Assembly (NCBI GenBank): GCA_027310465.1
Contig: DAIDAU010000163.1
Span: forward strand, 1-37,122
Length of the DNA: 37,122 nucleotides
Reading direction: 5' to 3'
Source of the DNA: Rhodocyclaceae bacterium
Lineage (GTDB): Bacteria > Pseudomonadota > Gammaproteobacteria > Burkholderiales > Rhodocyclaceae
The notes beneath the pieces were generated by a model. It had not been told where the DNA came from. It searched no databases and worked only from the letters and a program-made list of their open reading frames with translations. The number at the start of each line of letters is the position of its first letter. Position 1 is the stretch's first letter. This document shows positions 1-37,122 of the stretch, in pieces. A program made the position numbers and the translations under genes.

Positions 1-517
1 CCGCGGCGACGTCGAGCGCGAGGCGCACGCTGCGGCCGATCAGGCTCGCCACCATCTCGACGAAGCGCGCGCGCTCGCCGAGCAGGCCGTCGTCGGGCGC
101 GTCGGGCTGCACCGCGAGCACGCCCTTGAGCGTGCCGCCGACGTTGATCGGCGCAGCGATGAACGGCAGCTCGCGGTCGTAGATGCCGAGACGGTTGAGG
201 AAGCGCGGATCGCGGCCGAGCACCGGCAGGGCGACCGAGCGCTTGTCCTCCAGCAGCACGCCGAGGATGCCTTCGCCAGGCTGGAAGCGCACGTCCTCGG
301 CCGCGTCGACTTCGCTGCCGTGAACGGCGTTGACCACCAGCTCGCCGCTTTCGGGATCGACCACGCTGACCAGTCCGCGTGCGAGGCCGGCTTCCTCGTC
401 GAGCACCTCCAGCACCTGCCGCACCGTCTGGCCCCAGTCGAGCGAACGCGACAGGATCTCGCTGACGCGGTAGAGGCAGCCGAGCTCGGCGCGATGCAGT
501 TGCGCGACGAGGCTCAT
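1..517 (-). CDS. nifA: NifA, N-terminal GAF domain (partial, runs off left edge)
   Basis: Reverse-strand translation MSLVAQLHRAELGCLYRVSEILSRSLDWGQTVRQVLEVLDEEAGLARGLVSVVDPESGELVVNAVHG... resembles the NifA GAF region; start overlaps the nifL stop (ATGA). Confidence 0.85.
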   Translation of the reverse strand, partial: MSLVAQLHRAELGCLYRVSEILSRSLDWGQTVRQVLEVLDEEAGLARGLVSVVDPESGELVVNAVHGSEVDAAEDVRFQPGEGILGVLLEDKRSVALPVLGRDPRFLNRLGIYDRELPFIAAPINVGGTLKGVLAVQPDAPDDGLLGERARFVEMVASLIGRSVRLALDVAA

Positions 518-2013
518 GATCGCCTCAGCGGCAGCACGACGCGCGCGACGCAGCCGCCGCCCTCGGCCGCTTCCAGTTCGACGGCGCCGCCGTGGTCCTG
601 CGCCACCTGCTGCGCCGACGCGAGGCCGGTGCCCAGATGGCCGCGCTCCTTCTTGGTCGTGAAGAAGGGCTCGAAAGCCTTGAGGCGCGCCGCGGCGGGA
701 ATGCCGGGGCCGCTGTCGCGGATGGCGACCTCGACCGCATCGTCCGTTGCAGCGCTGGTGATGGACAGCTCGCGCTCGCGCCAGCCCTTGGTGTTGAGCG
801 CCTCGACGGCATTGTCGATCAGCGCCTTGAGCATCGTGCGCAGCCGGTTCGGGTAGCCGAGGATGGCCGGCAGCACCGCCTGCGGCCGCCATGCGACGTG
901 GATGCCGAGCGCCAGCATGCGCGGCGCGGCGAGCTCGAGCACGTCGTGCAGCGCCTCGTTGAGATTGACCGCGGTCGGCAGTTCGCCGGAATTCGCGGGA
1001 ATGGCGGCGCGCAGCCCGTCGAGCGCCGCGCGCGCCGCGTTCATCGCCTCGGCCAGCGCGGCGCCGGCCGGCAGGCCGCCGCCGCGCCGCTCCATGGTGC
1101 CGAGCACCGAGCCCATCATGTTGAGCGGACCTTCGAGCTGGTAGACCGCCGCCGCCAGCGTCTCGCGCAGCGCGGTGATGCGGTTCTCCTCGGCCAGCAT
1201 GGCGCGCAGCGCCGCCATGCGCGCCTTCTCCTGCTGAGCGCGCTGCTCGGTGGTCTCCGTCGCGGCGAGAAGCAGGAAGACGCTCTTGGCGCCGCCGAAG
1301 AAGCTGTCCGCGTCGCCCTCCTCGCGCCGCACCCAGATGGCCGAGCAGGAGAACCAGCGCGCCCGCGCCCGCGTGTCGATGCGCACCTCGCGGTTGAGAA
1401 AGGCGTAGCTGCCCTCCTTCGCGGCGCCGAGGCCGTGGCCCATGTCGGCGCGCACGGCGTCGAGGATCGCCGCGGCGGGCTCCACCATGCCGAGGTCGCC
1501 CATCAGCTTCTTGTACTCGTGGTTATCGAGCACGACGCGATGGTCGCCGTCGAGCAGCGCCATCACCAGCGGCGCGGCGTCGACGACCGTCTCGATCAGC
1601 GCCTTCTGGTTCGCGACCTCGCATTCGAGCCGGTGCAGGCCGGTGACGTCGCGCTGCAGGCCGAGGTAGCGCACCACCTCGCCCTGGTCGTCGAGGACCG
1701 GCGTGATGACGAGCTCGGCCAGATACTTGCCGCCGTCGGCGCGGCGATTCACCAGCCGTCCGGTCCACGACTGGTGCGCGGCGAGCTTGCTCCAGAGGTC
1801 GCGGTAGACCGCCGGCGGCGTCACCTTGTGCGACAGCATCGATTGCTTGCGCCCGAGCGCGGCTTCCTGCGCATACCCGGTGATGCGGGTGAAGGCGGGG
1901 TTGACGTAGAGGATGTTCGCCTCGACGTCGGTGATCGACACGCCGAGGTCGGCCTGCTCGACGACCTGCTCGAACACCGCGGGCGGAAGCTCCGGAACGG
2001 GCGCTGATTTCAT
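514..2013 (-). CDS. nifL: NifL, PAS-containing nitrogen fixation negative regulator
   Basis: ORF 514..2511 trimmed to MKSAPVPELPPAVFEQVVEQADLGVSITDVEANILYVNPAFTRITGY...; PAS plus HATPase-like C-terminus, strong resemblance to Azotobacter NifL; adjacent to nifA. Confidence 0.9.
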   Translation of the reverse strand: MKSAPVPELPPAVFEQVVEQADLGVSITDVEANILYVNPAFTRITGYAQEAALGRKQSMLSHKVTPPAVYRDLWSKLAAHQSWTGRLVNRRADGGKYLAELVITPVLDDQGEVVRYLGLQRDVTGLHRLECEVANQKALIETVVDAAPLVMALLDGDHRVVLDNHEYKKLMGDLGMVEPAAAILDAVRADMGHGLGAAKEGSYAFLNREVRIDTRARARWFSCSAIWVRREEGDADSFFGGAKSVFLLLAATETTEQRAQQEKARMAALRAMLAEENRITALRETLAAAVYQLEGPLNMMGSVLGTMERRGGGLPAGAALAEAMNAARAALDGLRAAIPANSGELPTAVNLNEALHDVLELAAPRMLALGIHVAWRPQAVLPAILGYPNRLRTMLKALIDNAVEALNTKGWRERELSITSAATDDAVEVAIRDSGPGIPAAARLKAFEPFFTTKKERGHLGTGLASAQQVAQDHGGAVELEAAEGGGCVARVVLPLRRS

Positions 2014-2024
2014 GCGCAGCGTCG

Positions 2025-2040
2025 TGCAGGTTCCATGCCA
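2025..2040 (-). promoter_or_regulatory. sigma54 -24/-12 promoter of nifLA
   Basis: Reverse strand TGGCATGGAACCTGCA; GG-N10-GC spacing, close to TGGCAYGN4YTGCA consensus. Confidence 0.75.
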
Positions 2041-2113
2041 CGGCGATCCGGTCGCCGCGAAAAGCCTGCCGCGTGGGGCTCGCGGCCGCATCGGTGTCGG
2101 GTTTGTCCCGCCT

Positions 2114-2129
2114 TGTCGCAAATGCGACA
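2114..2129. promoter_or_regulatory. NifA upstream activator sequence
   Basis: TGTCGCAAATGCGACA = TGT-N10-ACA, between divergent nifL and rnfG sigma54 promoters. Confidence 0.8.
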
Positions 2130-2221
2130 GGGACCGCGATGCGCCGTTCGAGTGCGCGCCCGATCCCGAAAAGTCCATGTCGGTGCGGACTTGCGATTGT
2201 CGTCCGCGGGTACCGCGACGG

Positions 2222-2237
2222 TGGCATGAAACCTGCG
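2222..2237 (+). promoter_or_regulatory. sigma54 -24/-12 promoter of rnf operon
   Basis: TGGCATGAAACCTGCG; GG-N10-GC spacing, 24 nt upstream of the rnfG ATG. Confidence 0.8.
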
Positions 2238-2260
2238 AAACGAACATCGAAAGACCCGAC

Positions 2261-2893
2261 ATGAACGTTTCCGACACCCTCGAACCACCGGCCCCCCGCA
2301 CCTGGATGCACGGCGTCATCCTCGGCGCCTTCTGCCTGGGTTTCGGCCTGCTGCTGGCGCTCACCGATCGCTGGACGGTCGACGACATCGCCGCGCGCGC
2401 GCTCGAAGACCGCCAGAACTCGCTCAAGCAGGTGATGCCCGACGCGATCCTCGACAACAATCCGGTGACCGACACGCTGACCATGACCAATGCCGCGGGA
2501 AAGGAAATCACCGTCTATCGCGCGCGGCGCGCCGGCAAGGTGACCGGCGTCGCTTACGAGATCTACGGCAACGGCTACGCCGGCGAGGTCAAGCTGATGA
2601 TGGGCATCGACGCGGAGGGCCGCGTGCTCGGCGTGCGTGCCCTGGCACACAAGGAGACGCCGGGGCTCGGCGACAAGATCGAAGAGAAGAAGACCGGCTG
2701 GATCTTGCGCTTCACCGGTTTGTCATTGGGTAATCCTCCGGCGGAACGCTGGAAGGTCAAGAAGGACGGCGGCGACTTCGATCAGTTCGCGGGCGCGACG
2801 ATCACGCCGCGCGGAGTGGTCGGTGCGATTCGAGGGGGGCTGGAGTTCTTCGCTGCTCACAAGGATGAGTTGCTGAAAGGGAAGCAAGGATGA
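2261..2893 (+). CDS. rnfG: RnfG, electron transport complex subunit G
   Basis: MNVSDTLEPPAPRTWMHGVILGAF...HKETPGLGDKIEEKK...FDQFAGATITPRGVV; FMN-binding GATxT motif. Confidence 0.9.
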   Translation: MNVSDTLEPPAPRTWMHGVILGAFCLGFGLLLALTDRWTVDDIAARALEDRQNSLKQVMPDAILDNNPVTDTLTMTNAAGKEITVYRARRAGKVTGVAYEIYGNGYAGEVKLMMGIDAEGRVLGVRALAHKETPGLGDKIEEKKTGWILRFTGLSLGNPPAERWKVKKDGGDFDQFAGATITPRGVVGAIRGGLEFFAAHKDELLKGKQG

Positions 2894-2913
2894 GTTTCGG
2901 GCTTTCGGTGCGC

Positions 2914-3026
2914 GCTCGGGCCGACGGGGTGCCCTGCTGCGCTGCGTGTCCCCCGGCGGACAAGAGCGATGAGGCGTCCGCCTCCTCCTTTACCTCCGCG
3001 CAGCAGGGCACCCCATCAGCCCGAGC
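2914..3026 (-). repeat. Nested palindromic element copy A
   Basis: Arms 2914-2942 and 2998-3026 (29 nt) inverted-complementary; core on minus strand reads GGTAAAGGAGGA-GGCGGAC...GTCCGCC-GGGGGACA. Confidence 0.85.
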
Positions 3027-3068
3027 GGAACCACCGTGCCATCTGCGCTCAAAACACCGCGGCATCGA

Positions 3069-3178
3069 GCCGAGGGTGATGGGTGGTCGTCGACGCGTAG
3101 GTAAAGGAGGAGGCGCAGGCCTTTTGATCTTCTGCGCCGGGGGACACGAAGCGACGACGACCACCCGTCGCCCTCGGC
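3069..3178 (+). repeat. Nested palindromic element copy B
   Basis: Arms 3069-3092 and 3155-3178; plus-strand core GTAGGTAAAGGAGGA-GGCGCAG...CTGCGCC-GGGGGACACGAAG. Confidence 0.85.
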
Positions 3179-3197
3179 GGTTAAGAGCTCCGCGATC

Positions 3198-3875
3198 ATG
3201 AAAACAACCACCACCAAGACCATCATCAAAGACGGCCTCTGGGACAACAACGGCGTGTTCTCCATGCTGCTCGGCATGTGCCCGACCATGGCCATGACGA
3301 CCAGCGCCACCAACGGCTTCGGCATGGGCGTCGCCACTGCCGTCGTCATGGCGGCCTCGAGCCTGCTGGTGTCGGCCTTTCGCAGCCGCATCACCCAGGA
3401 AGTGCGCATTCCCGTGTTCATCCTGATCGTCGCCGCGATGGTCACGCTGGTCGACCTTGCGATGAACGCCTTCATGCACGAGCTGTACAAGGTGCTCGGC
3501 CTGTTCATCCCGCTGATCGTCTCGAACTGCCTGCCGCTGGCGCGGCTCGAAGCCTTCGCCGCCAAGGAGCCGGTGCTGCCGTCCTTTCTCGATGGGCTCT
3601 TCATGGGCATCGGCTTCACCTTTGCGCTGACCGCCATCGGCGCCGTACGCGAGATCGTCGGCTCGGGCACGCTGTTCGCGGATGCTTCGCTGCTGCTCGG
3701 GCCGGGATTCAAGTTCATGGAACTGCGCCTGCTGCCGCCGAGCATGAGCGTGCTGATGATGATCCTGCCGCCCGGGGGCTTCCTGGTCACCGGCCTGCTG
3801 GTCGTCGCCAAGCGCTTGGTCGACCTGCGCGCCGGCAAGGAGATACAGATGGGAGGCGCGCACTGTGTGGCATGA
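3198..3875 (+). CDS. rnfE: RnfE, electron transport complex subunit E
   Basis: IIKDGLWDNNGVFSMLLGMCPTMAMTTSATNGFGMG...; RnfE/NqrD family membrane protein. Confidence 0.92.
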   Translation: MKTTTTKTIIKDGLWDNNGVFSMLLGMCPTMAMTTSATNGFGMGVATAVVMAASSLLVSAFRSRITQEVRIPVFILIVAAMVTLVDLAMNAFMHELYKVLGLFIPLIVSNCLPLARLEAFAAKEPVLPSFLDGLFMGIGFTFALTAIGAVREIVGSGTLFADASLLLGPGFKFMELRLLPPSMSVLMMILPPGGFLVTGLLVVAKRLVDLRAGKEIQMGGAHCVA

Positions 3876-4353
3876 CGCGCACACCATCGAAGGCGTCGCG
3901 CGCGTGGTCGGCGTCGATCCCGACGGCGGCGCCTGGCTCGAGCCCGAGCAGACCACGAGCTGCGGGCATTGCGCCTCGGCCGAGGCTTGCGGTGGCAAGG
4001 GCATCGGCACCATCGCCGGCCGGCTGGCGGCGCGGCGTTTCCACATCGACGGCGGACCGCGGCTGCACGTCGGCGATCGCGTCGTCGTCGGCGTCGAGGA
4101 CCGGATGCTGCTGAAGGGCGCGCTGGCCGCCTATGCGCTGCCGCTGCTCGTCGGCTTCCTTGCCGGCGGCGTCGCGCAGGAGCTGGTCGCCAGCGACGCC
4201 GTGACGATGGCAAGCATGGCGATCGGGCTCGGCGCGGGATTGGTCGCCGCGCGCCTGCTGGCTCGGCGCATGGCGCGCGCGGGCGGCCTCGCGCCGCGCT
4301 TCGTGCGCCTTGCGGCGGCCGACGAATGCCTTCCGCGCGGGGTGGCGCAATGA
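3865..4353 (+). CDS. RseC/MucC-like (SoxR-reducing system) membrane protein
   Basis: EGVARVVGVDPDGGAWLEPEQTTSCGHCASAEACGG plus two hydrophobic segments; GTG start overlaps rnfE. Confidence 0.75.
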   Translation: MWHDAHTIEGVARVVGVDPDGGAWLEPEQTTSCGHCASAEACGGKGIGTIAGRLAARRFHIDGGPRLHVGDRVVVGVEDRMLLKGALAAYALPLLVGFLAGGVAQELVASDAVTMASMAIGLGAGLVAARLLARRMARAGGLAPRFVRLAAADECLPRGVAQ

Positions 4354-4931
4354 AGGAGGCGCTGCTCATGATGGTCGGCGCGGCGCTGGTGAACAACGTG
4401 ATCCTGGCGCGCTTCCTCGGCCTGTGCTCGTTCATGGGCGTCACCACGCGCATCGACACGGCGGCGGGCATGGGCCTCGCGACGACCTTCGTCATAACGG
4501 TGTCGTCGATGGCCGACTGGGCCGTGCAGCGCTGGCTGCTCGACGCCTACGGCCTGGGCTTCCTGCGCACGGTGACCTTCATCCTGGTCATCGCCAGCGC
4601 GGTGCAGTTCACCGAGATGACGGTGAAGAAGGTCTCGCCCGCGCTGTTCCAGATGCTAGGCATCTACCTGCCGCTGATCACCACCAACTGCGCGGTGCTC
4701 GGCGTCGCGCTGCTGCTGGTCGAGGGCCGCATGGGCTTCATCGGCGCGACGCTGTTCGCCTTCGCCTCCTCGCTCGGCTACAGCCTGGTGATGGTGATCT
4801 TCGCGGGGTTGCGCGAGCGCCTGGCGCTGGCGCAGGTGCCGCGGCTGTTCGCGGGACCCCCGATCGGCTTCATCGTCGCGAGTCTCCTGGCGATGGCGTT
4901 CATGGGTTTTTCCGGCATCAGCACCAATTAA
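4350..4931 (+). CDS. rnfA: RnfA, electron transport complex subunit A
   Basis: MKEALLMMVGAALVNNVILARFLGLCSFMGVTTRIDTAAGMGLATTFVIT...ITTNCAVLGVALL; start overlaps previous stop (ATGA). Confidence 0.93.
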   Translation: MKEALLMMVGAALVNNVILARFLGLCSFMGVTTRIDTAAGMGLATTFVITVSSMADWAVQRWLLDAYGLGFLRTVTFILVIASAVQFTEMTVKKVSPALFQMLGIYLPLITTNCAVLGVALLLVEGRMGFIGATLFAFASSLGYSLVMVIFAGLRERLALAQVPRLFAGPPIGFIVASLLAMAFMGFSGISTN

Positions 4932-4941
4932 GGAGAACGGG

Positions 4942-5475
4942 ATGTTTAGCGCAGTCGGCAGCTTGACGGTGATGGGCGTGACGCTCGGCGGCCTGCTCGG
5001 CGTGGCCTCGCGCTATCTCGCCGTCGAAGGCAATCCGATCGAGGCCGAAATCCAGGCGCTGCTGCCCGGCTCGCAATGCGGCCAGTGCGGCTACGTCGGC
5101 TGCGCGCAGGCGGCCGCGGCGCTGGCGGCGGGCACCGCGCCGGTGACGCTCTGCCCGCCGGGCGGGCGCGCGCTTGCGCAGGAGCTGGCGGCCAAGCTCG
5201 GCGTGAAAGCGGACCTTTCCGCCGTGGCCGACGACGGACCCAAGGTCGCGCGCGTCGCCGAGGAGATCTGCATCGGCTGCTGCCGCTGCATCAAGGTCTG
5301 CCCGACCGACGCTGTGATCGGCGCGGCGAAGCAGATCCACAACGTGATCCGCGAGGCCTGCACCGGCTGCGGCGCCTGCATCGAGCGCTGCCCGACCGAG
5401 GCGATGACGCTGGCGCCGATCGCCGTCGGCCTGCAGTACTGGATCTGGCCGAAGCCTCTGGCGGCGGTGGCATAG
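4942..5475 (+). CDS. rnfB: RnfB, Fe-S subunit
   Basis: LLPGSQCGQCGYVGCAQAA... four-Cys motif and two 4Fe-4S ferredoxin motifs (CIGCCRCIKVCP, CTGCGACIERCP). Confidence 0.95.
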   Translation: MFSAVGSLTVMGVTLGGLLGVASRYLAVEGNPIEAEIQALLPGSQCGQCGYVGCAQAAAALAAGTAPVTLCPPGGRALAQELAAKLGVKADLSAVADDGPKVARVAEEICIGCCRCIKVCPTDAVIGAAKQIHNVIREACTGCGACIERCPTEAMTLAPIAVGLQYWIWPKPLAAVA

Positions 5476-5476
5476 C

Positions 5477-7015
5477 ATGGGATTCCTCGAGCGCATCTTC
5501 CGCGAACCGCGCTGGGGCGTGCATCCGGACGACCGCAAGCGGCCGGCCGCGGACGCTCCGCTGCGCAAGCTGCCGCCGCCGGCGCGCGTCTATATGCCGC
5601 TGCAGCAGCATGTCGGCGGCGCGGCGCGGCCGATCGTGCTGGCCGGGCAGAAGGTGCTCAAGGGCCAGCTGATCGCCGAGGCGAGCGGCAACATCTCGGC
5701 ACCGATCCACGCGCCGGTCTCCGGCATCGTCGCCGCGATCGGCGACGTCACGGCACCGCATGCCTCGGGACTGCCGTTCGCCGCGATCACGCTCGCATCG
5801 GACTTCGAGGAGCGCTGGGTCGAAGGCGAAGAAATCTCCGATCCGTTCTCACTTGCGCCCGAGGAGGTCGCGCGGCGCACCGCGGCGGCCGGCATCGTCG
5901 GCCTCGGCGGCGCGACCTTTCCGGCGGCAGCGAAGTTCGCGCTCGGCCGCCGGCTCAAGGTCGACACGCTGATCGTCAACGGCGGCGAATGCGAACCCTA
6001 TCTCTCGGCCGACGACCGCATCATGCGCGACCGTCCCGACGAGGTCGTCGACGGCGTGCGCATCGTGATGCACGCGATCGGCGCGCGGCAGGCGCTGGTC
6101 GGCATCGAGGACAACAAGCCCGAGGCCATCGCCGCCATGCGCGTCGCCGCGGCAGCCTTCCCCGAAGTGAACATCCGGCCGGTGCCCGCGCGCTACCCGA
6201 TGGGCTCGGACCGGCAACTGATCATCACGCTGACCGGCCGCGAGGTGCCGGCCGACGCCCGCGCGGCGGAAGTCGGAGTGCTGGTGCACAACGTATCGAC
6301 CTGCGCCGCGGTGCATCGGGCCGTGCGCTTCGGCCGGCCGCTCGTCGAACGCATCGTCACCGTCAACGGCGGCGCGGTGACGCGACCCGGAAACGTCTTC
6401 GCGCCGATCGGCACGCTGGTGCAGGAACTGCTCGACTTCTGCGGCCTCGACGAAGCGCCGGCCCGCATCGTCATGGGCGGGCCGATGATGGGGACGCCGC
6501 TGGCCCACGGCCAGGTGCCGCTGGTGAAGGGCGCCAGCGGCATCCTCGCCTTCGATGCGCGCGAAGCGCATGTGCCGCCCGCCGGTCCCTGCATCCGCTG
6601 CGGCAACTGCACGCGCGCCTGCCCGATGGGGCTGCAGCCGCTCGAGCTGGGCGCGCGCGTGCGCGCCGGCGACCTCGACGGCGCCGCGAAGCTGCACCTC
6701 GGCGACTGCATGTCCTGCGGCTGCTGCGCCTACGTCTGTCCCTCGCATATTCCGCTGGTGCAGTACTTCAACCACGCCAAGGGCGAGCTCTGGGCGAAGG
6801 AGCGCGCCAAGCTGCGCACCGAGGCGACCAAGCGGCTCGCCGCCGCGCGCCTCGAGCGCGTGGAACGCGAAGCCCGGGAGAAGGCCGAAGCCGCGGCGCG
6901 GCGCAAGGCCGAGCGCGCGGCCGCGAAAGCCAGGACTGCCGCCGAAGCGCAGGCCGGCGCGGAAAGCGGGGCGGCACCGCCGGCACAGTCCCAGCACGAA
7001 GGAGAAACGGCATGA
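5477..7015 (+). CDS. rnfC: RnfC, NADH-binding/Fe-S subunit
   Basis: GLGGATFPAAAKF...VNGGECEPYLSADDRIM...; CIRCGNCTRACP and CMSCGCCAYVCP motifs. Confidence 0.95.
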   Translation: MGFLERIFREPRWGVHPDDRKRPAADAPLRKLPPPARVYMPLQQHVGGAARPIVLAGQKVLKGQLIAEASGNISAPIHAPVSGIVAAIGDVTAPHASGLPFAAITLASDFEERWVEGEEISDPFSLAPEEVARRTAAAGIVGLGGATFPAAAKFALGRRLKVDTLIVNGGECEPYLSADDRIMRDRPDEVVDGVRIVMHAIGARQALVGIEDNKPEAIAAMRVAAAAFPEVNIRPVPARYPMGSDRQLIITLTGREVPADARAAEVGVLVHNVSTCAAVHRAVRFGRPLVERIVTVNGGAVTRPGNVFAPIGTLVQELLDFCGLDEAPARIVMGGPMMGTPLAHGQVPLVKGASGILAFDAREAHVPPAGPCIRCGNCTRACPMGLQPLELGARVRAGDLDGAAKLHLGDCMSCGCCAYVCPSHIPLVQYFNHAKGELWAKERAKLRTEATKRLAAARLERVEREAREKAEAAARRKAERAAAKARTAAEAQAGAESGAAPPAQSQHEGETA

Positions 7016-7041
7016 AAACGGAAGTTTCGGCGTAGGTTGAC

Positions 7042-8163
7042 GTGAGCACAGCGAACGTTAAGCAACCGCAGGTTGCGGCCGCAGGCAACGCGAACCCAAT
7101 CGGCACGCCCGTCTCGGCGCCGCATACGGCGACGCGCCTGTCCGTTCCGCGCGTCATGGGCACGGTGCTGCTGGCGCTGGCGCCGGCGACGCTGTTCGGC
7201 TTCTGGCTCTACGGCTGGCCGGCGATCTGGCTGTGGGGCTTCACCATCGCCGCCGCCGCGTCCGGCGAAGCGCTCTGCCTGCGCCTGATGGCGCGGCCCG
7301 TGCTGCCGGCCTTGCACGACGGCTCCGCCATCCTCACCGGCTGGCTGCTCGCGCTCTCGCTGCCGCCCTGGGCGCCGTGGTGGATCGGCGTCTTCGGCGG
7401 ACTGTTCGCCACCGTGCTCGCCAAGCAGGCCTTCGGCGGCCTCGGCCAGAACCTCTTCAACCCGGCGATGGTCGCGCGCGTGGCGCTGCTGATTTCCTTC
7501 CCGGTGCAGATGACCGCCTGGGTCGCGCCGCTGCCGCTCGGCGGCGCCAACGCACCCGGCCTGATCGACGGCCTCATGGTCGCGCTCAAGGGCATGCCGA
7601 GCGGACTCGACGCCGTCGCCAGCGCCTCGCTGCTCGGCTTCGCCAAGACGGAGATGTCGCGCGGCGTCGACCTGTTCGGTTCGCTCGCGCACGCCCCCGT
7701 GCAGACCTGGATCGGCAGCCGCCCCGGCAGCCTCGGCGAGACGGCCGGCTGGCTGATCGCCGCCGGCGGACTCGCGATGATGGCGCTGCGCATCATCACC
7801 TGGCACATCCCCGTCGCGATGCTGCTTGGCATCGCGATCCCGGCGGCGATACTGCACTCCGTCGATCCCGCACGCTATCTCGACGCCGGCACGCATCTGA
7901 TGTCCGGCGGCGCCATGCTCGGCGCCTTCTTCATCGCCACCGACTACGTCACCTCGCCGGGCACGCCGCGCGGCCAGCTGATCTTCGGGGCGGGATGCGG
8001 CCTGCTGACCTACCTCATCCGAACCTGGGCCGGCTATCCCGAAGGCGTCGCGTTTGCCGTTCTGCTGATGAACTCGCTGACGCCGATCATCGATGCATAC
8101 GTGAAGCCGCGCATCTACGGACGCGACCGCAGCGGCGCGGCGATCGAGGCTCGACGCGGTTAG
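7042..8163 (+). CDS. rnfD: RnfD, electron transport complex subunit D
   Basis: GTG start; NLFNPAMVARVALLISFPVQMT...; ATDYVTSPGTPRGQLIFGAGCGLLTYLIR; NqrB/RnfD family. Confidence 0.92.
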   Translation: MSTANVKQPQVAAAGNANPIGTPVSAPHTATRLSVPRVMGTVLLALAPATLFGFWLYGWPAIWLWGFTIAAAASGEALCLRLMARPVLPALHDGSAILTGWLLALSLPPWAPWWIGVFGGLFATVLAKQAFGGLGQNLFNPAMVARVALLISFPVQMTAWVAPLPLGGANAPGLIDGLMVALKGMPSGLDAVASASLLGFAKTEMSRGVDLFGSLAHAPVQTWIGSRPGSLGETAGWLIAAGGLAMMALRIITWHIPVAMLLGIAIPAAILHSVDPARYLDAGTHLMSGGAMLGAFFIATDYVTSPGTPRGQLIFGAGCGLLTYLIRTWAGYPEGVAFAVLLMNSLTPIIDAYVKPRIYGRDRSGAAIEARRG

Positions 8164-8196
8164 GGCGCGGTGCGATGGATCTGCTAACGCTAAACC

Positions 8197-8302
8197 GCCG
8201 AGGGCGACGGGAGGGCGCCGACGCTTCGTGTCCCCCGTCGGCCGCCAAAGGCGGCCTCCTCCTCCTTTACCTACGCGTCGACGCCCTCCCGCCACCCTCG
8301 GC
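8197..8302 (-). repeat. Nested palindromic element copy C
   Basis: Arms 8197-8224 and 8275-8302 (28 nt); minus-strand core GTAGGTAAAGGAGGAGGAGGCCGCC-TTT-GGCGGCC...GGGGGACACGAAG. Confidence 0.85.
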
Positions 8303-8346
8303 TTGGCAGCGTGGAGGCTCCAGGCAGGTACTGCGAGTCTCGCCGG

Positions 8347-8447
8347 GCCGATGGGGTGCCCTGCTGCGCGTAAGTAAAGGAGGAGGCGGACGCCTTATCG
8401 CTCTTGTCCGCCGGGGGACATGGAGCGCAGCAGGGCACCCCGTCGGC
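8347..8447 (+). repeat. Nested palindromic element copy D
   Basis: Arms 8347-8369 and 8425-8447; plus-strand core GTAAGTAAAGGAGGA-GGCGGAC...GTCCGCC-GGGGGACATGGAG; close reverse complement of copy A. Confidence 0.85.
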
Positions 8448-8500
8448 ACGAGCGCGCACCCTAAGTCCGATAGCTCAACAACGCTTCAAGGAGAAGCCCC

Positions 8501-8785
8501 ATGCAAATCGGCGTCGCCTATTCCGAACCCAGCCAGCAGGTCTGGCTCAACATCGACGTGCCCGAGGAAGCCACCGTGCTCGAAGCCATCGACAAGTCCG
8601 GCATCCTCAGGATGTTCCCGCACATCGACCTGGCAACGCAGAAGGTCGGCGTCTTCGGCAAGCTGGTGAAACCGGACGCCAGGCTGCGCGCCGGCGACCG
8701 GATCGAGATCTACCGCCCGATCACCTGCGACCCGACCACGGTGCCGCGGCGCGACGGTGTCGGCGGCGGCGAAGACGACGAGTAG
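8501..8785 (+). CDS. rnfH: RnfH family Ubl protein
   Basis: MQIGVAYSEPSQQVWLNIDVPEEATVLEAIDKSGIL...LRAGDRIEIYRPITCDP. Confidence 0.92.
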   Translation: MQIGVAYSEPSQQVWLNIDVPEEATVLEAIDKSGILRMFPHIDLATQKVGVFGKLVKPDARLRAGDRIEIYRPITCDPTTVPRRDGVGGGEDDE

Positions 8786-8792
8786 GGAACGG

Positions 8793-9278
8793 TCAGGCCG
8801 TGGATGCCGCAGCCGAAGGCTTGCGCGCGGCGGCTTGGCGCACGCGCGTCATGTAGGCGCGGATGCGCTCGCGCACGTCGGCGAGCGCGAGCTGGGCCTC
8901 GGCTTGAACGGCGTCGCAACGCACGAGGTGGAAACCGAGCGGCGATTCGATGGGCCCGGAGAGCTCGTCCGGCGCCAGCGCAAACGCTGCGGCTTCGATC
9001 TCCGCATACAGCACGCCGCGCGGGAACGTGCCGAGCTGGCCGCCGTTCAACGCGCTCGGGCACTCGGAGTATTTCAGCGCCTGGTCGGCGAAGGCTTCCG
9101 GGTCCTGTGCGAGCCGCGCCCCGATCGCGTCTATCTTCGCGCGCGCGGCGGCGCGCCCGCTGCCCGGCAGTTCCTCGTTGATCGTCACCAGGATGTGGCG
9201 CAGCGTGCGCATCTCGGGTCGCCGGAAGCGCGCCCGGTGCAGCAGGTAGAAGGTCTCGACGTCGTCGTCGCTAACCAT
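8793..9278 (-). CDS. nifM: NifM-like PpiC/parvulin peptidyl-prolyl isomerase (short form)
   Basis: LRHILVTINEELPGSGR...FADQALKYSECPSALNGGQLGTFPRGVLY...ELSGPIESPLGFHLVRCD; overlaps nifZ by 8 nt. Confidence 0.85.
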   Translation of the reverse strand: MVSDDDVETFYLLHRARFRRPEMRTLRHILVTINEELPGSGRAAARAKIDAIGARLAQDPEAFADQALKYSECPSALNGGQLGTFPRGVLYAEIEAAAFALAPDELSGPIESPLGFHLVRCDAVQAEAQLALADVRERIRAYMTRVRQAAARKPSAAASTA

Positions 9279-9732
9279 GGTGGAATGGCGTCAACGGTGC
9301 CAGGGCGCGCTCGGGTACGACCAGCGGACGCCCCGGCAGAGCGTCGAAATGGACGTGGTAGCAGACGCCGCCGGGGGCGTCGCGCAGCACCTTGAGCACT
9401 TCGCCGATGCCGCCCGCCGCGACGAGAATCTCGCCGTCGGCTGCCAGCGTGCGGTTCGCCCGCACCTTCTGGCGGAATTCGTATTCGCTCGGCACCCACG
9501 GCTCGTCGGCGCCGAGCAACTCCTCCTCGCGGCAGCCGACGATGCGGCCCGCATCGAGGAAATGCACCGAGTAGATGATCTGGTCCTGCAGGAAGGTGCC
9601 GATGTCGACGACATGGCCGATGCTGCCGCGTCGCATCAGCAGCGCCCCGGTCTCCTCGCCGGGATAGGTGCCGTCGTTGCGCACGTTGCGCATCACGCGC
9701 ACGGCGTCGCCGAGATCCCAGCGCGTCTTCAC
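9271..9732 (-). CDS. nifZ: NifZ
   Basis: GTG start: [58 protein letters not shown]. Confidence 0.9.
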   Translation of the reverse strand: MKTRWDLGDAVRVMRNVRNDGTYPGEETGALLMRRGSIGHVVDIGTFLQDQIIYSVHFLDAGRIVGCREEELLGADEPWVPSEYEFRQKVRANRTLAADGEILVAAGGIGEVLKVLRDAPGGVCYHVHFDALPGRPLVVPERALAPLTPFHHG

Positions 9733-10052
9733 GGCGCCGCCCTGCCGCGTCCGATCGCCGCCACCGGCACCGCCGCGATGCCGGCCGCGCGCTGCAGCAC
9801 GCGAAAGACCTTCTCGGTCTGCGCGTCGGAAGCCACGAAATCGGCATAGGCACGCTCGAGCAGGCCGCGGTAGTCGGCGAAGCTCGCCGGCCGTTCCCCG
9901 CGAGCCGCGACATAGTCGTGGAAGCGCTGCAGCATGTGCAGCCGGCAGACGCGCAGCACGGCCGGATCGTAGGCGACGCCGAAGTGGTCGAGGAATTCCT
10001 CCGCGCTGGCGCAGTCGCCGGCTTCGGCTTCGAAATCGTAGCTGTCGGTCAT
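9729..10052 (-). CDS. nifW: NifW, nitrogenase-stabilising/protective protein
   Basis: [34 protein letters not shown]...; between nifV and nifZ with start/stop overlaps. Confidence 0.9.
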
Positions 10053-11179
10053 GGCATCCTCCGGCTGAGTTCGAGCAGTTCACGATCGTCCGGCGGACGT
10101 TTGCTGCGCGCGACGAAGCCGCGCACGTCCGCCAGCAGCGATTCCGCCGCCGCGTCGTCGAGCACGCGGCCCAGCCGCGCCATGACGAGCTGCACGGCGC
10201 GGCGCCCCGAATGCTTGCCGAGCACGATGCGGTGCTCGCGCCCGACCAGATGCGGATCGAAGCCCTGGTAATTGTCGGGATCCTTGATGAGGCCGTCGAC
10301 GTGGATGCCCGCCTCGTGGGTGAACGCGCCTTCGCCGACGACGCTCTTCTGCCAGGGCACGGGCCTGCCGGAAGCGCTGGCGACGCGCGCCGACAGCGCG
10401 GGGAAGCCGCGCAGGTCGACACCGGTGCGAATGCCGTAGCACTGTGCCAGCCCCACCATCACCTCCTCGAGCGGGGCATTGCCGGCGCGTTCGCCGAGGC
10501 CGTTGACGGTCGTGTTCACGTGCGTGGCGCCGGCCTTCGCGGCGGCCAGCGTGTTGGCGGTGGCCATGCCGAGGTCGTCGTGCGCGTGCATCTCGATCTC
10601 GAGATCGCAGGCGCGGCACAGTTCGCCGATGCGCTCATAAGTGGCGAACGGATCGAGCACGCCCAGCGTGTCGGCAAAGCGGAAGCGGCGCGCGCCCGCG
10701 GCCTGGACGGCATCGACGAGGCGCATGAGGAAATCGGGATCGGCCCGCGACGCGTCCTCGCCGCCGATCGCGACCTCCAGGCCGCAATCCCGCGCATGGC
10801 GGACGTGGCGCGCCACCTCGGCCAGCAGCCAGGCCCGGTCGCGCCGCAGTTTGGAGCGCAGGTGCTGGTCGGAGGCCGGAACCGAGATGTTGATCAGCGG
10901 CACGCCCAGGCCGGTGCAATGCTCGATGTCCTTGACGCTCATGCGGCTCCAGACCATGAGCCGCGCCCGCAGCCCGAGCGACGCAACGGCGCGGATGCCG
11001 TCGCGCTCCGCCTCGCCCATCGCGGGAATGCCGACTTCCATTTCCTGGACGCCGAGGGCATCGAGGCGGCGCGCGATGTCGAGCTTCTCGTCGAGCGAAA
11101 AGGCGACGCCGGCCGACTGCTCGCCGTCGCGCAGCGTGGTGTCGTTGATCGCAATCCGTCCGGTGTTCGCGCGTGCCAT
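10049..11179 (-). CDS. nifV: NifV, homocitrate synthase
   Basis: [34 protein letters not shown]...[40 protein letters not shown] at 11188 is an alternative start. Confidence 0.93.
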
Positions 11180-11190
11180 GCCCGGCACCG

Positions 11191-11206
11191 AGCAAGGACG
11201 ATGCCG
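11191..11206 (-). promoter_or_regulatory. sigma54 -24/-12 promoter of nifVWZM
   Basis: Reverse strand CGGCATCGTCCTTGCT; GG-N10-GC spacing; TGT-N10-ACA about 52 nt upstream. Confidence 0.65.
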
Positions 11207-11257
11207 GAAGGATCACTTGCGGGGAATCAAGACCTTAGGCGACTGCCTCGATCGCGA

Positions 11258-11273
11258 TGTCGGAAAGCCGACA
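11258..11273. promoter_or_regulatory. NifA upstream activator sequence for nifVWZM
   Basis: TGTCGGAAAGCCGACA = TGT-N10-ACA. Confidence 0.75.
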
Positions 11274-11331
11274 ATCGTATGCGCAGCAGAAGTAGATATG
11301 ACGCGCTGGACGGTCGGCAGGCGCCGCCGGC

Positions 11332-13032
11332 CTAGCCGCCGAAGAAATGGAAGCGGTTGCTGCCCTTTTCCTTGGCGACGTACATCGCCGCGTCGGCGTG
11401 CTTGACGAGGTTCTCGGGCGTGGCGCCGTCGTCGGGATAGACGCTGACGCCGACGCTCGTCGCGCTGCGTATCTCGCGTCCCTCGAACACCACCGGCCGC
11501 GCCACGGCCTCGATGATCTTGGCGACGATGGCCGGCAGGCCGTCGAGGGTGGCGAGCTCCTCCAGCACCAGGATGAACTCGTCGCCGCCGAGGCGCGCGA
11601 CCGTGTCCTCGCGGCGCACCGTATCGGTGAGGCGCTTGGCCACCACCTGCAGGATCTCGTCGCCGGCATCGTGGCCGAAGGTGTCGTTGACCGTCTTGAA
11701 GTCGTCCAGGTCGAGGAAGATCACGGCGAGCTTCCTGCCGTTGCGCTGGGCGTGCGCGATGGCGCGCAGCAGCCGCTCGCGCAGCAGGCTGCGGTTCGGC
11801 AGGCCGGTCAGCGCGTCGTGCTGCGCCAGGAAGCGGATCTGCTCCTCCGCCTGCTTGCGCGTGGTGAAGTCCGTGAACACGGCGACGTAGTTGGTGACCT
11901 TCCCCGCCGCGTCCTTGACCGCGTTGACCGTCAGCCACTCGACGTAGATCTCGCCGTTCTTGCGGCGGTTGCAGATCTCGCCCTGCCAGTGGCCGGTGCT
12001 CTCGAGCGCGTGGTACATGGCGCGATAGAAGGCCGCGTCGTGCCGGCCCGAAGCGAGGATGGCCGGCGTCCGGCCGACGACCTCGTCCGACCGGTAGCCG
12101 GTGATCTGGGTGAAAGCCGGGTTGACCGACTGGATCACCTGCTCGGCGTCGGTGACGAGGATGCCCTCGAAGGTGCTCTCGAAGGCTTTCGCCGCCAGCC
12201 GCAGCTCGCGATTGGAGGCGGCCAGGCTGGCCTCGCTTTCGTGCAGCGCCTCGCGCAGCCGCCGCACGTACTCGTGCTCGACGCTGGCGAGGATGTCGGC
12301 AAAAGTGACCAGCCCGAGCAGTTCCCCTTCGGCATCGGTGACGCCGAGATGGCGGATGCGGTTCTCGACGAACACCTTGCGCGCCTGGTAGAGGCTGGAG
12401 TTCAGCGGCAGCGTGACGAGCGGGTAGCTGGCGACCTCCTCGACCTTGGCGCGCCACAGCCGGCGGCTGATGAGGCGCACCACGTCGCGCTCGGTGAGGA
12501 TGCCGTAGATGCCGTCGCCGCGCTTCACGACGATGGCGTCGAGACCGCCGCTGCGCATCGCCGCGACGGCCTCGCCGACCGGCACGCCGCCGTCGATGGC
12601 CTGGTAGCGGCGATTGAAGACCGAGCCGATCTCGCGCAGGGCGATGAAGTATTCGATGCCCTGGTTGATGACGATGTCGGATTGCGAGATCACGCCGCAG
12701 GGCTTGCCCGCTTCGTCGCTGACGAGGAAATGGCGCACGCCCTCCTCGCGGAAGCGCAGCGCCGCTTCGCCGATGCTGGTGGCGACCGGCACGGTTCTCA
12801 CCGGCGTCGACATGAAGCGCGAGATCGGCGCCTGCAGCAGGTCGGGGTCCGACAGGTCCACCGCCAGCGCGTCGCCTTCGGTCCAGATGCCGACGATGGC
12901 GCCGGCCTGCTCGATCATGATGGAGCTGCAGCGATGGTCCACCATGCGCGCCGCGGCATCGGCGATGGCCGTCTCCGGCGTGCATGAGAGCACCCCGGCG
13001 TGAAGAATCTCCCTGATGGTGATCTCTTGCAT
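11332..13032 (-). CDS. CBS-domain, PAS, GGDEF diguanylate cyclase
   Basis: MQEITIREILHAGVLSCTPETAIADAAARMVDHRCSSIMI (CBS), SVNPAFTQITGY (PAS), VARLGGDEFILVLEEL (GGDEF active site). Confidence 0.88.
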   Translation of the reverse strand: MQEITIREILHAGVLSCTPETAIADAAARMVDHRCSSIMIEQAGAIVGIWTEGDALAVDLSDPDLLQAPISRFMSTPVRTVPVATSIGEAALRFREEGVRHFLVSDEAGKPCGVISQSDIVINQGIEYFIALREIGSVFNRRYQAIDGGVPVGEAVAAMRSGGLDAIVVKRGDGIYGILTERDVVRLISRRLWRAKVEEVASYPLVTLPLNSSLYQARKVFVENRIRHLGVTDAEGELLGLVTFADILASVEHEYVRRLREALHESEASLAASNRELRLAAKAFESTFEGILVTDAEQVIQSVNPAFTQITGYRSDEVVGRTPAILASGRHDAAFYRAMYHALESTGHWQGEICNRRKNGEIYVEWLTVNAVKDAAGKVTNYVAVFTDFTTRKQAEEQIRFLAQHDALTGLPNRSLLRERLLRAIAHAQRNGRKLAVIFLDLDDFKTVNDTFGHDAGDEILQVVAKRLTDTVRREDTVARLGGDEFILVLEELATLDGLPAIVAKIIEAVARPVVFEGREIRSATSVGVSVYPDDGATPENLVKHADAAMYVAKEKGSNRFHFFGG

Positions 13033-13154
13033 CGGAAACTCGGCGTTCCTTGGGCAGTCCGCGCGCATCGCGGCGGGCACGCAGAGTATACCGGTCGGCG
13101 GCGCCGCGGGATTCCTTCTGTGAATCCCCGCATGCCGGTTTCGCTATCCGCCGG

Positions 13155-14042
13155 CTAGAGCTGGATCTCCATGCCCTCGCGGGCCAGCAGCACCTCGGGA
13201 TCGCCGGGGGCCGGCGCGCTGCGCGCGAGCGCCTCCGTGAACGCCCGCTCGAGGTCGTCGTCGAAGCGGGTCGGCTCGTGGTGGGTGCACACGACCTTCC
13301 TGGCGCCGGCGCGGCGGCCCAGCGCGATGGTGGAATCGAAAGTGCCGTGGCCCCAGCCGCGCTTGGAGGGATACTCGGCCACGGTGTAGGAGGAATCGGC
13401 GATCAGCACGTCGACGCCGCGGATCGCCTCGACGAGGCCGTCGTGCTTCTCGTCGACCATGCGCTGGTACTCCGCGTACTCGCCGTCGGCGGGATCGTAG
13501 ATGTTGTACCAGGGCTCGTGGTCGCCGGTGAAGAACACGGACTTGCCGTTGCAATCGACGCGATAGCCGAGGTCGACCACCGGGTGGTTGAGCATGACGC
13601 TGGTCACGGTGGCGTCGCCGACCGTCACCGGCTCGCCGACGGTGAGCGTCTCGTACTCGATCCGCGCCTTCAGCTCGGCCTCGCGCACCGGGAAGTAGCT
13701 GTACTGCAGCTGCACGTTCATGACCTGCTCGATGCCGCTGCCCGAGACGATGTCGTAGGCGCCGTGGATGCGCACGGTGTTGCCGGGGACGAAGATGGGG
13801 ATGAAGAAGGGCAGCCCCTGGATGTGGTCCCAGTGCGTGTGGGTGATGAACACGTGGGTGTCCAGCGGCATCTCCCTGACCAGCGTCTGGGACAGCTGGA
13901 AGATGCCGGTGCCGCCGTCGAGCACGATCAGCGTGCCGTCGTCGGTGCGCACCTCGATGCAGGTGGTGTTGCCGCCGTAGCGCACCGTGCGCGGACCCGG
14001 GGAAGCGATCGAACCGCGGACGCCCCAGAACTTTATTCTCAT
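13155..14042 (-). CDS. MBL-fold metallo-hydrolase, cyclic-phosphodiesterase-like
   Basis: MRIKFWGVRGSIASPGPRTVRYGGNTTCIEV...FITHTHWDHIQGLPFF...FFTGDHEPW. Confidence 0.85.
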   Translation of the reverse strand: MRIKFWGVRGSIASPGPRTVRYGGNTTCIEVRTDDGTLIVLDGGTGIFQLSQTLVREMPLDTHVFITHTHWDHIQGLPFFIPIFVPGNTVRIHGAYDIVSGSGIEQVMNVQLQYSYFPVREAELKARIEYETLTVGEPVTVGDATVTSVMLNHPVVDLGYRVDCNGKSVFFTGDHEPWYNIYDPADGEYAEYQRMVDEKHDGLVEAIRGVDVLIADSSYTVAEYPSKRGWGHGTFDSTIALGRRAGARKVVCTHHEPTRFDDDLERAFTEALARSAPAPGDPEVLLAREGMEIQL

Positions 14043-14043
14043 G

Positions 14044-14898
14044 TCACACCTGCGCGAAGGTCTGCGCGTCGGAGACGATCTTCTCGAGGTCGCCGAGCGC
14101 TTCGATGACGGCTTCGAAGGAGCCGAAGCGCTGCGGCGCGACGATGGCTTCGTCTTCGCGCCAGGCATTGCCGGCTTCGCCGAAGGACAGCTTGCGGCAG
14201 ATCTGGTCGGCCACGCGCACGCAGTCCATCAGCGCCGTCGGCTCGGCCTCGAGGTTGTGGTGGTCGCGGATGCAGGCGATCAGGTGCTGCGGAAACTGCC
14301 ACTTGGTCGCCAGCATCGAGCCGACCAGCGCATGGTCGGCGCCGATCACCTCCAGCTCCGCCTGATGCAGCGGGATGCCCCTTTCGCGCGACGTCGCCAG
14401 CGCGTCGTGGAAGTCGTGCGCCAGGAACTGGGCGAACACGGCCTTGCCGAAGTCGTGCAGCAGCCCGGCGATGTAGGCGTCGCTCGGATCGAGCTGCCCG
14501 CGCGCGTATTGCACCGCCACCTGGCGCGCCACGGCGGCCGTGGTCAGCGAGTGCAGCAGGTAGCGCTGGATGTCGAAGCCCGAGGTGTTGAAGCGCGGCA
14601 GCATGCCGACCGCGGCGATCGACAGCGCCAGGTTCTTGATGGTGTTGAGGCCGAGATAGACGACCGACTGGTTGACCGAGGTGATCTTGGCCGGCAGGCT
14701 GTAGTAGGCCGAGTTGATGATCTTGAGGATCTTCATGGTCATCACCGGATCCTTCTCGATCACGGTGACCAGATCCTTCGGCAGGCAGTTGATGTCCCGG
14801 GTCAGGTCGAGGATCTTCTGGACACTTTGCGGGAACGCCGGCATGCGCTCGACGGCGGTGCCCAGCTTGCGTTGGACTTCGAGTGTCAGGGTGGTCAC
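14044..14898 (-). CDS. HDOD domain protein
   Basis: MPAFPQSVQKILDLTRDINCLPKDLVTVIEKDPVMTMKILKIINSAYYSLPAKITSVNQSVVYLGLNTIKNLAL; HDOD signature. Confidence 0.88.
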   Translation of the reverse strand: MTTLTLEVQRKLGTAVERMPAFPQSVQKILDLTRDINCLPKDLVTVIEKDPVMTMKILKIINSAYYSLPAKITSVNQSVVYLGLNTIKNLALSIAAVGMLPRFNTSGFDIQRYLLHSLTTAAVARQVAVQYARGQLDPSDAYIAGLLHDFGKAVFAQFLAHDFHDALATSRERGIPLHQAELEVIGADHALVGSMLATKWQFPQHLIACIRDHHNLEAEPTALMDCVRVADQICRKLSFGEAGNAWREDEAIVAPQRFGSFEAVIEALGDLEKIVSDAQTFAQV

Positions 14899-14940
14899 AG
14901 ACGGCCCGCGGCGAAAGGGTTCAGCCGCGGATTATACCCA

Positions 14941-15825
14941 TCACGCCGTTACGCGCTCGTAGTAGCGGGCCCGGTAGAGCAGGCGCCTGCGGTCGGGAGT
15001 CTCGGTGAAGCCGCCGCGATCGTGCAGCACGTTGTTGCACACCAGGCCCATGCCCGGCTCGAGCCGTCCGCGCAGCGTCCAGGGGGTGGGCTGCGCGAGA
15101 ATGCGCGCCAGCGCGGCGACGGCCGTCTGCGTCGCGGCATCGGTGCGCCAGACGATATTCACGGCGCGCGCCGTGTAGCGCATGTGCAGGAAGCCCTGCG
15201 CGTCGACGGAAAACACCGGGCCGGACTGCTCGGCGCGCGCCACGCCCTTGTCGTCGTGGCGCGCCGGGATGGTCATGGCGTCCGGCTGCGACAAGGCCCT
15301 CACCAGCTCGGGGTCTTCGTCGCGCAGCAGGATGTAGGCGATCTCGTGGTCGAGCAGCTGGTTCTCGCCGCCGCTCGCGGCGCTTTCGACGCAATGGAGC
15401 ACCATGCCGCGCACCGTGCGCTCCGGCACGTTGTAGTAGCCGTCGGTGTGCCACTTGATCGACTTGTCGGTGTAGGGAATGAAGTCGCGGCGCTCGCCGC
15501 GCTCCTCGGCGCCGCGCACCGAGATCGGCGAGATGTCGTCGCCGTCGGTGAGCCAGTGGCCGTCGAGATGCACCAGCCCAAGCTGCGCGCCGAGGCGGCG
15601 CGGGATCTCCTTGTCCGGATCGCGCCCCGTCTTGCCGGCATAGATCGCCATGTTGGCGACCGCATTGAGTTCGATGAAGCGGGCGCGCTGCGCCGGCGTC
15701 AGGGCGCGCGGATCGTCGACCTCGACGAGGATGTCCTCGAGGCGGCGCGGCGCGGTGTCGAGCTTGCGCTGGCGCCAGGACCGGTAGGCGGCGGCGTCTT
15801 CGAGCGCGAAGGGCGAGGGCGTCAT
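14941..15825 (-). CDS. TauD/TfdA-like Fe(II)/2-oxoglutarate dioxygenase
   Basis: HxD in IKWHTDGYYNVPERTVRGMVLHCV and distal His in GLVCNNVLHDRGGFTET; start overlaps previous gene (ATGA). Confidence 0.75.
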   Translation of the reverse strand: MTPSPFALEDAAAYRSWRQRKLDTAPRRLEDILVEVDDPRALTPAQRARFIELNAVANMAIYAGKTGRDPDKEIPRRLGAQLGLVHLDGHWLTDGDDISPISVRGAEERGERRDFIPYTDKSIKWHTDGYYNVPERTVRGMVLHCVESAASGGENQLLDHEIAYILLRDEDPELVRALSQPDAMTIPARHDDKGVARAEQSGPVFSVDAQGFLHMRYTARAVNIVWRTDAATQTAVAALARILAQPTPWTLRGRLEPGMGLVCNNVLHDRGGFTETPDRRRLLYRARYYERVTA

Positions 15826-16430
15826 TCGGTCTTCTTGCGGTCGAGTTCGGCGTGGGCCTCGGCGACCGCCGCGCCGGCGTCGAACAGGCCGGCCACCGTG
15901 CGTTCCAGCGCCTTGATCGCTTCCGGCGCCTCGATGTCCATCGCCTGGTCGATCACCCAGAGCTGGTCTTTCTCCGGCAGCACGTCGCGCAGGCAGGCGG
16001 CGAAATAGCGGCGGAAGCCGAAGTCCGGCCCGTCGCTGTACTCGAACTCGGCGTAGTCGGCGCCGCGGCGGTTGAAGCGCGCGACGAAATCGCGGCGGCA
16101 CTCGCCGGGCTCCGCCTCGCCCAGCAGCATGCCGCGGTTCTCCTCGACGAGCTCCGACATGCGCGTCACCATCGAGGTGGTGAACTCGACCCGCCCCTGC
16201 TCATCCAGCTCGCGATGCGCGATGCGGTCGGCGGCCGTGGCGAGGAACACCAGGAATTCCGAAACGAATTCGAAATAGGGCCGGCCGATGTCGATGTCGT
16301 ACTCGGCCTTGCGCATGCGGCCGATCGAATCGACCGCGAGCTTCCAGCCGAGCGCGGCCACCACCGTCGCCAGCTGCGCCGGCGTGCGCTCGCGCTTCGA
16401 TAAGAAACGGCTGCGGATGCGGACTGCCAT
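15822..16430 (-). CDS. Hypothetical protein (~202 aa)
   Basis: MAVRIRSRFLSKRERTPAQLATVVAALGWKLAVDSIGRMRKAEYDIDIGRPYFEFVSEFLVFL...; overlapping start/stop with the dioxygenase. Confidence 0.75.
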   Translation of the reverse strand: MAVRIRSRFLSKRERTPAQLATVVAALGWKLAVDSIGRMRKAEYDIDIGRPYFEFVSEFLVFLATAADRIAHRELDEQGRVEFTTSMVTRMSELVEENRGMLLGEAEPGECRRDFVARFNRRGADYAEFEYSDGPDFGFRRYFAACLRDVLPEKDQLWVIDQAMDIEAPEAIKALERTVAGLFDAGAAVAEAHAELDRKKTE

Positions 16431-16500
16431 CAGGTCACCTGCGTGGAAAGTTTGAAGTGCGCGAGTTCGCGAGCGAAATGCCCCGCCCGCGCACAACGTA

Positions 16501-16833
16501 TCAGTATCCGCCCTTGCCGTACGGCTTCGGCAATCCGGCGATCTTGACGGCCTGCTTCGCGGGTCCGTCCTGCGGGAACAGGTCGTACATCTTCTTCGAG
16601 TCCGCGCCGGGCATGACCTCTTCCATGTCTTTCATGAAGTTGCGGAAGTTCGGCGTCTTGCCCTCGTCGCGGTACTTGTCGCGGAAGTAGTTGATCACGG
16701 TCATGTGGTCGTCGGTCAGCGCGATGCCTTCCGCCTCGGCGATGACTTGGACCGCCTCGTCCGAGTAATCCGGCTCCAGCAGGAAGCCGTAGTCGTCCGT
16801 TTCCTTTTCTTCGCCGTTGATGACGTAGCTCAT
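16501..16833 (-). CDS. DsrC/TusE superfamily protein lacking both C-terminal cysteines (RspA-like)
   Basis: MSYVINGEEKETDDYGFLLEPDYSDEAVQVIAEAEGIALTDDH...LFPQDGPAKQAVKIAGLPKPYGKGGY; aligns with DsrC tail GPAKQACKIAGLPKPTGCI but without Cys. Confidence 0.88.
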   Translation of the reverse strand: MSYVINGEEKETDDYGFLLEPDYSDEAVQVIAEAEGIALTDDHMTVINYFRDKYRDEGKTPNFRNFMKDMEEVMPGADSKKMYDLFPQDGPAKQAVKIAGLPKPYGKGGY

Positions 16834-16894
16834 GAAGGTCTCCTTATTTAAAGTGGGTGGTTCTTGCCAAACAAGACTGGTAGGGTGCGCAGCC

Positions 16895-17500
16895 TCAATC
16901 GCCGCTCAGCGGCGCGATCGACCGGTGCTGCACGAAAATCCCGCAGCCGCGCTTGCGCTGCGCGCCGAGCCCCGCGTGCTGCAGGCGCAGCGAGTGTTCG
17001 GCGCGCAGGCCGTGCAGCATCAGGCTGAAGCCGTGCACCGCTGCGTCGCCGACGCGCATCGCATGCGCCTTGCCGACGACCGGCTGCGCCTCGATCTCCA
17101 ACTGCGCGAGCTGGCGCCTGCATTCGGCGAGGAAGGCCGCCTCGTCCGCCAGGCCGACGGCGACGAACGGCGAATACATGACCTTGGCGGCGGACAGCGG
17201 CCGCAGCTTCGCCTCGCCCACCGCGACCGCCTCGTCCAGTTCCAAGCGGGTGCCGCACAGCGCGCGCGCGCGTTCCACCTGCGCGCTTGCCAGCCGCAGC
17301 GTCAGCCGCGCGTGCTTCGACAGGTAGCAGCGCCCGTTGGCCGGGCTGACGCGCGCCAGCGGATGCACGCCGATCGCCTCGTCGTCGGCGAGCCACGGCA
17401 GCGCGCCCGACAGCGCCCGCCACAGCGCATCGGCGTAGTCCTCGGGTACGCCGCTGCCGGCGAGCGAGAACGCCAGGTCGACGACTTCGCCTTCGCTCAC
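16895..17500 (-). CDS. Cas6-like protein (Cas6/Cmx6-type RAMP fold)
   Basis: GTG start; VSEGEVVDLAFSLAGSGVPEDYADALWRALSGALPWLADDEAIGVHPL...LRAEHSLRLQHAGLGAQRKRGCGIFV; Cas6-type glycine-rich C-terminal loop. Confidence 0.65.
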   Translation of the reverse strand: MSEGEVVDLAFSLAGSGVPEDYADALWRALSGALPWLADDEAIGVHPLARVSPANGRCYLSKHARLTLRLASAQVERARALCGTRLELDEAVAVGEAKLRPLSAAKVMYSPFVAVGLADEAAFLAECRRQLAQLEIEAQPVVGKAHAMRVGDAAVHGFSLMLHGLRAEHSLRLQHAGLGAQRKRGCGIFVQHRSIAPLSGD

Positions 17501-17745
17501 TGCGGCTCCTGGATCTTGCGCGCCCATTCCTGCATCTGCTTGCCCCAGCGCTCCGCCGTGATCGGATCGATGTCGAAGATCGTGAAGCGCGAATGCTCGC
17601 GGATGCGGACGCGCAGGAAGGGCACGCCCCCCGACGCATATTCGATCTGCTGCAACTCGATCTCCTGGTTGCCGATCGGCACGCGGAACTTGTCGAGACT
17701 GGTGATTTTGTCCAAGTAGAACTCCTTCGAACGCGAATATCGCAC
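17497..17745 (-). CDS. Small protein (82 aa), unknown function
   Basis: MRYSRSKEFYLDKITSLDKFRVPIGNQEIELQQIEYASGGVPFLRVRIREHSRFTIFDIDPITAERWGKQMQEWARKIQEPQ; overlaps the Cas6-like start (GTGA). Confidence 0.75.
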   Translation of the reverse strand: MRYSRSKEFYLDKITSLDKFRVPIGNQEIELQQIEYASGGVPFLRVRIREHSRFTIFDIDPITAERWGKQMQEWARKIQEPQ

Positions 17746-17953
17746 CGCGGGCGGCGTTTAAACATTACCGCATGGGGGTGCCGGGGAATACTCCCTTCGG
17801 GGTAGATCGGCTTAACCCATCTGGCTGACCCTCCGCAACCTTCCAGAGGTATGGCTTGTGCATCGCACCAATCCGTACCATCGCTTCAACCTGTGAAGAA
17901 CCCGCCGTGCGCAGCGCGACCGGCACCCCAACAGTCAATAAGGAGACACTCTG

Positions 17954-19249
17954 ATGGCCAAGCCGCTCCACCCCACCCCCATGCTGGATGAACTCGAAAA
18001 GGGCCCGTGGCCCAGCTTCATCACCGGCATCAAGCGCCTCGCCAAGGAAAACGACATGGCGGTCGACCTGCTCGGCCAGCTCGAGCACTCCTACGAAACC
18101 CGCATGGGCTACTGGAAGGGCGGCACGCTGGGCGTCGTCGGCTACGGCGGCGGCATTATCCCGCGCTTCTCCGAAATCAAGAACCCGGACGGCAGCTACA
18201 AGTTCCCGGACGCCGGCGAATTCCACACGCTGCGGGTCATGCCGCCGGCCGGCATGCACTACGACACCGGCACGCTGCGCAAGCTCTGCGACATCTGGCA
18301 GAAGCACGGCTCCGGCCTGATCGCGCTGCACGGCCAGTCGGGCGACATCATGTTCCAGGGCGCGAGCTCCGAGAACGTGCAGAAGGCCTTCGACGAGTTC
18401 AACGAGCTGGGCTTCGACCTCGGCGGCGCCGGCCCGGCCCTGCGCACCTCCGCCTCCTGCGTCGGCCAGGCCCGCTGCGAGATGTCCTGCTTCGACGAAG
18501 CCAAGGCGCACAAGCTGGTCATCAACAAATTCCTCGACGACTTGCACCGCCCGGCCCTGCCGTACAAGTTCAAGTTCAAGTTCTCCGGCTGCCCGAACGA
18601 CTGCACCAACGCGATCCAGCGCTCCGACTTCGCCACCATCGGCACCTGGCGCGACAACATCCGCACCGACGAAGCCATGGCGAAGAAGTGGGTCGCCAAG
18701 AACGGCGTCACCAAGCTGGTCAACGAAGTCATCAGCATGTGCCCGAGCCGTGCCATCCAGCTCAAGGATGCCGGCGCCGTCACCCAGGGCGACCACATCT
18801 CCAGCGTCAAGGTCTCGGACTCCCAGGCGCTCGAGATCGACAACAAGAACTGCGTGCGCTGCATGCATTGCATCAACGTCATGACCGGCGGCCTGCAGAT
18901 CGGCAAGGACGTGGGCGTGACCATCCTGATCGGCGGCAAGAGCGTGCTGAAGATCGGCGCCACGATGGGCTCGGTGATCGTCCCGTTCATGCCGCTGAAG
19001 ACCGAAGAGGACTACGAGAAGTATCTCGACCTGGCCCAGCGCGTGATGGACTTCTTCGCCGAGAACGCCCTCGAGCACGAGCGCACCGGCGAGATGATCG
19101 ACCGCATCGGCCTGGCCAACTTCCTGGAAGGCATCGAAGTCGACATCGACCCGAACATGATCAATCGTCCGCGCATGAATCCTTACACCAACATGGCCGG
19201 CTGGGACGAGGAAGTCGCGAAGGCCGAAGGGCGCAAGGCGGCTTCCTGA
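17954..19249 (+). CDS. dsrA: DsrA, dissimilatory sulfite reductase alpha subunit
   Basis: MAKPLHPTPMLDELEKGPWPSFITGIKRLA...SCVGQARCEMSC...KFSGCPNDC...CVRCMHCINVM; SD aaggag upstream. Confidence 0.97.
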   Translation: MAKPLHPTPMLDELEKGPWPSFITGIKRLAKENDMAVDLLGQLEHSYETRMGYWKGGTLGVVGYGGGIIPRFSEIKNPDGSYKFPDAGEFHTLRVMPPAGMHYDTGTLRKLCDIWQKHGSGLIALHGQSGDIMFQGASSENVQKAFDEFNELGFDLGGAGPALRTSASCVGQARCEMSCFDEAKAHKLVINKFLDDLHRPALPYKFKFKFSGCPNDCTNAIQRSDFATIGTWRDNIRTDEAMAKKWVAKNGVTKLVNEVISMCPSRAIQLKDAGAVTQGDHISSVKVSDSQALEIDNKNCVRCMHCINVMTGGLQIGKDVGVTILIGGKSVLKIGATMGSVIVPFMPLKTEEDYEKYLDLAQRVMDFFAENALEHERTGEMIDRIGLANFLEGIEVDIDPNMINRPRMNPYTNMAGWDEEVAKAEGRKAAS

Positions 19250-19278
19250 CCAACGAATACTGACGGAGACATAAAGAA

Positions 19279-20352
19279 ATGGCTCAACCTCAAGTCCGCA
19301 AGCCGGTCGAAGGCTTCTTCGACAACAAGAAGTTCCTGCACCCGAAGTTCGTCGCCAACTACGGCAACTGGAAGTGCCACGATCGTCCGCGTCCCGGCGT
19401 GCTGCACCACGTCGCGCACTCGGGCGACGAGGTGTGGACCGTCAAGTGCGGCACCCAGCGCCAGATGGACCACTACACCATCCGCAAGCTGTGCGACATC
19501 GTCGACCAGTACGCCGAAGGCTTCATGCGCTTCACCATCCGCTCGAACTGCGAGATCGCCGTCTCGTCCGCCGCCAAGGTCGAGCCGCTGATCAAGGCGC
19601 TCGAGGACGCCGGCTTCCCGGTCGGAGGCACCGGCAACTCCGTGTCGATGGTCGCCCACACGCAGGGCTGGCTGCACTGCGACATCCCCGGCACCGACGC
19701 CTCCGGCGTGGTGAAGTCGATGATGGACCACCTGATCGACGAGTTCAAGCACGAGCGCATGCCGAACCGCGTCAAGCTGTCGACCTCCTGCTGCGAGATC
19801 AACTGCGGCGGCCAGGCCGACATCGCCGTGGTGGTGCAATACACCAAGCCGCCGAAGATCAACCACGATCTCGTTTCGGCGATCTGCGAGCGTCCGACCG
19901 TCGTCGCGCGCTGCCCGGTCGCGGCGATCCGCCCGACCATCGTCAATGGCAAGCCCTCGCTGGAAGTCGACGAGCGCAAGTGCGTGTGCTGCGGCGCCTG
20001 CTACCCCCCCTGCCCGCCCATGCAGATCAACGACCCGTCGTCGAACAAGATCGCCATCTGGGTCGGCGGCAAGAACTCCAACGCCCGCTCCAAGCCGACG
20101 TTCCACAAGCTGGTCGCCGCCGGCCTGCCGAACAACGCGCCGCGCTGGCCCGAGGTCAACGCCGCCGTCGGCAAGATCCTCAAGGCCTACCAGGCCGACG
20201 GCCGCGCCTGGGAGCGCATGTCCGACTGGATCGACCGCATCGGCTGGCCCGCGTTCTTCGAGAAGACCGGCCTGCCCTTCACCAAGTACATGATCGACGA
20301 CTGGCGCGGCGGCCGCGTGAACCTCAACGCTTCCACGCACATCCGTTTCTGA
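19279..20352 (+). CDS. dsrB: DsrB, dissimilatory sulfite reductase beta subunit
   Basis: GNWKCHDRPRPGVLHHVAHSGDEVWTVKCGTQRQMDHYTIRKLCDI...CVCCGACYPPCPPMQI. Confidence 0.97.
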   Translation: MAQPQVRKPVEGFFDNKKFLHPKFVANYGNWKCHDRPRPGVLHHVAHSGDEVWTVKCGTQRQMDHYTIRKLCDIVDQYAEGFMRFTIRSNCEIAVSSAAKVEPLIKALEDAGFPVGGTGNSVSMVAHTQGWLHCDIPGTDASGVVKSMMDHLIDEFKHERMPNRVKLSTSCCEINCGGQADIAVVVQYTKPPKINHDLVSAICERPTVVARCPVAAIRPTIVNGKPSLEVDERKCVCCGACYPPCPPMQINDPSSNKIAIWVGGKNSNARSKPTFHKLVAAGLPNNAPRWPEVNAAVGKILKAYQADGRAWERMSDWIDRIGWPAFFEKTGLPFTKYMIDDWRGGRVNLNASTHIRF

Positions 20353-20362
20353 GGAAAAGGCA

Positions 20363-20755
20363 ATGAGGATTTCTGTTCTGGTCAATGAAGGTCCGTACAC
20401 CCACGAGGCTTCGGACTCCGCCTTCCACTTCGTGAGGGCGGCCCTGGCCCGCGGCCACGACATCTTCCGCGTGTTCTTCTACCACGACGGCGTCAACAAC
20501 GGCACGCGTCTGACGACCCCGCCGCAGGACGACCGCAACGTCGTCAACCGCTGGTCCAAGCTGGCGCAGGAAAGCGAGCTCGACCTGGTCGTCTGCGTCG
20601 CGGCCGCCCAGCGCCGCGGCATCGTCGACGAAGGCGAAGCCAAGCGCAACGGCAAGGACGCCACCAACCTGGCGCCCGGCTTCCGCATCTCCGGCCTCGG
20701 TCAGCTGATCGAAGCCGGCATCCAGTCCGACCGCCTGGTCGTGTTCGGCGACTGA
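20363..20755 (+). CDS. dsrE: DsrE, sulfurtransferase subunit
   Basis: DsrEFH family; conserved Cys in LDLVVCVAAAQRRG; position in cluster. Confidence 0.95.
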   Translation: MRISVLVNEGPYTHEASDSAFHFVRAALARGHDIFRVFFYHDGVNNGTRLTTPPQDDRNVVNRWSKLAQESELDLVVCVAAAQRRGIVDEGEAKRNGKDATNLAPGFRISGLGQLIEAGIQSDRLVVFGD

Positions 20756-20768
20756 GGAGGACACGACT

Positions 20769-21131
20769 ATGACCACCAAGAAATTCATGTTCGTCAATCG
20801 CAAGGCGCCGTACGGCACGATCTACGCGCTGGAATCGCTGGAAGTGGTGCTGATCGGCGCCGCCTTCGAGCAGGACGTCTCTCTCGCCTTCATGGACGAC
20901 GGCGTCTACCAGCTCAAGAAGGGCCACAACACCAAGGGCATCGACGTGAAGGGCTTCGAGAGGACCTACGGCGCACTCGAGGACTACGACGTCACCAAGC
21001 TCTACGTCGATGAAGAGTCGCTGAAGGCGCGCGGCCTCACCGCCGACGACCTCTGCGTGCCGGTCGAAGTCATGAGCCGCGCCGCCATCGGCAAGCTGAT
21101 GGAAGAGCAGGACGTCCTGCTCTCCTTCTGA
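20769..21131 (+). CDS. dsrF: DsrF
   Basis: MTTKKFMFVNRKAPYGTIYALESLEVVLIGAAFEQDVSLAFMDDGVYQLKKGH. Confidence 0.95.
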   Translation: MTTKKFMFVNRKAPYGTIYALESLEVVLIGAAFEQDVSLAFMDDGVYQLKKGHNTKGIDVKGFERTYGALEDYDVTKLYVDEESLKARGLTADDLCVPVEVMSRAAIGKLMEEQDVLLSF

Positions 21132-21142
21132 GGAATCGAACC

Positions 21143-21439
21143 ATGCTCAACATCGTCAACAAGTCTCCGCTGGACCGCAACACCCTGCAAAGCTGCCTCG
21201 ACGCCAACACCGGCGGCGCCATCCTGCTGATCGAGGACGGCGTCTTCGCTGCCACCCGCGGCAACGCCTTCGAGGCGAAGCTGAAGGCCGTCCAGGGTAC
21301 CTTCAAGGTGTATGCCCTCGGTCCGGACCTCGATGCGCGCGGCTTCGGCGACCGCGTCATGGACGGCGTCACCGTCGTCGACTACGCCGGATTCGTCGAC
21401 CTCGTCGCCGAGTTCAAAACCTGCCAGTCCTGGCTATAA
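21143..21439 (+). CDS. dsrH: DsrH
   Basis: MLNIVNKSPLDRNTLQSCLDANTGGAILLIEDGVFAATRG. Confidence 0.95.
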   Translation: MLNIVNKSPLDRNTLQSCLDANTGGAILLIEDGVFAATRGNAFEAKLKAVQGTFKVYALGPDLDARGFGDRVMDGVTVVDYAGFVDLVAEFKTCQSWL

Positions 21440-21488
21440 GTCGCCGGCTGCAATCCATCCACAAGCACATTCCCTAGGAGAAACAAAC

Positions 21489-21824
21489 ATGGGCACTCTC
21501 GAAGTCAACGGCAAGTCGGTCGAAGTCGACGAAGAAGGCTACCTCGTCAACCTCAACGACTGGGACGAAGCGATCGGCGCCGAACTGGCGAAGACCGAAA
21601 ACGTCAACATGACCGAGCAGCACTGGGAAGTCGTGAACTTCCTGCGCGAGTACTACAACGAGTTCCAGATCGCGCCGGCCGTCCGCGTGCTGACCAAGGC
21701 CATCGGCAAGAAGCTCGGCCCGGAGAAGGGCAACAGCCAGTACCTGTACGAGCTGTTCCCGTACGGCCCGGCCAAGCAGGCGTGCAAGATCGCCGGTCTG
21801 CCGAAGCCGACCGGCTGTATTTAA
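21489..21824 (+). CDS. dsrC: DsrC sulfur carrier with two C-terminal Cys
   Basis: MGTLEVNGKSVEVDEEGYLVNLNDWDEAIGAELAKTE...GPAKQACKIAGLPKPTGCI (Cys-X10-Cys). Confidence 0.97.
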   Translation: MGTLEVNGKSVEVDEEGYLVNLNDWDEAIGAELAKTENVNMTEQHWEVVNFLREYYNEFQIAPAVRVLTKAIGKKLGPEKGNSQYLYELFPYGPAKQACKIAGLPKPTGCI

Positions 21825-21898
21825 GCGCAAGACGAATCCGCAGGCGGCGGCTGGCCGCTGCCTGCGCCCGCGCCCATTGACCCTCGGCAACTGAAGCC

Positions 21899-22621
21899 AT
21901 GACCCTCTTCTTCGCGATCCTGTTCTACTTCGCCGCTGCCGTCTTCGTCGGCGGCCTGGCGTACAAGATTGTCGACTTCGCGCGCACTCCGTCGCCGCTG
22001 AGTATCCCGACCACGCCGGCTCCGACCAGTGCCCCCGGCGTCGCGTTCCGGATGTTCCGCGAGGTCGTGTTCTTCGAGAGCCTGTTCAAGGGCAACCTCT
22101 GGATCTGGGCCATGGGCGCGGCGTTCCACTTCGGCCTGGCGCTCGTGCTGTTCCGCCACCTGCGGTACTTCACGGAGCCGGTGCCGTTCGTCGTGGCCGT
22201 CAGTCAGCCCTTCGGCATCTACGCCGGCTTCATGATGGCCGCGGGGCTGGCCGGCCTGTGGGCGCGCCGCCTGCTGGTCGAGCGCATCCGCTACATCTCG
22301 ACCGTCTCCGATCACCTGATGCTGGTCCTGCTGCTGGTCATCGCCGCCACCGGGCTGGGCATGAAGTTCCTCTTCCACACCGACGTCGTCGGCGTGAAGG
22401 CCTTCTTCCTCGGCCTGATGTCCTTCGACATCCAGCCGCTGCCGGCGCATCCCGGCCTCTATATCCACCTGGGCGCCGTGGCGCTGCTGCTGATCGTGTT
22501 CCCCTACAGCAAGCTGTTGCACGCGCCCGGCATCTTCTTCAGTCCCACCCGCAACATGGCCGACGACCCGCGCGAAACGCGTCATCTCGCGTCCTGGGCG
22601 GCCCAGCTCGAAAAGAACTGA
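21899..22621 (+). CDS. dsrM: DsrM, membrane cytochrome b subunit
   Basis: Respiratory nitrate reductase gamma-like membrane protein in the dsrCMK context. Confidence 0.93.
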   Translation: MTLFFAILFYFAAAVFVGGLAYKIVDFARTPSPLSIPTTPAPTSAPGVAFRMFREVVFFESLFKGNLWIWAMGAAFHFGLALVLFRHLRYFTEPVPFVVAVSQPFGIYAGFMMAAGLAGLWARRLLVERIRYISTVSDHLMLVLLLVIAATGLGMKFLFHTDVVGVKAFFLGLMSFDIQPLPAHPGLYIHLGAVALLLIVFPYSKLLHAPGIFFSPTRNMADDPRETRHLASWAAQLEKN

Positions 22622-22623
22622 TC

Positions 22624-24165
22624 ATGGCCGGTCCCGAACTCAAAGCCCCCGCCCTGCGCGAATATCCGACCGCTCCGGCGCTGCAGCCGGATGCCATGGC
22701 CGGCCTCAAGTGCTACGTCGCCAACGAGAAGATCCAGGAACCGCTGGGCTTCCCCGGCAAACTCGCCGACAACTGGCAGGACACGCACGACCGCGTCATC
22801 GGCCGCATGGGCGAGCTGCTCAAGAAGTACTGCTCCTTCAAGGTGTTCATGGACGCCTGCGTGCATTGCGGCGCCTGCGCCGACAAGTGCCACTATTTCC
22901 TCGGCAGCGGCGACCCGAAGAACATGCCGGTGGCGCGCCAGGACCTGATGCGCAGCGTCTACCGCCGCTACTTCACGCCCACCGGCAAGATGTTCCCTTC
23001 GCTCGTCGGCGCGCGCGACCTCACCCCCGAGGTGCTCGACGAGTGGTACAGCTACTACTGGCAGTGCTCGGAATGCCGGCGCTGCTCGGTGTTCTGCCCC
23101 TACGGCATCGACACGGCCGAGATCACCATGGTCGGCCGCGAGCTGCTCAACTACGCGGGCTACGGCCAGAAGTACTTGAACGAGATCATCGGTAAGGTGC
23201 ACCGCGTCGGCAACAACCTCGGCCTGCCCGGGCCGGCGCTGCGCGATACGCTCGACGGCCTCGAGGAGGACGTCAAGGAAGACACCGGCGTCGACGTCAA
23301 GTACCCGCTCGACGAGAAGGGCGCGGAGGTGCTGCTGATCACGCCCTCGGCCGACTTCTTCGCCGAGCCGCACATCGACTCCACCATCGGCTACGGCAAG
23401 GTGTTCCATGCCGCCGGCATCTCCTGGACCTTCTCCTCGCTCGCCTCCGAAGCCGGCAACTTCGGCATGTTCATCGGCAACTACGACCAGTTGCGCAAGA
23501 TCGCCCTGCGCATCCGCGAAGCGGCGCTCGACCTCGGCGTCAAGCGCATCGTCGTCGGCGAATGCGGCCATGCCTGGCGTGTCGCCTACGCCTTCTGGAA
23601 CACGCTGACCGGCGTCGGCGCCGGCGGCAAGGATCCCTTCGCCATCGAGCTGCAGAAGCAGCTCGACCCGCGCTTCAAGCAGCCCTCGCACATCTGCGAG
23701 GTGACGTGGGACCTGATCCAGCAGGGCCGCCTGAAGTTCGACAAGTCGGCCAACGACCACCGCGTCATCACCTTCCACGATTCGTGCAACGTCGCGCGCG
23801 CCTCGCGCATGGGCGACTACCCGGGCGGACAGTTCGACATCCCGCGCAACATCGTCAGGGCCGTGGCCAACAAGTTCCACGACATGGCCGAGGACACCAT
23901 CGGCGAGAAGACCTTCTGCTGCGGCGGCGGCGGCGGCGTGCTGACCGACGAGCTGATGGACATCCGCGTCAAGGGCGCCCTGCCGCGCATGGAAGCGCTG
24001 CAGCGCGTGGTCGACGATCACGGCGTCAATTTCATGGCAACGATCTGCGCCATCTGCAAGGCGCAATTCACCAAGGTCCTGCCCTACTACGGTTTCAAGA
24101 GCGGCATGGTCGGCGGCGTCCACCAGCTGGTCAGCACCGCGATCAAGTTAGGCAACGAGCAGTAA
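22624..24165 (+). CDS. dsrK: DsrK, HdrD-like Fe-S protein
   Basis: CVHCGACADKCHYF, CSECRRCSVFCPYG; CCG motifs FCCGGGGG and HDSCNVARAS. Confidence 0.95.
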   Translation: MAGPELKAPALREYPTAPALQPDAMAGLKCYVANEKIQEPLGFPGKLADNWQDTHDRVIGRMGELLKKYCSFKVFMDACVHCGACADKCHYFLGSGDPKNMPVARQDLMRSVYRRYFTPTGKMFPSLVGARDLTPEVLDEWYSYYWQCSECRRCSVFCPYGIDTAEITMVGRELLNYAGYGQKYLNEIIGKVHRVGNNLGLPGPALRDTLDGLEEDVKEDTGVDVKYPLDEKGAEVLLITPSADFFAEPHIDSTIGYGKVFHAAGISWTFSSLASEAGNFGMFIGNYDQLRKIALRIREAALDLGVKRIVVGECGHAWRVAYAFWNTLTGVGAGGKDPFAIELQKQLDPRFKQPSHICEVTWDLIQQGRLKFDKSANDHRVITFHDSCNVARASRMGDYPGGQFDIPRNIVRAVANKFHDMAEDTIGEKTFCCGGGGGVLTDELMDIRVKGALPRMEALQRVVDDHGVNFMATICAICKAQFTKVLPYYGFKSGMVGGVHQLVSTAIKLGNEQ

Positions 24166-24189
24166 GAAACGATTACACCGGAGACAAGA

Positions 24190-26178
24190 ATGTCCACGAT
24201 GACTCAGACCCCGCAGGACACCAAGATCACCTACCGTCGCTACAACGATGGTGACAGCAAGTTCAAGCGTTCGCAGGAAAGGCTGTTCAAGGCCAGCTGG
24301 ACCTACAAGTGCCCGACCTACATCCAGCAGACGCCTCCGTGCCAGGGCAGCTGCCCGGCCGGCGAGGACATCCGCTCCTGGCTCAACATCACGCGCGGCA
24401 TCGAGAAGCCGCCGGTCGGCGCCGACGGCAAGCCGACCATGAGCTGGCAGGAATATGCCTGGCGCCGCCTCACCGACTGCAACCCCTTCCCCGCGATCAT
24501 GGGCCGCGTCTGCCCGGCGCCCTGCCAGACCGGCTGCAACCGCAACGTGGTCGAAGGCTACGTCGGCATCAACTCGGTCGAGCAGTTCCTCGGCAACCAC
24601 GCGATCGAGAAGGGCTTCGCCTTCGAGAAGCCGGCGGTCGAGACCGGCAAGAAGATCGCGGTCATCGGCGGCGGCGTCGCCGGCGTCTCGGTCGCCTACC
24701 AGCTGCGAAAGAAGGGCCACCATATCACCATCTTCGAGGCCTACAAGAAGCTCGGCGGCATGCTGACCTTCGGCCTGCCGGCCTACCGCACGCCGCGCGA
24801 CATCGTCGACGCCGAGATCAAGCGGGTGATCGACATGGGCGGCATCGAAGTGCGCTGCAACACCTTCGTCGGCAAGGACGTGACGATGGAACAGCTACGC
24901 AAGGACTTCGACGCCGTGTTCATCGGCATCGGCGCCCAGGCCGGCAACAAGCTCGACATCCCCGGTGCCGATGCGCCGAACGTCACCGACGGCGTCACCT
25001 TCCTGCGCGCCTTCAACGAGCACAAGATCGACTGCGCCGGCAAGCACATCATCGTCATCGGCGGCGGCGACACGGCGATGGACTGCGCCGCGGTGGCGCG
25101 CCGCCTCGGCGCCGAGTGCGACGCCAGCACCAAGCCGGAGAACCAGACCAAGGTGATCGTCGCGGTGCGCGAGGGCAGCAGCCACATCGCCAAGCCACTG
25201 CTGCGCCAGAGCTCCGAGGTGGTCATCGCCTACCGCCGCCACGTCCAGGAAATGCCGGCGACCAAGCACGAGATCGACGCCTGCCTCGACGAAGGCGTCG
25301 AGTTCCAGCCCTGCGTCGCGCCGGTGTCGGTGATCAAGGATGCGTCCGGCAAGGCCACCGCCCTGCGCGTCATCAAGGTCGACTGGGTCAACAAGAAGAT
25401 GATGCCGCAGGAAGGCACCGAGTACGACATTCCCGCCGACCTGATCGTCTGCGCCGTCGGCCAGCACATCGACTGGCTCGGCATGGACGGCTTCAAGAAC
25501 CCGAAGAACGTCGCCAGCATCGACAAGAACCTGCAGGCCACCGGCCAGCCGGGCTTGTTCGTCGGCGGCGACGCCATCAACCCCAACCTGCTGACCACGG
25601 CCATCGGCCATGCGCGCATCGCCGCCGAAGGCATTGACGACTACGTCATGGGCCGCGAGGTCGAGAAGCGCCCGAAGGTCGACAAGAAGCTGTTCGACCT
25701 GATCGAGAACCTCGAGAAGTTCGGCGCCAAGTTCGAGGAGGTGCCGGAGGGCTACACGCGCGCCAGCTGCGACAACAAGAACCTGGTGCACAACTTCGAC
25801 GACCGCGCCGACCGCGCCGTCATCGAAGCCAAGGACCTGTTCCTCGGCCACTTCGCCAACACGCCGCGCGTCGAGCGCGCCGGGCACGCGATCAACGCCG
25901 ACAACGTGCTGGGCAACATGGAGGAGCGCCTGATCGCCCTGACCGACGCCCAGGCGCAAGCCGAAGCCAAGCGCTGCATGAGCTGCGGCATGTGCTTCGA
26001 GTGCGACAACTGCGTGATCTACTGCCCGCAAGGCGCCGTCAGCCGCGTCGCCAAGAAGGACCAGCGCACCGGCCGCTACGTGCAGACCGACTACACCAAG
26101 TGCATCGGCTGCGACATCTGCATGGACGTCTGCCCGACCGGCTACATCCAGATGGGTCTGGGCGGCGAAGGCAACTGA
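24190..26178 (+). CDS. dsrL: DsrL, FAD/NAD(P)-dependent Fe-S oxidoreductase
   Basis: PPCQGSCPAGEDIRSWLN..., GGGVAGVSVAYQLRKKGHHITIFE, C-terminal ferredoxin motifs. Confidence 0.95.
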   Translation: MSTMTQTPQDTKITYRRYNDGDSKFKRSQERLFKASWTYKCPTYIQQTPPCQGSCPAGEDIRSWLNITRGIEKPPVGADGKPTMSWQEYAWRRLTDCNPFPAIMGRVCPAPCQTGCNRNVVEGYVGINSVEQFLGNHAIEKGFAFEKPAVETGKKIAVIGGGVAGVSVAYQLRKKGHHITIFEAYKKLGGMLTFGLPAYRTPRDIVDAEIKRVIDMGGIEVRCNTFVGKDVTMEQLRKDFDAVFIGIGAQAGNKLDIPGADAPNVTDGVTFLRAFNEHKIDCAGKHIIVIGGGDTAMDCAAVARRLGAECDASTKPENQTKVIVAVREGSSHIAKPLLRQSSEVVIAYRRHVQEMPATKHEIDACLDEGVEFQPCVAPVSVIKDASGKATALRVIKVDWVNKKMMPQEGTEYDIPADLIVCAVGQHIDWLGMDGFKNPKNVASIDKNLQATGQPGLFVGGDAINPNLLTTAIGHARIAAEGIDDYVMGREVEKRPKVDKKLFDLIENLEKFGAKFEEVPEGYTRASCDNKNLVHNFDDRADRAVIEAKDLFLGHFANTPRVERAGHAINADNVLGNMEERLIALTDAQAQAEAKRCMSCGMCFECDNCVIYCPQGAVSRVAKKDQRTGRYVQTDYTKCIGCDICMDVCPTGYIQMGLGGEGN

Positions 26179-26194
26179 CCGCCATCAACGGACG

Positions 26195-26593
26195 ATGACC
26201 ATGTCGCGCGCTCTCAATTTCCTTGCCCTCCTCCTGCTGGCGCTGCCGCTGTTCGGGGCGGCGCACGCCGGCGAGGCGGCGAAGCCGGCCATCATCATCG
26301 CGAACCCGGGCACGCAGTGCATCGCGCCGCCCGAGGAGATGCGCCGCAACCACATGGAAATGCTCAAGCACCAGCGCGACCGCACGCTGCGCCTGGGCGA
26401 GCGCTCTGCCCGCGTCAGCCTCAACGGCTGCATCGAGTGCCATGCCAGCAAGACCAGCGGCGCCGTGACCGGCAGCAACGAGAACTTCTGCCAGGCCTGC
26501 CACGCCTACGCCGCCGTCAAGCTCGACTGCTTCGACTGCCACCAGCCGAAGGCCGGCCACAAGGCCGCCGTCGCGTCCGGAGAACCGCAATGA
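26195..26593 (+). CDS. dsrJ: DsrJ, triheme c-type cytochrome
   Basis: Signal peptide and three CxxCH motifs (CIECH, CQACH, CFDCH). Confidence 0.93.
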   Translation: MTMSRALNFLALLLLALPLFGAAHAGEAAKPAIIIANPGTQCIAPPEEMRRNHMEMLKHQRDRTLRLGERSARVSLNGCIECHASKTSGAVTGSNENFCQACHAYAAVKLDCFDCHQPKAGHKAAVASGEPQ

Positions 26594-27324
26594 CCGCGCC
26601 CGACAACAAGCGCCGCAACTTCCTCGCCGCTGCCGGCGCCGGCGCCGCCACGCTGGCGATCGCGCCCGGCATCAACCTGATCCGGGTTTCCGCGGCCGAC
26701 GAGCCGCAGACCAAACTCGCCTCCGGCAAGGTGCGCTGGGGCATGCTGGTCGACACCACCAAGTGCGCGACCGGCTGCGACGCTTGCGTCAGCGCCTGCC
26801 ACCAGGAGAACGGCATCGTCGAGGAGGTCGAGGATCCGCGCCAGCGCTCGCAGTGGCTGCGCAAGATCGACCTCGTCGAGCAGGGCACCGGCCGGCAGCA
26901 TTCGCTGCCGATGATGTGCCAGCATTGCGCCGAGCCGCCCTGCGTCGACGTCTGCCCGACCGGCGCGTCGTTCAAGCGCGCCGACGGCATCGTGCTGGTC
27001 GACCGCCACACCTGCATCGGCTGCCGCTACTGCATGATGGCCTGCCCGTACAAGGCGCGCTCCTTCGTGCATGAGCCGCTCACCACGCAGAACCCGGAAG
27101 TGCCGCGCGGCGTCGGCTGCGTCGAGGGCTGCACCTTCTGCGTCCAGCGCATCGATCGCGGCAAGAACCCGGCCTGCGTGGACGCCTGCCCCGAAGCCGC
27201 CCTGGTGTTCGGCGACCTCAACGACGAAAACAGCGCCATCGCCAAGAAGCTGAAGGAAGTCGCCAGCACGCAGGTGCGCGCCGACCTCAAGCTCGACACC
27301 GGCGTGCGCTACCAAGGCATCTGA
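26590..27324 (+). CDS. dsrO: DsrO, periplasmic Fe-S protein
   Basis: Tat-like KRRNFLAAAGAG leader; multiple 4Fe-4S motifs; ATGA overlap with dsrJ. Confidence 0.95.
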   Translation: MTAPDNKRRNFLAAAGAGAATLAIAPGINLIRVSAADEPQTKLASGKVRWGMLVDTTKCATGCDACVSACHQENGIVEEVEDPRQRSQWLRKIDLVEQGTGRQHSLPMMCQHCAEPPCVDVCPTGASFKRADGIVLVDRHTCIGCRYCMMACPYKARSFVHEPLTTQNPEVPRGVGCVEGCTFCVQRIDRGKNPACVDACPEAALVFGDLNDENSAIAKKLKEVASTQVRADLKLDTGVRYQGI

Positions 27325-27337
27325 GGAAATAGACATG

Positions 27338-27404
27338 GCCCCCCACGCTCACATTCGTTCGCTGCCCCCCACGGAGGGGCGCATGCCCCCTTGGGGCGGC
27401 CCTA
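27338..27404. repeat. GC-rich palindromic intergenic repeat between dsrO and dsrP
   Basis: gccccccacgctcacattcgttcgctgccccccacggaggggcgcatgcccccttggggcggcc; C-runs and G-runs forming hairpins; similar elements are common in Betaproteobacteria. Confidence 0.65.
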
Positions 27405-27416
27405 CGGAGGCATGAT

Positions 27417-28619
27417 ATGGACTACGCAGCCAAGCGCTCCGCGGAAACGAAGTTCTACCTGCTGGCCGCCCTCGGCGGCCTGGTCAGCGCGATCGGCGTC
27501 GGCGCGGCGCTCTACATGGAGCACCACGGCCACGCCGTCACCGGCATGAACAACCAGATCGTCTGGGGCCTGCCGCACGTCTTCGCCATCTTCCTGGTGG
27601 TCGCCGCCTCCGGCGTGCTCAACGTCGCGTCGATCGGCTCGGTGTTCGGCAAGACGGTGTACAAGACGCGCGGCCAGCTCGCCGGCCTGCTCTGCTTCGC
27701 CATGCTGGCCGCCGGCCTGGTCGTCATCCTGCTCGACCTCGGCCGTGCCGACCGCATCATGGTCGCCGCCACCCACGTCAACCTGACTTCGGTGTTCGGC
27801 TGGAACATGATCCTCTACCCGGGCATGTTCGCCATCGCCTTCGTGTACATGTGGACGCTGATGGAAAAGCGCATGTACCCGTACTCGAAGGCCGCCGGCT
27901 TCGCCGCCTTCATCTGGCGCCTGATGCTGACCACCGGCACCGGTTCGATCTTCGGCTTCATCGCCGCGCGCCAGGCCTACCAGTCCGCGGTGGTGGCGCC
28001 GATGTTCATCATCATGTCCTTCGCCTGGGGCATGGCGGTGTTCATGGTGGTGCAGAAGGCCATGTACCTGTGGAACGGCATGGCGCTGCATCCGGCGATC
28101 CGCAACCGCTTCAAGCGGCTGCTGGCGACGTTCGTCGCGGCGGTGTTCTACTTCGTCGCCGTCTATCACCTGACCAACATCTACTACGCCAAGCAGACGG
28201 CCTTCGAGCAGTTCATCCTGCTCGACGGCGGCATCTTCCCGCAGCTGTTCTGGGGCGGCTGGCTGGTGGCCGGCACCCTGCTCCCGCTGGCGCTGATCTT
28301 CCTGCCCGGCCTCAAGGACATGCCCGGCTCGGCGACGCTGGCCTCGCTGCTGATCATCGTCGGCGCCTTCTGCCAGCTCTACGTCTTCATCATCGGCGGC
28401 GAAGCCTTCCCGCTCGAGATCTTCCCCGGCATGACGGCCGGCAGCAGCTTCTTCGACGGCAGGATCGACCACTACTCGCCGAGCCTGCCCGAGCTGCTGC
28501 TCGGCATCGGCGGCATCGGCATCGCCTTCACCATGGTGGTCGTCGGCGTGCACGTGCTGAAGTTCCTGCCCGAAGACGACGTCGCCAAGCTCGAAGCCGC
28601 GGGTGCGCTGGCGGATTGA
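27417..28619 (+). CDS. dsrP: DsrP, NrfD-like integral membrane subunit
   Basis: 400 aa polytopic protein (MDYAAKRSAETKFYLLAALGGLVSAIGVGAALYMEHHGHAVTGMNNQIVWGLPHVFAIFL). Confidence 0.95.
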   Translation: MDYAAKRSAETKFYLLAALGGLVSAIGVGAALYMEHHGHAVTGMNNQIVWGLPHVFAIFLVVAASGVLNVASIGSVFGKTVYKTRGQLAGLLCFAMLAAGLVVILLDLGRADRIMVAATHVNLTSVFGWNMILYPGMFAIAFVYMWTLMEKRMYPYSKAAGFAAFIWRLMLTTGTGSIFGFIAARQAYQSAVVAPMFIIMSFAWGMAVFMVVQKAMYLWNGMALHPAIRNRFKRLLATFVAAVFYFVAVYHLTNIYYAKQTAFEQFILLDGGIFPQLFWGGWLVAGTLLPLALIFLPGLKDMPGSATLASLLIIVGAFCQLYVFIIGGEAFPLEIFPGMTAGSSFFDGRIDHYSPSLPELLLGIGGIGIAFTMVVVGVHVLKFLPEDDVAKLEAAGALAD

Positions 28620-28671
28620 GCCGCGCCCGCGGCCCGATCCACGCCCAGCCGGAAAGACCGAGAAGCACGAC

Positions 28672-30066
28672 ATGCATCGCTTCCTGATCTCCGCCTCGCA
28701 CAAGTCCTCGGGCAAGACCACCGTCAGCATCGGCGTCGCCGCGGCGCTGCGCGCGCGCGGCCAGGTGGTGCAGCCGTTCAAGAAGGGGCCCGACTACATC
28801 GATCCACTGTGGCTCGGCACGGCGGCCGGCCGCACCTGCCGCAACCTCGATTTCTATCTCTCGCCGAACGAAGACCTGCGCGCGCAGTTCGCGCGCCACG
28901 GCTGGGACGCCGACGCCTGCCTGGTCGAGGGCAACATGGGGCTCTACGACGGCCTCGACCTGCACGGCACCAACAGCAACGCCGCCCTGGCGAAGCTGCT
29001 CGGCCTGCCGGTGATCCTGGTGCTCGAAGCGCGCGGCCTGACGCGCGGCATCGCGCCGCTGATCCTCGGCTACCAGGCCTTCGACCGCGACCTGACGATC
29101 GCCGGCGTGATCCTCAACAAGCTCGGCGGCAAGCGCCACGAAGCCAAGCTGCGCGCCATCATCGAGCACTACACCGACGTGCCGGTGATCGGCGCGATCC
29201 AGGACGACCCGCGCCTGCAGCTGGTCGAGCGCCATCTCGGCCTGATGCCTGCCAACGAGGCGCAGGCGGCGCAGCGCCGCATCGGCGAGATCGCCGCCGC
29301 GGTCGCCGAGCAGGTCGATCTCGACCGCCTGCTGGCCGTCAGCCGCACCGACCGGGCGCTGCCGCGCCCTGCGCCGCAAGTCATCGCCGGCGGCCCGACG
29401 GTGCGCATCGCCATCGCCCAGGACGCCGCCTTCGGCTTCTACTACGCCGACGACATCGACGCGCTGCGCGCCGCGGGCGCCGAACTGGTGCCCTTCGACG
29501 CCATGCGCGACGCGCGCCTGCCGGCCTGCGACGGCCTGTTCATCGGCGGCGGCTTTCCGGAATCCTTCCTCGAGCAACTGTCCGCCAACGCCAGCCTCAG
29601 GGCCGACATCTTCGCCGCGATCGAGAACGGGCTGCCGGCCTACGCCGAGTGCGGCGGCCTGATGTATCTGGCCCGCTCGATCGAGTGGAACGGCAAGACC
29701 GCGCCCATGGTCGGCGCCATCGCCGGCGACGTCGTGATGCACAAGAAGCCCGTCGGGCGCGGCTACGTCACGCTCAAGCCGACGCCGGACCATCCCTGGC
29801 GCAGCGCCGACGCCGTCGGCGACCTGCGCGCCCACGAGTTCCACTACTCGTCGATCGAAAACCTGCCCGCCGACACGCGCTACGCCTACGGGATGACGCG
29901 CGGCCACGGCGTCGACGGGCAGCGCGACGGCATCGTCTACAAGAACCTGCTGGCCTCCTACAGCCACCTGCGCGCCACGGCGGGCTGCGAATGGCCGGCG
30001 AAGTTCGTGCGCTTCGTGCGCGCACACCTCGAAACCATGCGGGAGGCGCAAAGATGTTCCGGTTGA
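28672..30066 (+). CDS. dsrN: DsrN, cobyrinate a,c-diamide synthase-like (siroamide formation)
   Basis: SASHKSSGKTTVSIGVAAALRARGQVVQPFKKGPDYIDPLW...; CobB family, dsr context. Confidence 0.93.
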   Translation: MHRFLISASHKSSGKTTVSIGVAAALRARGQVVQPFKKGPDYIDPLWLGTAAGRTCRNLDFYLSPNEDLRAQFARHGWDADACLVEGNMGLYDGLDLHGTNSNAALAKLLGLPVILVLEARGLTRGIAPLILGYQAFDRDLTIAGVILNKLGGKRHEAKLRAIIEHYTDVPVIGAIQDDPRLQLVERHLGLMPANEAQAAQRRIGEIAAAVAEQVDLDRLLAVSRTDRALPRPAPQVIAGGPTVRIAIAQDAAFGFYYADDIDALRAAGAELVPFDAMRDARLPACDGLFIGGGFPESFLEQLSANASLRADIFAAIENGLPAYAECGGLMYLARSIEWNGKTAPMVGAIAGDVVMHKKPVGRGYVTLKPTPDHPWRSADAVGDLRAHEFHYSSIENLPADTRYAYGMTRGHGVDGQRDGIVYKNLLASYSHLRATAGCEWPAKFVRFVRAHLETMREAQRCSG

Positions 30067-30401
30067 CCAAGGCCGCCGCCGATCAGATCCTGTCCACGGC
30101 CGAAGTCCAGGGCGACGAGCCGACGCTGCGCATCGCCGCCAAGATCGACGACGACGGCGAGCTCGTTTACGGCATGGGCTTCGACGAGGAACGCGAGCAG
30201 GACCTGGCGCTCGATTGCGAAGGCGTCAAGGTGCTGATTTCGCCGCGCAGCCAGCAACTGCTCTCCGGAACGACGCTGGATTTTGTAGAATTGCGCCCGG
30301 GCGAATTCCAGTTCGTCTTCGACCACCCCAACAGCGCGCCCGGCTGCGCTCCAGCCGGCGGAGGCTGCAGTTCCTGCGGACGCGGAGGCACTTGCAAGTA
30401 A
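30054..30401 (+). CDS. dsrR: DsrR-like A-type Fe-S carrier with Cys-rich tail
   Basis: MFRLTKAAADQILSTAEVQGDEPTLRIAAKIDDDGELVYGMGFDEE...; overlaps dsrN. Confidence 0.85.
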   Translation: MFRLTKAAADQILSTAEVQGDEPTLRIAAKIDDDGELVYGMGFDEEREQDLALDCEGVKVLISPRSQQLLSGTTLDFVELRPGEFQFVFDHPNSAPGCAPAGGGCSSCGRGGTCK

Positions 30402-31172
30402 ATGACTAGAGGTCCGGCCAAACCCGGCACGGTGTATCTCGTCGGCGCCGGGCCCGGCGATCCCGACCTGCTGACGCTGCGTGCCGCGCGGCTCATCGCC
30501 AGCGCCGACGCGATCGTCTACGACAATCTCGTCTCCCCGGCCATCCTCGACAAGGCCTCGCCGAGCGCGCAGAAGATCTACGCCGGCAAGCGCCGCGGCG
30601 ACCACGCGCTGCCGCAGGAAGAGCTCAACCTGCTGCTGGTCGAGCTCGCCAAGTCGGGCAAGTCGGTGCTGCGCCTCAAGGGCGGCGATCCCTACACCTT
30701 CGGCCGCGGCGGCGAAGAGGTCGAGACGCTGGCCGATCACGGCGTTCCGTTCGAGGTCGTGCCCGGCGTCACCGCCGCCGCCGGCGTCGCCTCCTATGCC
30801 GGCATCCCGCTGACGCACCGCAACTATTCGCAGGCCTGCGTGTTCGTCACCGGGCACCTGAAGGACGGCAGCATGGATCTCGACTGGGGCGGCCTCGCGC
30901 GCCGCCGCCAGACCGTGGTGATCTACATGGGCCTGCACGGCCTGCCGACGCTGTGCGCCAAGCTCGTCGAATACGGCCTGCCGCCGGACTGGCCGGCCGC
31001 GATCGTGCAGCAGGGCACCACGCCGCAGCAGCGCACCGTCACCGGCACGCTGACGACGCTGCCCGAACTGGCCGTCGCCGCGGGCCTGCATGCCCCGACG
31101 CTAATCATCGTCGGCGAAGTCGTGCGGCTGCACGACAAGCTGGCGTGGTTCGAGGACGTGCAGACGGCGTAA
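30402..31172 (+). CDS. cobA: Uroporphyrinogen-III C-methyltransferase (SUMT)
   Basis: [35 protein letters not shown]...[20 protein letters not shown] follows dsrR TAA directly. Confidence 0.93.
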
Positions 31173-31187
31173 GCGCCGCCGCCCCGG

Positions 31188-31697
31188 TCAATCGAGGCGG
31201 ATCTTCAGCAGCTTCGCGATCGCCGCCAGGGACTCGCGGCTGTCCCAATCCTTGGCGCCGTAGAACTTGCCCAGCACGCGGCCCTGCGCGTCGATCACCA
31301 GCGTCAGCGGAATGTGGTCGGCGCCGAGCATGTTCTCCATGAGCAGCTGCCGGTCGATGAAATTGGGGAAGCTGACCTTCGAGGTCCGCAGCGCTTGCTC
31401 GGCCGACTCCGCGTAATCGTCGGTGGAAATCCCGATCAGTTGGAACTGCCTGCCGCCGAAGCGCCAGAAGAGGCGCTCGAGCGAGCCCATCTCCTTGCGG
31501 CACGGCCCGCACCAGCTGGCCCAGACGTTGATGATCAGCGGCTTGCCGCGGAACTCGGAGAGCTTGCGCGACGGCCCCGCGAGGCCTTGCAGTTGCGCGT
31601 CGCGCAGGACGGCGCCGACTTCGACCTCGCCGGGCGTCTTCGCCGCGACGCCGGCGGCCGCGAGGGCCAGGAGCAATGCCCCAATGATGGTTTTCAT
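31188..31697 (-). CDS. TlpA/ResA-like thioredoxin-fold protein
   Basis: Signal peptide; PLIINVWASWCGPCRKEMGSLERLF (CGPC). Confidence 0.9.
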   Translation of the reverse strand: MKTIIGALLLALAAAGVAAKTPGEVEVGAVLRDAQLQGLAGPSRKLSEFRGKPLIINVWASWCGPCRKEMGSLERLFWRFGGRQFQLIGISTDDYAESAEQALRTSKVSFPNFIDRQLLMENMLGADHIPLTLVIDAQGRVLGKFYGAKDWDSRESLAAIAKLLKIRLD

Positions 31698-31754
31698 GCG
31701 GCGCAGTCTACCAGTCGCCTAGAATTGCGCCTGGAGCAACTCCCCATCGCCGCC

Positions 31755-32156
31755 ATGCGCGTTCACCTCGACATTCCCTCCGCCGAGATCGACATCACCG
31801 CCGTCCGCGCGCAGGGCGCCGGCGGCCAGAACGTGAACAAGGTGTCGAGCGCGGCCCACCTGCGCTTCGACATCGCCGCGTCGTCGCTGCCCGCCGAGCT
31901 GCGCGAACGGCTGCTGCGGCTCGACGACCATCGCATCACGCGCGACGGCGTCGTCATCATCAAGGCGCAGAAATTCCGCACCTTCGACAAGAACCGCGGC
32001 GACGCGCTGCGCCGCCTGCACGAGCTCGTCGACCGCGCCGCGACGCCGCCCAAGGCGCGCAAGCCGACGCAGCCGGGCCGCGCGTCGGTCGAGCGGCGCC
32101 TCGACGGCAAGGCCCGGCGCAGCCGCCTGAAGGCGGCGCGGCGCGGCGGCGATTGA
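31755..32156 (+). CDS. arfB: ArfB, alternative ribosome rescue factor / peptidyl-tRNA hydrolase
   Basis: AVRAQGAGGQNVNKVSSAAHLRFD (GGQ motif) and basic C-terminal tail. Confidence 0.92.
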   Translation: MRVHLDIPSAEIDITAVRAQGAGGQNVNKVSSAAHLRFDIAASSLPAELRERLLRLDDHRITRDGVVIIKAQKFRTFDKNRGDALRRLHELVDRAATPPKARKPTQPGRASVERRLDGKARRSRLKAARRGGD

Positions 32157-32300
32157 CCGCCGCGCGGCGCCGGCCGTCGAGCCGCGGTGTTGAGCCGCGG
32201 TTGTGGCGCGGGCCTTCCGTTGCTATGCTCTTTGGATCGAGGAAGGCCCGGCCCGTGCCTGACGAAATCCTGATCACGCGGACGGGAGACGGGGGACGAG

Positions 32301-34451
32301 ATGCCGGCTGACGATCGCTTCGAGGTTCGCCCGTATGCGGCCATCGCCGTCCTCGCAGCCGCCGGCTTCTACCTGAGCAGCCTCTACAGCTACCTGTTGT
32401 TCCACAGCCTCATCGAGATCGTCACCGCGGCGGTGGCGTTCACGCTGTTCGCGCTGACCTGGAACGCCCGGCGCTTCCTTGCCAACGGCTACCTGAAGAC
32501 GCTCGGCATCGGCTACGGCTTCATCGCCGTCGTCGACCTGGTCCATGCGCTCGCCTACAAGGGCATGAACATCTTTCCCGGCTACGACGCCAACTTGCCA
32601 ACGCAGCTATGGATCGCGGCGCGCTATCTCCAGGCGGCCACGCTCGTCGCGGCGCCGCTGCTGGTGCGCCGGCGCGTCAGCGAGCATCTGCTGCTTGGCG
32701 TCTTCGCCGCCGCGGTGGTGACGATCCTGGCGCTGACCTTTTCGGGCGAGTTTCCCGATTGCTACGTCGAAGGCCGGGGCCTGACGCGCTTCAAGATCGA
32801 CAGCGAATACGTGATCACGGCCTTGCTGCTGGCGTCCCTGGTGCCGCTGCACGCGATGCGGCAGGAATTCCACGGCGCGGTCTATCGGCTGATCGTCGCC
32901 TCGATCGTCTGCACCGCCTTGTCGGAGCTGTCGTTCACCGCCTACGTCAGCGTCTACGGCTTCGCCAACATGGTGGGCCACCTGCTCAAGCTCGCCGCCT
33001 TCTACCTGATCTACCGCGCCCTGCTGGTGACCGGCTTCGCCGAGCCCTTCGACCTGATCTTCCGCGACCTCAAGCGGGCCGAGGAGCGCCTGCAGCGCGC
33101 CAACGACACGCTCGAGGAGAAGGTGCGGGAGCGCACCGGCGAGCTGCGCGCCAGCGAAGCCGAGCTGCGCCGCATGAACCGCGAACTGCGCGCCGTCAGC
33201 GCCTGCAACCAGACCATCATGCGCGCCGTCGACGAGCGGACGCTGCTCGAGGACGTCTGCCGCATCGTCTGCGACGGCGCCGGCTCTCGCATGGCCTGGG
33301 TCGGCTATGCCGAACACGACGAACGCCGGAGCGTGCGCGCCGTCGCCTGGGGCGGCGCGGAAGGCGGCTACCTGGCGAAGGCAGGCATCACCTGGAGCGA
33401 CATCGAGCGCGGCCGCGGCCCGTGCGGCATCGCCATCCGCGAAGGCGTCGCCTGCTGCATCCAGGATTTCGCCACGGCGCCCGAAACCGCGCCGTGGCAC
33501 GCCGGCGCCCTGGAGCGCGGCTTCCGCTCGAGCGTCGCGCTGCCGCTCAAGGACGCCGCGCGCCGGGCCTTCGGCGTGCTGTCCATCTATTCGTCCGAGC
33601 CGGACGCGTTCACGCCGGAAGAGATGCGCCTGCTGGAGGAACTGGCGGGCGATCTCGCATTCGGCGTCCTGGTGCTGCGCGACCGCGGCGAGCTGAAACG
33701 CGCCGAAGCGCAGATCCGCGAGCTCAACCGCGATCTCGAGTGCCGCGTGGCGGAACGCACGCAGCAGCTCGAAGCGGCGAACAAGGAGCTCGAGGCCTTC
33801 TCCTATTCCATCTCGCACGACCTGCGCGCGCCGCTGCGCGCCATCGACGGCTTCTCGCAGATGCTGCGCGAGGATTGCGAGACGCGCCTGGACGACGAAG
33901 GCCGGCGCTTCCTCGCGACCATCCGCAGCAACGCCCAGCGCATGGGCGAGCTGATCGACGACATCCTCGCCTTTTCGCGCACCTCGCGCTACGAGATGAG
34001 CTTCGCGACGATCGACATGGCGGCCCTGGCGAACGAGGTCTTCGACGAGGAGCGCCGCGGCGCCGCGGAACGCGACATCGAGCTGCGCATCGGCGCGCTG
34101 CCGCCGGCCAAGGGAGACCGCGCGCTGATCCGCCAGGTGCTGGTGAACCTGGCATCGAACGCGGTCAAATTCACGGCCGGCCGCGAGCGCGCGCTGATCG
34201 AGGTCTCGGGCGCCGCGCAGGGCGCCGAGAACGTCTACTGCGTCAAGGACAACGGCGCCGGCTTCGACATGCAATACAAGGACAAGCTGTTCGGCGTGTT
34301 CCAGCGCCTGCATCGCGCCGACCAGTTCGAAGGCACCGGCATCGGGCTGGCGATCGTCAAGCGCGTCGTCGGCCGCCACGGCGGACGGGTCTGGGCGGAA
34401 GGCCGGATCGACGCGGGCGCGAGCTTCAGCTTCACCCTGCCGCCGCCCTGA
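32301..34451 (+). CDS. MASE3-GAF sensor histidine kinase
   Basis: MASE3-like N-terminal membrane region; [23 protein letters not shown] (H-box); [18 protein letters not shown] (HATPase). Confidence 0.9.
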
Positions 34452-34466
34452 GCGGCGCCGCCGCGG

Positions 34467-35975
34467 TCAGGCGGAGCGCAGCCGGATGTTGCTCAGCGCG
34501 AGCTTGAAGGCGTTGCCCAGCGCCGTCGCGATCTGCGCCAGGCGCTGCCAGCGCGGGTCCGGCACGTCCGTCCCGTCGCGCACGTGCAGCAGGCCCAGCA
34601 CTTCGCCCTGCGCGATCAGCGGACAGCAAAGGTGCGCCGTCTTCACCGGCTTGCGGAAATGGCCGCAAGGCATGCCGGTGGCCGGATTCGTCACCTCGTG
34701 CAGCTGGCCGCGGCGCAGTCCCCAGCAGGCGTCGCCGCCGAACGCCGGCAGCATGTCGCTGTCTTTGCCCCAGGTCGCCACGGTGGCGAACTTGCCGTCC
34801 GGCCCCGCCAGCGCCAAGGCGCCGGCAGTGCCCAGCACCAGCCTCTCCGCCATGTGCGCGACGGCGCGGCAGGCTTCGGCCTGGGTCGTGCAGGTCAGCA
34901 GCAGATCGGAGGCCTCGTTGAGCAGCGCGAGGTCGTCGGCCCGCCGCTGCAGCTCCTCGTGGGAGGCCAGCAGTTCCGCGTGCGAACGGCGCAGCTCCTC
35001 CTCCGCCGCCTTGCGGGCGGTGATGTCCTCCTGGATCGCCAGGAAGTGCGACACGATCCCCGCGGCATCGACGATCGGCGTCACCGACATCTTGTCCCAG
35101 TAGAGTTCGCCGTTCTTGCGCCGGTTGTGGAATTCGCCGAACCATTCGTTCTTGCCGGCGATCGAGCGCCAGAACTCGGCGTAGGCCTCGTCGGGAACGT
35201 CGCCCGCCTTGAGGATGCGCGGCGTTTTGCCCGCCAGATCCTCCATCGTGTAGCCGGTCACCTCGACGAACTTCGGGTTCACGTACTCGAACACGCCGCT
35301 GGCGTCGGTGATGAACGTCGACGCCGGGCTGTGCTCGACGGCCAGGGAGAGCTTGCGCAGTTCCATCTCGGCCTTGCGGTGGAACTCCAGCTCCAGCTTG
35401 AGCTGCTTGTTGGCGCGCAGGAAGTCCTGGTTGCGCGAACCGAGGTTCTCGTACATCTCGTTGAGCGCGCGCAGCAGCACCTCGTGCGTGTCGGACATCT
35501 TCTCGATGGCGCGGCTGCGCGCCTGTTCCGGCGTCAGTCCGCGCTCCAGCGCGATGATCTCGTTCGCCATGCGCATGTCGGTGCCGAGGATATGGAAGAT
35601 CAGCCAGCGCGACAGGAAGCCCAGCATCTTGGTCAGCACCTGCACCGGGTCGTCCTGCGCCGATTCGCGGGCGCGCGCCACCTCGGAGACGAAGGAGGCG
35701 TGTGAGGCCTTGTGGGTCGCGGCGAATTCCGCGTCCACATGGCACTCCTCCATCAAGTGTTCCTCGGTGCGGAAGTGATAGCTGGCGTAGCTGGCGAGAT
35801 CGTCGAACACTTCCATCGACGCCACCGGATCGGTATCCACCGCGAGCTTGTTGCCGAGGGAATTGATGAGCGTCACCAGCTTCTTGTGCTGGCGATCGAC
35901 CTGCGCGATGCCGACCTGGTACTTGCTGTTCCAGACGAAAATCTCGGTCCTGCTTTTCTTGGTTCTCGGCTTCAT
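34467..35975 (-). CDS. Bacteriohemerythrin-PAS-GAF protein
   Basis: KYQVGIAQVDRQHKKLVTLINSL...ASYHFRTEEHLMEE...WLIFHILGTDMRMANEI; PAS-PAC EYVNPKFVEVTGYTMEDL; C-terminal GAF. Confidence 0.88.
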   Translation of the reverse strand: MKPRTKKSRTEIFVWNSKYQVGIAQVDRQHKKLVTLINSLGNKLAVDTDPVASMEVFDDLASYASYHFRTEEHLMEECHVDAEFAATHKASHASFVSEVARARESAQDDPVQVLTKMLGFLSRWLIFHILGTDMRMANEIIALERGLTPEQARSRAIEKMSDTHEVLLRALNEMYENLGSRNQDFLRANKQLKLELEFHRKAEMELRKLSLAVEHSPASTFITDASGVFEYVNPKFVEVTGYTMEDLAGKTPRILKAGDVPDEAYAEFWRSIAGKNEWFGEFHNRRKNGELYWDKMSVTPIVDAAGIVSHFLAIQEDITARKAAEEELRRSHAELLASHEELQRRADDLALLNEASDLLLTCTTQAEACRAVAHMAERLVLGTAGALALAGPDGKFATVATWGKDSDMLPAFGGDACWGLRRGQLHEVTNPATGMPCGHFRKPVKTAHLCCPLIAQGEVLGLLHVRDGTDVPDPRWQRLAQIATALGNAFKLALSNIRLRSA

Positions 35976-36107
35976 CGATTCGAATCGCCGCGGCGTCGCC
36001 GCGGCCGCCTCCCCCTCGCCCATCTCCACGCGCATTCTATCCCACGCCGCCCCCGCGGCCTCTTGCCGAGCCGGACGGGCAATACTTTTTTACAAAGCGG
36101 CACGCGG

Positions 36108-36136
36108 TTGAAGTATTCGACTCTCACCTTTATGTT
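36108..36136 (+). promoter_or_regulatory. Candidate sigma70-type promoter
   Basis: TTGAAG-N17-TATGTT upstream of the 36167 ORF with SD AAAAGGAG. Confidence 0.4.
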
Positions 36137-36166
36137 GCAATGATGACCACCGAAAAGGAGTCGGTC

Positions 36167-36529
36167 ATGAAAACCCTTAAGTGGCTTCTCGCATTTCTCG
36201 TGCTGGCGACCGTCGGCAGTTCCGCCGCGTGGGCGCACGACCGCGGCCGCACCCATTTCGGCCTCTACTTCGGCGTCCCCGGCCCCTACTGGGGCCCGTG
36301 GGGCTATCCGCCACCCTACTACTATCCGCCCTACTATCCGCCGGCCGTCGTCATCGAAAGGCAGCCGCCCGTCTACATCGAGCAGTCGCCGCCGCCCGCA
36401 GCGGCTCCGGCGCCGGCGCCCGCGCCGCAGAGCTACTGGTACTACTGCGCCGCGGCCAAGGGCTACTACCCCTACGTCAAGGAATGCCCGAGCGGCTGGC
36501 AGCCCGTGCAGCCGCAGCCGGCGCAGTGA
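36167..36529 (+). CDS. Secreted Pro/Tyr-rich small protein
   Basis: MKTLKWLLAFLVLATVGSSAAWAHDRGRTHFGLYFGVPGPYWGPWGYPPPYYYPPYYPP...; signal peptide; SD upstream. Confidence 0.8.
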   Translation: MKTLKWLLAFLVLATVGSSAAWAHDRGRTHFGLYFGVPGPYWGPWGYPPPYYYPPYYPPAVVIERQPPVYIEQSPPPAAAPAPAPAPQSYWYYCAAAKGYYPYVKECPSGWQPVQPQPAQ

Positions 36530-36539
36530 GGAGGCCATC

Positions 36540-37064
36540 GTGAAGCGCTTACCCCTATCGCTCGCCGCCGTCGGCACGCTGTTGCTCGCCGGCTGCGCCA
36601 GCGTGCCGACGGGCCCGAGCATCCTCGCGCTGCCGGGCACCGGCAAGACTTTCGAGCAGTTCCGCTTCGACGACGCGCAATGCCGCGACTTCGCGCAGGC
36701 GCAGATCGGCGGCACGGCGCAGGAGGCCGCGAACAACGCGCAACTGCGCAGCGCCGCGGTCGGCACCGCCGTCGGCGCCGTCGCCGGCGCGGCGATCGGC
36801 GGCCATCAGGGCGCCGGCGTCGGTGCCGGCACCGGCCTGGTGGTCGGCAGCGTCGCGGGCGCCAACTCGGGCTACGGCTCGGGCTACGACGCCCAGCGCC
36901 GCTACGACAACGCCTACGTGCAGTGCATGTACGCCAAGGGCGACAAGGTGCCGGTCACGGCCGGCTTCGTCCAATCCCAGCCGGCGGCGCCCGCCCAGCC
37001 GCCCGCCCAGCCGCCCGCCAACTACGCGCCGCCCCCGCCGCCCGGCTACGCGCCGCCGCGTTGA
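36540..37064 (+). CDS. Glycine-zipper family lipoprotein
   Basis: GTG start; lipobox LLLAGC; AAVGTAVGAVAGAAIGGHQGAGVGAGTGLVVGSVAGA glycine zipper; Pro-rich tail. Confidence 0.85.
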   Translation: MKRLPLSLAAVGTLLLAGCASVPTGPSILALPGTGKTFEQFRFDDAQCRDFAQAQIGGTAQEAANNAQLRSAAVGTAVGAVAGAAIGGHQGAGVGAGTGLVVGSVAGANSGYGSGYDAQRRYDNAYVQCMYAKGDKVPVTAGFVQSQPAAPAQPPAQPPANYAPPPPPGYAPPR

Positions 37065-37104
37065 GCGCGAGCGGGCAGACCACCGAATCCCAGAAGGAGA
37101 ACCC

Positions 37105-37122
37105 ATGAGCACCACCCCCACC
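37105..37122 (+). CDS. Start of next CDS (truncated)
   Basis: AAGGAGAACCC-ATGAGCACCACCCCCACC at the window edge. Confidence 0.4.

Follow-up and report, generated by a model that had tools for sequence, protein, structure and literature searches.

A bipartite nested-hairpin repeat at two junctions of a Rhodocyclaceae rnf operon, probably a non-autonomous mobile element

Introduction

Two gene junctions of the rnf operon in a Rhodocyclaceae bacterium are each occupied by a pair of long nested palindromes, raising the question of what these structures are and on which nucleic acid, RNA or DNA, their fold is kept. An initial annotation of the 37,122-nucleotide stretch of DNA analysed here (the window) described four such copies, designated A to D, and took the bias of their stems towards wobble pairs on one strand as a sign of function as a stranded RNA, in which it recognised no named family. 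Whilst the description of the structures has held up well, the step from wobble bias to RNA has not, and a different reading of the element is set out below.

Two oppositely oriented units in the window

Copies A to D are present at the positions originally given (Table 1) and each folds 5.5–9 SD below its dinucleotide shuffles, with 0/200 shuffles equally stable. The reported difference between the outer stems of A/D and those of B/C was recovered, as were the inner stems described for all four copies and the count of wobble pairs: on the GUAAAGGAGGA strand, the outer arms hold eight G.U pairs (two in A, two in B, three in C and one in D) and zero A.C. The arms also contain two purine.purine mismatches that had gone unrecorded, A.A in B and G.A in D, and the stem of half D extends a little further than first drawn, to about 8450.

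A further feature that the initial annotation had not reported is that A+B and C+D each form one inverted pair, with motif strands −,+. Because the GTAAAGGAGGA motif strand is minus in A and C but plus in B and D, the two pairs are oppositely oriented copies of one bipartite unit, and they make up a 127-nt inverted repeat that is 92% complementary. The four palindromes are, in other words, two copies of one ~250–270 bp two-hairpin repeat, here called el1 and el2. The rnf operon is itself rearranged in this part of the window (2400–8800), the order being G-el1-E-A-B-C-D-el2-H where sister species have D-G-E-H with A-B-C before D; el1 and el2 both lie within the rearranged stretch, el2 at an altered junction.

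Table 1. Coordinates of the two units, their halves and the neighbouring genes in the window
Feature	Position	Strand	Remarks
el1, bipartite unit 1	2897..3185	.	made up of A, B and their spacer; lies between rnfG and rnfE; matches the 8190-8470 unit as an inverted repeat
Half A of el1, type-1 end	2914..3026	-	core GTAAAGGAGGAGGC at 2980-2993 (-)
el1 spacer separating the two hairpins	3027..3068	.	about 42 bp
Half B of el1, type-2 end	3069..3178	+	core at 3101-3114 (+)
el1-spanning ORF, 103 codons	2890..3201	+	no Pfam or NCBIfam match
el2, bipartite unit 2	8190..8470	.	inverted relative to el1; between rnfD and rnfH
Half C of el2, type-2 end	8197..8302	-	core at 8257-8270 (-); inner stem in tandem-GA form (GGA..GAC)
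el2 spacer	8303..8346	.	
Half D of el2, type-1 end	8347..8450	+	core at 8374-8387 (+)
rnfE, Rnf-Nqr subunit, downstream of el1	3198..3875	+	
rnfD, upstream of el2	7042..8163	+	
rnfH, downstream of el2	8501..8785	+	

Copy number and distribution

The host genome, a 3.79 Mb draft in 535 contigs that is 89.5% complete, holds 89 matches to the core motif, compared with 2 for the reversed pattern. Most of these fall in −,+ pairs about 122 bp apart, giving ~59 loci in the host, with many more in other genomes, none of which the initial annotation had reported beyond the window, and the −,+ pair architecture recurs in nearly all genera seen. Among 57 further host-genome places that were retrieved, a first pass recognised 30 complete units. 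Some single halves are decayed units, as at L055 and L063, where the second palindrome was lost by a between-arm deletion. At another locus (L016, at the end of contig G000:C61) both halves share one flank near the end of a short contig, probably through an assembly fold-back at the palindrome, and copy counts from draft genomes are therefore approximate.

A covariance-model search of related genomes, of the kind that the initial annotation had proposed, found the element in 21/299 genomes of the host family (6/68 genera) and in 3/368 other sampled genomes of the class. With a degenerate pattern, at least 119 stretches were identified in named genomes, mainly those of Rhodoferax, Hydrogenophaga, Rubrivivax, Methylibium, Aquabacterium, Variovorax, Sulfurisoma and Oxalobacteraceae, but also of Luteimonas, Pseudoxanthomonas and Lysobacter; the range of the element takes in many Burkholderiales as well as Xanthomonadaceae. 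Its cultured carriers include Sulfurisoma sediminicola, Hydrogenophaga flava and Rubrivivax benzoatilyticus. Few, unannotated copies are found in Variovorax megaplasmid records. As to spread by phage, there were zero matches among annotated phage records and one IMG/VR contig.

Architecture and covariation

Across the family, each unit comprises two related but different nested-hairpin ends (type 1 and type 2) that point apart and are separated by a spacer of ~46 bp (the median over 90 distinct units drawn from all genomes). The halves, each about 113 nt long, consist of an outer stem of 25–30 bp whose sequence varies, then an internal loop and, innermost, a short hairpin. The internal loop has the form G-N-A-R-GTAAAGGAGGA / GGGGGACA-Y-G-N'-A, with G.A pairs, and its variable positions covary, N-N' being found as T-A, T.G, G-C and C-G and R-Y as G-C and A-T. 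Part of the family has GTAR inside the loop and the remainder GAAG, and some copies have GGA/GAC, a tandem G.A, in place of Watson–Crick pairs in the inner stem. The two end types occur together in 70 of 79 units where 39 would be expected, a pairing that holds across bacterial families and gives the unit distinct left and right ends.

The structure is strongly supported by covariation, as the initial annotation had argued from its four copies. Aligning 41 halves revealed two-sided changes in 24 of the 37 pairs, with slid controls reaching at most 13 pairs, and cells with two-sided changes number 227 compared with 74 ± 7 after shuffling (0/500). When searched against Rfam at gathering and relaxed thresholds, the element gave only weak matches to microRNA hairpins, far below gathering scores, and thus no family match, in keeping with the initial annotation, which had recognised no named family; nor was an earlier description found by motif or topic in the open-licence literature.

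The inner hairpin is informative as to the nature of the folded strand. Over all genera it is closed by a triloop in 160/240 cases, 126 of the 160 triloops being C(GNA)G, and GNRA or UUCG tetraloops are nearly absent among the inner loops. Structured RNA is expected to carry GNRA and UUCG tetraloops; GNA triloops are found in RNA too. GNA loops are described as giving rise to unusually stable DNA minihairpins (Yoshizawa 1997, as cited in PMC6479982).

Filled and empty junctions

Evidence for insertion comes from orthologous gene junctions. The rnfG|rnfE junction is occupied by a unit in three species, that of the window included, and by a 26-bp gap in a fourth. A second host locus (L054) is filled in the host and empty in a sister species, whilst in a different genus (g2) four species have a unit at a junction that is empty in two others, and a second junction is filled in one species and empty in three. 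That the empty junctions in g2 are clean and palindrome-free indicates that the stems arrive with the insert. Orthologous units of congeneric species sometimes have different arms that are still self-complementary, which suggests that whole halves may be subject to conversion or replacement. A retained local function is another possible reason for the orthologous units at rnfG|rnfE in three species.

No transposase was found beside the ends at the element loci examined, so that movement is deduced from presence and absence alone. Flanking direct repeats are no longer than those between mismatched or shuffled flanks, giving no indication of a general target-site duplication, and one insertion is flanked by an 8-bp repeat, TGAAGTGA/TGAAATGA. 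No parental insertion sequence with the same ends was seen within the retrieved loci. Two candidate sources were considered and rejected: distant −,+ halves, which might have marked an autonomous version with cargo, enclose ordinary host genes, with no recurrent gene beside solitary halves in the retrieved loci, and the genes neighbouring single-copy loci, which might have represented a source locus, are unrelated.

Other structures were observed at or near these loci. A second mini-element of about 75 nt (GCGTAGGCAGGGTTTCGC...), tagged with GTAG, lies inside hairpin loops at a G-run; all five of its host-genome copies were found in loop position (L010, L035, L038, L061 and L064) and one copy was seen in another genus (L133:9779–9961). 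Oxalobacteraceae bacterium CAVE-383 (L213, L222, L279, L284 and L312) has solitary halves whose outer stems differ widely among loci. At L279 the 3' terminus of an ABC-transporter-like frame forms part of the stem, which looks as though the other arm had been copied from local sequence. Unrelated long palindromes are present at the same gene junctions in related species (L195:18800–18920; L346 and L351 at the junction of L147:5115–5377). On Burkholderiales MAG contigs, halves lie inside or across coding frames (L228:4988–5094 and L218:553–659), that of L228 apparently in a cobB-like gene. Finally, Y1 transposase genes of RAYT-like size (about 225–267 aa), mostly single-copy and with element-free flanks, are encoded by genomes G004, G021, G049, G072, G284, G303, G316 and G354, the loci of such RAYT-sized genes being L098, L099, L363–L369, L371 and L377–L383.

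Strand asymmetry

The strand asymmetry of the family proved stronger than had been claimed from the window alone. Over 282 distinct halves, the motif strand shows 132 distinct G.T events and 24 A.C events (p 3e-19, the sequences being related and the events partly independent), together with a 117:13 ratio of purine.purine to pyrimidine.pyrimidine mismatches. The scoring was symmetric, with arms set by Watson–Crick pairs alone. In single-stranded DNA, as in RNA, G.T pairs better than A.C, and the computed DNA folding energy is better on the motif strand by 3–7 kcal/mol. This mismatch bias indicates that the fold on the motif strand is what is kept.

It does not, however, support a function in RNA. 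The two halves of every unit face opposite ways, and in units between same-direction genes the bias is alike in sense halves (GT:AC 50:2) and antisense halves (64:7). Since a host transcript holds the motif strand of one half only, selection on read-through RNA fails to explain the bias. Private mismatches show a milder G.T bias (29:11), which could reflect selection in place after insertion and, if so, would count against a mobile element.

Operon location and coupled reading frames

Convergent or divergent genes flank many units, and many others are situated inside operons. In the case of el1, the ATG of the spanning ORF overlaps the rnfG stop and its TGA overlaps the rnfE start, with ATGA at both ends. 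An ORF coupled in this way to both neighbours, its start overlapping or abutting the upstream stop and its stop overlapping or abutting the downstream start, spans 27/75 units but only 10/4498 random windows (a control that also includes windows beyond gene junctions), and there are 1.7 open frames per unit compared with 1.0 expected. The reading frames of the same DNA differ between units (VKEE.. or xKGG..), so the coupled ORFs are best read as compatibility with the operon. A conserved encoded protein was rejected on the same grounds, there being no Pfam/NCBIfam match.

Discussion

The element is a single family with a structured fold kept on the motif strand, is present or absent at orthologous junctions and has ends that remain distinct across bacterial families. 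Taken together, the filled and empty sites, the two conserved ends, the C(GNA)G triloops and the equality of the bias in sense and antisense halves point to a non-autonomous mobile element, the ends of which probably work as a folded single strand, most likely of single-stranded DNA, rather than as host RNA. By analogy with the action of TnpA-REP on REP hairpins, an enzyme supplied in trans would recognise each end as folded single-stranded DNA and move or copy the unit. Insertion at operon stop/start junctions would be tolerated since it often results in an ORF that is coupled to the genes on either side, and foldability on one strand appears to be kept for the element's own spread rather than for host regulation.

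The alternatives share much of this evidence. Each half might act in transcripts as a stranded structured RNA with a role in processing, stabilisation or ribosome binding (through the exposed AGGAGG), and covariation, strand asymmetry and very stable RNA folds are all consistent with this, as is location inside operons such as rnf, where the coupled ORFs show that units lie in transcribed DNA. We nevertheless consider it unlikely: one half faces each way in every unit with equal asymmetry in both, the triloops are of the DNA type, presence at orthologous loci is patchy and no Rfam family was recovered. What stands of the initial annotation is therefore a recurrent, covarying, strand-asymmetric nested hairpin without an Rfam match; what falls is RNA function read from wobble bias. 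More doubtful still is a REP/REPIN system moved by a RAYT, a Y1 transposase of the TnpA-REP kind. The element does consist of high-copy extragenic palindromes in inverted pairs that fold on one strand and lie between genes, and Y1 genes were found in 13 of 20 genomes tested, nearly all of them carriers, mostly with one gene per genome and often of about 250 aa. Against this, carriers G000, G001, G003, G162, G264, G076, G081 and G068 have no Y1 gene, the Y1 genes found have no element in their flanks and no linked RAYT (Y1) gene was seen in the genomes tested. Nor does a GTAG or CGTC tag mark the foot of a 20–40 bp hairpin: the halves are about 113 nt and GTAR/GAAG lies in the loop.

Two further readings have very little to recommend them. 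The excess of doubly coupled ORFs and of open frames would fit a translated cassette, with the unit kept as a small coupled protein-coding gene, but differing frames leave no conserved protein sequence, no Pfam/NCBIfam match was obtained and many units are found between convergent or divergent genes, making this most improbable. Equally improbable is a BIME-like host function as bidirectional terminators or nucleoid-protein sites; the intergenic gaps are indeed short and long hairpins form on both strands, but no T-run follows the stems, many units sit inside operons and sister species do without units at the same junctions.

Returning to the mobile element, it is possible, although this is a more tentative proposal, that it represents an undescribed superfamily of bipartite single-strand-hairpin elements across Burkholderiales and Xanthomonadaceae, with two distinct ends, a purine-rich G.A loop core, GNA triloops, possibly a two-tier G-quadruplex (GGAGGAGG...GGGGG) and a mover that is not of the Y1/RAYT type. 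If this is right, a dispersed repeat of many environmental and cultured Beta- and Gammaproteobacteria spreads through recognition of folded single-stranded DNA and does so without the enzyme known to act on REPs, and its units show how long palindromes are tolerated inside operons such as rnf. The about 300 distinct natural hairpins would, if the reading is true, also allow DNA and RNA folding rules to be separated by sequence alone.

Comparison with known systems

The RIME of Rhizobium similarly has two large palindromes per intergenic element. REPINs and BIMEs (PMC3116915, PMC8266576, PMC3733652) share with it a unit of two inverted hairpins and a spacer, many intergenic copies, a non-autonomous lifestyle and, probably, a single active strand; TnpA-REP binds one strand only (PMC8266576), and in the present element it is the pairing that is strand-asymmetric. 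The present element differs from them in its ~113-nt halves with nested stems, large conserved internal loop and two distinct conserved ends, in the lack of a foot tag and of a linked RAYT, and in reaching many copies in hosts without any Y1 gene.

MITEs such as ERIC/RU, Correia and RUP (PMC10969869, PMC2759123) are likewise short, non-autonomous and intergenic, with inverted ends and sometimes with reading frames. The present element is also short, non-autonomous and multicopy, shows insertion polymorphism and has ends that are inverted relatives of one another; unlike in MITEs, each end forms a long hairpin of its own, no parental IS was found and no target-site duplication is established, flanking direct repeats showing no excess beyond the 8-bp repeat at one site. 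The Rickettsia palindromic elements (PMC10969869) offer a possible parallel in that they are palindromic repeats that keep reading frames open on insertion; coupled ORFs, in differing frames, span 27 of the 75 units here. The present element is, by comparison, bipartite, belongs to Beta- and Gammaproteobacteria and lies mostly at gene junctions, as a coupled ORF.
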